The notes under the pieces: generated by a model
What the model was told of the DNA's origin: nothing
What the model saw: the letters and a program-made list of their open reading frames with translations, nothing else
Database searches by the model: none
NCBI GenBank assembly: GCA_963575645.1
Contig: OY754470.1
Coordinates: 24,162,501 to 24,226,500, forward strand
Length of the DNA: 64,000 nucleotides
Source of the DNA: Xanthostigma xanthostigma
Lineage: Eukaryota; Arthropoda; Insecta; Raphidioptera; Raphidiidae
Direction of reading: 5' to 3'
Position numbers and translations under genes: made by a program
Part shown: positions 1 to 64,000 of the stretch, piece by piece
Numbering within the stretch: the stretch's first letter is position 1
How the letters are laid out: every line of letters begins with the position of its first letter

Positions 1-31
1 AAAAGAGTAGTTCGCGACCGAACTATCTTAC

Positions 32-1166
32 CTGTCGAAATGGAGCGTGTGGGTCCGGTTCAGCTAGGATATATCGGTAGCCATCTTTGTTGTAAGGGTG
101 CTCCAACGGATAACCATGCGCTGGCAATTTGGAAGCACTCACATCTGCATTGCGACTTTTTTTCCCGATAGGACCCGAATCTCCGACCAACTTTCGCTTT
201 GTATTACGACCTTTTACTGCACCACTAAGAGGCACTAAAACGTTGCCAAAAACATTTTAAACACGGCGTACACAAGTAACTTTTGCTTTATCAAAGCATC
301 GTTACCTTGCTGTATACCCATATCAGTTATTTTCAACATACCCCCTTTGATCATTGCTTCATAATTTGGCTTGATTTGCATCAAATCTTGTGTTATGAGT
401 CCAAACATTTGTCCATCAGAATTACTCTCCTCGTAGCTGAACAGAACGTGTATGTCTTTGATGAGAGCTCTTTGAACAGTCGCGTGCCATGATTGCGTCA
501 CTCGTCGAGGCATCGTAGTCATGCTTTCCCAATGGTAATCGATGTACGGGATGATGTCTTTATCTTTGCTAAACATCAGCTTCTTCGAACCGTCTTTAGC
601 ACTTGCTTGTTGCAAATTTGCAATCGCGGTTATACACATTTGTGGAAACTCTTAAAAAAGAAACGCACATCAAAAAACTATATATTTTTTGAGGTAATTT
701 GAATAACTTCAATACTTACGAGCTTGATTCTTCTTAAAACTTTCGAGGCCAGTTGGCGAACAATTTTTACAAACAAAAAAATAATTTGACAAAAAGGGGA
801 CCAGTTTGCCTAACTGATATCCGATACACGATTCGTGATACCATCTTGTACAGTTAGCACACAATAGTTCTACAATGTTCAGATTTCTTTCTTTTCCACT
901 AAAAATTTAAATTAGAAAATCATTCGAGTTATTGTAAAAAATATTGAGGTTAGATACACACAACATATCTGCATAAAGTTTCAACTATTATGTAAATCAA
1001 TTTACCAGTAACAATTTGCGTCGGATGCCTTTCTTTGTCCATTATTTTTAGAAGATTCTTTAGAATGGTCCCCAGAGCCTGATTTACTATCATGTTTGCT
1101 ATGTTTATGCGATTCTCCGTTTTTATGCCTTTCTGTTCCATTGGACATATCACCGTTTTTATCCAT
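32..1166 (-). CDS. ash2: ash2: Set1/COMPASS histone methyltransferase subunit, N-terminal 296 codons (partial)
   Basis: ASH2 is a core subunit of SET1/MLL (COMPASS) complexes that methylate histone H3 lysine 4 in the nucleus. Four exons join in frame on the minus strand: 1166-1006, 898-720, 650-306 and 234-32, each with GT/AG ends. The start ATG (1164-1166) opens a His/Ser/Lys-rich leader. An atypical PHD-type zinc finger follows, with Cys52, Cys54, Cys67, Cys70, His75, Cys78, Cys97 and Cys100. The winged-helix region spans about 120-225 and contains [14 protein letters not shown] basic linker with KRKL and KKSR comes next, then the conserved entry to the SPRY part ([20 protein letters not shown], residues 265-284). 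The last exon ends at CAG|gtaag, so the SPRY core lies beyond the window edge. The intron between exons 3 and 4 is only 71 bp. Identity rests on strong recall of the ASH2 family pattern; no disabling change is seen. Confidence 0.95.
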
Positions 1167-1593
1167 TTTTTTCACTTGCAAATGAATGGCTAGTTCAACT
1201 TTTATTAAATGAGTATTATTTTACAACTGTGTTTATTTTCTATCGGAAGTAAGCACTTCGCAGTCTGTTCTCTGTTAGCGCTAAAACAAAACCTCTGAAC
1301 AAAACTGTCAAACGTCAATATTGTAAAACACAGTTTAGTAGCTAACGCCAATATAGTCATTGCTGGTGTTCGCTTGAGGTACTACAATCAAACCAAACGC
1401 CGTAAAAATCAAATTAAAAGGGGCAGATAACAGTTAAAATAAAACTTTCTCATGGTTTTCTATGTACAAAAAAGATTATTGCATATGTCATATAAGTACA
1501 ATAAATGCTTTCATAAGGAGTTTATCCACAAGAATGAAATCACAAAAAACGTATTCTTTTTTTGACGATTTGCAACAATTACTTATATTAATG
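1167..1593. promoter_or_regulatory. Upstream side of ash2 (5' leader and presumed promoter)
   Basis: This stretch lies directly upstream of the ash2 ATG and between two divergently transcribed genes, so it must hold the ash2 leader and probably its core promoter. No TATA box or initiator could be assigned with confidence. The sequence is AT-rich and shows no other gene. Confidence 0.4.
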
Positions 1594-1974
1594 TGGCTGC
1601 ACACGAGACTGGTTTTGCCGCTAAATTCCTTGCTAGGTTTCAAGAGTGCTGTGGTGCTGGGTTTAGTGATGGCTTTTATGTGTTCGCTTCACACGATGCG
1701 TATTTTGAAGCTGGATTTGTAGATAGTTTTGGTGCACGCGCAGTGACAGTTTGAATGTTAACAAGAGTGGACGTTTATTGTCTCTGAACAAAACACACAC
1801 TATGACGCTATGTTTGTGGGCGTTGGCCCATGTTGTCCACGTGACTAGATACTGTTTCCTGATTGGTTCTTACTCAAAACAAGCACGAAAAATAGCCCAC
1901 GTTATCCGAGCGTTAACGTTACGTCGCATTTCCATCTTCGCAGCTAGCGGTAGATCCAGCCTCGTGTGCAGCGG
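1594..1974. mobile_element. Foldback/MITE-like element with ~30-bp terminal inverted repeats
   Basis: The left end (GGCTGCACACGAGACTGG, then TTTGCCGCTA) recurs inverted at the right end (TAGCGGTAGATCCAGC, then CTCGTGTGCAGC) with few mismatches. A partial related copy with the same TTTGCCGCTA...CTCGTG core occurs near 8220-8265. No coding capacity is evident. It separates the ash2 and slo first exons. No clear target duplication was found, so the class is unknown. Confidence 0.6.
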
Positions 1975-2399
1975 CCTTTAGTTGCAGAAAGAACTTTAAC
2001 TTCTCGTAAATTTTATTGTAATTTAATAGGAAGATAAATCAAATATCGAAAATTAGTCGATATAAATAAATAGCATCTCTGTAAGTTTGAGATAATCAAA
2101 ATCTGAACAGCACTTGTTGCTACAATAAAAATATATTCTGTCAGTGCGACAACGCCACTTTCTCAAAACGGCGCCGCTGAAACAATTCTAAGTAGATAAT
2201 TCAGTTCGCTGAAATCCCGTTATCAGCATCCATAGCTTCATCGTAAGTTGTTCATGTCGGTGAATCAGGCACGTTGAGATTATTGTTCGGTTCTATAATA
2301 CAAATTTTCTGATTGCGCTGAAAAGAATGTAACTGAAAATTAGGATATATTAAAAGCGAATAACAGTCTGAGGATCGGCAACCGTTACACGTTTGTCTG
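1975..2399. other. AT-rich spacer upstream of slo, no gene seen
   Basis: No open reading frame, RNA gene or repeat boundary could be supported here. It precedes the GC-richer block next to the slo first exon and may contain distal promoter sequence. Confidence 0.4.
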
Positions 2400-2951
2400 T
2401 CGTCAATATGAGTGTCGATCGCGTCGCTTGGCGTCGATGCGGCCGTGGCGTCGCGACGATTGGCTGCGACAGTCGTATGCGTGAAATGGCGTCGACTAGG
2501 TCACGAAGGACGGCTATTGGCCGGCGTTAGTATTGATTCCCGCACCGCTCCGCGCGCGCGGGCAAGCCAGGATCGACGGCGCGGCGGCACTATTGTACAC
2601 TAGTCACAGTGCGCTGTCGGTGGCGACTTTACAACCGCAGCGACTGGCTACGCGAAAACTCACACACACACGCACATACACACACACACCTCTCTGATCA
2701 GTCATCCGTCGGTTGGTGGTGTGTGGATTGATTGATTATAACGAAGAAATATTAAAAAAGAGCGGGTCGAGGGCGCGCGACAACTGCCCCCCAAGTGCCA
2801 AGTCGAGCGTTCAGTTATTAAAAGGCGATAAGGTCGGCGGTGTTGTTGTTAATCTCTCAATGCGGTCCGGTTCGATCGGCAATCGGCGACGTGTGCTGCT
2901 GATGTTGTCAGTGTCAGAAGCCCGTGCCGGAGGTGGCTGGTGACGTAGGGG
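2400..2951 (+). promoter_or_regulatory. CpG-rich 5' region of slo with CA microsatellite
   Basis: Base composition changes sharply to GC- and CpG-rich, unlike the AT-rich flanks. An imperfect (CA)n tract lies at about 2660-2692. The block runs into the slo start codon, which follows an in-frame TAG at 2946-2948. It is the likely 5' untranslated region and promoter-proximal region of this slo first exon. slo genes in insects use several alternative promoters, so this may be only one of them. No transcription start was determined. Confidence 0.5.
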
Positions 2952-3257
2952 ATGACTTGCGACGAAGCGGCTACCGAGCCGCCAACAATAAATGATTGTC
3001 TCAAGGTGCGTAAGTGGTGGTGTTTCCTTCTGTCGAGCATCTTCACGTTCCTTGCCGGCCTGCTCATCGTCCTGCTATGGCGCGCGTTCGCCTTCCTGTG
3101 TTGCCGCAAGGAGGCGGAACTCGGTCCGAACGACCCCAAGCAGAAGGAGCAGAAGGCGGCGCGCGGCAAACAGGAGTTCGAAGGCACGTTCATGACCGAG
3201 GCCAAGGACTGGGCTGGCGAACTTATTTCCGGTCAAACCACCACCGGTCGCATCCTG
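2952..3257 (+). CDS. slo: slowpoke (BK calcium-activated potassium channel alpha subunit), first coding exon, 102 codons (partial)
   Basis: slo encodes the pore-forming subunit of the large-conductance calcium- and voltage-activated potassium channel of nerve and muscle plasma membranes. This exon gives the short extracellular N-terminus, the conserved NDCLKVRKWWCFLLSSIFTF into transmembrane segment S0 (about residues 22-48), and the intracellular S0-S1 loop. The loop carries a CCRK cysteine pair, a position palmitoylated in mammalian BK, and the hallmark stretches LGPNDPKQKEQKA, FEGTFMTEAKDWAGELISG and QTTTGRIL. The ATG is fixed by an in-frame TAG just three bases upstream. The exon stops in phase 0 at ATCCTG|gtgagt. 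S1-S6, the pore and the RCK domains must lie in later exons; none was seen downstream in the window. The base composition is much GC-richer than the surroundings, as expected for a conserved coding exon. Confidence 0.95.
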
Positions 3258-3951
3258 GTGAGTCTTCATGTTTTTACCCTCTGCAGGTTCTAGGATAATT
3301 ATTGCCAAAGCTGAGTCTCTGTAGAATTTTTAAACAACAGAATGCGTTAGGCAGTGAGACCTTCTTGTTAGTTTAAGCTGCAGGTTACGTGTCTACAGAA
3401 ACTCAACTGAAACTAAAAAATCCACTACATACACCTTCTGTTAACTTGTTGTTGAAAGTAAAAGCTATTTATTTATCCCCTTGGTAAGTTAATAAAAGCT
3501 AGATTACCAGTGAAGAATCATATTCGCCACACAAAGGAGAAACAGAACGTACCCAGTACGTCCATCTTTTGTTTTGTTTATAGTTACCAGTACCAGAGAC
3601 TAGGTTTTCGTACATTTTATTTTGTATTTGATTCTTGATGCCGTTTAACAGAAGGTGGATTAATTGGAACTAAGCTTATATTTACCAAAGTTTTGATGCA
3701 GTTTATTAAAAAATAAATGTTTATCTAAAAAAAAACAGTTCGTTTCATTTTTTGTAGTGTTCCCAAATGTGCTTTCTTAAAGATACTCTTTAAAAATAAT
3801 TGTACCATATCCAATATTACTGGCAGCCTGCTCGAAAAGCTATTTTTGACATTTTTAACTTTTTTATTTTGTTTATTCATCATGTTGAAAAAAGTCAAAC
3901 ATTCCCTCAAAAGTCAACATTTGTTTAGCATCTATATATAATCTACAATGT
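3258..3951. other. AT-rich intronic sequence, no gene seen
   Basis: Apart from the splice donor at its left edge, this stretch shows no convincing reading frame, RNA gene or repeat boundary. Confidence 0.4.
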
Positions 3952-4118
3952 ATATGTTACGGTAAATGTAAACTCTTGGGAAATGTACACATTTACCGTA
4001 AAATGTGCCGGAGAATGTGTACATTAAATGTAGATATTGCGGTAAATGTACACATTCTCCGGCGCATTTTACGGTAAATGTGTACATTTCCCAAGAGTTT
4101 ACATTTACCGTAACATAT
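3952..4118. repeat. Foldback element, 74-bp arms, 19-nt loop
   Basis: Positions 3952-4025 and 4045-4118 are inverted copies with about one mismatch. The arms contain repeated TTTACCGTAA and TGTACAC motifs, so each arm is also internally repetitive. No coding content. Probably a very short MITE or a local inverted duplication. Confidence 0.85.
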
Positions 4119-4579
4119 CTATAAACAAAGTCAAAGCCGTTCATTGTAAAAAATGAAGATTTCAACAAGTTGTGAATTCCAACAAACATCGGTACAAGAT
4201 TAATGCTAAAAATAATTTATATAGTTATTTATATAATTTATATATATAGTTTCATTTAAAAATAAAATGCAATATTATTTTCGTCAATCTAGAAATTTTT
4301 GCATTGCTTGTGAGCGTATATCTACACTATTATATAAAATTATTGATATGTATGTAATGACGTATGTATGTTTGAACGGCTTTAACTATAAAAAAAGCTA
4401 TTTGACGAATTTTGATAATTTGTTTTAATGTTCCTTATGTAGGCTATGTTTAATTTAACATTTTAAGTTAATTTTTGAGTTTATAAATTGATTACATTTG
4501 TAAGAACTTTGTTACTTGAGCCAAGACCCATTGCATAGTCTAATAACCCGTATGGGATCAAGGTTATTAATCGAAGAGG

Positions 4580-4690
4580 GTATAAGGGTGCGCTCAAATA
4601 TTACGCAAACACGCTTAGGGGGAGGGGGATTCAATATTTTCTTTTGCTGACAAAGGTAGCGGGAAGTAAATGTACAATATACACCTACTT
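4580..4690 (+). mobile_element. Fragment resembling one end of a PIF/Harbinger-like MITE
   Basis: The sequence AAGGGTGCGCTCAAATATTA followed by CGCAAAC resembles the left end of the element at 48643-48894 (GGGGCCATTCAAGTATTACG). The opposite end was not found nearby, so this is treated as a truncated relative. Confidence 0.35.
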
Positions 4691-4879
4691 ATTGACCAGC
4701 ACATTATAAACTGATTTCATATCTTTCATGCAGCCGGAAGTTAAAAGCGTTCGTATTCATATAATACTGTTATGATTTCATTATCTTCTCTACATTGTCG
4801 TCACAATATTTTGCTTTCGTTTCGAGAGCTACGGTCTGGACAAAAAAATGAATTTAATATTGAAAGTTGGTACTTTTTA

Positions 4880-5460
4880 TAATGTGCGTCAAGCCAGATA
4901 GAACACCATTAAGAAAACATTTTTTTACGCCAATCGTCAGTGCTACATTAGTGCCGTATCCTGTTAAAATTTTAGCGCCAGTGCCGGAAAACTAGGTTGC
5001 TGGTGTTCCATCCAGCTTGACGTCAAACTGGATAGGATACCAACAATACTTTATATTATCCACAATTTTCTGACACACTAACACTGAAATTTTATCAATA
5101 TACGGTACTTACTAACGATTGGCGTAAAAAATGTTCAAAAGTAGTTTTTTAAGGGGTGTCCCATCTTGGTCAAGCTTGATGGGATACCGACAACCGTCTA
5201 TATTTCCCATAATTTTCCGGCACCAACACTGAAATTTTAACAGTATTCGACACTAATGCAGTATTAATAATTGGCGCAAAAAAAGCAAAAGTCGTTTTTT
5301 AAGGGGTGTCTCATCTAGCTTGACGTCAAGATAGATGGGACACCAATAACCCACACTTTTCCGGCGCTAACACTGAAATTTTAACAGTATACGGCACTAA
5401 CGGTAACACTAACGATTGACATAAGAAATCGTTTTTTGATGGTGTCCCACTTGACCTGAT
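4880..5460. repeat. Degenerate tandem/inverted repeat array centred on TGACGTCA palindromes
   Basis: At least three direct units of roughly 135-150 bp occur (junctions GTTTTTTAAGGGGTGTC near 5143 and 5291 and a diverged one near 5427). They are preceded by one inverted unit at about 4900-5010. Each unit has a palindrome of the form GGTGTC-CATCTAGCTTGACGTCAAG-...-GATGGGACACC, and a spacer with ACACTGAAATTTTAACAGTA and CGGCACTAACG. No reading frame. It could be a decayed foldback family amplified locally or the internal satellite of a transposon. Confidence 0.7.
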
Positions 5461-8209
5461 GCACACATCTTTATAGTGTGGATATTTTCGAGATATCACG
5501 AAATTATGTTGATTTTTTCTTTGATGTTATCACACAAAGAATGTTAGAATTAATTTTCTCTCTTGGCTTTTAGTAGAACAAACTTCATTAAGCAAACCAG
5601 CTAATTGGTGACTATTAAACACTGTACGTTCTAAGATAAAACAATGTTTTAAATAAGTATAAAATTATAGATACATTTAGATCTCTGGGATGATGAAGTA
5701 CGTGCATTCCTTTGTTGAAATAATCGACTGCATAGTTAGAATGTGTTTATGACAACAATTTGAAAACAGTTTCGTTACCAGAGCTTGCTATACTCGTGTA
5801 CCTAAATAACATGTATACGTCACTAGTCCATCGTTATTTTTAACAGCGTTATGCATGTCAAATGTTAAAATAACACTATCGCTGTTAAGTGACTGTTGAA
5901 ATTTAAAATATTGTAATATCTTGTCACTAGATTTCATTAAATACAACGAAAAATAAACAGCCCCAGCTTAAGACAAACTTCGCGTATTTGTTGACTTATC
6001 CATATTCAAAACTTTGGAAAGCCTATATAACAAAAATGTATGTATTATTCCAACAGATGACTTTTCCAGTAAAACCTAGGAATCAGGATTGGCCCAAACC
6101 TTACTTTTACTTTATTTCGATATTCTTTTAATAAATATAAAATGTTTTCAATGTTTGTTAGTGTTGTAGTTATGCTAATAAATTTTTGAATACATTATTG
6201 GGGTAATTTGTGAGAAACACACGCAATAAACATATTCTTTTGTTGATATAAATATATTAAACTTAAACTCTTCTAAATTTTAGATCAGTTAGTATAAAAA
6301 GATTTTAAAGCAAACCTAAACAATATTATTATTTTATTAATAAACGGTCAAGTTGTTGGCCTTTTTCAGCAATCTGGTTATATATCAATACAGTTAAAAA
6401 AAACAAAGACTTAAATTGACATACAAGACTGCAGATAATTTCAAAAATATAAATATTAAAATCTTGTTTTTTTTTAAGTAAAACTTTTTTAGGCGCGTTT
6501 TCTGAATTTCGAAAAGGCAACTCCGTGAGTTGCCGTATAATATAAGCTGTAGTTTAGAATAGTATTTTCAGTCTGAGAACCGGAAATAACCGAAGAAAAT
6601 CCTTTCGGTATCTCAGCTAATAATATACTTGCATGTTTTATTTCAAACGCGCGTAAAGATGACACGCACATCTAGTTTTAATCTCAATTTTTATGTTTTT
6701 CTAATTTTCATTAGCAAAAAGCATCTCAAATTTTATATTTACCATATTGATATTTTCTCAGAAAAAAATAAGGTTTGGTTTTATGCATTATACCAGAGTG
6801 TTATGAGTATGGCTAAAGCGAACGTACGAATTGGCCATTAAACCTAGACATAAAAAATAACGTCTTTACAAAGTAACATATTTTAACATTTTTAAAAATT
6901 ACGTTTCAAATAATTTTTTTGAACTTACTTTTCAAATACAATTTTCTGATTTTTGAAGGTTTGAGAATAGTTGATGTCGTTGTTTACACGGCGTTTTTAT
7001 GGCTGCTCTATATTACAAGCCCTAAATTTTCAAGTTCTAATCTAAGAACAGACGTACCTAATATGAATTGAATTTTCAATTTATTATCCAAGAGATAATA
7101 GATCAAAACTATATGAATTTGTGCTAGAACAAAATATAGCCCTATGTATCAATAAAATAGACAATTTAGTTTTATTATCTTAATTTTTTATATTTTGCTT
7201 TCGTTGTAGTAATTACAGAGCAGTCGATAAAATCATGTCTGAAATAACTGAAACCGAACAGTCTTTACATAGTGGCTTATGGAACGGTTTGGAACAGCGA
7301 ACAGCGGTGAAACAACCGTCCTTATTTAATTTTTAATGAGTGGAAAAGATCAATAATTTGGTGCATGTATTTGGGTAGTACTTATTTATAGTATTTCGAA
7401 AGTTTCGAACGTAACCATATATTTGTTGTTTTATTCGTAACTGTGTAACATCTACTATATAGTAGTTATTGATCCAGCCGAGTGTCATTCAACGAAACGG
7501 GAATCAAATACATAATGTACCAGATGTGTACATATATGTAATACACATCCCTTTGTGTCACAGTTGGACAAAAGAAACTGTTGTCTAATCTCTATTTTTT
7601 CTTTGTCTTCAGAACATTTTTAATTACCTGCATTTTTTACTTTCGCTTTGAGGTAATTCTACAAATTCAAACTCGTCACTCTGATGCCCATATTCACCGA
7701 ACACTATTAAAGATAGAAGTTACTAGCCTTGGAACAAATTTATTCCTTCGAATAAAATTTACTTTCAATTCACCAAGAAATATATCTGTTAGAATAGTTA
7801 CTTGTAGAATAAATATACACTGCACTATACGCCTTGCTATTTTTGTTGAATATTTTGACGTTCGCCCAAAAATCCGACCGATGGCATTAAAGTAAACGTC
7901 AAAACAAAAAACACTCACAAAATAATAATTTTTTATCCAAACCCAATTGGACAATAAACTTCCACTAACTTTAATGATTTACAACTTACTATACACTTAA
8001 TGAAAGGTTAATAAACAACACACAAATAAATTCACAAGAGCAACTGTAGATATAATACTCCACGTTTATAGGTTAAATATTATGATCTATGTGGCGGCCT
8101 TTATGATTTTATCAGGCGAATGAATATTTATACCCTCGAAGTAAGACAGAATCGATTTATACCTGCAATACATGGTTGGCGAATTGAATTATCGCTATTT
8201 ATAAAATCC
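5461..8209. other. AT-rich intronic sequence, no supported gene
   Basis: Several short open frames occur on both strands (for example at 7581-7895 and 7694-7954). They overlap antisense to each other, lack recognisable domains and have the composition of surrounding DNA. A small perfect hairpin (GGCAACTCcgtGAGTTGCC) lies near 6516-6534. No repeat boundaries could be fixed. Confidence 0.4.
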
Positions 8210-8265
8210 TAGCAGACACATCTAGCAAGGATTATCTATAGCGGCAAAACCAGCCTCGTGTACTT
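8210..8265 (-). mobile_element. Partial copy of the 1594-1974 element
   Basis: TAGCGGCAAAACCAGCCTCG followed by TGTAC matches, in reverse complement, the left end of the element at 1594-1974. The second end was not located. Confidence 0.5.
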
Positions 8266-8762
8266 TGCGACGTCACAACGGTCATTAGTTCCCTATTTCG
8301 CTGCTTTCATATTATGGTTCATATTCGTCACTGTAGTCGATGTGTCGTACGGTTGAAAAATTTGCATAATATTGTAAGTAGATTATTTGACCGACGTGAG
8401 ATTGGATTGCTGTATAATCAGCTCATTATCATAGTATTACATGTTTTAATCATTATTTTAATTACTTTCATATTTAATTAGAAATATTTGATATAAAAGT
8501 TGCGAGTTTTACAATAATATTCATTATATTGTAATGTTTCCGTTGAACTGGCAGGGTTGTCATGTAATGTAGGTCTTTTTTAAATTAGTGCAGTTGATAG
8601 TTTTTTTCATATATATTATATATTTAAAACTAAAATTTATCTTGTTGTTCAAAGAGACTACCGGCGCCTTCTCTCCTTTACACCTGATTTTTATTTAGTC
8701 TCACACTAAATTAGCCTATTAAGTCCTCTAATAAATTCCTCCCAATCACATTTGTTATACAG

Positions 8763-9390
8763 GGATGTTCAAAAAGTCCCGCAACGTCTGAATATCTCAG
8801 AGAGATTAAGTTTTTTTGAAAAATGTTGCGAATGAAAGTTGCTCAACTCGCTGCAATGTATTTTTTGGGCACAAAACTTCCTTCCAAGAGGATGCTCCCG
8901 TGGGGGCGGAGAAGTTAACTCTGAAATTTTAAATGGCAACCGTAATTTTTTTATTGGGTCGAGCGAAAAAAGACATCTTTTGTCCGAAACTGTTATTTGT
9001 TCAAGCTACAGATAAACAAATAAAATTCGTGCATTTTGTAATAGGCCAAGAAATTGTACTCTTTAACTTGACCTTGTTTTTTATTTGAGGGGGTAAAGAT
9101 AATTCGGAAAATTTTACCTCGCGTACTCGGTGATCTGTAGGTTAAACAAAAAAATTGGGACAAAAGATATCTTTTTTGTCCGAAGAACGCGATCTAATAA
9201 AACAAATTTGAGGTTGCCATTTAAAATTTCGGAGTTACCCTCGCCCCCCTCACGGTGGCACCCTCTTGAGAGGAATTATTGTGACCGAAAAATACACTAC
9301 AACGAGTTGAGCAACTTTCAATCGCAACATTTTAAAAAAAAACTTAATCTCTCTGAGATATTCAGGAGTTGCGGGACTTTTTGAACAGCC
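8763..9390. mobile_element. Foldback/MITE with terminal TGTTCAAAAAGTCCCGCAAC repeats
   Basis: The two ends are inverted copies (left TGTTCAAAAAGTCCCGCAAC; right GTTGCGGGACTTTTTGAACA). The inverted homology extends inward well over 100 bp, including TTGAGCAACTTTC and TCTCTCTGAGATATTCAG on the right arm. Ends of this form, flanked by TA-rich sequence, resemble mariner-type MITEs, but no target duplication is convincing. Reading frames inside are by-products of the palindrome. Confidence 0.75.
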
Positions 9391-10280
9391 GATGTATATT
9401 ATATACTTAAAATTATGTTCAAACATACAATATCCAGTATTAAATTTTTATGGGAAGGTACATATATAAAACATGACGTCACATTGGTATGTTGAAGGAC
9501 GTAGTTTTGTGAAAAAATGTGACAAAAAAGTAAGAGCGTATTGAAATTCCAAATATCGCGTGACTATTGACTAATATGTAAAGGGCCCCTTACATTATTG
9601 ATTGTGTAAAATGGAAAGAATCGTTTTCTAGTTTACCAAACCCATTTTAAATAGAGAAATCTGAAAATATATATTTTACACTGGAGCTCGTCTATTTTCA
9701 CACTACCGGGGCTAATCGACTCATGTATTTTCAACTTCTTCTTCCTCCTCACTTCCTTCCAGAAAAAAGTCTTTATTAATAATTTGAGGTTGAACGTTGT
9801 CAAACGTATTTTCTTCATACCTCGATCGAAAGTACATACTTTCGGCATCAATTGTAAGGCACGCATTAGTGCAGGGATTACACACACTGATGCGGGAAGT
9901 ACGTACGTTCGAGCGGCAGTAAAGAAAAACTAATCTATCAACTGTTGTTTAGATGTCGTTTCATAGCAACCCCATTACATTTTAGCTAATAATCGCGAAC
10001 AGCTGTCATTCGTGTTTTTACGTATAACCTCAAAGCGGCAGGTATTTATTGCTCCTATTTACTTACAAGCAAAAGGTCTTCCATCTGCCCATATGTACAA
10101 AAGACAATTTACAAAATACACTACAAAAATATTAATAATGCACTTTAAAAACTATAACAAGGAAATCAAGATTGGATAATAAATCAAGTTCTTCTACTAT
10201 CCAACAAAAGCTTATTGAAGAAATAATAATAAGTAGGTAATTAATTAATGTATTTAATAAGCGTATGGGGTATGAAGAAA
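9391..10280. other. AT-rich intronic sequence, no gene seen
   Basis: No supported coding region, RNA gene or bounded repeat. Confidence 0.35.
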
Positions 10281-10403
10281 ATAGTATACACTACACTGGA
10301 CGAAATTTTGATACCTTGCACTGCGCGTCATGATGCCTAAGGCGCATCATGGCGCACAGTGCAAGAATTTAAAACTTTAGGCCAGTGTGGTGTAATATAC
10401 TAT
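10281..10403. repeat. Imperfect hairpin of ~123 nt
   Basis: The outer arms ATAGTATACACTACACTGG and CCAGTGTGGTGTAATATACT pair. The inner arms CTTGCACTGCGCGTCATGAT and ATCATGGCGCACAGTGCAAG pair around a 5-nt loop (CTAAG). Size and mismatched-stem architecture resemble a microRNA-type precursor or a tiny MITE; the sequence alone cannot decide. Confidence 0.7.
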
Positions 10404-10959
10404 TTCCCATTGTTTGAGCTGCGTGGATGGAAACACTAAGTTTGCGTGAGAAGTAAGAACTAAAAACTTGAAAATACGTGACTAAAATCAATTGAAAATA
10501 GATGGTGTTGAAAGCACATGATCTGAAATTCCGACTGTATTATTATAGTTCAGAGAACTGTATTATAATAGCAGAGAATGGGTGAGAATATTTCTAAACA
10601 GAACATGCCTTTTGTGATTGTGGTTACAATTTTAGCATGTATTTCTCTGCATCTAAATTAAGCTTTTAATTATACGTAAATAATATTAATCATGCTACGA
10701 AACCAGAAACTCGAAGGGTAATGTGTCATTAATGTTTTTTGGTTTACTAAATGTTGCTGTAGTAGATAAACGTAGTATTATACAAAAGAGCAATAAACAT
10801 TCTGACCACAACTGTTGCGGTTTGGCCAGTAGAAAATTGACCAAAGATATATATAGGAGTTTTGTACACGTATACCATATTACCGTATACATTCAACGTA
10901 AAAGTTCTTTGGTCTAGAACACTTTACTTACAAAGTACCAGTGGTGATTACTCTATGAG

Positions 10960-12110
10960 CGCTGCAGAGCTGCAAAATAACCAAAATCTTAGACACTTCA
11001 TAATTTTAGAACGAATTTCCATACTTAACCAATATTTAATGTTAGGAAATAGTGGCTACACAATCAGCGCTAAAGTATAACAGTGACTGACAGACCACAA
11101 AACTCGCGTGTGTTCTGTGTGGCAGACTTTCTTGCTCCGAAACAGCACATGAAACGTCATCATCAGATATCCCCCGTGTACACCGTACAACTCCTGTTAC
11201 ACAAGCCGAATCGTGTTATTTTGATCAGTTTTGAGCTGCATTTACCATAAGCACTGTCATATGCTAGAAGTGTTTATTGAATCTATCTCTTTCAGTCAAC
11301 ACCTTTGACGACTTTGACTCGGCGGTACATATGTCTTCCATACATAACACACGGCTTGTGTGTTATAATGTATATTGTGGTTTATTGATGTGTCCACATG
11401 ACTCTTTATTGGGAGCTGGCTCCGTGCGCTCCGCTTACTAAAAAGATTCGCTCAGAGCGAGTCGTTCAAAGAAGCGAGGTCAGACAAGTACGCACTACAC
11501 AAGAGTGCAGACTGCAGAGGTGTGAACTGTCACTTAACATTGCACAGCACAATACACACACTCAGCTCTGAGCTCATTTTCACATGATTCTGTTCTTATA
11601 TTATCCGCATTTCGGATAAACTATAAAGTAACAATATTATATCCTTGTCAACGAAGTCAATGTGAATGGTTTAAGTCACTGTAAGTTTAGTACTATTGCA
11701 CTTACAGTGTGTCATTCAACATTAAATAACAGCAAAGATAACTCCGTACGTGCAAAGTTCACTAGTGTCTTTGTGGCCTGTGCTATGTGCGCTCTGTAAA
11801 TGTGCGAATGCAACAGTACAGAACAGCTCAGCACAGAGCAATGACGCTCGGAGTGAGTCATTCACAAAAAAAGAGCGACTCGCTCCGCTGCGAAAAGGGA
11901 GTCGTTCATTATGAACGACTCGCTCAGGAGCGACACATCACTATTGTGGATTGTCGTCAACAGTGTTTGAAAAAACTTAATAATTAAGACATCATAAGCA
12001 TGGATGTAATTCATAATTTAATTACCCCGTGTTAGGAGTTACCCCGGTTGACTCTGCAGAAAACCAATTTAAAATGTTCACGCGCGGCATTGTCTGATTT
12101 TTGCCGAAAT
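10960..12110 (+). mobile_element. Dispersed repeat R, copy 1, interrupted by a hAT MITE
   Basis: This unnamed repeat recurs at about 24745-25035 (minus), 32896-33680 (plus) and 58668-59290 (minus). Shared blocks include GAGCTGCAAAATAACCAAAA, GTGTGGCAGACTTTCTTGC, GAAACGTCATCATCAG and the GTTGACTCTGC end. The sequence between 11375 and 11951 is a later hAT insertion. No reading frame with recognisable domains; superfamily unknown. Confidence 0.75.
11383..11943. mobile_element. hAT-type MITE with 8-bp target duplication, nested in repeat R
   Basis: The ends TATTGATGTGTC and GACACATCACTA are inverted. They are flanked by TTGTGGTT (11375-11382) and TTGTGGAT (11944-11951), a 7/8 target duplication typical of hAT. 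The empty site is visible in the R copy at 58.8 kb, where the flanks are contiguous. The interior is rich in GAGCGACTCG-like motifs and non-coding. Confidence 0.85.
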
Positions 12111-13268
12111 GTTTCCCAGCGTAAACATTGAACATGAATGAGAATCGAACGATCTTGTCACAAATAATTCAGTTGCACAAAAATGATTTATCCCTTCATC
12201 AGTATTGATATTGAAATACTAAAAATTAAGTGAAAACCAGCTATTTTATAAATATAGTATACATCTCGTGCAGAATGATATTATGACTCGTGTGATTGTT
12301 AAAAATCCTTGGCACTCGTTTTTACATAATATCACAACCCGTCAGTAATAAACTTCATTTCACCCTAAATATATAAACTACTATAATGCCGTGATATCTG
12401 CTCTACTTGCCATAAATCGAACATTATATCTTCCGAACAGGAATAGGCCACCCGCTTAGTTTAAATTATTACTACGGCACTGTTTGAGAGAAACAAGCGG
12501 AGCGGTTAAAAATAAATATGTCGCAGGATAAATTTTCTTGGTGTCCTTTTTTTTGGTAAGACGGTCTAAAGAAATACAATAATTCACATGAAATATGATT
12601 CTTCGTAAATGAACTAAACATTATTACAACAAATATTGGCCTCTGACCACGTGCTGTGGATCATTAATTTGTGTGTGTGTGTGTGTGTGTGTCGCCCGTT
12701 TGGGATGGGCATGACGCCAAAATTGTCTCCTTCTTTGTCTGTTGATAGTGTTTGCCACTTCACTTAAGAGCCACTAGTATTTTTTACTTACACTCGCTGT
12801 CAAAAAGTTTCTTTCTGTTTTTGTTTGTGTTGTTGAAGAAACGACAAGTTTTAATATATATGAAGTGAATAAGCAAAAAACATAGTAATTGATTATTTGA
12901 CTTCTTTCCCTCTGTTTAATTGGTTCAAATAATCCTAATTAAGAAACAACTGAACGGTTAAAACGTTGCAATTTCTGAACTGCACTATACATAATTTTCA
13001 GTACAATCCCTCACTAATTGAATCGTCAGTAATCCTGCACTTCCAGTAATCCGGCGTTTATCTCTATAGCGTTATAAATGCATAGCTACTCCATAATTCA
13101 CCTTTAATACGAGTTGTATATGTTATTTTTCTGTACCTATCTTTTAAATAAACAGACTGTTATTGAGAGAGATTCTGTACAATACTATTGATTTGTAAGT
13201 CTAATACGTCATCATCAAATAATATAAAGGTCGTATCTTCTATGACTGTACCTACAAAACATTTCTTT
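12111..13268. other. AT-rich intronic sequence with a (GT)n microsatellite
   Basis: A pure GT dinucleotide tract lies at about 12670-12692. No gene or element boundary was supported. Confidence 0.5.
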
Positions 13269-14272
13269 GTTTTTGACGTGATAACGTCTTATAAATTGAT
13301 GAATCACCAATCTTATAAATTGATAAAACACCGGCTGCATGCACGAAAAAGTGTAACGTAACGTTCCTAACGTTCGTAACGCGTAACGCGTAACGTTCCG
13401 CCTGACCCTGTGCGTGCTTTTTGCTAATTTCTCGCTCAATTTAAATCAGATCGGTTTGAAACCAGTCTTAAACGAAAGAGGAGAACATTTTACATAGATT
13501 TCGTATAACAGAATTTGCCTAAACAGTTTTTTTATACAAATTTATATAGAAAAATAGTTGTATAAATGCAATGTTGTGAGTTGTCTAATGCATGACGCGA
13601 CGCGGTCGGTCGTCTTTGTTTGCCGTACATGGAAATTAGAAAATAACGTATGTCTTGTCTTAACATGAAAACGGCTGCATTTCTAATGTTTAATTCAATT
13701 TTTTGACATTAGTATTTTGTGAAATGCAACGCCTTCTAAGTTAACTATTGGAATAACTAATTATTATTAGAACATAATACTTTGACAGTTGCAAACGTCA
13801 CTTTTGACATTTCTTATCATTCCGACACAAAGGATAAGCGGATTGAAACCAAATTTTGGGAGGATGTTTGATATGCAAATATGAAGTGGCCTATTGTTTT
13901 TGGGGAACATCGGCGCATGCGTAAAAGAATATATCTCTTATAATGATGTTTTATATAATAATAATATAGTTTTTAAAACGGTTTTTACTCTATCTATTTT
14001 TATTAGAAATTTTTGTAAATTTTTTGGGGAAAATCGGCGCATGCGCAAAAGAGATACATGCCATAGTTGTTTTTTATATAATAATAGTGTACTTTTTATA
14101 GTGTTTTATTATTCTACTTAATAAAATTTACCTAAATTTGAAGCGAGAGATGCAATATCATAGATTCGAATTATTATAATTATTATATAAATTTAGGTTA
14201 TGTATTACGGAATACGTTATCACGTAAAACTATCGTCCGTAAACCGACTTTACAGACAACCAATTTTTTTTT
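13269..14272. mobile_element. Dispersed repeat S, copy 1, containing a repeat-Q segment
   Basis: Nearly identical to 15784-16456 over about 670 bp. Shared landmarks are TGACGTGATAACGTCTTATA, the TAACG-rich tract, GACGCGGTCGGTCGTCTTTG, GCAACGCCTTCTAAGTTAA and the end ACAGACAACCAA plus a T run. Copy 1 has about 325 extra bases (about 13863-14185), absent from copy 2 and from the copy at the right window edge. They match repeat Q (AATCGGCGCATGCGCAAAAG). The homopolymer at one end suggests a tail, but no coding domain is seen; class unknown. Confidence 0.75.
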
Positions 14273-14658
14273 ATCAGTTAATAAACCAGCCTCCCAGAAT
14301 CACAGCATGAAAGATATATCAAATTCAAAAAATGGTTACCTATCGTTTTTATTAAACGCTTTTATTTAGCTTGACTCCGTATATTACTTTGTTTCAAATC
14401 TTAGGACAGCTTTTTCGACTACTTCCCGTTATCCGATTGAGTTGAAATTTTGCATAGGTATGTAGTTCCGATAACAATACAATATAATAACTGACCGTCC
14501 CGGCTTTGCATATCGCACTTTTATTATATAATTTATCGAAAATCAACATTCACAACTTTTTAAATTTAAAGTTTAGTTTTTATTGTGTAGATCGATTATT
14601 TTTATCTTTGTTTGAATTTTTCAAAGCCACAGTTTTTTTTAATATCTAAGGTATAATG

Positions 14659-15056
14659 TAGTGATGTAACGAATATTCGCACATATTTTTTTGATATTCG
14701 CATTGGTAAAATTCATGAAAAAAAACATTTTTTTTTTAAATGTGAAAATAATAGTGAATAAAAAAAATATTAATTTCTTGTCATTTTTATTAGAAAAGTG
14801 TTTTTTCTTACACCTTTTAAAAAAAAATCGTACAGCTAACCTTGCAATTATATCTTTTATTTCGTTAACGTTAAGTAATAAAGCTTTAGACTTAGTTTTA
14901 ATAATCAGAGCCACACCAAATATGTGCGAGCAGCTTGCGCGGCCAATCAGCTGTCTAATTTTAACTTTGGACAAAAAAACGCCAGATTTGAAAACTGAAT
15001 AGTGACAGATATTCGCATTAGCGAATGCCTAAAAACTGATATTTGTTACATTACTA
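14659..15056. mobile_element. hAT-like MITE (TAGTGATGTAAC ends)
   Basis: The left end TAGTGATGTAACGAATATTC and the right end (reverse complement TAGTAATGTAACAAATATCA) match in the usual hAT end pattern. The interior is very AT-rich with overlapping open frames on both strands that carry no domain. The 8-bp flanks (GTATAATG and GTAGGCAG) agree poorly, so the insertion is old or rearranged. Confidence 0.65.
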
Positions 15057-15783
15057 GTAGGCAGCATTAACTGTTTGACATCGAGGGTAGTGAGCGCCAA
15101 TGCGTTAATTCGTAGACCAACACATAATGCCTTGGGACAAGCGAGCAAACGGTGGTGTTATTTTTATCGATCAGATATTATTAAAAGTTATACATATATC
15201 ACATACCATACATTATTACGTGGAAGTATTTGTAATTAGAACGCTTGGATATTTTGTCATTTTAATCTTTGCTGGGAGCAAAAAATAGAACCTTTCAAAT
15301 TCCTTTTGCTGCTTAATGCACCGAAATTTATTTCATGGGTACGAATATATATGTGTTTCCAGGGGCGGGAAATTTTTATTTTTGTATATTGAGGATTCAG
15401 GAGTCCACGAGTTTTCCACTGTTGATTTCAACAGTCCCAGGTGTAAAGAAATGCATGTTTAGTATAAATATTTAAAAATTATGAATTAGTTGAGTTTATA
15501 AAAATGTTATCGACTATTCCTGTAACCAACTGAGTAGGTAGCCGAACGGTCGTTTTTGATAAGAAGCACCATTACTCAAAATCGGCTCAATTATATAGTA
15601 ATAATTTATATATAATATAGGTATAAAAATCTCATTGAAAAATAGGATTTTAATGACATTATTGATGAGTTTGTTTTGAAAAGTTTCCAGCGTCAAACAA
15701 TATTAGCAGCATATATTTTTATTCTATACTGAGATTAGGAATAAAATCTCAATCGAACTATTAGGGTGTAAACATATACTTCT
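15057..15783. other. Intronic sequence between repeats, no gene seen
   Basis: No supported feature; AT-rich. Confidence 0.35.
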
Positions 15784-16456
15784 GGTTTTTGACGTGATAA
15801 CGTCTTATAAATTGATGAATCACCAATCTTATAAAACACCGGCTGCATGCACGAAAAAGTGTAACGTTCCTAAATCCTAACGTTCCTAACGTTCGTAACG
15901 CGTAACGCGTAACGTTCCGCCTGACCCTGTGCGTGCTTTTTGCTAATTTCTCGCTCAATTTAAATCAGATCGGTTTGAAACCAGTCTTAAACGAAAGAGG
16001 AGAACATTTTACATAGATTTCGTATAACAGAATTTGCCTAAACAGTTTTTTTATACAAATTTATATAGAAAAATAGCTGTATAAATGCAATGTTGTCTAA
16101 TGCATGGCGCGACGCGGTCGGTCGTCTTTGTTTGCCGTACATGGAACTTAGAAGATAACGTATGTCTTGTCTGAACATGAAAACGGCTGCATTTCTAATG
16201 TTTAATTCAATTTTTTGACATTAGTATTTTGTGAAATGCAACGCCTTCTAAGTTAAGTATTGGAATAACTAATTATTATTAGAACATAATACTTTGACAG
16301 TTGCAAACGTCACTTTTGACATTTCTTATCATTCCGACACCAAGGATAAGCGGATTGAAACCAAATTTTGGGAGGTTTAGGTTATGTATTACGGAATACG
16401 TTATCACGTAAAACTATCGTCCGTAAACCGACTTTACAGACAACCAATTTTTTTTT
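15784..16456. mobile_element. Dispersed repeat S, copy 2
   Basis: Very similar to copy 1 (13269-14272), with small indels and substitutions, but lacking the ~325-bp repeat-Q segment. It ends in the same ACAGACAACCAATTTTTTTT motif. The flanks after the T run differ between copies, so the T run marks a true boundary. Confidence 0.8.
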
Positions 16457-16799
16457 ACGCCGTAAGCACTGGCGTATCCAGGAGGGCAAAACAAGCACGG
16501 GGGACCCGGCTTAAGAAATTTCTAAAGCTGGGTACGCCCATGTTAACGTCATAGAAAAAGACAAAGTTTTTGAAACAGAGATACTTTATTTAGATTGAAT
16601 GCAAGTACATCAACAATCCTATCATCGGACAAATCAGGGAATTACATCGAAGAAAGAGACACAGATATATTTTCGATACGGTTTGTTGCGTTCACTCATC
16701 GCACATTGAGTAGATAGGCAATGATTCATATCGATAATTAATAGATATGTGATTAGCAGTCTGCCCAATAAAAGATAAAATTTCGATAACTATATACCT

Positions 16800-17243
16800 A
16801 CATAGGTGACCGGTAATTGTTCGTATTCCTCTCGACAGAAGAAACTATGACTGATTTGGAATGATCTCTTTGAGGCGGAAATGCGTCATTTTTTTATGAT
16901 AATAACTCTTCTGTGAAGAATTTTTATTTTTTTATTTATTGTAAGTTTTAATACACAACATAAAATCTAATAGTAAATTTCGTGGTTTTTACCTTTAGGA
17001 AGGTTGGCCAATTAGTAAGTTATCAGATCATGAAAAAATTCAGGTCAAGATATGAGAATATTTGTTTTTTTTTAATTTTTAACTTCTAAAATTCGGATTT
17101 TTGTAAAAAGAAAATCGAAGTAGATTTTCTCGAAAATGACGTATTTCCGACCTCCAGGTGATGAGGTTAAATCATTCGAAATTAGTCATAGTTTCTTCTC
17201 CCGAGAGGAATACGAGCAATTATCGGTCATCTGAACCTATATA
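16800..17243. mobile_element. Foldback element with ~100-bp diverged arms
   Basis: GACCGGTAATTGTTCGTATT and AGAAGAAACTATGACTGATT on the left recur inverted on the right (AATACGAGCAATTATCGGTC; AATTAGTCATAGTTTCTTCT). The spacer is AT-rich and non-coding. Confidence 0.75.
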
Positions 17244-18440
17244 AAAATTATCTCTAAAATTAGTTTTAAAATTTATATCGCTCTTATACATTTTAATGTG
17301 GAAAGAATTGTTTCAAAAACAAATAATAAATAGTTCATATTCTAATCTTGAAAAAAAAACTGTTTTCTTCGCCCCTCACCCCGTTATTTGGTAATATCTT
17401 CAAATTTCAACAGTCGAGAAACAAGCAATCACCGCTCCATTATGTTTCCGTTTTTTCCTACCAGACCTCTAGATCTCTTCTGATTGACTAAGAATATCTT
17501 CCGTGGTACTGCCATTAGCTGGGTGCGTGACGGCAGCACTGCCTTCCGTCCGCAATTTTTCATGCTCTTATAACATCAGGGATGGATGGACTCAATTATT
17601 CCGGCCCGTGGACATAACTGTGTCTATCGTGGACACAACTGTAAGCTGTTTTCCTTGGCTTTGTTCGCGTGAACGTCGAATTTTCCCGCGGAGACATTCG
17701 CGTTATTGTCCATTTTGATGAGAAACCCTGTCTTAACGGATAGGATGACAGGATTAAAATGTATGTCAGTGCAATCAATTAAACTTGAAATATTTCCTTT
17801 ATTTTACGTATAAAAAGAATAAAATTTCAAGTTCAATTTATTAAAAATTCAAATGTTAACTTTATATAAATAGATACTCCTTCCAACGAAGTGTTATTAT
17901 TTTAAGTAGTAATAATTATTACTGGAAACAACAGAACAATTAAGTAAAATGTATTTTTTCCCATTTTATACTAATCGTTCCATGTGGAATTGTTTTTCCT
18001 AGAAACATATATTTAGCAATATGAATACAACATATGAAATTTTTGAACTTTTAAGTATAATTTTACATCATTTCCTGCACCCAAACGATATTAATTAACA
18101 CATCAGTTGCAAAAAATAATAATAATAGGTTTATTTACAAAAACAAAGTGCAAGTTCAACTAAAATAATAATATCACAACAATAATTGATGGTTTGCTCG
18201 TTTCAGAAAATAATTCCACACAACCGCAGTGGCAATTTTTATCAATTGATCTCACTTGACACAAATGCCATGACATTTCGTTGTATTAACCTTATTATCA
18301 GAGACGCATCTGAGGTTTTCTGCTTTTTCAATCTTATCCATTGAAAAAATAAATATGGAGCCTCACTAATTACCACAAAAATACATGGTATTTCACTATA
18401 AAAAAGAAATTAGCCGTCAGATGTGAAACAAACATTTAAG
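17244..18440. other. Intronic sequence, no gene seen
   Basis: A less AT-rich patch at about 17500-17720 has short open frames on both strands without recognisable domains. It may be transposon debris. Confidence 0.35.
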
Positions 18441-18570
18441 TAAATTCTAATATATCAAATTTCGCCCTGTAACTAAATTTCATCCCGTCAACTAGCGAAA
18501 TTCTAGTGACTAAATATCGCCCTGTAACTAAATTTCGCTCCGTCAACTAACGAAATTTTAGTCATGACTA
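18441..18570. repeat. Two-unit tandem repeat of ~60 bp (CGCCCTGTAACTAAATTTC)
   Basis: The unit TCGCCCTGTAACTAAATTTC plus CGTCAACTARCGAAATTYTA occurs twice in a row. A related inverted block (GAAATTTAGTTACAGGG-like) lies at about 51780-51910. Confidence 0.65.
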
Positions 18571-18717
18571 TCCAATCTCTCTATGCGAACGGTAACAGAA
18601 CCGTCACAGCCATATACGCAGTAGACTACAACAAAACTGTTTGTATCGGTTTTGGTACATGTTTCAGCTACTGCGCATGACTGTGACGGTTCTGTTACTA
18701 TTCGCAGAGAGGTTGGA
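18571..18717. mobile_element. 147-bp foldback element
   Basis: Left TCCAATCTCTCTATGCGAA and GTAACAGAACCGTCACAG pair with right CTGTGACGGTTCTGTTAC and TTCGCAGAGAGGTTGGA. No coding content. Confidence 0.8.
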
Positions 18718-19819
18718 ACAGAGCTCTAGTCTCCGTAACGTTGTAGTCACATATTAGTTATTACTGATGACGAAACAGCAGAGGTTTCAATAGTAATTAA
18801 TAATTGTCTGTTTATTTTACAAGCTTTTTATTAATATTATTTAACTTTTTAGTTAACTATAGATGTCAATTAGGGCCAAATCTTGTAATAATTTTGGCCT
18901 ACTTCCATATATCCCATCAATTTACAACTTTGCACAAATTACTTAGTTCCGAAGACAACGCAATATTTTTGTGTAAGAATCTATAATTTGTATATCCAGT
19001 TGCTCCGTCATCGAAATTTTCGTAACAATTCCGTCATTTTCACCATATTTCCCCACAAATGTTTCGTTTCTCTGATACCATTTCAGCAATGGATGGTAAG
19101 AACCAGCAATTTCAGAGGTATATTACTAATTCATACTTATCTTCACTATAGATGTTTAATTAAGACGAAGAATTTTCTTACAAATATTTAACGTTAATTT
19201 CGGATTTACTGGCACATGGGAGGAAATATTTGATACAACTTTTCACATAAGAGTTACTTCCCCTTGTTGGTTACTGTAAAATTAATTTGGAGGTATTACT
19301 AGTGTATAAAACTCCGTTTCGTGAATCTTTTCATCTAAAAAACGTAAAATCTGCCAACTATGCACATAAGAGCTATTACAGAACCAACGACGATTTTCAT
19401 GTCTCCAAAAAAAGCTTGTTTAAAGAAAAAATAGCTAAAAACTGGTGGTATTTAAGAACGATCCATGTTTTATAAACGAGTTTTCAACCATGATTTATAT
19501 TTGTTAAAATTTGTTCTACAATGTACGTCGTAAAAATTTGATTAACATCTGACAGTCACACGAAATGGCGTGATAACGTAGCTTTTACTGAGAATAAAAT
19601 AATAATTATGTTTGTAGACTGTATTTGTGTTGTTGGTATACCTATGTACTTTGCAAGTACATCGAAAACAATAAAAACATATATTAGAAAAGGCGGGTAT
19701 GCTTTATATAACATATAATATTACTACAAGGTGTAACAAATTTACGCATCATAATTCAAAAGGATACGTAGCAAAACAATAATTTAAAAAGATAAAAAAA
19801 ACTTAAATTCAAATTATTG
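18718..19819. other. AT-rich intronic sequence, no gene seen
   Basis: No supported feature. Confidence 0.35.
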
Positions 19820-19967
19820 AAGTGAAACTTCTTTAGCGACGTATCTGTTGGATTTTTTTCGTAACGTTAAACGGGATTGATTCAACGGCGGGGAAATATT
19901 ATAACCTCGGTAGCGCAAAAAGAATAACGCAGCAATGAAACAAGTTCATAATAAAGAAGTTTCACTT
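19820..19967. mobile_element. 148-bp element bounded by AAGTGAAACTTCTTTA inverted ends
   Basis: The 16-bp ends AAGTGAAACTTCTTTA and TAAAGAAGTTTCACTT are perfect inverted copies. Similar termini (GAAGTAAAACTTC type) mark elements or fragments at 40405-40882, 48263-48607, 38610-38785, 55085 and 61147, suggesting one family. Interior non-coding. Confidence 0.65.
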
Positions 19968-19984
19968 ACCCCATGAGCTTATGT

Positions 19985-20345
19985 GGATGAGACTCACATG
20001 TTTTTTATACCATTCCAACCCACAAGTGGGGAATCGTAGGTAATAGTTTAGGTCGTTTTGCTGTCCCCCGAATCCAAAAAACATATTTTTTGAAAAACTT
20101 TGCGTCTGTTTGTAATCATGAAACAGGTCAAACGGATCAATGGATTGAAACCAAATTTTGGGAGGATGTTTGATACGTAAATATGAATAGCCTTATTGGT
20201 CTTGGGGAAAATCGGCGCATGTGCAGAAGAGATATATTATGCTATAACAGTGTTTTTATATAATAATGCTATACTTTTCATAACGTCTTATTATTCTATT
20301 TATTTTTTCATGAAAGTCCCGTCACCCAATTGGCTGGAATTTTTT
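19985..20345 (+). mobile_element. Dispersed repeat Q, plus-strand copy
   Basis: Landmarks are TACCATTCCAACCCACAAGT, GATTGAAACCAAATTTTGGG, GGGGAAAATCGGCGCATG and CCAATTGGCTGGAATTTTTT. The same landmarks occur in reverse at about 28860-29890 (interrupted) and 31560-32180, and partly at 13863-14185. No coding domain; class unknown. Confidence 0.65.
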
Positions 20346-21972
20346 ATAGTGAAATAGCTTTTTTGTGTTCATCTTTGTAAATGTATCGTAGTTCAATATT
20401 GTAGTATTAAAAAAAAAGTTAATATGCGAATTAGTAGTAAGCCCAATAACCCCGACGGTTAGTGGGTTTTCAGAGAAAAAAAAGTAAAGGGAATGACATT
20501 CTGAACAGGTTCCAATGTTTGGTTGTATAGAGAAGTTAATTGCCCATTCGACAGCTTTGATTATTTCCATATGTTCGTCACGTTTATTTTTTTACCACAC
20601 TGTATACAAACAATGTTGCTGCAAAACGCACGCTGGCGGTTAATACTTATGTTAACATATTTATTAACTATGCAGAACATTTATTAGTTTCACTTTATTT
20701 TGTTTTGAGATCAGAAAAAAAATGTAGTTTAAATTCTTCGTAGAAAAATACTGCAATCAATTATATTTCCATTTTACGATTAAAGATCGGTAAACTTATT
20801 ATTTAGTTTATTCACTTTTAGTGAAACGAGATATGAAACATTTTTTTAAATCTTCAAACAAAAAGAATTTAGTTGCCGGCAAATTACACAATATTGAAAC
20901 CACGAAGTTTTTTACTTTGAGCAAATTCTACCAGATTTGCATCTGAACTAATAGCTTTGAGCGAATTCTATCAGATGTCGCTACTTGGTACTAATACAGT
21001 TTTTTTTGTGTGTTTCTAATTTAATAGCTTGAGTCAATTCTATCAATGGCGTTGCATGTTACTAAAACAGTTTTTTTTTCACAAAACATCGTAATTTTTT
21101 ACAAAATATTTAATAAAAACTATTCTACAGCGTAAGTCGCGAAAGCAAGACACATTTCTAAAATTTTATTTAATTCGGTTGAGTGGTTTCGGAGATTAGC
21201 GTGACTAAAATTGTGATACGAGAATTTTATATGTATACATATAGATAGCGGACCCGGTAGGCAAACCGTCAGTAATTATGAAAGAAACGCTCATTATTAA
21301 TTAATAATAAAAAATATTGAGAGGTGCTGAAAAGCTGAAAATTTGGGATTATAATATGTTTCTTTTTATTCCAGAAATCAAATAAAAAGTATTTAAGAAA
21401 AGGTCGGTAAATTGAAATAAAAATCTAGAGCACCACCTACCGGGTTCAACTATAGCTAAGAACCATCCATAAGTATAAAAAAAAATGTCATCAACATAGA
21501 TCAAGCCGTTTAGGAGGAGAAAAATTACGAACACGCGGACACCGGAATTTTATATATTAAGATAATAAAATTGCAAGAACAGCTCCTTTATAAAGGGTGG
21601 AGGTGCGACAATGGAATTAATTACAAAATAGTGACGTCATGTCACGATCTTAACAATCAATTTATTTTAGGTGACAGAGAGCCTATACTTAAGCGTCATT
21701 TGGACACTACACGTTATATACGACATTTAATATAATATAGTCGTGACATCTATCTTCCGTTTGTCGCGATGCTTCCCGGTTACATATAAGCTTTTATGTT
21801 CTCATTCATTGTTGTAATTTATCATTCATGATAAAACTCACGTCGCTGTTGAGTATTTTTTAATGAGTAAACTATTTTTAATCTAAATTAGGAATGGGTA
21901 ACCTCAAAAATCTTAATGTTACCTAAATATCACGTTTCATTTACATCGTTGGTTCTCAAAAACGGTTTGGAG
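20346..21972. other. AT-rich intronic sequence with a Helitron-like scrap
   Basis: The stretch around 21170-21250 (GTGGTTTCGGAGATTAGCGT then TATACATATAGATAGCGG) resembles internal or terminal parts of the Helitron family described at 55586-56130, but has no defined ends. No gene was supported. Confidence 0.4.
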
Positions 21973-22662
21973 CATAGAAATATTAGACTAGAGTACGTGA
22001 AAGTGTCTGCAATTCAGAGAGAGAAAAGCTCCTTATCTCTATGGTAAATAATGATACAAAACAATGCTGATTTGAGTAAACATATACAGTATGGTTTTTT
22101 AAAAACCGAACACCCTTTTATTTCTTAGAGGAAGGGTTTTCGAAAAAAAAGTTTCGGACAAAAGTTACAGGGAATCAAGGGGGAAGAACAGTGATGTAGT
22201 TTTTTTTTTCGTTTGGTGGAGGTGTCTCCAAAATATCAAGGTCACCTACACTTTCTTAAATACGACCCTGTATTTTTTATCTAGGATTATTGTTCTTTGG
22301 GTCAAAGAGATCAACTCTTGTACCAAACATTTTTGGATTTGATGCCATCGTGAACCGCTGTTTTATTCTCAATTCATCCCGTTTCCTATTTTAGTGGATT
22401 GTGTGAGTCGGAAAAACTTTTTCAGGGGTTTTTCCGACTCACACAATCCACTAAAATTCATCCCGTTTCCTATTTTAGTGGATTATGTGTTAGTCGGAAA
22501 AACATTTTTTCGAAAACCCTTCCTCTAAGAAATAAAAGGGTGTTCGGTTTTTAAAAAACCATACTGTATGTGGTTTTCTGGACCCGCTGCAGCGTTCTCT
22601 CTCTCAACTGAGGACACTTTCACTTATGGCAAGCGTACGCTCTAGTTACTTATATTTCTATG
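21973..22662. mobile_element. Large foldback element (~690 bp, arms ~170 bp) with rearranged centre
   Basis: The ends CATAGAAATAT... and ...ATATTTCTATG are inverted. The inner arms share ACAGTATGGTTTTTTAAAAA and GAACACCC...AGAGGAAGGGTTTTCG inverted. The centre carries three copies of a ~30-bp block in direct-inverted-direct order (22391-22502). A solo end of the same family lies at about 46280-46325 (GTACTCTAGTTACTTATATC). Confidence 0.8.
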
Positions 22663-23070
22663 GTTTAGAGTCAAGCGACCAATGAAATTCGTTAAATAAT
22701 AGTACAGTAAAACCTGTGTACACTGACCACTTACGGTTCTCGAAAATAGTGGTCGTTGTATACAGGTTGTCATTGTACAGAGAATGAAAAAGAGGTGGGG
22801 AGAAGTGATAAGGGGAAGAGTGTACGAGAGGATTATAGATAAAAACAAGAATTTTGATAGAAATCATTTCATATTTATTTACGAAAATAATCGTTAATTT
22901 TAGTTTGTTTTAATTGAGTCAGCCAGTAATGAATACAGAAAATAACGAAAGAAAATTAGTAGGTAAAGAGATTAAGAATAAATAGGAGTAATACGCAGGT
23001 CAATTACAGCTCGAACATTATCAAAATAGAGGTCATATTAATCAGGTGGTCAGATTAGAGAGGTATTGTA

Positions 23071-23715
23071 TCTATACTAATATATAAAGCTGAGAGTTTG
23101 TTTGTTTGAACGCGCTAATCTCAGAAACTACTGTTTCGAATTGAATTTTTTTTTTTGTTGGATAGCCCATTTATCGAGGAAGGCTACAGGCTATATAATA
23201 TGACGCTACCACCAATTGGAGCGGAACATTAATGAACAATTTTCCAGGATGTATCTCAAAATTAGTCCGTCCGACAAATATTATCAGGTGAAATGCCTTA
23301 ACTAAATATTGCAATATTAGCGCGTGACGGTCACAAGGTCGGATAGCTCAGTCGGTAGAGTGTAAGATTCTTAATGCCAGGGTCTTGAGTCAAGCCCCAC
23401 GCCGGTGAATATATTTTTATTTTTTTTATTTTCTACATAATTGCTTTCTTTAAGGCTTACATTTCAATTTTTTAAAATTTTATTACGACTAATTAAAATT
23501 AAATATTTATTATATGTATTGAAAGAAATTTTATTACTCGAAAAAAAGTATAAATACTGCTTTTTAACGACAAAAACTTTTGAACGGTAACCCCGATCAT
23601 TATGAAGTTTGGACACAACATTCATCTCGGTAAACTAAGATGAATTTGCATACTCATGTCTCTTCCTTCCTCATTCGTTCTTTTGCACCCGGGTGAAACC
23701 GGGCGGAACCGCTAG
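23071..23715 (+). mobile_element. Non-autonomous Helitron carrying a tRNA-Lys-like module
   Basis: It begins TCTATACTAATATATAAAGC and ends GGGCGGAACCGCTAG. It is inserted between A (23070) and T (23716), the A^T site used by Helitrons. A GC-rich palindromic segment (CACCCGGGTG) lies near the 3' end. It lacks Rep/helicase coding. A second copy of the family lies at 60015-60632 in the opposite orientation. Confidence 0.8.
23337..23405 (+). pseudogene. tRNA-Lys(CTT)-like sequence inside a Helitron
   Basis: GGATAGCTCAGTCGGTAGAG gives an intact D arm/A box as in tRNA-Lys, followed by an anticodon-loop TTCTTAA (CTT). The T arm is damaged (GGTCTTGAGTCAAGCC in place of the GGTTCRANNCC B box), and the acceptor and anticodon stems pair poorly. 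Read as a decayed tRNA gene or tRNA-derived SINE head captured by the Helitron. Confidence 0.7.
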
Positions 23716-23812
23716 TGTGTAATATAAGTGTAACTAAACAGATTCCTAGAAATATTTGTCAATGTATTGAGGTGGCCAGATTACAAGGTGGTAGTTTGTA
23801 CAGGTTTCACTG

Positions 23813-24744
23813 TATCTAGATTGTAAAGCATTTCTTTATGTACCAGTGTGACGTTATATTGAAACGAGCAATAAACGAACCTTAACAGTCACACGGGTCA
23901 TAAAAGAATTACATACAAGATACATACCACATTTTTTGCACGTTTTCCTATAAATGAATATATTTGTATTATTTTTGATAGTTCAGCTCGGCCATATTGC
24001 AATTATACGCGGATGGCAGCGCCTACTTTGCTGTCTCTATTACTAGTATGGATTTAAATAGCAACTGACTGAGATATTACAATTAAATTGGTAAAACTGC
24101 ATTACTTTTGTTTTACGCACTAATGAGAAAAAGAATAACTTTACAACCGCTAGATAGGCATTTTTTTTATAGGGAATCTTTAAAAAAACTTGCCAGATTC
24201 AGTCACTTCAATAGTACCGTTAGCTTCGTCTTTATGAAATAGGATTCCAAAAAGGTGTAAATAAAAAAACTAGGTATTTGTTGACATTCATTGTAGATAT
24301 GAACGGTGCGTATTTCTAACCTTTAATTAAAAAAAAAAACGAAAATGTCGGTCAGTTTCGTTTCGTATCAAAACAAAAGCGGAACGGTAGGCGTTTCTGA
24401 TTTATTGTATCGATATAATTACAGAACGTGCGCCATGGGACTACGTCGCACCGCATTTTGTTAAGGAGACATATATGCGGAAATAAATAACAGAGATAGA
24501 TGATATTGTTTAGTGTGTATATAAATTACCAATGATGAAAATCACGCGATTAAGACATTAATCTATTGGTAATCGTGTTTACGAATGTTTCTAACCTCAA
24601 ACACAGCATTTAATAATACGTAGACAGTGGAAACCCTAAAATTAATTATGTACATACATTATAATGTGAGGATTATTATACTCTGCTGTTGCAAAAAGGT
24701 TTGTTGAAACTAGAATGACCAAGGGACAGTGCTTTCGCGTGAAA
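23813..24744. other. AT-rich intronic sequence, no gene seen
   Basis: No supported feature. Confidence 0.35.
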
Positions 24745-25035
24745 ATTTTAAATGGGTGTTATGCAGGGTCAACCGGAGGTACCTCCTAACAAAAGCTAGA
24801 AATAGGGCGGAGGGTAATTAAATTATGAATTACATTCATGTTTATGATGATGTGTTTGTTTTCAAACTCAACACAACAAACTACAATATACACTGCAACA
24901 CTAGACACTACTGCCATAAACTGAGTGTCGGTGTATCATGTACGACATACGTACCGCCGAGTTAAAGCCTTCAAAGGTGTTGACTGAATGAGATAGAGTC
25001 AGTGAACACTTCTAGCATAGGACTTTTATCTTAGG
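24745..25035 (-). mobile_element. Dispersed repeat R, partial minus-strand copy
   Basis: Matches repeat R in reverse complement (GGGTCAACCGGAGGTACCTC, TACAATATACACTGCAACAC, AAGGTGTTGACTGAATGAGA). Truncated relative to the copies at 10960 and 58668. Confidence 0.7.
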
Positions 25036-25040
25036 TGTAC

Positions 25041-25735
25041 AATATGTTTTTGACAAGTTGTTATCAGTTAAATTTGATTAAATAAATCTAAAATATATTT
25101 TTATCAACAATGTAAGATTAATTAACCTCATTAATTGTCGTTTTTTATGTCCTTTAAAACTGCACACGTATATTTTATCGCAGTATTTAAAAAAAGACAA
25201 ACACTTCTGTCTCATACTGGACGTTGTCATCACTACATTGTACTAATAGGCTAGACGGCGAGGAGGTAAAAACATTAAAAAGTGCATTATTCGGGCACAG
25301 GCGAGATTATTGTTGGAATCGCTTCGTTATAAAATCGGTTAGAATTAATTTTTTCCAAAAATTCCAACGGGATAATAAAGTTGAATGGATTTGTGATTTT
25401 TCTGGCTTGATCCGACCAGCGAAATCCGTTTGTGAAAAAAATGGCGCAATTTGCAATTAAGGAAACAAAAAAAAAGGGATCGTTAATTACTCGAGAAGTA
25501 ATTGACCGATGACGCTAAAATTATTCATGCATGTTTGGGTCAACATAGACATGATTTTTGAGAATTTTCAGCCATCTATGTAGGGTCATTTTTTAGTAAA
25601 AAAATAGTGAAAAAAAACGTGTTTTTTTAACTTTCGGGGCTATTTGCAAGTTAACAATTGCACTTAGCGACCTCTGTCTGTGCTCATTTTTTAGGAAATT
25701 TCATAAGTAACAACTTTCTCAATACATATGCTATA
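25041..25735. other. Intronic sequence, no gene seen
   Basis: A short open frame (25224-25460) has no recognised domain. No repeat boundary. Confidence 0.35.
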
Positions 25736-25969
25736 CTGCCCTAAAAAGGCAAAGGGCAGTAAGTGACATTTGTTGAAAAATGAGTTCATACTGAAGCCAA
25801 CGACAGCAGTAAGTGCTGCAGCAATAATTTTATTGTCTTTAAAAAATGTTTCCCCCATGTTTTGGTTTCTATAATCTAAAATTCTGGACGGTCAAGACAT
25901 TTTTAGTAAATCTTGATTTACTCAAATTCATAAGTTGGTCACTTACTGCCTTTTACCTTTTTACGGCAG
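25736..25969. mobile_element. MITE with ~33-bp terminal inverted repeats (CTGCC...GGCAG), flanked by TATA
   Basis: The left CTGCCCTAAAAAGGCAAAGG then GCAGTAAGTGAC is mirrored by the right GTCACTTACTGCC...TTTTTACGGCAG. Both sides carry TATA next to the ends, consistent with a TA or TATA duplication (Tc1-mariner-like). Interior non-coding. Confidence 0.75.
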
Positions 25970-26363
25970 TATACTAAAAGTCACGCTCGAGCTAGGTCTC
26001 CTGGTTACAGACTTCGTGGTTTCCGTGCTAAGTAACAGTGATACCTTCACAAACAGACTTTTTTGCTCCGTACTGTGCTGGCTGTGTAGGTCTATGCTTG
26101 ATAAGTATGCGCGGCGTTTAACTGTATTATTTTTCTTGACCGAAGTATAATTTATAAATATAGGGATTAAATTTGTCATCATTAATGCAAAATCAATTCT
26201 GAACATGCTATCACATATCATACTACTATCGATTATCATATGAAATATGGTCAGCACCTATGTGACCTAGGGACAGTTTTATATAACTGCCAAATTGGAT
26301 TTACAACTCTAATTTTATTGACTGTGGCGTTCGTTGCATTGTTCATCATAATAGAAAATGTAT

Positions 26364-26990
26364 ACATTGTGTTCAACGACAGTGGTAACAGTGAATAATT
26401 CTTGTATCATACTAAATACAAAAAAACATTTCTATAGTTTTTTTATTCAACTCAAAATTTACTATCGGAAACTGCTGAGGTATGTTTTTTGGTACCTCAA
26501 AGTCAACCGGAAGTGTATATGCATTTCGTTTTTCAAATGGCAACACATATTTTTTTACATTTTCAAAATCTCCATTATTTCTCAATAAATTCAATTAAAA
26601 TTTTTATAAGGTTACATAAGAAAATATTCGAGAAAAACGTTATGAATTTATTAATTAAATGCACAGTAATAATTAATTATTATAATAAATTACTTTTTGC
26701 TATGAAACGTAATTATTACTATGCATTTAATTAATAAATTTATGACGTTTTTCTCAAATATTTTCTTGTGTAACCTTATGAAAATTTTGTATGAATTTTT
26801 AGAGAAAAAATAGAGATTTCCAAACAAAATATATGTTGCTATTTAAAAAAAAAATGCACGTACACTTTCGGTTGAGTTTCAAATACAAAAAAATATACCC
26901 CAACAGTTTCAGATGGTTTTTTTTATACCACCTTGTATCTGGTAGGATACTAGAATTATTCACTGTTACCACTATCGGTGAACACACTGT
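26364..26990. mobile_element. Long foldback element (~627 bp, arms ~290 bp)
   Basis: Inverted homology runs almost to the centre. The left GTGGTAACAGTGAATAATTC matches the right GAATTATTCACTGTTACCAC. TAATTAAATGCACAGTAATA matches TATTACTATGCATTTAATTA. Overlapping open frames on both strands are by-products of the palindrome. Confidence 0.85.
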
Positions 26991-28177
26991 AGATGTCATT
27001 GACTGCGATTGAAAAACAGAACCTGAGTGCAATAATTTTAATTATTTTAGGATAAATTTATTTTGTGTGTACTTCTTTATACAGTTGAATTTTCTGTAAG
27101 TCAAATGTCAAGAGACTTATGTAAATCTTAGTTTCCTTAAATAGCGGTGCCATAATTTCGCGACCAGAATATGACGTTCAATAACGTCACAAAAAACGTG
27201 TGCGTAGAAGTAAATGGATGTGGTCTTCTCGGTGGCAACGGCACCACCGTAACGTAGAAAACCGGAACACTTAGAAGAAAAAACAGACCAGACAAGGCAT
27301 GGATTTTTTATTATTGATTGTAAGTCCAATTCTGTTTTCCTACATACAATGCCTCTTTCTCTGCTTACATAATAGAACAACCCAATAGTCGATATCCAAT
27401 TTTCAATGCTGACCGGTAGCGTGATAAGTTGACATATGTGGGCCCAGGGTTGTACAATCTTTCGAAACAAAATGAAATTACCATCAATCTGAAAATCAAA
27501 CTCTTTATATACCCTTCGATAACTACATCTACATTTTGTACACTTAATTAGGTATGCATTTAGGTGGCGTGTTTTTGCTTAGAAGAATCGTGTTTTTAGA
27601 ATTTTTGTCTGTCAGCATTATTAGAGAACGGCTAGTCTTATTTTGATAAATCTTGGTGCATTTATACAGCTACGCGATCGCGAATCAAGTTAGAATATCA
27701 GCAATGGCGCGATCGAAACCATAGAAAAGTAATCCCTTACATCAGACAGTGACTGCTAATTTACATAATTATAGGTCATCTGCAAGATGCAGAAATTCTG
27801 TTTAAGCGTCGTCACAAAAGGCCGAAAATAAAATTAATTAAATAAAACCATCCTACTTTTCATTGTTCAAATTTCAATTCATTTATTATGAAGGTAAAAT
27901 TTCAAAACTCCGAGTTTTTTAGCTCTTCATAAACTATTGTGAGTCTTAAATAAACTGTTATTAAATCTATACAATTTGTTTATTTTGTGAACGTAATTTT
28001 TGATTTATTTTTTATGAACGTTTTAAACATAAAATTTAAAATATTCCAGCCAATCGGCCTACGGAACCATTCCAACTTCAAAAATATTAAAATTAATGAA
28101 AATAAATTTTCTGTTTACGCTAGGGGTGACGCAGGTAACGGCTATTATTAAATATTATGATATGCATAGTTGCCTAT
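26991..28177. other. Intronic sequence, no supported gene
   Basis: A 117-codon open frame on the minus strand (27117-27470) has no recognisable domain, and nothing nearby supports expression. The segment 28045-28090 (TTCCAGCCAATCGGCCTACG) is a scrap of repeat Q, similar to 31570-31610. Confidence 0.4.
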
Positions 28178-28658
28178 ATACAGATTGTATCAAATCAAAA
28201 CGGTTCATAGAACATTCTGTGTGTAAGACAGAGACGATATTATATAAAGCAGTAAGTAAGAATGAGATAAATGATCGCTAATAGCTAGTTACTGTGGTTA
28301 TACAATCTAATCGTCTTTGTTTTCTACAGTAAAAATCACAATTTTATCAAATGGCAGTATTCACTAGTGAAATTATTGATAAAATGGCTATTTATACTGT
28401 TTGGGAAAAAATCCAAATAATTAAATGGTTTTATGGTGGTAATTCAACCGCCAACATAATTTTATTTGTAGTTGTTTTAATTATTGATAAATTGGTAAAA
28501 AGATTTACAGTGTACGTAATTATTTATTTACGTAACTACAGTAACTATATTAGCGATCAGTTATCTCATTCTTACTTACTGCTTTAGATCTTTATATATC
28601 GTCTCTGTCTTACACACAGAATGTCCTATGGACCGTTTTGATTTGATACAATCTGTAT
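28178..28658. mobile_element. Foldback element with ~125-bp arms
   Basis: ATACAGATTGTATCAAATCA and GTGTGTAAGACAGAGACGAT on the left recur inverted on the right (TGATTTGATACAATCTGTAT with small changes; ATCGTCTCTGTCTTACACAC). Spacer AT-rich, non-coding. Confidence 0.85.
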
Positions 28659-28859
28659 AATAAGTTCCACGATGCAAAAATCAATCAAAGCACGCTTAAC
28701 TAATTCCTCTCTGACAGAACAAAAGAACAGCTGATTATGATTTTCAAAATATTTCTGAAAATATAAAGCTTAGAAAAAATTTTTATGTACAGAACTTTCT
28801 TGAAAAAAAAAATTAAATAATAAACAATTATGAAAATTATATCATTATTATATAAAAAA

Positions 28860-29890
28860 ACAAGGTTATAGCATAGGTATATCTCTTCTGCGACACGCCG
28901 ATTTTCCCTAATAGGCCAAGCATGACATAAAGACTAGTAGCAAACCGATTATGCGATGATATAAAAGATAATAAGCAGATGAATAGGTATAAGTTTTTCA
29001 CTCGACTGCGAGCACGCTTCGGCCATTTTTCGCGAACTTTACGAGTGTTTTTAGCATGCTTCTAGGCATCCGATCGAAAAACTGAAATCTACGTTTTGTA
29101 GTGCACGATGTCAACTTTTCAAAACTTTTTCTGAAATTATTATCGGACTTACGGTAACGCATACAGGCCTGCCGGAAAAAAGCGCACTGCAAACTTTCAA
29201 TCGCTATTTCGCAAAAACTAATAATCCGACAGCACCCACCTTTGGCACATATAAAGAACATTATAATCCCTACTTTCTCTCAAAATTTTAGCGGTCCAGC
29301 TCAAAAAATGACGAAGCTATAAATTTTCGAAAAAACGCCAAATTTTCTGGTTTTTCCTAAATTTTTCAGGACCTAATTATCCGATTAAGACATTCAACCT
29401 CTCATTCTGTAGATACTTCAATTCTCTACAAACCATTTTATTGGGGCATTCCGATTGCTCCATTAGTTTCAAAGTTACAAGCAAAAAAAGACAAAAATCG
29501 CGTTTTTTTTGCAATAAACTGTTGATAACTAACAAATGGACCGGAAACTCGAGTGAAAAACACATACCTATTCATCTGCTTATTATCTTTTATATCATCG
29601 CACAATCGGTTTGCTACTAGTCTTTATGTCACGAGACCGCTGTTTTAAATCTCTATAGCTTGGCCTATAAAAGCAACAGCTGGCTCTTTATATTTCTTTA
29701 ACTTCATCCCAAAATTTGGTTTCAATCCGTTTGACCGGTATCGTGTTTATAGACAAATAGACGCACAAACTTTTCCCAAAAATGTAATTTGGGAACCTCA
29801 AAACGGAAAAATATTATAAAATTTTGAAAAATTAATCATATCCTAAATTAGTATTATTCTCCACTTGTGAAGTTAGAATGGTAAAAAAAT
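28860..29890 (-). mobile_element. Dispersed repeat Q, minus copy split by a TIR element
   Basis: Left part 28860-28922 (CGACACGCCGATTTTCCC) and right part about 29640-29890 (CCCAAAATTTGGTTTCAATC; CTCCACTTGTGAAGTTAGAA) match repeat Q in reverse. The element at 28923-29631 lies between them. Confidence 0.6.
28923..29631. mobile_element. TIR element with ~84-bp terminal inverted repeats inserted in repeat Q
   Basis: TGACATAAAGACTAGTAGCA and GATGATATAAAAGATAATAA on the left recur inverted on the right with one or two differences over about 84 bp, suggesting a recent insertion. The interior (~540 bp) has only short frames without known domains. Superfamily unknown. Confidence 0.8.
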
Positions 29891-30614
29891 ACGGTCAGTC
29901 CCCCGTTGTTCGTTTGTTTGGGTCACGCGTCCGCAATAGTTGGCAGTTGCTTTGGACAGCCCGGCACAGTGCCAGTATATATAATGTTATTTAACTTGAC
30001 CGACCCCGCTATTGATTGTCGTGTACAAAGCTCTAGGTACGTTTGTACTCCGGTGTAGACTGGTGTAAATTAAACTCGCTACACTGTACTACACTGGCCT
30101 CTGTTTGAGTTATTCATTGACACATCGCTGAAAGTCAAAGCTCCGGTACTCCAGACAAACTTTAATCCCCAACAGAAAACTAGTATGGAACACAAAATGG
30201 CGAAAGCTCATAAATTCGAATTAAGAAAATGTTCTTAACTTGCCGTACACTCGTAACTTCTAACAATAAATTGACAAATTAAAATTTACTATGTTCTAAA
30301 ATGATAACTGTAGAACAAAAATCAGCTAACGTTTATTTAGTATTCCGAGCATTAATGATTGAAGAAAACAAGATTTTATTTTCAAACTTTGATTAACGTC
30401 TGAGTAATAACGCAGATAGACAAGTTCATAGAAAATTTACTGCAAATTTAGATCATTTCTGATAGATGAAATGAACTCACCATGGATCTATTATGAGTGC
30501 CTGTGTTAGATCATAGTGAATGAAAATCATGACAGAATTCGTTGAGTATATATTATTGTAGAAATATTGAATGAAATGAATAGTAATATTTAAGAGTATT
30601 CGTCCCTGCAAATG

Positions 30615-30996
30615 CCCCCTGCACCCTTCATTTCAAATCTTTTCCCCTCGCCTAAAAACGGTTCGCGCTGTCCCGACGCTATTTTTAAAGCTATGGAGGG
30701 TTCTGGTAAACGTCAAATGAAAGACAAAGAATCAGACTACAGATCCTTCAGGCGAATTTTTTAAAAAAACAGTTTCGCCTACGTGTGAAATATTACGTAA
30801 CTTATTATTTTTTTCAAAAGGTTGTAAGTTTTTTCAGGAATTTTTTTTCAAAAAATTCGCCTGGAGGATCTGTAGTCTGATTCTTTGTCTTTCATTTGGC
30901 GTTTACCAGAACCCTCTAGCTTTAAAAAATAGCGTCGGGAGAGCGCGAACCGTTTTTAGGCGAGGGGAAAAGATTTGAGATGAAGGGTGCAGGGGG
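30615..30996. mobile_element. Foldback element with ~150-bp arms
   Basis: CCCCCTGCACCCTTCATTTC at the left and GATGAAGGGTGCAGGGGG at the right pair. So do CTCGCCTAAAAACGGTTCGC and AACCGTTTTTAGGCGAG, and GACTACAGATCCT with AGGATCTGTAGTC. High arm identity; non-coding. Confidence 0.85.
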
Positions 30997-31559
30997 TGTA
31001 GTAACTTAAAATTGTAGTATTCATAGGGTTTTAGGAAGTGTCCGTAGGGCTTTGTAACTTAAAGTTGCATTTGCCAAGCTTAAAATGTTTTACATCTGCT
31101 AGACGTCCCGCGACGGCTCACATTTTTGACTGTAATAAAAATTTCTCTGCAACGAGGCACGAGAAGATTTTCCTGAAGCTAGAATAAAACATTGCGAATA
31201 GTAATATTGTTGTTTGATGTGATTTCATAAACATTTCCGAAATGTGTACATTTTGTATAATATGTGTAATGTATATGGCTAGCAAATATACAACGACAAG
31301 AGCGCGCGATTCTGAAGCTAGGTTAACTCGTGTATTGCCCTACGCCCTTTGAATATTTTATAGTTGAGCTAGACTAGAGCGAACTGAAATTTATTTCTCG
31401 TGCCTTGCACTCACGAGTACATATTACTACGGCAACAACATTGTAGCATTCATTGAGTTATTAAGTGAAAAGGAGATATGGCACGCACATTGCAATTTTC
31501 AACAAAAAAAATCACTAAAGGAATTTTCTAAACGGCTCAACTGTGTCGTTACATATAAA
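30997..31559. other. Intronic sequence, no gene seen
   Basis: No supported feature. Confidence 0.35.
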
Positions 31560-32180
31560 TTTTAATATAAAAAATTCCAGCCAATTAGGCGACGGAACCA
31601 TTCCGACTTCAACAATGTAGATATTTGGCATTATAATATTATATAAAATAAAATTTCTGTTAGTAAACATCATGATATTTGCTGAGGTTATATAATATAG
31701 TTTCATATGTAAAAGTTAATTAAAATATGCTTGCCAGCTCCCTAATTTGTTTTTGACAAATCTTCAGAACAAAAGAACAAATGACTATTTTTATTTTAAA
31801 AACATTTCTGAAATCCGAAAGTTTAGAAAAAGAATTCTTGTAAGAAAACTAAATATTTAGCCGATTTTTTAAAGTATACCGTTATTATACTAAAAAAAAC
31901 GTTATATAGCAATTATCTTTTCTTCGCATGCGTTAATTTCCCCTAAAAACAATAGGTCATTTCATATTTGCATATCTATCTCAAAATTTGGTTTTAGTTC
32001 AAGGTTTGACCTCTATTGTGCTCACAGACAAACAGACTAACAGACAACAAACGAACAGATTTTTTCCAAAAATGTGTTTTTTGGCTACAGGGGACCTTAA
32101 AACAAAAAAAAATGTGTATCATTTTGAAAAGTGAATTTTGACCTAAATTAGTAGTATCTAGGTACCATTCCCCACATGTG
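31560..32180 (-). mobile_element. Dispersed repeat Q, minus-strand copy
   Basis: Contains, in reverse orientation, ATTCCAGCCAATTAGGCGAC, the CGCATGCGTTAATTTCCCC segment, CTCAAAATTTGGTTTTAGTT and ACCATTCCCCACATGTGG, in the order seen at 19985-20345. The least interrupted copy of Q in the window. No domain recognised. Confidence 0.6.
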
Positions 32181-32895
32181 GAAGGATAAAATCTAAACGT
32201 CGTTTGTAACAATTAAGTTTTGGCTCGAGTTAGACGTACCCACAGCTAACGGAAGATCTGACCTGAATTAGCCATTTTAGCCCAGGCAGTCGTAAGTCGT
32301 AACACAATCTATATTTACACTTTGTCTAATATTAAAAAAAATAGTCTCAGAAGAATTTAATGAGCTATGCACAAAACAGGACACAATGGCAGATTAGTAT
32401 TAACCAAAGTCCTTTAATTTAGTTGATTCTGTATTAGGCACAGCTTATTTTGAAATTCAATTATCTTGATGGTAAGACCCAAATTCTAATATTCGGAATG
32501 CAAAGATATCTGTTCTTCTTATGCGAAATCAACTCTAACCTAGTAATTATCTCCATTTAAAGTATGTTAAGTATTTCTGCCGCATACATAACTGTTTAAA
32601 GTTGAAACCATCCAACAAGGAAACATATCTAATCGAATTATAAAATTCCCAGAGGCACACAGATAGCAGTGCATATTGCTTCTTCACATTACATTTATAT
32701 ACGTAGCTACATACATGCATAAGCAAACATTAAAGTTGTTTCTAAATTGGATTGCTTCCAAACACACAAACACTTATTTATATGGCTGCTCTTCTCTCCA
32801 CTTCTTAAATATTGTGATTCACGGTGAATTTGTAAGGTCCAAAACTACCCGCTGTTTGATTTCAATTCAATCAACACACTGGCGCTTCCTCTACG
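32181..32895. other. Intronic sequence, no gene seen
   Basis: Short open frames only; no supported feature. Confidence 0.35.
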
Positions 32896-33680
32896 AGCTC
32901 TGCAAAACTAAACAACCAAAATCTTAAGGTGGCACTTCACATGGCTATTTGTGTTCGCTATTGGGTGTTTGTTGAATTTGGCAAAATATATGACGTTCAA
33001 GACAAACATACAATTAGAGGCAAATACGACCATCCACACATGGCAGTCAAATAGCAAACACACAAACATTTGCCAGCAGAACGCAAGATTCTAAATTCCA
33101 GGAATTTTAGCACTCTTTCATTGTCCCAATTCATTTTCAATAGTAATTGTTCCAGTTCTCGCTCACAGCACAGACACAAAAATACTGCACGTCCGTACAG
33201 GTTCACGGCGCGTGCGCTTCTGAATATTGCCATTGTGTGGACGGTTTATTTGCGTATTTGCCTATTTGACTCCTTTGATGTGCCTCGAAAAACCGACAAG
33301 CGCACGGTAACGCGTATTTGGTATTGGCCTTATTTGTCAAATAGACAAATAATGCCAACACTTTGTCAAATAAACTGTCCACACTTGGTAATTGTTTGCC
33401 AAATATGCCTAATCCAAATAGCCATGTGAAGTGCCGGCGTCTTTTAGAATGAATAATTTTATATTTTCCACATTTGTAACCAATATTTAATATTAGGAAA
33501 TAGTGTAATAGTTACGTAATCAACAGCCATTGGCATATCACAAAGCTCGTGTGTTGTCTGTGTGGCAGACTTTCTTGCGTTCAGACGCTGTTCCACACTC
33601 CAAGCAATACATGAAACGTCATCATCAGATACCCCCGGCGTACACCGTGCAACGCCGGATCCAAAATCATGTTATTTAAA
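32896..33680 (+). mobile_element. Dispersed repeat R, copy interrupted by a MITE
   Basis: The segments 32896-32930 and 33436-33680 together match repeat R (AACCAAAATCTTA; AATATTTAATATTAGGAAAT; GTGTGGCAGACTTTCTTGCG; GAAACGTCATCATCAG). The intervening DNA is a separate TIR element. Confidence 0.75.
32931..33435. mobile_element. MITE with 21-bp perfect inverted ends (GGCACTTCACATGGCTATTT), nested in repeat R
   Basis: The first and last 21 bases are perfect inverted copies. Other R copies run continuously through this site, confirming insertion. The flanks (CTTAAG and TCTTTTAG) do not give a clean duplication. The interior has many TTTGTCAAATA/TTTGCC-type short repeats and a 119-codon frame without domains. 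Confidence 0.8.
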
Positions 33681-34176
33681 GCGGCACTGTTAAGAAATAC
33701 CGAAATAAATAACAATTTACTTTAGACCTTATAAACTTTAAAACGTGACTTTACAAATATACAGTTTTTTATGAATTTAATGCTTGATTGTTTGCAAACT
33801 TTTTTGGCACTCTAATATGAATTATGATATCCAGTTTATACCGTTCGCTTAATTTATCTTAAATGGATATTCAGTTTTCTGGGAACGGTTCCAAATACGT
33901 TTAGTTCCCATGTTGTGTTTCTGATTTTTTATTCTTAAAAAATTAAAAATTATTATTGGGTAAAACTCAATTGATTTTCCTCCGCTAACTATGTTTGATA
34001 TTTAAATAAACGCAGGTAGAGACATGTTTAATACTTCAGAAAATTTTAAAAATACCAATTATAGCAATTATATTGTAGCAACGGATGTTTGTGTTGTCTG
34101 ATTACCAATAGTACAATAGTTCAAACACATTTTTGGGTAGATATTTGAGATATCGTGAAAACTTGCGTAATATCTG
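33681..34176. other. AT-rich intronic sequence, no gene seen
   Basis: No supported feature. Confidence 0.35.
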
Positions 34177-34824
34177 AACACAAAATCGAAGACCTGGCTG
34201 AAAGGTAGTGGGACCTGGTCAACCCTTGAATTTTTAACTCTGTGAAATTTTATTTCCAAAAATATTCTTGAGTCATTTTGAAATTTTAATACCTTTAAAT
34301 TTAGTATTTAATAAAATAAAAAATATATAACCCAGATTATTTAGTCGGGTCTAAATGTTTGTCAAGCGGTTTCAAAAATATCATAAATCTCGAAAAAATA
34401 TATTTAAGGCATGCTGAGATTTAGACAGAATAATATTTATCCCTAAAAAAATATTTTTGAAAGGACAGACCATTTTGATGGAACTTTTTATCTGTCTGGT
34501 GATTCGGGAATATTATACGTGAGTGCAAGTGAGACTCTATGGGAAGATTGTAATGTGAGAGAGAGCGTAAATCGACGGCCATTTGAGTCTTGCAACCTAC
34601 TCGTGGCGTTTTACCCGCAGGTACTCACATGCGAACCTACAGTTCTGAAACCCAACTAAATAATCTGACTTTCCTATATATTTTTTATTGTATTAAATTT
34701 CAGGGTATTAAAATTTTAAACTGCCTCAAGGATATTTTTTGCAAATAAAATTTCGCAAAGTTAAAAATTAAAAGATTGTCTTCTAGGCCCCGCTACCCTT
34801 CTACCAGGTCTTCGATTTTGTGTT
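34177..34824. mobile_element. Foldback element with ~180-bp arms
   Basis: AACACAAAATCGAAGACCTG and CCCAGATTATTTAGTCGGGT on the left pair with CAGGTCTTCGATTTTGTGTT and ACCCAACTAAATAATCTGAC-type sequence on the right. A single end of the same family appears at about 39535-39625 (GTCTGAATACAAAATCGAAG). Confidence 0.8.
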
Positions 34825-35492
34825 GAGACAGTCCAAAAATGTTTGATAGCTCTTCCACTATCAATAACATTAATTGGCTATTCTTTGTAACTGTCGGAAT
34901 TTAGGAAATAAAAAAGCTTCTTCTAGATCACTTAGCTATTTGTTTACCGCACCTTGTTTTACACATTACAGTGTATGTGTAGTTAATTGAAAAGTGGTTT
35001 TCGTGTAAATTATAATTGCATAAACGCAATTTAATTACCTAACGATCAATTTACTACACAACCCTCGTCCTTTTCACAAATCTGTTTCCTATTTATAATA
35101 TTAATCGTTTGAATAGTTTTACTGAAACCGTAAACTTCGAAAACCAATCTGGAGACCTGTGCTATTTCTACTAAAAATTTTTGAAATAAAACTGCTTTTG
35201 GCATGTTATGAATAAAATCTATTCATGAGGTTGTAATCAAAGGTTGCAATATGCTTATATCGTATACTGTAAAATCCGACTTTATGGTACTGTAAAAGAT
35301 CTGTACTTATGATATCGATTGGTACGATAACTGTCAAAAAATCAACTATTAGATGAAAATGTCAAAGAAAGAAAAGACGAAGGTTACGAAATGTTTTTCT
35401 TCTGTAATAGAGCCATTTACTTATGTGGTCGAATGATGCAATAGTTAACAACAAAATTTAAAAAAAAGTTTGACCCTGCAGGCCATCCCTGA
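34825..35492. other. Intronic sequence, no gene seen
   Basis: The segment about 35245-35290 (GGTTGCAATATGCTTATATC) is shared with 62020-62060, a small dispersed repeat. Nothing else supported. Confidence 0.35.
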
Positions 35493-36087
35493 AACTTCCC
35501 GCTATTTTCGAGTTCAAAACGCTCAAAAATATATAAAATATAGCAAGAAGTTTATTTTTTAGCTCTTTGAGCTCAAAAAAAAAACACTTAGGTACTAATT
35601 TTTCGTTCACGATATCTAGTGAACAAATGAACCAATTTTGATGCGGTTTGCGGAAATCGACGCAGTTTTGTAAGGAGACGAGCTGATTAGATTTTGGAAT
35701 TAATCGGTTTAGTAGTAATATTCTAAAAAAAACAATTTCTTAAAATGTTTGAAACTTGTATTTTTGTGATTTCTCAAAATTTATTGGACATAATCACTCC
35801 AAATTTTCAGGAAATCTAATTTCACCAAGGATACGTCAGATGCCGCAAACCGCGTTTCAATGGGACACTCCGTTCAACTGATATAAGAGGTTTACATACA
35901 TACATACATACACACACGCACACACCAACACTCACACATACAGCCCTACGGACGTCATCGCCAAAATAGTCAGAATAGCTTCCAGGTACCTCAAAAAATC
36001 GATATCTAACGAAAACTCAATTTTCGAAAATCGGGGTGAAAACAATATATTCTCGATTTTTTTGAATTTTTTTTATAGCGGGAAGTT
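35493..36087. mobile_element. TIR element with AACTTCCCGCTA...TAGCGGGAAGTT ends
   Basis: The ends are a short inverted repeat. The interior contains ATTTTGATGCGGTTTGCGGA, a microsatellite-like (CATA)n/(CA)n tract near 35895-35940, and GCCCTACGGACGTCATCGCC. This arrangement is seen in a widespread insect repeat family. No transposase frame. Confidence 0.7.
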
Positions 36088-37091
36088 AAAAAATTATTTG
36101 CTTTTATGGTGAAAAAAAACTTTAAAGTTGCATAAAAATGTAAAAAAACAACGTGATTTGATGACCAATCTCTTAAAGTAATAAAAAAACGGTAATAATT
36201 ATACTTAAGCTTTAGTAAATTAACAGCATGTCACAGTAATAATGCTAGAATAATTACTTTTGTTTTCTTCAACCCTGGGAATTGAGTTTATTTTCAGTGC
36301 GGCATGCTGTTATAATAATAAAAGTTTAGTTTTACGCAGCAGTATAAAAATTGCTATAAAAGTGAAATATTACCCTGGAGGTTAAGGATAACCTACAAAT
36401 AAATAGTATCAGGTTAGGATTCTTATTATTTTAAATAAAATTCAATATGTTATCTAGTAGCCTGCTTTTTTGTAATTAAAATTTCTATCGTCTAGAAACG
36501 TGTTTGAAAATTTTCATAGTTACGGACAAGAAAATTCGATAAAAGTGTTTTTGCTACGCTAAATTTTTTTCATGTTTTGAATTTGAACTTGGAATTGATG
36601 CATACTACCTACACATGTTTCAAGACCGCAGGTTAAAAATACGACAATATTATATTTTTGGTGTCTAGTAGGTATTGTTGACCTACTTTTGATACCTGTC
36701 AAACCTTGAATTGAAAATTTCACTTCGTAAGTTGTATTTAACCTAATCAATTTCTCCGGTTTTTGTCACAATATCAAAAACAATTCGTAAAAATTGGGTA
36801 TAAAAACTGTCTAAAAAAAGAAAATATTTTTCTTAAAAAGATAGATAAGTATTTTTGTTTGGAATAGTTAATTTATTCAAAAATAAATATCGTAGGTTGG
36901 TAAAATAACATCTTTCATGATTCGTGCTTTTATCTTTCTGTTTTCCTAATACTGTTTATTTTTTGTTCAATGATGCATGAAAATAAGCGTCATATTTTCC
37001 TGATTGTAAAAAAATATGTAGAATGCCTCCGGAATATTCCATGTGTTGGACATAAAGACATAAACTTTATTTTATAGTTTACGAAATAATA
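36088..37091. other. AT-rich sequence upstream of NDUFAF2, no other gene seen
   Basis: Presumed to include the NDUFAF2 promoter. TTTATTTTATAG at about 37066-37077 could be a 3' splice site for a non-coding leader exon, but no upstream exon was identified. Confidence 0.35.
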
Positions 37092-37511
37092 ATGAACCCA
37101 CCTAGCAGTAGAAGCATTTTGAAGACTATTTTTGTGAACTTTATAAACTCGTTTGTACCAAATATTATGCGACCAATTCTGGTTGGAACAGATAATTCTG
37201 GAACAAAATATTATGAAATACCGGTAAGTGGACACAGTAATAAACGAAGACCATCAAGGTATTTTGTACCAGTCGTTAAAGATAATATGGAACAGGAGCT
37301 GCCACCAGAATGGGTTGGTTGGCTGAGAGGTAGCAGAAAGTATCCACCGACTGAAAAAGAAATTGAAGAAAACATCGCAATTATGAAGATAAAAAAAGCA
37401 AATCCAGTTAAATCAGATGTTAAAAGTACTTTGATTGTAAAAAAGAGAAATCTTATTAACACTTTTCCCACATATGATGAATATGACCATGTTCCAAGAT
37501 GCGCAAAATGA
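37092..37511 (+). CDS. NDUFAF2: NDUFAF2 (mimitin, B17.2L) family complex I assembly factor, complete single exon, 139 aa
   Basis: NDUFAF2 is a mitochondrial chaperone of late complex I assembly and a paralogue of subunit NDUFA12. The protein shows the family core LVGTDNSGTKYYEIP (residues 30-44). This is followed by the second signature PPEWVGWLRGSRKYPPTEKE (71-90) and a Lys-rich charged tail ending DHVPRCAK. The frame is open from ATG (37092) to TGA without introns and has no damage. At 139 residues it is somewhat shorter than the vertebrate protein (about 170), mainly in the tail. It lies about 34 kb downstream of the slo exon on the same strand and appears nested in a slo intron. A recent retrocopy is possible because there is no intron, but no poly(A) tract or target duplication is visible. 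Confidence 0.9.
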   Translation: MNPPSSRSILKTIFVNFINSFVPNIMRPILVGTDNSGTKYYEIPVSGHSNKRRPSRYFVPVVKDNMEQELPPEWVGWLRGSRKYPPTEKEIEENIAIMKIKKANPVKSDVKSTLIVKKRNLINTFPTYDEYDHVPRCAK

Positions 37512-38609
37512 AATCAATGTTTTTGATTTAAATAATTATAATTATTGTCAGTAATTTTTCAAAAGGTACGCCAGGGGAAAAATTCAAAGGATCAAAAAAA
37601 AAATCCAAATTATTAGGTGATTTTTAATAGGCTGTAAATCGAAGAAAAAATGGTAGCTCTAAGTGTCTAGTTTTTGGACTATTTTAGCGTTAGCGGTTTT
37701 CGGGTAATCTTAATAAAACCACCGTCAAAAAAATTTTTGGAATATTTTTGTCTTTTTTTTGGTCTTCGGATTTGGAATACATTTTTTTGACTTAAACATC
37801 ATATGGACCGCACAACTTGATCATTCCGCTTCAATTTTTTTTAAAGACCTTGATATGACCACTTCTCGTCGAGATATCGATCTTTGAATGGAAAAGGATA
37901 ATTTTGTCTTTGATTATCGATATCTCAGCAACCAATATACATATCTGTAATCTTTTGAATATAAAAATGGTAAGAAAATAGAAAATAACAAAATGCTCTT
38001 CTTAGCAAAAAATATTAAACACACCAAATAAGAATACACCACGGACCGTAAGTTGAATACCACTGGTCTAAGATAAGAAACATGTACGTATAATGTGACA
38101 GGGATATCGAAACTAATATCTTTGTGTCCCACGGGAACTTGTATATGTACGTATATTCTATACATGGATGATATTTACAAATAAATCACCAAAACTGTCC
38201 AATATACTTACATCATTTCAATTTATTCCATTCCATCGTATAAATCAAGCTCCGACGCCACGGGATGTTAAATATTTACTCCATTTATACCGTTATTATT
38301 TTTTGTAGAAACGTCGTCTTTAAAGATTATTATACAACACTCCATTGAAATAAATAACTTTATACAAATTAACCCCCAAAAATAAACCCCTAACAGCATG
38401 CTTAGATATGGTGAGTGCCATAGATTCAGTTGCCTACTATTTTTCTTCAATTATTTTCTCGTGTTTTGAAGCTGGAAAAAGGGCCAAAATAATAATTTTA
38501 GAAAGTAAGTAGAAAAAATATGAGTTCCTGTAACTTTTATTTGTTTTTATTTTTTATATCACTCAATTTTTGGAAATAATCACTCGTAAATTAAATTATG
38601 TTGGTTGTG
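37512..38609. other. Sequence downstream of NDUFAF2, no other gene seen
   Basis: The region just after the stop is AT-rich and would hold the 3' untranslated region; no strict AATAAA could be assigned with confidence. Nothing else supported. Confidence 0.35.
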
Positions 38610-38785
38610 CTTACTGGTTTGCTTCCGTAGCTATGTTTCCTACTGATGCGTTTTGATACCGCCATCTATCAGTCGATGCCTTTAAATAGCGGAAACTGCA
38701 TAAACACGGTACTTTCGCCCGAATACTTTGATCCGAAAAAAAGATCTGAGTTGCTCTCAAGTCGCTGCTAAAAAAGTTTTACTTC
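38610..38785 (+). mobile_element. Fragment of a repeat ending in GTTTTACTTCAAA
   Basis: TTTTGATACCGCCATCTATC, AGATCTGAGTTGCTCTCAAG and AAAGTTTTACTTCAAA match the right part of 48263-48607. The terminal GTTTTACTTC is the complement of the GAAGTAAAAC motif seen at several other element ends. Confidence 0.55.
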
Positions 38786-39244
38786 AAATAGTAGAATGAA
38801 TCCCTCACCAGTGTGTTTATCTATATTTAAATTAAATCTCGTCGAATTTCGTTTACATTTTAAAAAATCAAAAATTCCCACTTATATATTAATTTTTGCA
38901 TCGAGAAATAATACGGCAATGAAATTGCGTCTCAAAAACGAATACTTTGAGAGAAAAGCGATAAGGCAATTAAAAGTACATTGTGTTTGAAAATGTTGGT
39001 GGAAAATTGAAAACGATTAGCGCTTTCCCGTCCCGCCATTTTTTAATTCATTGTGGAATGATTATGTGAGGGGCAAACGGTAAACCGCATATTAATCTGT
39101 CAACAGAGAACGTGTAATTGACTTCATTTTTATGAACAATATAATTGCCGTAATACAATCTATCCATTGCGTTGCGCAACTCCTGCAACTATGCGCCCTA
39201 TCTGTGTAACAACTGATTGTCAATGCAGGGCAATTATTACCTAT

Positions 39245-39380
39245 ATGTTCAAATCTTAGATTAACGTCTGAATAGAACTCTTCAAATAAATATCATCTAT
39301 TGAATTATTGAATTATAGTTTTATAATTTTTTGTCAATATACAGTCTGAAAAAATTGGTCGATAATTTTATTTATTTGAA
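39245..39380. mobile_element. Fragment related to the hammerhead-bearing terminal repeats at 57.6 kb
   Basis: TTAGATTAACGTCTGAATAG, AACTCTTCAAATAAA and GAAAAAATTGGTCGATAATT match outer parts of the inverted repeats at 57574-57930, but the ribozyme-like core is absent. Confidence 0.5.
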
Positions 39381-40404
39381 TTATAATATGTGCTTATTTA
39401 ATCTAGTTTAGTTTTTTAGTTTTTTGACCTCGTTTTGTGATTTTAAATTGATTTTGAATGCTTTATCATTCGCACAAATTGTTAAAATTATATTTTTAGA
39501 GTTTCGTATTTAATAGTCCAGGAGCTATCAACAATTTTAGGGTAGATATTTGACGTAGCGTGAAAATTTTTGTAACACTTCTTTTGTAATGTCTGAATAC
39601 AAAATCGAAGACTTGGCTCATTGCTCATTATTCTGTCTCTCCGTCTATCAAAAGTGTTTCAATCATGGGGGCATGCCGAAATGTGAAACCCGTATCTCGA
39701 TGGCAAGAAAGGGTTTGTAAAACACAACTTAAGATGTGTTTCATAAGTAGGTACACATTTCTCATGAAATTGAATGTTCATCCAGAAATTGATATCCGAC
39801 GGATGTTAGTGGTAAATTATTTAAAGTTAATAACCTGTTATCAGTTCATTTCCGTGTAAAGAACGTAAACAACCAAATTTCTATTCACTACAAAGGTTAG
39901 ATATGTAAACAGAACAAAGTTGTCGGTGTTTTTTATCAACAAAATGTGGTAGCAAATACTAAAAAGACCACAATTATTTTGTAAAACTTTTTTTACAGAT
40001 CATTCTTAATATATTTTATAAATTTTGACATGTATGCTATTGTAGATACTTTTATTATTGTACGCCCGAACAGACAATTCATTGCTTTCAGATACACAAA
40101 TAACCAAATGTTTGTTTAACTTGACGCAGTGTTTATATTCTGATTGACGTTCTTAAACAAAACTAAGTGGATCGCAAAGATTTTAATGTAATTGATACCA
40201 TTGTTCAAATACTTTTATTACTACGGGCGCGAAATTCCATTTAATGGATTTCAAAAAAGATATTTTCTGTGAAAGTTTAGTTTTAATACATCGAGATAAA
40301 ATTGAAATAAAAAAAAATGTTTATCGTCAACACTAATACATAAAACCATAACGAGACAGCTCTCTCTTTATATTTTGGGTATTTTGTTAGATACTTCGAT
40401 TTTT
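39381..40404. other. AT-rich intronic sequence, no gene seen
   Basis: Contains a solo end (about 39535-39625) of the foldback family at 34177-34824. Otherwise nothing supported. Confidence 0.35.
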
Positions 40405-40882
40405 TGAAGTAAAACTTCTTTACGCACGCTTGACTTAAGGAGTAAGCTAGTGAATGCGCGACGAGAGATTTACGGAAAGTGTGATCGGGCGAGGCGAACG
40501 GAAGTTGAGAGGGAGATATAAGTTAGTGAAGATAGAAAGAAGATGACAAATACTTCTTTGGCTAGTGGGGCCATCAGATGGCCGAAAATATAAGCAGTAC
40601 TAACAATAGAATGACACATACTTTACATGCCAGTGGTGCTATCGGGTGACAGAAAGATTTACGCTTAAAATCCAACGAGAGCTAAGTAATTGCAATGTAT
40701 TACTTTTGTTTTCATTATCTTTATGTTTATATTTCTTTCTTCTTACAATAGACTGTTCATTTCGTTCTTGAACAATTTTATAAATTAGTATTTTGTTCAT
40801 TACATTAAATATTCTACGTTTAATATTTTGTGAATTTTCGGGTGAATAATAATAAATAATGGCAAGAAGTAGTTTTACTTCA
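40405..40882. mobile_element. Element bounded by TGAAGTAAAACTTCTT inverted ends
   Basis: The left TGAAGTAAAACTTCTTTACG and the right AAGAAGTAGTTTTACTTCA are inverted copies. The interior has two diverged tandem blocks of about 80 bp (AATACTTCTTTGGCTAGTGG, then ACTTTACATGCCAGTGGTGC) with a shared GCTATCGG/GCCATCAG motif. No reading frame. Confidence 0.65.
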
Positions 40883-43437
40883 GTCATGTGGTCTAAAGCA
40901 CACTCCTTTTTTTCTACATCTATCGGTTGATACCAGCATCACACAAGAACTTCTAGACTGACCTTTTTGAAACTAGTATCCAGACTTCAAATATAAGTAA
41001 CTTTTTATTCAGCTTTCAAAGAATTAATACGTTCATCTTGATATCTAGATTCATGTGTCATAGCCACATTTTCGCTAGCTCTCTGAGACCGGAATACGCG
41101 GATAAGAATTGTTTTACTGATGGATACCTAAATACTTCGATCGTTTTATTGAAGCAAGCGTTGGTCTGTCTCGCAACGTGACATGTCGTCACATCGTTCG
41201 AACAGCACGCAATATCCGGTGGAAAAACAGTTAAAAGGCGTCATTTCCGACGTTAATAGAAGGGACAACTTACTGACATGCTAGCCTATGTCTCCAATGA
41301 CCTGACATAATCTAGTAAACGTCTGCCAAATGCTCAAATCAGTTTGAAATTGCTAAGGGCAAGGCCAGACAGTTGGAAAAAATTCATGTCTAAACTATTC
41401 CACAAAGCTGTTTGCCTAAAAATAAATGTACTGCAGGCCTATATTACAGTAAATATATACGTATTCTGATAGAACATTTTAATTCAACGTATTAACAATA
41501 GATGCTGATGACTTCAGTTGTTTAGCGTCTATATAATCTATAATCTACAATCTATAATTTTAAAAGAAAATTTCGGTGTCGAAAATTTTGACTTTCAGCT
41601 TACTAGACTTTGTGTCTCTGATTTTTTTGAATTTAAAATGTTTACATAATATCGAAAACCTTTGAATATATGAAAATATTTAGTAACGTGATATATGAGA
41701 AATGTGTTGCTCTTGATTGTTTCATTGCCAAACTCGCCCGAGCAAATCCGGACCGCGAAACTAGTTTTCAATAAATTCAAATATTTTCATTATCGGTTTT
41801 CCAATATAAACGATTCACGATGAAACGATTCGCCGAACTGAAATATTTGAAATTCCTATTCGCTTTTGTTCTTCATTCTAGTTATAAGCTTAAATAATGG
41901 CTTCGACCTTAAAGTTTCACTGTGATAACCGAACTTTTACGATATATAAGTACCTAACCGAACCTATTGAGTTTAAACCGGTTTTGTGCTCACGAATAAT
42001 GTATTAATTATCAATAACGCCTGTCTATGGTAGGTAATTGGTATACAATAGTACAGACAAATCATTATAATAGTCATTGGGTACCGATAAAAGAGGTTAC
42101 CTGGAAAGTTTTCCGGGAGTTTTAAAAATTTGTGATTTTATAGATTTTGATGTGCTCTTTCCGAATTTCTACTTTACCACCTCGTATATTTGCCTTTCGC
42201 GCCGCCATATTGGAAAAATGGCACCTAAAAACAGTATTTTGACAATATCTTCTTGCCGACTGATTTTTAGAAAAATATTAATAGCGCCATTGGAAAGAAA
42301 TACAAATGTTATGAAGGAAACATGTGTGACATGTATTTTTCACATGAAATTCGAGCGAGCATAGTAATTTGTTAACTAAGGTCACAAATTGACAGGCGTC
42401 GATCGCCTGCTCAGATTGCAATAGGTGTGTGGGAGCGCGCGCACTGTACGAAAATGGCTGTAACTTTTGACTGGGACAAGCAAATGATATGAAACAAATT
42501 GCAGATGAAAAAGTATCATATTCTTGAAGTATTACGTGTATCCCAATTTTTTTTAAGTACTTTAACAATTATATAAGTAGCTCTACATTGAAGCACTGCG
42601 TAGGTTTTCAATTATTTCACAAAAATCGAAACAATTGGTTGAAAAAAATACTTTGATAGCATACTTAAAGGGTTTGTCTAAAATACTTCTTCAGCCAAAA
42701 AAAAAAAATAAAAAGTGTGACATGGAGCTCCACTAAATGTGTATGACGTACCTAATTTATGAACAACACTAAATACTTAATCGCTTTTAATTAAATAAAT
42801 AAAAGACGCTGCTGACGTCAGCTATTGAACGTCTATAATCTAATTTCTCTTTCTCCGTTAGTAAGTTATTATATGAAAAATCACGGATTCGATAGTACAT
42901 TTCACCTAAACTCCACCCAAATGTCAAATGCCAATAATTTTACTCTTTCAATCACCATTGATGATGCTATTTCAAAACGTATTAAAAATAAATAAAAAAG
43001 CAAAAGTGAAAAAGAAATTACGCCATCTTGTAAAACAGTCGGTAAACGTCTTAAATATTTTCTAAAAGAGCGTGAAACTTTGATTTTATTGAAATGTCAA
43101 TATCTATATGTTTCATATTTTAAACGGGAAAAAGTTTCTTTCAATATATAAAGAAGAAAATTTAATTTTCTTCGTGAACTGAAATACGGCACAAAATTGA
43201 AACGATAATTCAGTAACCAATAATGGAAAAAAGTTTTCACGTCTGTTGAAAATCGAAATTTCATTTGTCGCATTTCCTTGAAGGAGTGTACTTTTATTTC
43301 TTTTTGTTTACATCTCCATTTTATTTGAAGAACTGACATTCATATTGAATTTATTGTAAATTTTTTAAGTCATTATTTCTATAATTAAACATATTTTGAT
43401 CTGATACGTGTTAAATATTAATATATTATTAATATAT
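40883..43437. other. Intronic sequence, no supported gene
   Basis: Open frames at 42077-42364 (plus) and 42278-42568 (minus) overlap antisense and have no recognised domain. The motif GCCGCCATATTGGAAAAATG near 42200 is typical of repeat DNA. No bounded element. Confidence 0.35.
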
Positions 43438-43512
43438 ATGAACCAATTAAAATGTCTGACACCTCGAATATGTTCAAGATATTCTAGGTGTCAGACATTT
43501 TAATTGGTTCAT
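43438..43512. repeat. Perfect 27-bp inverted repeat (75-nt hairpin)
   Basis: 43438-43464 and 43486-43512 are perfectly complementary (left starts ATGAACCAATTAAAATGTCT). The 21-nt spacer contains a further GAATAT/ATATTC pairing around a small GTTCAAG loop. No mismatches in the main stem. Confidence 0.95.
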
Positions 43513-44360
43513 GTTATTTGTCAGAGAACATTATTTTAGCGTTTTGGTTGAAGTTTTTAAGCTTTCCAATTAAAAAAACAAACAGTATCTAAAAATTTTT
43601 ACATGTCAAAACGACATCTTTCCGATTGGTTGGGCGAGGAATCAACCGATCAGGATGATTTTTTTTAAATACTGGTAATTGAGTCTACTTTAAATAGTAA
43701 ATTGCCAGTGGGGGTTTAGATGCACTGGAATGAGATGCGCGCGGACAACCGGGCACAAGAACTTTTGGCAAAAAACTTGTAACTTTGGACGCTAATAACT
43801 TTTTTCCAGTACATTGGAGAGTTTTACTTGATAGTCATTCAATTAAAGAGTAAATCCTGACGAGTCCAACGACTCCAGAACGATTGCTGTGGGATTATTA
43901 GAACGCGAGATATGAGCAATTGAAGAAAAAAAACAGAATCCAAGATGGCGGCGGACGGGGCAATTTGGAGAATGCGCAAATTCATGGTTAAGGTCTCCAT
44001 CGAAGACCCTTTCGAATGAGCAACAAAAAAAAAATGTATCTGAAATTTTTGGATCAATTCCTAAATGCACTGAGCTATTATGCAGAATTGTTACACCTAG
44101 TAAATATTTTCAAATTAAAAGAACGGAGAATATTTCAGCTCCGTATGATTTTTATAAACTTTGATTGTTGCACTTCTAAAAATGCCCAAAAAAAAATTTG
44201 CCAAAACGAATAAATGCGTTAATGTATAAAATACGCAAAATTAAGTACATACTATTTAATCTTAATATATCGTTATCATGTATTTCATTTCCACTTTCCT
44301 CCATTTTTTAATGCTACAAAGTCTTAATGACTGGTGCTTTATTTTAAATGAAAAAATAAA
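43513..44360. other. Intronic sequence, no gene seen
   Basis: The segment about 43720-44060 has a GC content above its surroundings (CCAAGATGGCGGCGGACGGG) and overlapping frames on one strand, probably old transposon DNA. No domain recognised. Confidence 0.35.
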
Positions 44361-44451
44361 TTAGAAGATTAAGAAGGAAGAATCCTGGTGGCATAGGATC
44401 GATGAAAAAAGCAAATACATACTGAAGATTTTTATTGCATTTTTATTATCT

Positions 44452-44482
44452 GACGTTTCGGCACACTTTATGCCATCTTCGG
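44452..44482 (-). ncRNA. Hammerhead-ribozyme-like core, copy A
   Basis: Minus strand reads CCGAAGA, then T, a 4-bp stem GGCA/TGCC closing TAAAGTG, then GAAACGTC. This follows the hammerhead order CUGANGA-stem II-GAAA with a self-complementary ACGU stem III, except that U4 is C and one extra base precedes stem II. Activity is doubtful. Confidence 0.5.
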
Positions 44483-44654
44483 AGAATCAATGCTGTCCAT
44501 TTTTTCAGTATTATTGTTATGTAAACATAACAATAATACTGAAAAAATGGACAGCATTGATTTATGTAAACATAACAATAATACTGAAAAAATAGACAGC
44601 ATTGATTTATGTAAACATAACAATAATACTGAAAAAATGGACAGCATTGATTCT

Positions 44655-44685
44655 CCGAAGATGGCATAAAGTGTGCCGAAACGTC
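44655..44685 (+). ncRNA. Hammerhead-ribozyme-like core, copy B
   Basis: Mirror of copy A in the right arm: CCGAAGA-T-GGCA...TGCC-GAAACGTC. A short stem I of TCT before the core with AGA after GTC is possible. Same U4-to-C departure from consensus. Confidence 0.5.
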
Positions 44686-44772
44686 AGATAATAAAAATGC
44701 AATAAAAATCTTCAGTATTTGCTTTTTTCATCGATCCTATGCCACCAGGATTCTTCCTTCTTAATCTTCTAA

Positions 44773-45365
44773 CAATTGAACAGGATCATCATCTCTATAA
44801 ATTATTAGAGTTTTCTTTCACAATGAAAAAATAAATATATTAATTTTTTAAGTAACGAGCCTTTTGCGTTAAATGATACAGTTTTCATTAAACAATAGCA
44901 GGCCGTTGTTCTTTTGTTCACTTCATTCATAACTCATAAGTCAGTGAAAAGGCAGAAAGTAGCAATGCTCTGTACCGTCGTAATTCTTCTTCAATCATGA
45001 ATTATGAGTTGCAACTGACAACATAGCTGCTCGTACAGCGTTTCTGTGAAATGTTTGTTTGCAGCTTCGGTCATTGGAAAAAAAGAATTTCACTGGAAGT
45101 TTTCCGTTTAATTAAACGCGTATTGGCACAAAGAAAAACTTACAACTGCGACTCTTGGAACAGTCTAACTATATAGATGACGTTTTCGTAATTTCGTAGG
45201 CTTCTTTCCGTATCCGTTGTTATAATGAAACTTGACGCTTCTAGATGTTTTATTGTAAAGAGCTGAAATTAAAGCTAATTAAACACCTAATACATACAGT
45301 GACCTTGGTGAAATACGTATAGAAAAAATACCAGTAAAAGCAATAATACATAAACAAACAAAAAA

Positions 45366-45369
<4 letters not shown>
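44773..45369. other. Intronic sequence, no gene seen
   Basis: No supported feature. Confidence 0.35.

Positions 45370-45397
<28 letters not shown>
45370..45397. repeat. (TA)n microsatellite
   Basis: An uninterrupted TA dinucleotide tract lying exactly at the 5' truncation of the adjacent retrotransposon fragment. Confidence 0.9.
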
Positions 45398-45790
45398 CGT
45401 GGATTATTTACTAAACTGTCAATTCTTACTGTCTATGATCTATACATCTATGAATGCAGCAAATTTATGAAAGATTATCCATATTTATTCAACAGGAACC
45501 ATAGAACTCATCATTACATCACTCGTGACAAAAATATTTTGAAAACCGATTTCTTGGCGCTGACAGTCACATATAGGGGTATCAGAAATGCCATGATTAG
45601 AATACACAATAAAATGCCAAATCATCTAAAAGATGAACCAAATAAAAATAAATTTAAAAGGGAATTAAAAATATACCTGTTGGGACTTAGTAGTTATTCT
45701 TTAAAAGAAATAGGTACTGTAAATTAATTTTATGACGCTATTTATACTGTGTGGTAAACCAAATAAAGAGTTTTATTGTTATTATTATTA
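45398..45790 (+). mobile_element. 3' end of a non-LTR retrotransposon (Jockey/Daphne/CR1-like), 5'-truncated
   Basis: The frame is open from 45398 to the stop at 45727. It reads the typical C-terminal tail of such reverse transcriptases: LTVYDLYIYECSKFM, then HHYITRDKN (usually HHYNTRNK), RGIRNAMIRIHNKMPNHLK, then KFKRELKIYLL and YSL near the stop. A short 3' region follows, ending in a TTATTATTA-type tail. The catalytic RT domain is missing. The frame is intact, so the copy is fairly young. The exact clade is not resolvable from this tail. Confidence 0.8.
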
Positions 45791-47008
45791 ATAGGCAAGC
45801 AGTTCTTTGTGTGACTATCTCCTTCTAAACTACTGGACCGATTTCGACGATCCAGGTGTCGTTTGAAATGGCTCGATGTACAAATGTGTAATGCTATATT
45901 ATGAGGCTTTGGAAAAACAATCTGTGTTAGGTATATCAAAATAATTATAAATACAGTAAATTATTTGAACACAAAGGCAAAAAAACACATTTTATTTTTT
46001 TTCGGGAGGGGTTCGAAAAAATTAAGAATGTGAATTTGGCATAAAAATCGCAATATGGGGTTAGAATAATAATCTAAACAAATTTTTCATAATATTTTTT
46101 CGATATCTCTTACGCTACGCAAAATATCGAGAATTGATCCTGTTTGCGAATTCGTTGTAGGCTGAGTTTCTAAATTTCAGATTTAAGTTTAACATTTTAA
46201 AAAATGTGATCCTTTAATATGTATGACTGCAAAAATTCAAATCTGTATTCCTTCAAATATACCTTCCTTCCTTCAAACATACGAACTAGCGTACTCTAGT
46301 TACTTATATCTCTATGGTTCACACACGGTCCAATTCCAAAGCAATCTTTCCTTCTTGTTGAATAAAGAAGTTTCATCAAACAATTGGCCTTATTCAGTGA
46401 TCAAAGTTTTATAGTAAAAAGAATTTTTCTAGAACGAATATAGGATTATTTTTTGTCAATGTGAAACTTAAGTGCTATTCGACATTTTGAAAAGTCTATA
46501 AAATAACGAAATACGAGTATTTTAACTCACTTGTTTTATAATAAAAAATGAAATAAAAGAAACATTAACTTTTATAGGTCAAGCAACGTCCCAGCATCAA
46601 ATAATCCGAGGATATGAAAGGAATTAAATCGGAATTACAGCTGTAAAACACACTTAAAGATCGACTTTTCCAATCAGATCGAATAAAACAAAAGAAAATC
46701 GGGTAAAAACAAAAAAGAACACCGAAAAGTTTTTCTGTGTCAAGGCAGTAGGTAATAATCAAACGTGCGTCAATAATTTATAGTATAGGTGGGCTGGAGA
46801 GTGGAACAAAAGAACGGTGTCGGGCAACGTAATTTCGCGTCTCTTTTTTTTCATTTCGTGCACTACATATCAAATAGCTAGATGCACAGTGGCCATTTAA
46901 GGTGAACACATAACCTATATTCTTGATGTTAATTAGAGACTCTTTCATAAGAAACTGGAATAGCTGTAATCATTTATAGTTTAGTCAATGAGTGCTCATA
47001 AGGGGCAT
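45791..47008. other. Intronic sequence with repeat scraps
   Basis: 45830-45870 (CTACTGGACCGATTTCGACG) resembles the internal part of Helitron-type repeats, as at 56860. 46280-46325 is a solo end of the 21973-22662 foldback. No gene supported. Confidence 0.4.
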
Positions 47009-48181
47009 CTAGATGGAAAAGTCGAAAGCAGAACATTTGACTTAGGATGTTTGGACTAGTTAGGAGATAAACATACTAAAAGTCCTTGCCCCTCTGAGGT
47101 ACGCCCGAAGGGGGGGAGCACAAAGAAGGTCCCGTTTTTTGGTTTTTTGCTTTCATCTCGAAAACGGTACGTCGTACGAAATTTTGTTGTAATACATAAT
47201 GAAAGCTGATCAAATTCTCTACAACTTTAGCTTTCACACTTTTTATCTATCTCCAATCTTTGCCTAGCTATGAGCTCCGAAAAATGGTCGAAAAATGATC
47301 GATTTTCAAAAATGTGTTAAATTCTCTGTAGCACATTGTAACAATACGAATTTGTCATAATCATTTCGTATCGCTCATCCAAACTATTAAAAACACCCAC
47401 ACACTATTAAAAAATAACATAAGCTTTAACCTATTGAAGGCCCTCGGCACATTAGGATTATGGGGCCCCTATGACCTTAACAGAGCACTATTTTGTTAGA
47501 ATAGACAAAGAAAATAGATAAACAAGGTTCTAGATTCTAAGTCGAGGAATGTGATATAAAATGCATATATTTAAAAGGATCACGTTCCCAATTTTAACAT
47601 GAAGGACACAAAAAAAATAAGTATATGAAAAATAGTTCACTGATGATTTTTGTTTAAAACAGTTTAGGTACTAAGTATACCATTAAACTAGGGGGTCCCT
47701 ATCGATCGCGGGGCACTGGGCACGTGCCAGAGTGCCCAGTGGGAAAGAGGGCCCTGTGTGGAGGTACTCCCAGCTTATGTTATTTTTTAATAGTGTGTGG
47801 GTGTTTTTAATAGTGTGGATGAGCGATACGAAATGATTTTGACAAATTCGTATTGTTACAATGTGCTACAGAGAATTTAACAAATTTTTGAAAATCGACC
47901 ATTTTTCGGAGCTCATAGCTAGGCAAATATTGGAGATAGATAAAAAGTGTGAAAACTAAAGTTGTAGAGAATTTTATCAGCTTTCATTATGTACTCCAAC
48001 AAAATTTCGTACGACGTACCGTTTTCGAGATGAAAGCAAAATACCAAAAAACGGGACCTTCTTTGTGCTCCCCCCCTTCGGGCGTACCTCGGAGGGGTAA
48101 GGACTTTTAGTATGTTTATCTCCTAACTAGTCCAAACAAAGTTCCTAAGTCAAATGTTCTGCTTTCGACTTTTCCATCTAG
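47009..48181. mobile_element. Giant foldback element, 1.17 kb, arms ~410 bp
   Basis: 47009-47425 and 47770-48181 are inverted copies with only scattered differences. Matching blocks include CTAGATGGAAAAGTCG at the ends, CCCGAAGGGGGGGAGCACAA/TTGTGCTCCCCCCCTTCGGG, CGAAAACGGTACGTCGTACG/CGTACGACGTACCGTTTTCG, and TAGCTATGAGCTCCGAAAAA. The ~345-bp spacer holds a GC-rich hairpin (CACTGGGCACGTGCC...GTGCCCAGTG). No transposase frame. No target duplication was found. Confidence 0.9.
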
Positions 48182-48262
48182 AATTATTCGTTGCTTAAGC
48201 TATTATTCACAGCGTAGACAAGATAAAAAAAAACATGAGTGCGTGAAACCTTTATGCGCGCT

Positions 48263-48607
48263 TCAAGTAAAACTTCTTTAAAGTTAATTAATACTGATAT
48301 TTATTTCTCCTACATACTTATTTTTATTATTTATGAAGTTATTATATTTATATTATAAATAAATGAGTTTCGTCGTCCTCCGCTAGCGCTTTAACTGATC
48401 ACAAAATAGGTTTGCGTCTGTAACATATGTTTCACCTTTTGTTCACGATGGTTTCTACTGACGAGTTTTGATGCTGCCATCTGTGAGATATCCTTATTAC
48501 CACGGTAGCGGAAGCTGCGTAGACTGAAGACTTTACGGAACGTTACTTCCGTTCAAAAAAACATCTGAGTTACTCTTAAGTAGCACCGAAAGAAATTTTA
48601 CTTCAAA
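48263..48607. mobile_element. Element bounded by AAGTAAAACTTCTTTA and AAATTTTACTTC
   Basis: The left end carries AAGTAAAACTTCTTTA and the right end the inverted GAAATTTTACTTC. The right half (TTTTGATGCTGCCATCTGTG; ACATCTGAGTTACTCTTAAG) is shared with 38610-38785. Confidence 0.55.
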
Positions 48608-48642
48608 AATCAAATTAAAATTTTTACTAACTAACGACATAA

Positions 48643-48894
48643 GGGGCCATTCAAGTATTACGTAAGCAGAATTTTAGTAATTTTTGACCCCTCCTCCCTT
48701 TTATCAGCAAAAGTAAGTAAAGCTCTTACCCTTCCCCCGTGTGCTTATTATTAGTATATATTTTTTTAATTTTGTTCAAATTTCTTTATTGTTATAAATA
48801 AATATTGCTGACGTCATCACTATCTAGACCCCCATGTCAACAAAAATAAGACCCCCTCCTCCCTTTAGTGCTTACGTAATACTTAAATAGCCCT
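48643..48894. mobile_element. PIF/Harbinger-like MITE with TAA target duplication
   Basis: The left GGGGCCATTCAAGTATTACG (then TAAGC) and the right GCTTACGTAATACTTAAATA (then GCCCT) are inverted. TAA flanks both sides (48640-48642, 48895-48897), the 3-bp duplication expected for this superfamily. Interior non-coding. Confidence 0.75.
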
Positions 48895-49737
48895 TAATGG
48901 TCATTTAAAAAGTAAAAATAATATGTTATACCAGTCGACTCGTGGATTCGTACGGTCCCTCTTTTTTTTTAAATTGTGTGTAGTTCACGATGGCAACCGA
49001 CCGCCACTGTTACAAGTTCGCCTTAAGAGTGGCGATTCCCGGAGTCGTCGTATGAACAAAGCATACTTTAAGAAAACACGCTCTCCTCTGTGTTCGCTCC
49101 GGCGTTAATATAACGTCAGGAATCGAATATCCTGTCCATGTGTCCTGTATATAAAGAACAGTTTATGAAATGGGTTTATGGTGTAGGACCAACTTTATAA
49201 CTTCATAAGGGATTGACGAATTTGTCATGTTTAAAGAGCCATACAAATTACTATTACTGTAACGACCAAAGCTAAAATGGATTGAGTTGTTTAATATTTT
49301 TTTCAACGTTAAGTTCGATACATACATAGTAACGAAAGCATAAAACATGACTAGAAAGTTTTCTGAAAGGACTATTTATAATCAAAAAAGACAAACAAAT
49401 TGCCTCTGAAAAAGATAAAATAATTGTTCCCTTCGGTTTACAATTACCTTCCCTACCTGATTGATAACCTCTTTTTTTAAGAATATTAAAAATGTAATAT
49501 ATTCAAAAAAAATTTTTTTAATAAATTTACGAATAACTCAACACTCAAAGAAAAATTTAATTACTTGCGGGTCATCAATTTATTTCAAAACATTTTGTTA
49601 TACAGATGTAAATCCATTTATACATTTTAATAAACAGTGAGAAAGCAATAAAACCGGAAGAAATAGCATTATTTTGTTAGAGTGTCAAAAAATTTAATGT
49701 AACTATCAAACGTGTAGAGGGTAGACGCATCTAAACA
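48895..49737. other. Intronic sequence, no gene seen
   Basis: No supported feature. Confidence 0.35.
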
Positions 49738-49745
49738 CAAAATAT

Positions 49746-50101
49746 TAGTGTCCGACCGAAGTTTCGGCCAAAATACCCACCTTCGACGAGACCTTCGAAG
49801 GTTTCTAACAAGCGCCGAAATTGTACGAACTGTTACGAATGAGCGAGAGCGCGATGGACGTTGCGACATCAAGAGACGATCAAAATTTTTTTTTTTATAT
49901 TTTATATTGTATAGTCAATGTTAACCTTAAATTTAAAAGTTTTATAATCATTTATATTATTAATTATAGTTTGTAGCAGTTGTAGCCAATATTATTTAAA
50001 CTGAATTTCTTAGAGTTTTTCAATATTCGGTTTCGGCCGAAGGTTATAGCGATAGCCGATTAATCGACTTCGGCCAGAAATCGACCTTCGGTCGGACACT
50101 G
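49746..50101. mobile_element. hAT-type MITE with perfect 8-bp target duplication
   Basis: The ends TAGTGTCCGACCGAAG and CTTCGGTCGGACACTG are inverted. They are flanked by CAAAATAT at 49738-49745 and again at 50102-50109, a perfect 8-bp duplication. The inner arms repeat TTCGGCC/GGCCGAA motifs. Interior non-coding. Confidence 0.9.
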
Positions 50102-50109
50102 CAAAATAT

Positions 50110-53100
50110 CCATTTCATGAAATGTCTAGACATACACATTTCCTAAATTATACAGTTACACTCAATGTTTGCGATTTCACTTTTTTAACTATACTTTAAG
50201 CTCTTAAAAAATAAAATAATAGCACCGATCATCAGGATCAAATCTACGACATTTAAGTTACGAGGCAATTGTTCTCCCTCTCCGCCAACTTAGCTTGATG
50301 TTCTACAGCCAGTTTTAATAGTATACGTACGTACATTGTGACACGTTCGTTGTAATTTCAATCTCAAAAATCAATTTTACTCTGCCGTGCCAAAAGGAAT
50401 TTTACTTTAATAAATTTTGAGTTCCAAGGGTACATGTGCATAATAAGTAACAAACAGATAAGTTCTGCTTACTCGTTAAATCTTTGGAATGCGTGCCTCG
50501 TTTGAATTTTTTTGTTTTTTCACGCTAAATTGCTTCAATCCCTAACCTATATTCTTAGAAAGCAATCTCATAGCCCTTTTTTCATCCAGTAGCGACGACG
50601 CGCATCATCGTCCTCCCTTCTCTAAAGTCAGATACTGGTTTGGAATATCAATTGCTTTTTGATCTCTCCCTGTTGCCGCTCTCTTTTCTAAATACAATTT
50701 ACAATATATTTTATGTGAGGTGTAAAATCGTTTTTAACGTACAGTGGATCATTTTGTAAGTACTGTTCATCCTGGTCTTTTGCACGAAAGGACCCCGCAA
50801 AAACCTTATGGGATTTGGTTCTCGGTTAAATTGATCGAAAATGGTGTTATTTTATAGTTTAAAGGTCACTAAGAAAAAGTGTTCATGGACGCATAGTCTA
50901 AAAACCAATAGATTTTTAGCTACAGATATGTTTAGCGAAATTTTAGATATAGGGATATCCATAAATATTCGCGGGAGTCCATGAATTCACTCCTGAAAAT
51001 ACAGATATAGAAATATTGACTTCTGACCCTACATTTAAAGACAATAAAGCAGATTACTTTTATTGTTCAGTTTTTTTTTTAATAGAGATCGAGACAAGTT
51101 TGCTAAGCTCTAACGTCTAAAAGGCCCGAAGGTGGGAAATACTAAATTCTAAAGCATTTCTTGAGGCAATTCCATTGGTTAAATTGATACGACATTAAGT
51201 TAATTGTTAAACACCACTGGATTCTGTGTATAATCCTATACGGATCCAGACAATGATCCTATGTAATACATACTTTTCACTTGTTCTACGGATCCCTGAC
51301 CTTTTCAAAGGTTAACGCTTGATGTGCCCCCATCTCTTCTATTATGGTGTAAGTAATACGTGTTCCTTCTAATGAAAAATAATTGTCTTTGTGTCTGGAT
51401 GTTTGCAATAACTTTTCTCTGTTCATTGTTAGTTAGTTAAGGGTTGCTAGTGCTTCTATGCTTGTCATAGAAACACAGATTTATACAGTATAAAAATACA
51501 CAGTCGACATTAACTGGGTTTAGGGTTGATAAATGATTATACTTTTTTTGTAAGCAGTTGTTTTTAAAGGTTGTATATTTTTTATTTGAAACAACTACTG
51601 CCCCGTTTGGTTGGGAGTAAGATCGTCGTTTTATGGGAAGACCTTCCGTTTGTGTGCTTTAGTTGAAGGCGACATCTAGAGAACAGTATGAAAATTAATT
51701 ACTAATCTAGTTACTATAGTATTTCGTTAGATGACAGGGCGTGACGCTTGCTTTGTGCATGCATTGGTTTATAACTTGGCTTTTGTTAAAGGCGACAACT
51801 AGATGACAGGGCAAAATTTAGTTACAGGGTGAAATTTAGTTACAAGCTGATATTTAGTTACTACAATTTCGTTAGTTAATCGGACGAAATTAAGTCACTA
51901 AAATTTTGCCAATTAGATATAAAATAGGTTAAGTCAATTTTGAAACTTAATTTTAAATCGCGGCTATAAATATTTAATCTACGCAAAGTTATAGATTATA
52001 GCGATATAAAAACCTAAATCTATTTGAGCTAATAAAATGAAGATGATTTGACCCTAAACATTTCCACAAAATTGCAAAAGGGTGCAAATTCGAGAGAACA
52101 TTTATATAAATATGATACACAATCTGTCAAAATTGTACCTTCGTGCGATAACTGGAACTTGTTAAAAAACGTCAAAAAAGAGTTAAAAAAACTGTGTTTC
52201 ATCAGTTTTTTACTTGTATCTCCAGAACAGTTAGATTAAGTTAGATGTTGTTAAAGAGATAATGATTCGTGAAAAAGTCTTTAAAAATAATTGTCCACCT
52301 ATTGTCAAAATTTAATAAAAAATTATTTTAATGTCTAAAAACGCGCAACATTTAAAAATAAGAAAAATTATCAATTATTTGAATTTTTCTACTTTTATTG
52401 ATTTTTAAAAACCGGGCCAAAATTGTCTTTTATCTGCTCCGAGTTCTTTCAACTTTCGAATCAGTGGAAACTGAGTTCCTCATTTTACTCGTCTGTATTA
52501 CAAAAAAAAAAATCTTTTTTTTTTAATCGTAAAAAACAAAATGTGACAACTGTGACAACCCTGAGTGAAGTTTAAGCTCCGAGCGAAGAGGAACACATAA
52601 CTAGATTAAAAGCACAAAGAATTATTACTTTACTGACACATTTTACTTTCTCTAACGTGATCTTTGTACTAAAATATGTAATATAGTAGTATTAAATGTC
52701 GTATTAATTCATTCTGAAGTGGCGACGCTACGTTTCAAGTACTGCGAATTGTTCTCTGTCAACATTACCATTATTTGCTCGTTCTTTTTTCCAGAGAATT
52801 TTTTATAGTTCAACTGCTTTGAAAAAATTCTTTGTTTTTCTTTCATTTATTCGTCAAAAATTCCGTTCGTTCTTTAGTGAAATATGCATATATAAATATT
52901 TCTACTTGTCAATGTTAATCCTTTGTTCATTTTCCAAGATTTAAAAAAAATGAATAATAGAACAAAGTTTTCCTGAAGGTTGACGCTTGTCTAAAGACAG
53001 ACCTTCGTTATTTGCAACCGCGGCGGAAGATGAATCTTCACAAACGCGTTAAAGACAGGTCTTAAAATCGGCGATTACCTAAACGGAAATGACTTGAAAA

Positions 53101-53220
53101 TTTGATAAACGGCTGTTCGCACCTTTCAGTTAAAATTTCAGGATTATTAATTCAAATTGACCTAAAAATGGTTTCATTATAAAGAACAGAAACTCCTCTT
53201 TTCAAAAAGCTACAATTTGT
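50110..53220. other. Intronic sequence, no supported gene
   Basis: 51780-51910 (GAAATTTAGTTACAAGCTGA; GTTAGTTAATCGGACGAAAT) is related in inverse to the tandem unit at 18441-18570. The rest shows only short frames. Confidence 0.4.
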
Positions 53221-53225
53221 GTGTA

Positions 53226-53370
53226 CAGTGTAAACTCCATTTAGCGTTACTCGATATAACGATAAACTCTTTAAAACGTTGAAATTACTTAACTCTAGTT
53301 GGTTTACCTTGTTTCTCATACAACGATACACTAAATGACGACACACCCACTCTAAATAACGACAGCATTA
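53226..53370 (+). mobile_element. Single end of a pogo/Tigger-like element
   Basis: CAGTGTAAACTCCATTTAGC followed by GTTACTCGATATAACGATAA has the form of pogo-type inverted repeats. The opposite end was not found, so this is a truncated copy. Confidence 0.5.
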
Positions 53371-53946
53371 CGTCATCATTAAGCAATAAACAGTACTTGT
53401 TTGTTATTTCGTTGCTTTGTTGTCGGTATCATGCGTACCTACCTAAGATTCTAAGAAATTCGCTCTTTTGTTTGTTGGGACTATCTTTCATATGTTTAGC
53501 TCAGCTGCTTGTCGATAAGTTCTCATATTCTTAGTTGCAAACTGTGAACATTTAAAATCTTTGCGTATTGACGAAAAAGTTTTATTAATTGTTGTAAATT
53601 TTAAATATTATGAGTAAAAAGTTATAGTAAAAAAATATTAATGGCTTATTTCTTCTCTCCGTGTAGCGGTGTGTGCAATAGAGATTCAATAACTAACGTA
53701 TGTGTATGAATTCGTGATAAAAAAAGCTACAATTGTGAGCACAAAAGCAATAAAATCAATGTGACGAAACGTCCATAACAAATGTTCAGTTATGTATTTG
53801 TATAAAGCAGGGAGAATATTTGTTGTCGACCGATTTGGGTGTTGGCCGTGTCATTGTGTTTGCATATAGCGCACAAATTATATACAAGATGTTGCATAAA
53901 ACAAGCAAGGGTTTATTTGTAGTTTACAAAACTGAAATCAGTATAC
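53371..53946. other. Intronic sequence, no gene seen
   Basis: No supported feature. Confidence 0.35.
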
Positions 53947-53954
53947 CATATTGT

Positions 53955-54410
53955 CAGTGCCGGATTAAGACTCCTTGATGCCCTAAGCATTTCTTAGTTA
54001 CTATGGGTTCCATCTATAAGTTTACAAAAAAATCAAATTGATAGAAAAAAGTAACAATCAATGCTCTCATTAAAAATTTGGCTGTCTATACAATCTAACC
54101 TTAGGCATTTTTATACAATTAATAGAAAAAAAGTTTCAAAACTTTAAAATTACAAAAATTGAACCCTTAAGAAATAATGTTTTTTTCGTTTTCAATTTCA
54201 AAAATAAATTATTATTTATTTTTAACTTGTATACTTCTAAACACATACCAGTATAGATCAAATTGTTGAGAACATGACAAAATGAATAAAAAATTGTTGA
54301 CACGCGGTTTAGTGAGGTACTTTTCATTTCTGAGTTGTGTTTCTTGGTGCCCCCTGAGACGTGATGCCCTAAGCAATTGCTGAATTTGCTTATAGGTTAA
54401 TCCGGCACTG
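53955..54410. mobile_element. hAT-type MITE (CAGTGCCGGATTAA ends) with 8-bp target duplication
   Basis: The ends CAGTGCCGGATTAAG and TTAATCCGGCACTG are inverted. The flanks CATATTGT (53947-53954) and CATATCGT (54411-54418) agree at 7 of 8 positions. GATGCCCTAAGCA occurs near both ends. Interior AT-rich and non-coding. Confidence 0.85.
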
Positions 54411-54480
54411 CATATCGTACATATTCTACGATATTAATATTTTGTCGTCCGTCATCATTACTGATTAATGCGCGTCTTGA

Positions 54481-54983
54481 TCTCCCGACAAAATATCATC
54501 TTGACTAAATATCCTACGGGCAAAATATCCCCCGACATAATAACAATTACGGGGTCGTGTCGACGCGATGTTGTTTTTTTGCGCAGTGAAAAGGGAAACG
54601 CGTTTGAGGGGAGTTCTTTGAAAAATAATTACGGGGTCGTATCGATGCGATGGCGTTTTTTTTGCGCAGTGAAAAGGAAAGGGCGTTTGGGGGAAGTTCT
54701 TTAAAAAACAATTACGGGGTCGTGTCAACGCGATGGTGTTTTTTGCGCAGTGAAAAGAGGAACGCGTTTGAGGGGAGTTCTTTCAAAAAAAATTACGGGG
54801 TCGTATCGATGCGACGGCGTTTTTTTTTGCGCAGTGAAAAGGGAAGGGCGTTTGGGAGAAGTTCTTTAAAAAACAATTACGGGGTCGTGTATACAAAGTG
54901 AGATAGTAATACAATAATTCTACACCAGTTTTGCTGATATTTTGTCGGAAGACATTTCGTCCGTAGGATATTTTCTCGGGAGA
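54481..54983. mobile_element. TIR element housing an 82-bp minisatellite
   Basis: The left TCTCCCGACAAAATATC and the right GATATTTTCTCGGGAGA are inverted ends. The inner CCTACGGGCAAAATATC/GACATTTCGTCCGTAGG blocks are also related. TGA borders both ends, a possible 3-bp duplication. The centre is a tandem array (next entry). No transposase. Confidence 0.7.
54546..54895 (+). repeat. Tandem repeat, four units of 81-84 bp
   Basis: Units start with ATTACGGGGTCGT at 54546, 54628, 54711, 54792 and again at 54876 (partial). Each contains TTTTTTGCGCAGTGAAAAG and a GGAGTTCTTT or GAAGTTCTTT end. Units 1 and 3 share AACGCGTTTGAGGGGAGTT, units 2 and 4 GGGCGTTTGGG, so the true period is a ~165-bp dimer. 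Long open frames on both strands arise from the repeat and are not genes. Confidence 0.9.
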
Positions 54984-55585
54984 TGAAAACGAGCGGAATC
55001 CTTCACGGCGTGTAAAATAATTAAACTAACATGCTGGTTTTTTGATTGGCTGTGGAGTTCACTACTTACCGCGTCTAAAGAAGTTTCACTGCAAAAACTG
55101 TAATTGTGTCATCATCTTACGACCATTCTCACATGCTTTCTACAACCCAGCATAAGCGTCGGTTAGTACTAAACGTAAAAACGATCACCTATTTACAAAA
55201 TTGTTGTCTGTAACTAAGGTTATTACATCTCCATTTGATATGTAAAATTTTGTGTCAGCTTGTATAATACGGTACAGACACATCTAAAGGTGATTGGGGC
55301 ACAGAGTTGCATCAAGGCATCAATAAACGGTAGTTTCAATTGGGTCGAACTACTGACGTCACCCCATTCACTTAGATGGAGTATCTAAGGCTATTAGCGA
55401 AAGCCATTTCAAGTTTCCATTAAGTACTTGTAGCGACCATTTCTACACTACTGCCAACACAACAGCGTGCGTATCAAAAGTCTAAACAATAAAAATCTAG
55501 TTTAATCGTTTTACGGCATTTTTCAAAAACAAGGATTTTTGTTGAGAAGTTTTTACCACTTCAACAACTTATCTTTATAATTAAA
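54984..55585. other. Intronic sequence, no gene seen
   Basis: AAAGAAGTTTCACT near 55079-55092 is a solo end of the AAGTGAAACTTCTTTA family. Nothing else supported. Confidence 0.4.
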
Positions 55586-56130
55586 CTAGCTGTACCCGGT
55601 CACGGGTTGCTGTGGCTCAGTCTTGTTTAATAAAAAAGAAAGAAATGAGAAAGCACACGTTTCTAATATCTTTAATTTCACAATGCTTGTCGGCATACAC
55701 TATTTTTTGTTGTTCTATTGTCTGTGGAAATGTAAAGACTCTCCGGTTTGCCAACTCTAAAACATGCAACATATAATTGTCCATGTGAGAAACAATCCGT
55801 ATCTTGATAAAATGTCATGTGTTTGCATGCGTTTCTGTTACGCTCAACATATGGCGCTCCCATTTCCGTAAAATATTTAATATAGCGTGTGTTGCTTTAA
55901 CGTTCCACAGATGGTTTTGTTTTTTACCTGACACAGATGTGACATCTATATAATAAGTATTTAAACACGCGCTTTTATTTTAACGCGATAATATATAACC
56001 CTATATCCATCCCGAAGGCTCATTCTAAATAGTAGTGCAAGAATTTTTCAAATAGGTGCAGTGGTTCCGGAGATTACCCTCTACATACACACAAACTCAC
56101 TAAATTCGCACTCTATAATATTAGTATAGA
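55586..56130 (-). mobile_element. Non-autonomous Helitron (minus strand)
   Basis: In minus orientation it starts TCTATACTAATATTATAGAG and ends GACCGGGTACAGCTAG, flanked by A and T. The interior block TTATTTTAACGCGATAATA and the segment GGTTCCGGAGATTACCCTCT are shared with the copy at 62526-63413. No Rep/helicase coding. Confidence 0.75.
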
Positions 56131-57451
56131 TAACAATAGCTTCTGGAAAGGTGTCACATAACGATTTGTCGATGAAAAGCTATCTAGGATGTTTAGGTCG
56201 CGGAATTCTACGGTGTTCCGTGTTGCATCGATATTTTTATGTGCTTTCGTGTAACGCGCTCAAGAATACTTTCTTTTTGTATGCGATCACGCAATACAGC
56301 ATCTTACGTTGTATATTGTTTTGCGTGATACGGAATGGAAAATTAGATTTTACTACGTCAGATATATTACGACTGCAAATTTTTACATTCCAAAGATTGC
56401 TTTTTATGATAAAACTTTTTTGTGTTTTAAACAAGGTCGCCAACTGTCAGGGTCATAAAATGGGTAATTAAAGCTCTACAGGCCAGTGCGTTTTTTATGA
56501 ATGAACAGTGCAATAAGTAATTATCTCATTTTATCTCGACAAAAACCAACTTCGAATATACTGTTCACAATGTCATTATAATTTTTACTATAAATATCAG
56601 GTTTCTTGAACATGTTTCCGTTTTTATAATTATCAATAATAAGTAGTAACCGTCTTGTTGCTCTATATTTATGAATGCAACTTTTTTTAAACACAATTAC
56701 TGTTTAATCTTACAAATAAATAAAATTGAAGTGTCTGTAATGTCAAAATAACAGCTTTTTACTAAATGCATATGAAAGTATTATACGGTACTAATAACAA
56801 AAAGACAATTTTTAAAATGTTGGTCTGTCTGTCTGTTAGTTCCGGCTAATCTCCGAAACAACTGGACCGATTTTGACGGGACTTTAGCTGATGTTATAAG
56901 GAATAACCTAGACTACTTCTAGTTGAGAAAAAGAAAAAAATTAAAACCTATGCGGACAAAGTCGCGGGTAACAGGTAGTTTGAAAAATAAAAGTGAATCG
57001 TAATTATTGTTTTTCCAAAGCCTGCTCATAACAAATCATCTAATTTGTAACGTTAAAAATCGATCTTTCAACCCTTTAAATCTACTTATCGCGATTCTGA
57101 CATCCTATTGCACGTACGTCACACCCTTTCAATTGACACGCCTTTCGTCGAAATCGGTTCAGCAGTTTAGGAGTAGATACCCGTACAAAAAAAATGCTTG
57201 CCTATTAATATAAAGGTCATTTCATATTAAATCAGCACCCTGTAAGTAAAATTTTATTATTAAAGCCTGAAAAGAATTAGAATCATTATTTAAAAAGTAT
57301 TAACAAAAAAATGCCGGGAAATGTGAAAACGTCGCTTTGATATTAATTTTGAAAAGAAATTGTTTTATTAAATTCAAATTTTTATAAATTCAATGTTGTT
57401 AGTAGTAGTAGTTTTGTTCCAAAAATATGTATATAACGAGATTTAATTTGT
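56131..57451. other. Intronic sequence with Helitron-like scraps
   Basis: 56815-56985 (AACTGGACCGATTTTGACGG; GACAAAGTCGCGGGTAACAG) and 57110-57200 resemble Helitron family interiors and 3' ends but have no intact TC/CTAG borders. The 106-codon frame at 56151-56471 has no domain. Confidence 0.45.
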
Positions 57452-57566
57452 TTGAGGAACAATTGAAAAATAAGCTTGTGGACAACGTTTCTAAAACTAT
57501 ATTTCCATCCTCAGGGCCACAAGTGATACTTTGGTCGAGCTTATTTTTCAATTATTCCTCAACCAA
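57452..57566. repeat. Small inverted repeat (~25-bp arms)
   Basis: GAGGAACAATTGAAAAATAAGCT and AGCTTATTTTTCAATTATTC pair around about 60 bp. It sits immediately next to the larger inverted pair at 57574. Confidence 0.7.
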
Positions 57567-57643
57567 ATGAAATCTCTTCAATAAATAAAATTATCGACCA
57601 ATTTTTCAGACAAATATATTAACAAAAAATATATAAATACATT

Positions 57644-57674
57644 GACGTTTCGGTACGGATTTGGTCCTCTTCAG
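57644..57674 (-). ncRNA. Hammerhead-ribozyme-like core, copy C
   Basis: Minus strand reads CTGAAGA-GGACC-AAATCC-GTACC-GAAACGTC. The spacing matches CUGANGA-stem II-GAAA exactly. Stem II has two central mismatches or a bulge. A stem I of ACA..TT upstream with AATGT downstream is possible. Confidence 0.55.
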
Positions 57675-57814
57675 AAATATGTAATCTAAAAATATAAAAA
57701 TGAATTAGTATCTACTTATTCTACAATAGAATTAAGACTGAATTTTTTAAATAATAATTCTATTTTAAAATAAGTAGACACTAATTCATTTTTATATTTT
57801 TAGATTACATATTT

Positions 57815-57846
57815 CTGAAGAAGAACCAAATCCGGACCGAAACGTC
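57815..57846 (+). ncRNA. Hammerhead-ribozyme-like core, copy D
   Basis: Plus strand reads CTGAAGA-A-GAACC-AAATCC-GGACC-GAAACGTC. The conserved core bases are intact. Stem II has two mismatches and there is one extra A before it. Confidence 0.5.
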
Positions 57847-57920
57847 AATGTATTAATTTATATATTTTTTGTTAATATATTTGTCTGAAAAATTGGTCGA
57901 TAATTTTATTTATTGAAGAG

Positions 57921-58667
57921 TTCTAATCAGACGTTAATCAAAGATTCAAATGAAATCTCCTTCAATAAATACAAAACGGATCACTTTCTAAAATAGGTGT
58001 CCAATTAATTTTTTATATAATGTATCTAAGACTAATGGCGGTATTTACGCTATTTTTTTAATTAAATATAAACTGTTTACCCATTAATTCTGAAGTTAAA
58101 ATAACTTCAGGATTCTATATTTACATTTATTATATAGTAAAATTTTAAGCAAGTTAGTAATGAAAACAAAATTCAGAAAAACGTTTACCTATCAAATTAC
58201 ATTTGCTGAACTCCCGCAGTTAATTTTGAAACAACACAATTTGAAATATTGTTAGTTGGGAACTTCTAGGCTATGCGATCTAAATTTTTTAAACTATGAA
58301 AAACCGTTTCCTGACGATGACATATTGTCAACGAAAAAATATGGCGAAGTCAGGTCGAGCTTAGAAAAACTGACCTAGTAACGATTTGAGGAACTTGGTC
58401 GAACATTAAACAGATATTGACTGCGCCATGGAAAAGGTGTAACGGTGACAGAAGTGGGATTTGAACTCTACAAATGTTCCGCCGAGGAGCGGGGAGAGTG
58501 CGGGATCGATACAGAATACCGTGACCTAGTTGAACGACTTGATGCGAAATGACTCGATGCAAAACGAACAGTTACACTCTCCTTTCTGACTACAGTCGCG
58601 CTCCGATAATCGCAAACCCGTTCAAAATATTACATTTTCTACAGAATATTTACAGTGCGTCGGTGGC
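57921..58667. other. Intronic sequence, possible SINE remnant
   Basis: At about 58440-58480 the minus strand contains AGAGTTCAAATCCCACTTC, close to a tRNA T-arm/B box, within a GC-richer patch (58340-58570). No matching A box could be fixed, so a SINE is only suspected. Confidence 0.35.
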
Positions 58668-59290
58668 GGCGAGTGAACATTTTTAATGGGTGTTTAGCAG
58701 AGTCAACAGGAGCTACATGGACTAGGAATGAAGGGGGGATAATTAAATTTTGAATCATATCCATGTTTATGACGTTTTAATTATTAACTTAAACAGTGTT
58801 GACAACAAAGTACAATATACACTGTAACACTAGTCACTACTGCCATAAGCCGTGTATATCATGTATGTGTATGTACCAACATACGTACCGCTGAGTCAAA
58901 GCTGTTACAAGTGTTGACTCAATGAGATAGATTCACTGAACACTTCTAGCTATGACAGTGATAGATGCTTATTTGTACTAATGTGCTGACGGTAAATGCA
59001 GCTCAAAGCCGTTCTAAATAACACGCTATAACGTGTGGGTAAGGAGTTGCACGGTGTACACCAGATGTGTGTAATGATGTGCTGCTTCGGAGCGCAGAAC
59101 AACGCCTGAACGCAGGAAAGTTTGCCACACCGAATACACGCAATATATTTTGTGGTCTGCCAGTGACTGTTAAACTTGAGCGTTGATTGAGTAACTATTA
59201 TACTATTTCCTAAAATGAAACTTTTTTTAAATATGGAAAATATAATTAATTCTAAAATCTAAGATTTTGGTAGTTCTGCAGCTCTGTACT
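58668..59290 (-). mobile_element. Dispersed repeat R, uninterrupted minus-strand copy
   Basis: The most complete R copy without nested insertions. It shows, in reverse, all landmarks of 10960-12110 and the empty sites of the hAT at 11383 and of the MITE at 32931. No coding domain. Confidence 0.75.
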
Positions 59291-60014
59291 TTGCTGTATT
59301 TTGGCTTTGGAGTAGACCAATATTTCCCAAAAGGGTTTACAAAAAAAGTTCGAGTCTTCTGCAACACAAGATTTAGATAATATACCTCATTATTTTTAGT
59401 ATCTTCAAAGAAAGCTCTTTCCTACTATATGCTACACGCCAAATATTTTTTTAAATTTTCAATGTATTAACCCCAGATGTCACTAAAATGTGTTTTTTTT
59501 TTTTGGTAAAACGGCCTTTGAAATATTTGCAGAACATCAGTTTACATCACATGCCAAATTTCAATTTTCTGCGACAAACCGTTTTGAAGTAACAGGCCTG
59601 TTTAATTAGGTAACTAGATTTTAATTTAATAATTTCAAACGAATATTACTTAATATAACAGGGGTGGCAGTAACAAAAAAAAATTCTCACAAAACTTGCT
59701 CATTTTTTAAATATCTTTTCAACAATACTACTTTCCTATCGTGCCATTTAAAATTCCGGAGTTCTGAATATTCCGGAGCAAACTAACAGAGAAGACGACC
59801 TTTCCGGGGGAAAAAAATATCACCATTCGATTCTTCATTAGGGCTTTTATAATACAGATTTTTGACACAAGTCTCTACGACTAACCGTTTTCGAAAAAAA
59901 ACGACTGGTACGGGTAGTCTGACTCAGCCTGTATATGAACGAAGTATTTTAAAGATTCCGTTTTTTTCAGTAGATAGTTGCAACGTCTCATTTTGAGTTT
60001 ATTTTTATGACTAA
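59291..60014. other. Intronic sequence, no gene seen
   Basis: No supported feature. Confidence 0.35.
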
Positions 60015-60632
60015 TTAGCGGTCCCGTCCGGTTTCACCCGGGTGTAAAAGAACGAATGGGGAAGGGAGGAACATGAGTACACACATTCGTATTAGTTTAC
60101 CGAGATGAATGTTGTGTCCAAATTTTATGATGATCGGAGTTACCGTTCAAAAGTTTTTGTCGTTAAAAAGCAGTATTTATACTTTTTTTAACTAATAATT
60201 TTTTTTAATTAATTAAATAAAATCAAAATAAATTTTAATGTAAACCTTAGAAGAAAGCAATGTAGAAAATAAAAAAAAAATAAAAATGCATTCGCCCAAC
60301 GTAGGGCTCGAACCCACGACCCTGGTATTGACAGTCTTGTGCTCTACCGATTGCGCAAGCCGGCGTTGTATTCTTACATCGCTAATACGAGTATACTTAG
60401 TTAGTGCATTTCACCTGAATAGAAGCTTATTTTTTAGATACATTTGGAACATTTTTCATTAATGCTCCGCTCCTAATGGTCGTAGCCTGATTTTATATAG
60501 CCTATAGCCTTCCTCGATAAATGAGCTATCCAACAAAAAACATTTTTTTTCAATTTGAACCAGTAGTTCCTGAGATTAGCGCGTTCAAACAAACAAACAA
60601 ACAAACTCTTCAGCTTTATATATTAGTATAGA
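60015..60632 (-). mobile_element. Non-autonomous Helitron carrying a tRNA-like module (minus strand)
   Basis: In minus orientation it starts TCTATACTAATATATAAAGC and ends CCGGACGGGACCGCTAA, a CTAG end mutated to CTAA and followed by T. The interior matches 23071-23715 along its length (ATGAGCTATCCAACAAAA region, GAAATGCACTAACT region, ACCCGGGTGAAACCGG end). Confidence 0.75.
60293..60365 (-). pseudogene. tRNA-like sequence inside a Helitron
   Basis: Minus strand has a D arm GCGCAATCGGTAGAGC and a good B box GTGGGTTCGAGCCCTAC, better preserved than in the sister copy. The loop where tRNA-Lys has CTCTTAA reads CTGTCAA. Acceptor and anticodon stems pair poorly. Functional tRNA unlikely, but Pol III box elements are largely intact. 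Confidence 0.7.
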
Positions 60633-61287
60633 TAAATAATACGGATACATATTGTGAATTGTAGACGCTCGGAAATAATTTGGAAAAAATTTCAATTTTT
60701 TCTTACTTTTTAGAAAAGCGCAAGTTAAAAATTGGGTACATAACCTAGACATTAATATTCATATTTTACTAGTGTTCTAGCTTGCTCAAATTTTTCAGTC
60801 GATTAATTACCTATTGTTAGATGTTAAATAATTACTTCAATGTTTCAAATAATTCACTACGCATTGAAATTTCCAGTACAGTACCTAAAGGTCAAAATTA
60901 ATTAAAGATGAAAGTACTTTGAATAATTGAAAATCAATGGTCGGGTTGGAAACCCTTTAATTAACGTGTCTGTATGCAAAACATTGACTCTATATATACC
61001 TATCCAACGAGTAAATCCTAAATGTTAGTTAAAGAGATTCGATTCTAAGAATGAGCTTTTCATTATCTCCTCGAGGAATGACTAATTACACATTAATCGT
61101 TCAAATTAAAATAACGTTTAAATTGAAAGATTATTTCAGCGCAATTTTTGAAGTAAAACTTCTAATGCGGCACCCCGATGATTTGGGGGGTAAAATGAAA
61201 ATGAAAAAAAAAATATTGTTTTGAAACGTCACAATAATTGTCAGATTTGTTTACCAAAGCCATGGTAACGGTTTAAAAGTAGCAAAC
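60633..61287. other. Intronic sequence, no gene seen
   Basis: TTTTGAAGTAAAACTTCTAA at about 61147 is a solo copy of the GAAGTAAAACTTC terminal motif. Confidence 0.4.
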
Positions 61288-61525
61288 AGCTTCTAAGATC
61301 CCGATTTGGCTCGATCTTCACTCATCGAGTTTTTTAATGAAATTTGAATTTTGATAATACAATGTATTAATAAAGAAAAATTGATTTGGTTGCCATTCAA
61401 TTTCTTGGCCCAACTATTTTTAATATAAAATTAAAGTTGTTAATTGAATAAAATTGTCGACCAATTTTTCTCAGACCATATATTGACAAAAAATAATAAA
61501 AATACAAATCAATATAACACAGGAT

Positions 61526-61557
61526 GACGTTTCGATCCGGATTTGGATCTTCTTCAG
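61526..61557 (-). ncRNA. Hammerhead-ribozyme-like core, copy E
   Basis: Minus strand reads CTGAAGA-A-GATCC-AAATCC-GGATC-GAAACGTC. Stem II is a perfect 5-bp helix and all conserved core bases are present. One extra A precedes stem II. Best-paired copy in the window. Confidence 0.6.
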
Positions 61558-61604
61558 AAATATCTAAAAAATATAAAAATTAATTAGTATTAAGTTATTT
61601 ATTA

Positions 61605-61665
61605 ACTAATCGATTGCACGCAAGATTGAAAGATTTTCTTTCAATCTTGCGTGCAATCGATTAGT
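61605..61665. repeat. Perfect 29-bp palindrome with 3-nt loop
   Basis: 61605-61633 and 61637-61665 are perfectly complementary (left starts ACTAATCGATTGCACGCAAG) around TTT. It lies just beyond the hammerhead-bearing arm. Confidence 0.95.
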
Positions 61666-62078
61666 GTTTGCGTTAAAATTATCTACATTTTCATATATGA
61701 CAATAAAGAAAATTCTATAACAGCAAATACTAATTCGAAGGTGCCTGGTTTTATGCCAGGAATCAAAATGTCGACCAAACTTTGGCATTTTATATACATA
61801 TTTTAACAGCTTTAATTTTTTATTATAAATAGCTGTGCTAAGAAATTGAATGGCAATCAAATCAACTTTTCTTTGTTAATACATTATATTTATAATATAA
61901 AAATTCAAATTTCATTAGAAAACTCGATGGAAGATCGACCCAAATCGGGATCTTGTACAATTACTGATGTAAACGGTATAGTATGCTAAAACCAATTCAT
62001 GACATTGAAGATGTAACGAAACGTTGCAATATACGTATACCGTATACTATAAAAACCCGCTGTAGAACATTAAGCTAA

Positions 62079-62140
62079 GGTGGCGGCAAGGTAAAGTAAT
62101 TGCCTCGTAACCTAAAGGTTCGATTCCGGCGATCGGTGTC
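62079..62140 (+). pseudogene. tRNA-like module with intact B box
   Basis: TGGCGGCAAGG resembles an A box and GGTTCGATTCC is a perfect B box. CTCGTAA sits where an anticodon loop would be (CGT, Thr-like). A T run at about 62144 could terminate Pol III. The stems pair poorly, so this is more likely a tRNA-derived SINE head or decayed tRNA than a working gene. Confidence 0.55.
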
Positions 62141-62525
62141 ATTATTTTTTTTTTTGTTTTTTAACAATTACTCCAATTTCACTTCTGTAGTGTGTAATGT
62201 AAAATACACCGTCTATTTTTTATTATTATAAGAAGATTCACTTCGGTCGTGTATTTCGCGACACACACTGTTTTTCTCTCGCAATCTTTGACTAAACCCC
62301 CGAGACAAAAAGACATAAAGTTTATATATCCAGAATATGATGCAGCAGATGGGCACATTTAGTAGTCCAGTGAACTTTATAATCCTCCGTGGATTTGTAA
62401 AAATAATATCATATAGAAAGCTCACATTTTATCTTTCAACAGAGTTTCTTTAGAATACTATCTAAGATGGCGGATTGATTACATAATACCACATGAAACG
62501 AATCTGTGATAACTTTTTATAATAA

Positions 62526-63413
62526 ACTAGTAGCCCGGTCCGGCTTCGCCCGAATTTGTAAATTGCCATCGTTTATTCGTCGACATACGTTTCAAAATTG
62601 GTCTCCACGAAAAGCGCTTTTATTTTAACGCGATAATAAATAGATAGATAGATAGATTTATTGGTTTAGATATACAAATCATTGTTAAAAAACCCGTCAG
62701 AGAAAAAAATATATTATATAATCAGTAAAACAGTATTTAGGGAGCATTGCTCGCTTCTAAAAATTCTTTATACGTGTAAAAACATTCTTTACCTAGATAT
62801 TTAAAAAGCGTTTTTTTTTTTAAGTTTCAAGGCTCTGATTGGAATCTATTATTATTTAAGTAGGATGACATCAAGTCGAGAGACACCCATGAAACCGTAG
62901 ATAGATCATTTTTCCAATAAAATTTCATGTGGAACACAGTCGAAAGCCTTGCTGAGGTCCATGGCAACTGCTTCAGTATGCAAACCAATGTTTTTCCCTT
63001 CAAATATCGTGTTTAAAATATTAATTATAGCTTCGATAGTTGAACCTTTAGGTCTAATAGCGAATTGGTATTTTTGTGAAAATGGCATTAGCTTCTAAAA
63101 ACAATAATATCCTTGATTTTAAAATATATTCAAAAATTTTAGAAAAAATCGGAATAATGGAGATGGGTCGATAATTCGATGGTTCATTTATATCTCCTTT
63201 TTTGTGTACTGGAATTACCTTACTAACTTTAAGTGCATCCGGAAAAATACCATTTTCAATACAACTATTGAAAATGTGAGCTAGCCTATGTTCATCCTGA
63301 AGGTCCATTCTAAACATTGGTGAAAAACATTTAAAATCGGGTGAGTAGTTTCGAAAATTACCCTTCGCATACACACATCTCTCAAAATTCGCACTCTCTC
63401 TTTATAAAGTAAC
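62526..63413 (-). mobile_element. Helitron copy split by a non-LTR retrotransposon fragment
   Basis: In minus orientation the 3' end reads GGACCGGGCTACTAG. The 5' side (about 63413, TATTAGTTACTTTATAAAGA) is a diverged form of the family start. Outer parts match the Helitron at 55586-56130 (ATTTTAACGCGATAATA; AAGGTCCATTCTAAACA). The middle is foreign retrotransposon DNA. Confidence 0.65.
62640..63290 (-). pseudogene. Non-LTR reverse transcriptase fragment (Jockey/CR1-like), frameshifted
   Basis: On the minus strand, 63290-63080 reads an RT N-terminal part with IFPDALKVSKVIPVHKKGD, NYRPISIIPIFSKIFEYILK and a decayed FLEANAIFTK. After a frameshift near 63080-63090, 63088-62906 reads STIEAIINILN, then AVAMDLSKAFDCVPHEILLE, which contains the first catalytic aspartate (motif A). 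A further decayed GFMGVSLDLMSSYLNN-like stretch follows past a stop. Motifs with the YxDD box are missing. The 3' side ends in a (TATC)n tail (plus-strand GATAGATAGATA at about 62642-62656). It is inserted in a Helitron copy. Confidence 0.8.
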
Positions 63414-63689
63414 TAATAGCTCTGCATTTTAACATTGTGTTTGCTAGCACAGTTCCAGTCTTGTCGGACATCCATTGGGTTGATTTCAGAAGTAATTTTT
63501 TATATAATGTGAAGTACATAATTTGAGTTAGAAATGAGTTTGAATCGACATAAAAGGAAATTGGTTAAAGTCTGCTCTATAAAATATAGTTTCAAATTTT
63601 AGGAAGGTTAAACAGCTAAATACTATTACTTATGCTCACTTGCAAAAAGCACTGCTAGAAAATCTAATTTGACAATAACCTTAGATTAT

Positions 63690-63813
63690 CTATATCTATA
63701 TATTTATATAAAAGAGTTCCGTGACTGATTGACTGACAGACAGCGCACCGGCCAAACCAATGAACGAATTGGGCTGAAATTTGCTAAGAACGGATTTTTG
63801 AAAATTCAATCCC
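63690..63813 (+). mobile_element. Helitron/repeat 5'-end-like scrap
   Basis: TATATAAAAGAGTTCCGTGA then CTGATTGACTGACAGACAGC resembles the start of common insect repeats of Helitron or related type. It runs directly into the A-rich end of repeat S. Confidence 0.35.
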
Positions 63814-64000
63814 TAAAAAAAATTGGTTGTCTGTAAAGTCGGTTTACGGACGATAGTTTTACGTGATAACGTATTCCGTAATACATAACCTAAACCTCCC
63901 AAAATTTGGTTTCAATCCGCTTATACTTGGTGTCGGAATGATAAGAAATGTCAAAAGTGACGTTTGCAACTGTCAAAGTATTATGTTCTAATAATAATTA
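63814..64000 (-). mobile_element. Dispersed repeat S, copy 3, cut by the window edge
   Basis: An A run followed by TTGGTTGTCTGTAAAGTCGG is the reverse complement of the 3' boundary of the S copies at 14272 and 16456. The copy continues through CCCAAAATTTGGTTTCAATC and GTTTGCAACTGTCAAAGTAT to the edge, and lacks the repeat-Q segment, as copy 2 does. Confidence 0.8.

Follow-up and report, generated by a model that had tools for sequence, protein, structure and literature searches.

A 5'-truncated, inverted Penelope-like insertion with hammerhead-like motifs and its relatives in the genome of Xanthostigma xanthostigma

Identity and boundaries of the window element

The element found at 57577-57946 of the window (the whole stretch of 64,000 nucleotides analysed, C7:24162501-24226500 of host genome G000, 623 Mb) derives from an endonuclease-bearing Penelope-like element, inserted head to head as an inverted pair of 5'-truncated copies; comparison with the host genome settles this identity. 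Its features are very probably explained together by one Penelope-like insertion in which both overhangs were primed, the two cDNAs were joined and the motifs have since become fossil. The kind is already known, namely an endonuclease-bearing Penelope-like element with a minimal hammerhead, present as a short inverted non-autonomous copy, and the window result is by itself ordinary, an old intronic insertion.

An earlier note had placed an inverted pair of hammerhead-like motifs, one per strand, at 57574..57920. Both motifs were present as stated and the arms are real inverted repeats, with complementarity of 92% over one piece of 75 nt and 96% over another of 72 nt. The stated boundaries needed a small correction: a 13-bp target site duplication, CAAATGAAATCTC, flanks the insertion directly outside both arms (Table 1). 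A tail HMM matched the left arm at 57641-57567. With its short left tail, its right tail 29 nt longer and its 13-bp duplication, the window element was typical of the sampled pairs, and its right arm matched the 3' region of a full-length pair (L128) at 85% identity over 201 nt. The 29-nt extension resembles the optional Penelope tail of 30-40 bp mentioned in the available passages of PMC11167929 and PMC3846280; inverted copies, which the note had taken for a Penelope trait, are also described as such in those of PMC3846280.

Placement within a slo intron, likewise proposed in the note, was supported, not proved: BK_channel_a exons were found on the + strand of C7 ~90 kb beyond the window, and a second BK-type gene on C4. 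The open frame at 2949-3293 (+) reads like a slo N-terminus.

Table 1. Coordinates of the features discussed, as positions in the window
Feature	Position	Strand	Remarks
Overlapping inverted tail-only remnants, family 1	39251-39389		no ribozyme core
Second inverted pair with core motif	44362-44821		motifs 44452-44482 (-) and 44655-44685 (+)
Third-family hairpin	57438-57576	-	CTGAGGA-TGGAA-ATATAG-TTTTA-GAAACGTT; core 57485-57514 at tip
Target site duplication CAAATGAAATCTC, left copy	57564-57576		exact repeat of 57947-57959, adjoins arms
Left arm, antisense Penelope 3' end	57577-57734	-	inverted repeats; short-tail type (classed S), 5'-truncated
Hammerhead-like motif, copy C	57644-57674	-	CTGAAGA-GGACC-AAATCC-GTACC-GAAACGTC; stem II GGACC/GTACC, 3/5 pairs
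Centre between arms	57735-57754		20 nt
Right arm, long-tailed Penelope 3' end in sense orientation	57755-57946	+	
Hammerhead-like motif, copy D	57815-57846	+	CTGAAGA-A-GAACC-AAATCC-GGACC-GAAACGTC; stem II GAACC/GGACC, 3/5 pairs
Tail extension	57918-57946	+	29 nt, right end only
Target site duplication CAAATGAAATCTC, right copy	57947-57959		
Third motif copy, family 1	61526-61557	-	extra A; intact stem II GATCC/GGATC

Motif copies in the window

Family 1 designates the motif family of the window element (copies C and D and the third copy). The window has three occurrences of the pattern CTGANGA-N{10,26}-GAAACGTC, while 100 dinucleotide-preserving shuffles averaged 0.00. The sequence around the third copy matched the 3' region of the full-length relative L127 at 87% identity over 196 nt. 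Copy C lacks the extra nucleotide of the family while copy D keeps an extra A; the stem III of copy D is ACGU and, if this copy were active, cleavage would be expected after C57846.

Both copies have a disrupted stem II, which runs against their earlier reading as intact ribozymes, and the transcript of the whole unit was predicted to form one hairpin of -198.5 kcal/mol hiding both motifs. On these grounds self-cleavage of the window copies appears unlikely, as does an effect on slo splicing. No hammerhead fold was predicted for copies C and D alone, 170 and 196 of 200 shuffles, respectively, folding equally well. Stem II was formed in the predictions for the third window copy and L127 (68/200 and 117/200 shuffles as good), and stems I and II in that for L115 (26/200); the comparison with shuffles discriminates poorly, the third copy and L127 being unexceptional as well.

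The covariance-model check suggested in the note was carried out with Rfam, which gave no hammerhead match at gathering thresholds over the whole window or at E up to 10 over 57400-58000. At the same E limit, hammerhead matches were equally absent from 15 related loci that included structurally intact Penelope motifs, so the check was uninformative. The many Rfam microRNA matches in the searched regions reflected long hairpins.

Abundance in the host genome

The window element had at least 88 matches in the host genome (40 of 2445 candidates scored). Its family 1 pattern, CTGAAGAAGRNCCAAATCCGGNYCGAAACGTC, was encountered at 2049 exact places (1031 + 1018) and nowhere in the reversed control, while the general pattern CTGANGA-N{10,28}-GAAACGTY gave 19,996 (9927 + 10069) against 128; details of individual places refer to the first 100 of each of these two patterns. 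A variant class with ACTAGT for ACGT displayed 72 places against 18 in its control. The general and ACTAGT patterns themselves require the hammerhead core. In viral contigs an exact 32-mer search found no match and a looser motif pattern 33 loci.

RNA structure of the motif

The core bases CUGANGA, GAAA and UH were present in this order in the window and in the genome matches. Pairing of stem II was counted in the first 100 listed places of the general pattern, 99 of which were long enough. All five pairs were formed in 74 of these 99 when one nucleotide was skipped after CTGANGA and in none when zero or two were skipped; the skipped nucleotide was A in 67, T in 30, G in two and C in one out of 100. 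The extra nucleotide is therefore the rule and copy C is derived. The note had credited copy C with the exact spacing and copy D with one base too many, which is correct against the textbook hammerhead but reversed in this genome. Over 39 distinct half pairs the mean was 3.82 out of five, against 2.90 with the 3' halves shuffled (maximum of 2000: 3.49); as the real half pairs outscored shuffled ones, stem II covaries. This covariation, the excess of 19,996 core matches over the reversed control and the stem I of other families bear out the assignment to the minimal hammerhead class. An 18-motif alignment (A1) had put family 1 and the other families in different stem II registers, for which reason pairs were counted in Python instead.

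Stem I was considered in rows preselected for at least four out of five stem II pairs. In families other than family 1, a contiguous stem I was supported (2.42 out of three pairs against 1.40 shuffled, 12 distinct pairs, 0/5000), whereas no support for it was found in family 1 (1.5 out of three, equal to the shuffled 1.5, eight distinct pairs), where a bulged candidate, TACAT/ATGTA, was recognized by eye.

In the three GIY-YIG loci read downstream, stem III is a palindrome which differs from one to the next: ACGU in L115, ACUAGU in L114 and AUGUACAU in L113 (also in L084). The earlier view that a self-complementary ACGU replaces a full stem III was supported. Without a loop, such a palindrome would be unable to pair with itself inside one copy; the helix would therefore need two molecules or two copies. 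A descriptor scan demanding a palindromic stem III, which covered the window, the loci then gathered (L034-L038 omitted) and the 33 viral contigs, yielded 34 hits and none on reversed sequence; 20 were assigned automatically to family 1, two more (L062, L098) by eye, and one (L020) lay in a viral contig.

The families with an extra T (L083, L110, L113, L114, L116 and places of the ACTAGT class) read CTGANGATG, which places an ATG within the core of the ribozyme. For the Anolis element, the ORF is reported to begin where stem II begins, 26 bp ahead of the cut site, which would fit the place of the ATG in CTGANGATG.

The motif might alternatively be a protein-binding or reverse-transcription hairpin, cleavage having been lost in family 1, where a contiguous stem I is not supported. 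In the available passages of PMC11167929, the ribozyme of the Anolis Penelope protein (PAc) needs protein and its mutants still insert in vitro, which would suit such a hairpin; the same study did not find reads that end at the cleavage site. We nevertheless consider it unlikely: the core bases and the class of the cleavage site (C or T) are kept, although the patterns demand the core, stem II covaries and a stem I is supported in other families.

Association with Penelope-like proteins

Thirty family 1 loci, the first 30 CTGAAGAAGRNCCAAATCCGGNYCGAAACGTC places on C1, displayed upstream matches of 8 to 461 nt in their best pairwise alignments, and the tail directly followed the motif in 27 of them (exceptions L090, L091 and L096); copies of the family shared a common 3' end and varied in 5' truncation. 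The upstream part of L109/L081 was the end of an ORF matching GIY-YIG at 21 bits (Pfam cut-off 22.6; E 4.3e-4) and located, in L109, ~193 nt before the motif. This ORF end had at least 151 matches in the genome (150 of 3165 candidates scored), with open frames of up to 822 aa. In five out of the seven copies listed on C1 (<32.7 Mb), the exact family 1 motif lay on the same strand, 176-193 nt after the ORF end.

The 822-aa frame belongs to L127, a direct relative in which an intact motif starts 180 nt past the last sense codon. Searches of Pfam and NCBIfam with this ORF found no RT and nothing convincing, and a PDB sequence search at E 0.01 found nothing. Aligned over 806 positions with the 804-aa L129 protein, it reached 28% identity (E 4e-67); in the latter protein RVT_1 (E 3.1e-11) and GIY-YIG (E 1.2e-5) were both above cut-off, and PDB gave two weak hits for it. 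The putative RT of L127 rests on homology to L129. Hammerhead-like motifs were encountered downstream of the GIY-YIG domain in L113 (the stretch downstream of the L129 ORF), L114 and L115. L128 consists of two 728-aa ORFs placed head to head with their motifs outward, a 13-bp duplication and, as judged by eye, a short left and a long right tail. Full-length relatives thus display an RT and a C-terminal GIY-YIG in one ORF, with the above provision for L127. An association with Penelope-like elements, which the note had regarded as decisive, was found, and the note's description of the window element as a non-autonomous unit also stands.

Anatomy of inverted insertions

The first 100 places of the general pattern included 21 close motif pairs (<1 kb apart), of which 19 were divergent, two were on the same strand and none was convergent. 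Two types of 3' ends were distinguished, a short one and one ~30 nt longer. The sample of inverted pairs was drawn from 75 loci and the window (L034-L038, L063 and L078 being omitted as duplicates or overlaps) and comprised 61 pairs, 60 of which could be classed and one (L079) could not. One long and one short tail were displayed by 53 pairs (29 SL, 24 LS), two short tails by four and two long tails by three. Counting L093 and L094, which are the same pair, only once, the mixed type was found in 52 out of 59 distinct pairs, for which a fair coin gives a probability (of at least 52) of 7e-10, pairs of the same family being not wholly independent. About half of the loci had been picked as best palindrome matches; the C1 pattern loci alone gave 18 out of 19 (L093/L094 once).

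Of the 60 classed pairs, 35 were flanked by duplications of at least 8 bp, a length reached in 1.7% of 2931 mismatched flanks; the commonest length was 13 bp (15 pairs), and no duplication of 8 bp or more was found in the other 25 pairs. Eleven pairs of other families, drawn from general-pattern places, displayed duplications of at least 10 bp in nine cases against 1/110 mismatched controls. In eight of these nine, the homology of the arms ended within 8 nt of one copy and 18-52 nt short of the other. The placement was ambiguous in L119, and a clear target duplication was not found in L116 and L122.

No rule relating the longer arm to the tail type was found, which led us to reject the suggestion that, of two cDNAs made on one RNA, the one with the long tail follows behind the one with the short tail and is hence shorter. 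A consensus of 33 selected palindromes retained parts of the centre, so some palindromes may have been copied as units rather than formed anew.

An origin of head-to-head pairs by self-priming on antisense Penelope RNA was proposed for Adineta vaga in PMC3846280, according to its available passages, and could account for palindromes at inverted junctions and for a centre partly conserved among selected copies. It is rather improbable here: the outer ends are both sense-tail ends and differ in type in 52 of the 59 pairs, arm lengths are unequal (for example in L100) and both strands were primed in vitro in the work on PAc (available passages of PMC11167929).

Proposed mechanism of insertion

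Priming at both ends of a single cut is suggested by the tail rule, by duplications of 13 bp and by the divergent orientation. Taken at face value, an insertion ends on both sides in the sense tail, and its duplication implies a staggered cut with 3' overhangs. On the simplest account the endonuclease would leave such overhangs, ~13 nt long, each of which would serve as primer for copying a sense Penelope RNA into cDNA, starting at one of two neighbouring sites; both cDNAs would then be joined at their stopping points into an inverted pair. The pattern of one long and one short tail looks as if each of the two start sites had been used once. The motif of the arms would correspond to the minimal type I hammerhead of the parent, whose stem III may be completed only by ACGU pairing between two RNAs or copies and which probably processes, or pairs, the Penelope RNA. 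In the old window copy, with its broken stem II and its arms folding together, the motif would now be a fossil.

The reaction has a counterpart in vitro. PAc cut and extended both strands from two adjacent start sites, which did not differ between strands and whose interval equals the genomic tail (PMC11167929, available passages). These passages are silent on each site being used once per insertion. According to PMC3846280, one of the inverted pLTRs may or may not carry the tail; the tail asymmetry itself is known, and its strictness is the addition made here. Our literature search, which lay largely outside subscription papers, recognized no account of both-strand priming besides the PAc work.

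It is also conceivable, though decidedly unlikely, that the Penelope hammerhead serves primarily to clamp two RNAs which are presented to both overhangs of one cut. The stem III palindromes (ACGU, ACUAGU, AUGUACAU) would then join the RNAs antiparallel ~70-120 nt upstream of the start sites, a protein dimer would hold the paired RNAs and the overhangs would take different start sites, which would yield insertions whose two tails differ in length, one being long and the other short; dimerisation would trigger cleavage as a release step, or cleavage would simply be a by-product.

Comparison with known systems

Minimal type I hammerheads of Penelope-like elements were reportedly described by Cervera and De la Pena in 2014, and a study cited in PMC6155905 is, by its title, on an extra nucleotide in the core of a viroid hammerhead. 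Compared with minimal type I Penelope hammerheads (PMC6155905, PMC7229834), the motifs found here share the order of the core, stem II and the want of an ordinary stem III; they appear to differ by the extra A/T between core and stem II and by stem III palindromes of four, six and eight nt according to family. A hammerhead was retained in all Penelope-like sequences available to a 2017 review (PMC6155905, available passages), even though insertion by PAc in vitro needs none (PMC11167929, likewise).

The family of the window is of Penelope/Poseidon type, with RT followed by GIY-YIG in one ORF, 5' truncation, an inverted terminal copy, a short target duplication, an optional tail of ~30 nt at one end and a minimal hammerhead. 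The target duplication is mostly 13 bp long here, against 8-10 bp in the Adineta Penelope examples seen in the passages available. The abundance is unlike that of known Penelope/Poseidon elements, this one genome having 19,996 exact cores, spread over several families, and 19 divergent pairs of close neighbours within the first 100 places. These many cores and frequent short inverted insertions provide natural products for testing Penelope integration.

Retrozymes carry two same-strand ribozymes which release a circle. As described in the available passages of PMC7229834, those of metazoans share with the window element a hammerhead in a small non-autonomous retroelement, but they are repeated in direct tandem orientation, contain canonical hammerheads and have a circular RNA, in contrast to the inverted pair of minimal motifs found here. 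The retrozyme-like nature proposed in the earlier note agrees with the core and the size of the element and is nonetheless highly improbable: each strand has a single motif, minimal and not canonical, 19 of 21 close pairs are divergent and the arms pair with each other, hiding both motifs in the predicted hairpin. Two same-strand, direct-repeat hammerheads were not found in the unit and this reading was rejected. A foldback or MITE-type DNA transposon with the motif in its arms by chance, suggested by inverted arms, a short target duplication and a unit without coding capacity, is just as improbable and was rejected too, being largely refuted by the full-length relatives with their linked RT-GIY-YIG ORF and by the variable upstream extents, common 3' end and asymmetric tails of the copies.

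Other features of the window

The second inverted pair displayed the motif CCGAAGA-T-GGCAT..GTGCC-GAAACGTC and was flanked by a 15-bp duplication, AATGAAAAAATAAAT, at 44347-44361 and 44822-44836. The third-family hairpin was flanked by CTTGTGG/CCACAAG, a stem which its long arms continue; a target duplication was not found for it. The main element sits at the edge of this hairpin, and its target duplication overlaps the end of a hairpin arm.

The remnants at 39251-39389 look as if both cDNAs had stopped inside the tail. A large foldback was observed at 47008-48182, with arm pieces of 244, 137 and 46 nt (96-97%) and an end sequence that is also found near the end of L114. The open frame at 63054-63401 resembles a fragment of a LINE-type reverse transcriptase. 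Open frames of a repeated peptide were present on both strands at 54465-54901, which form a coding-like minisatellite.
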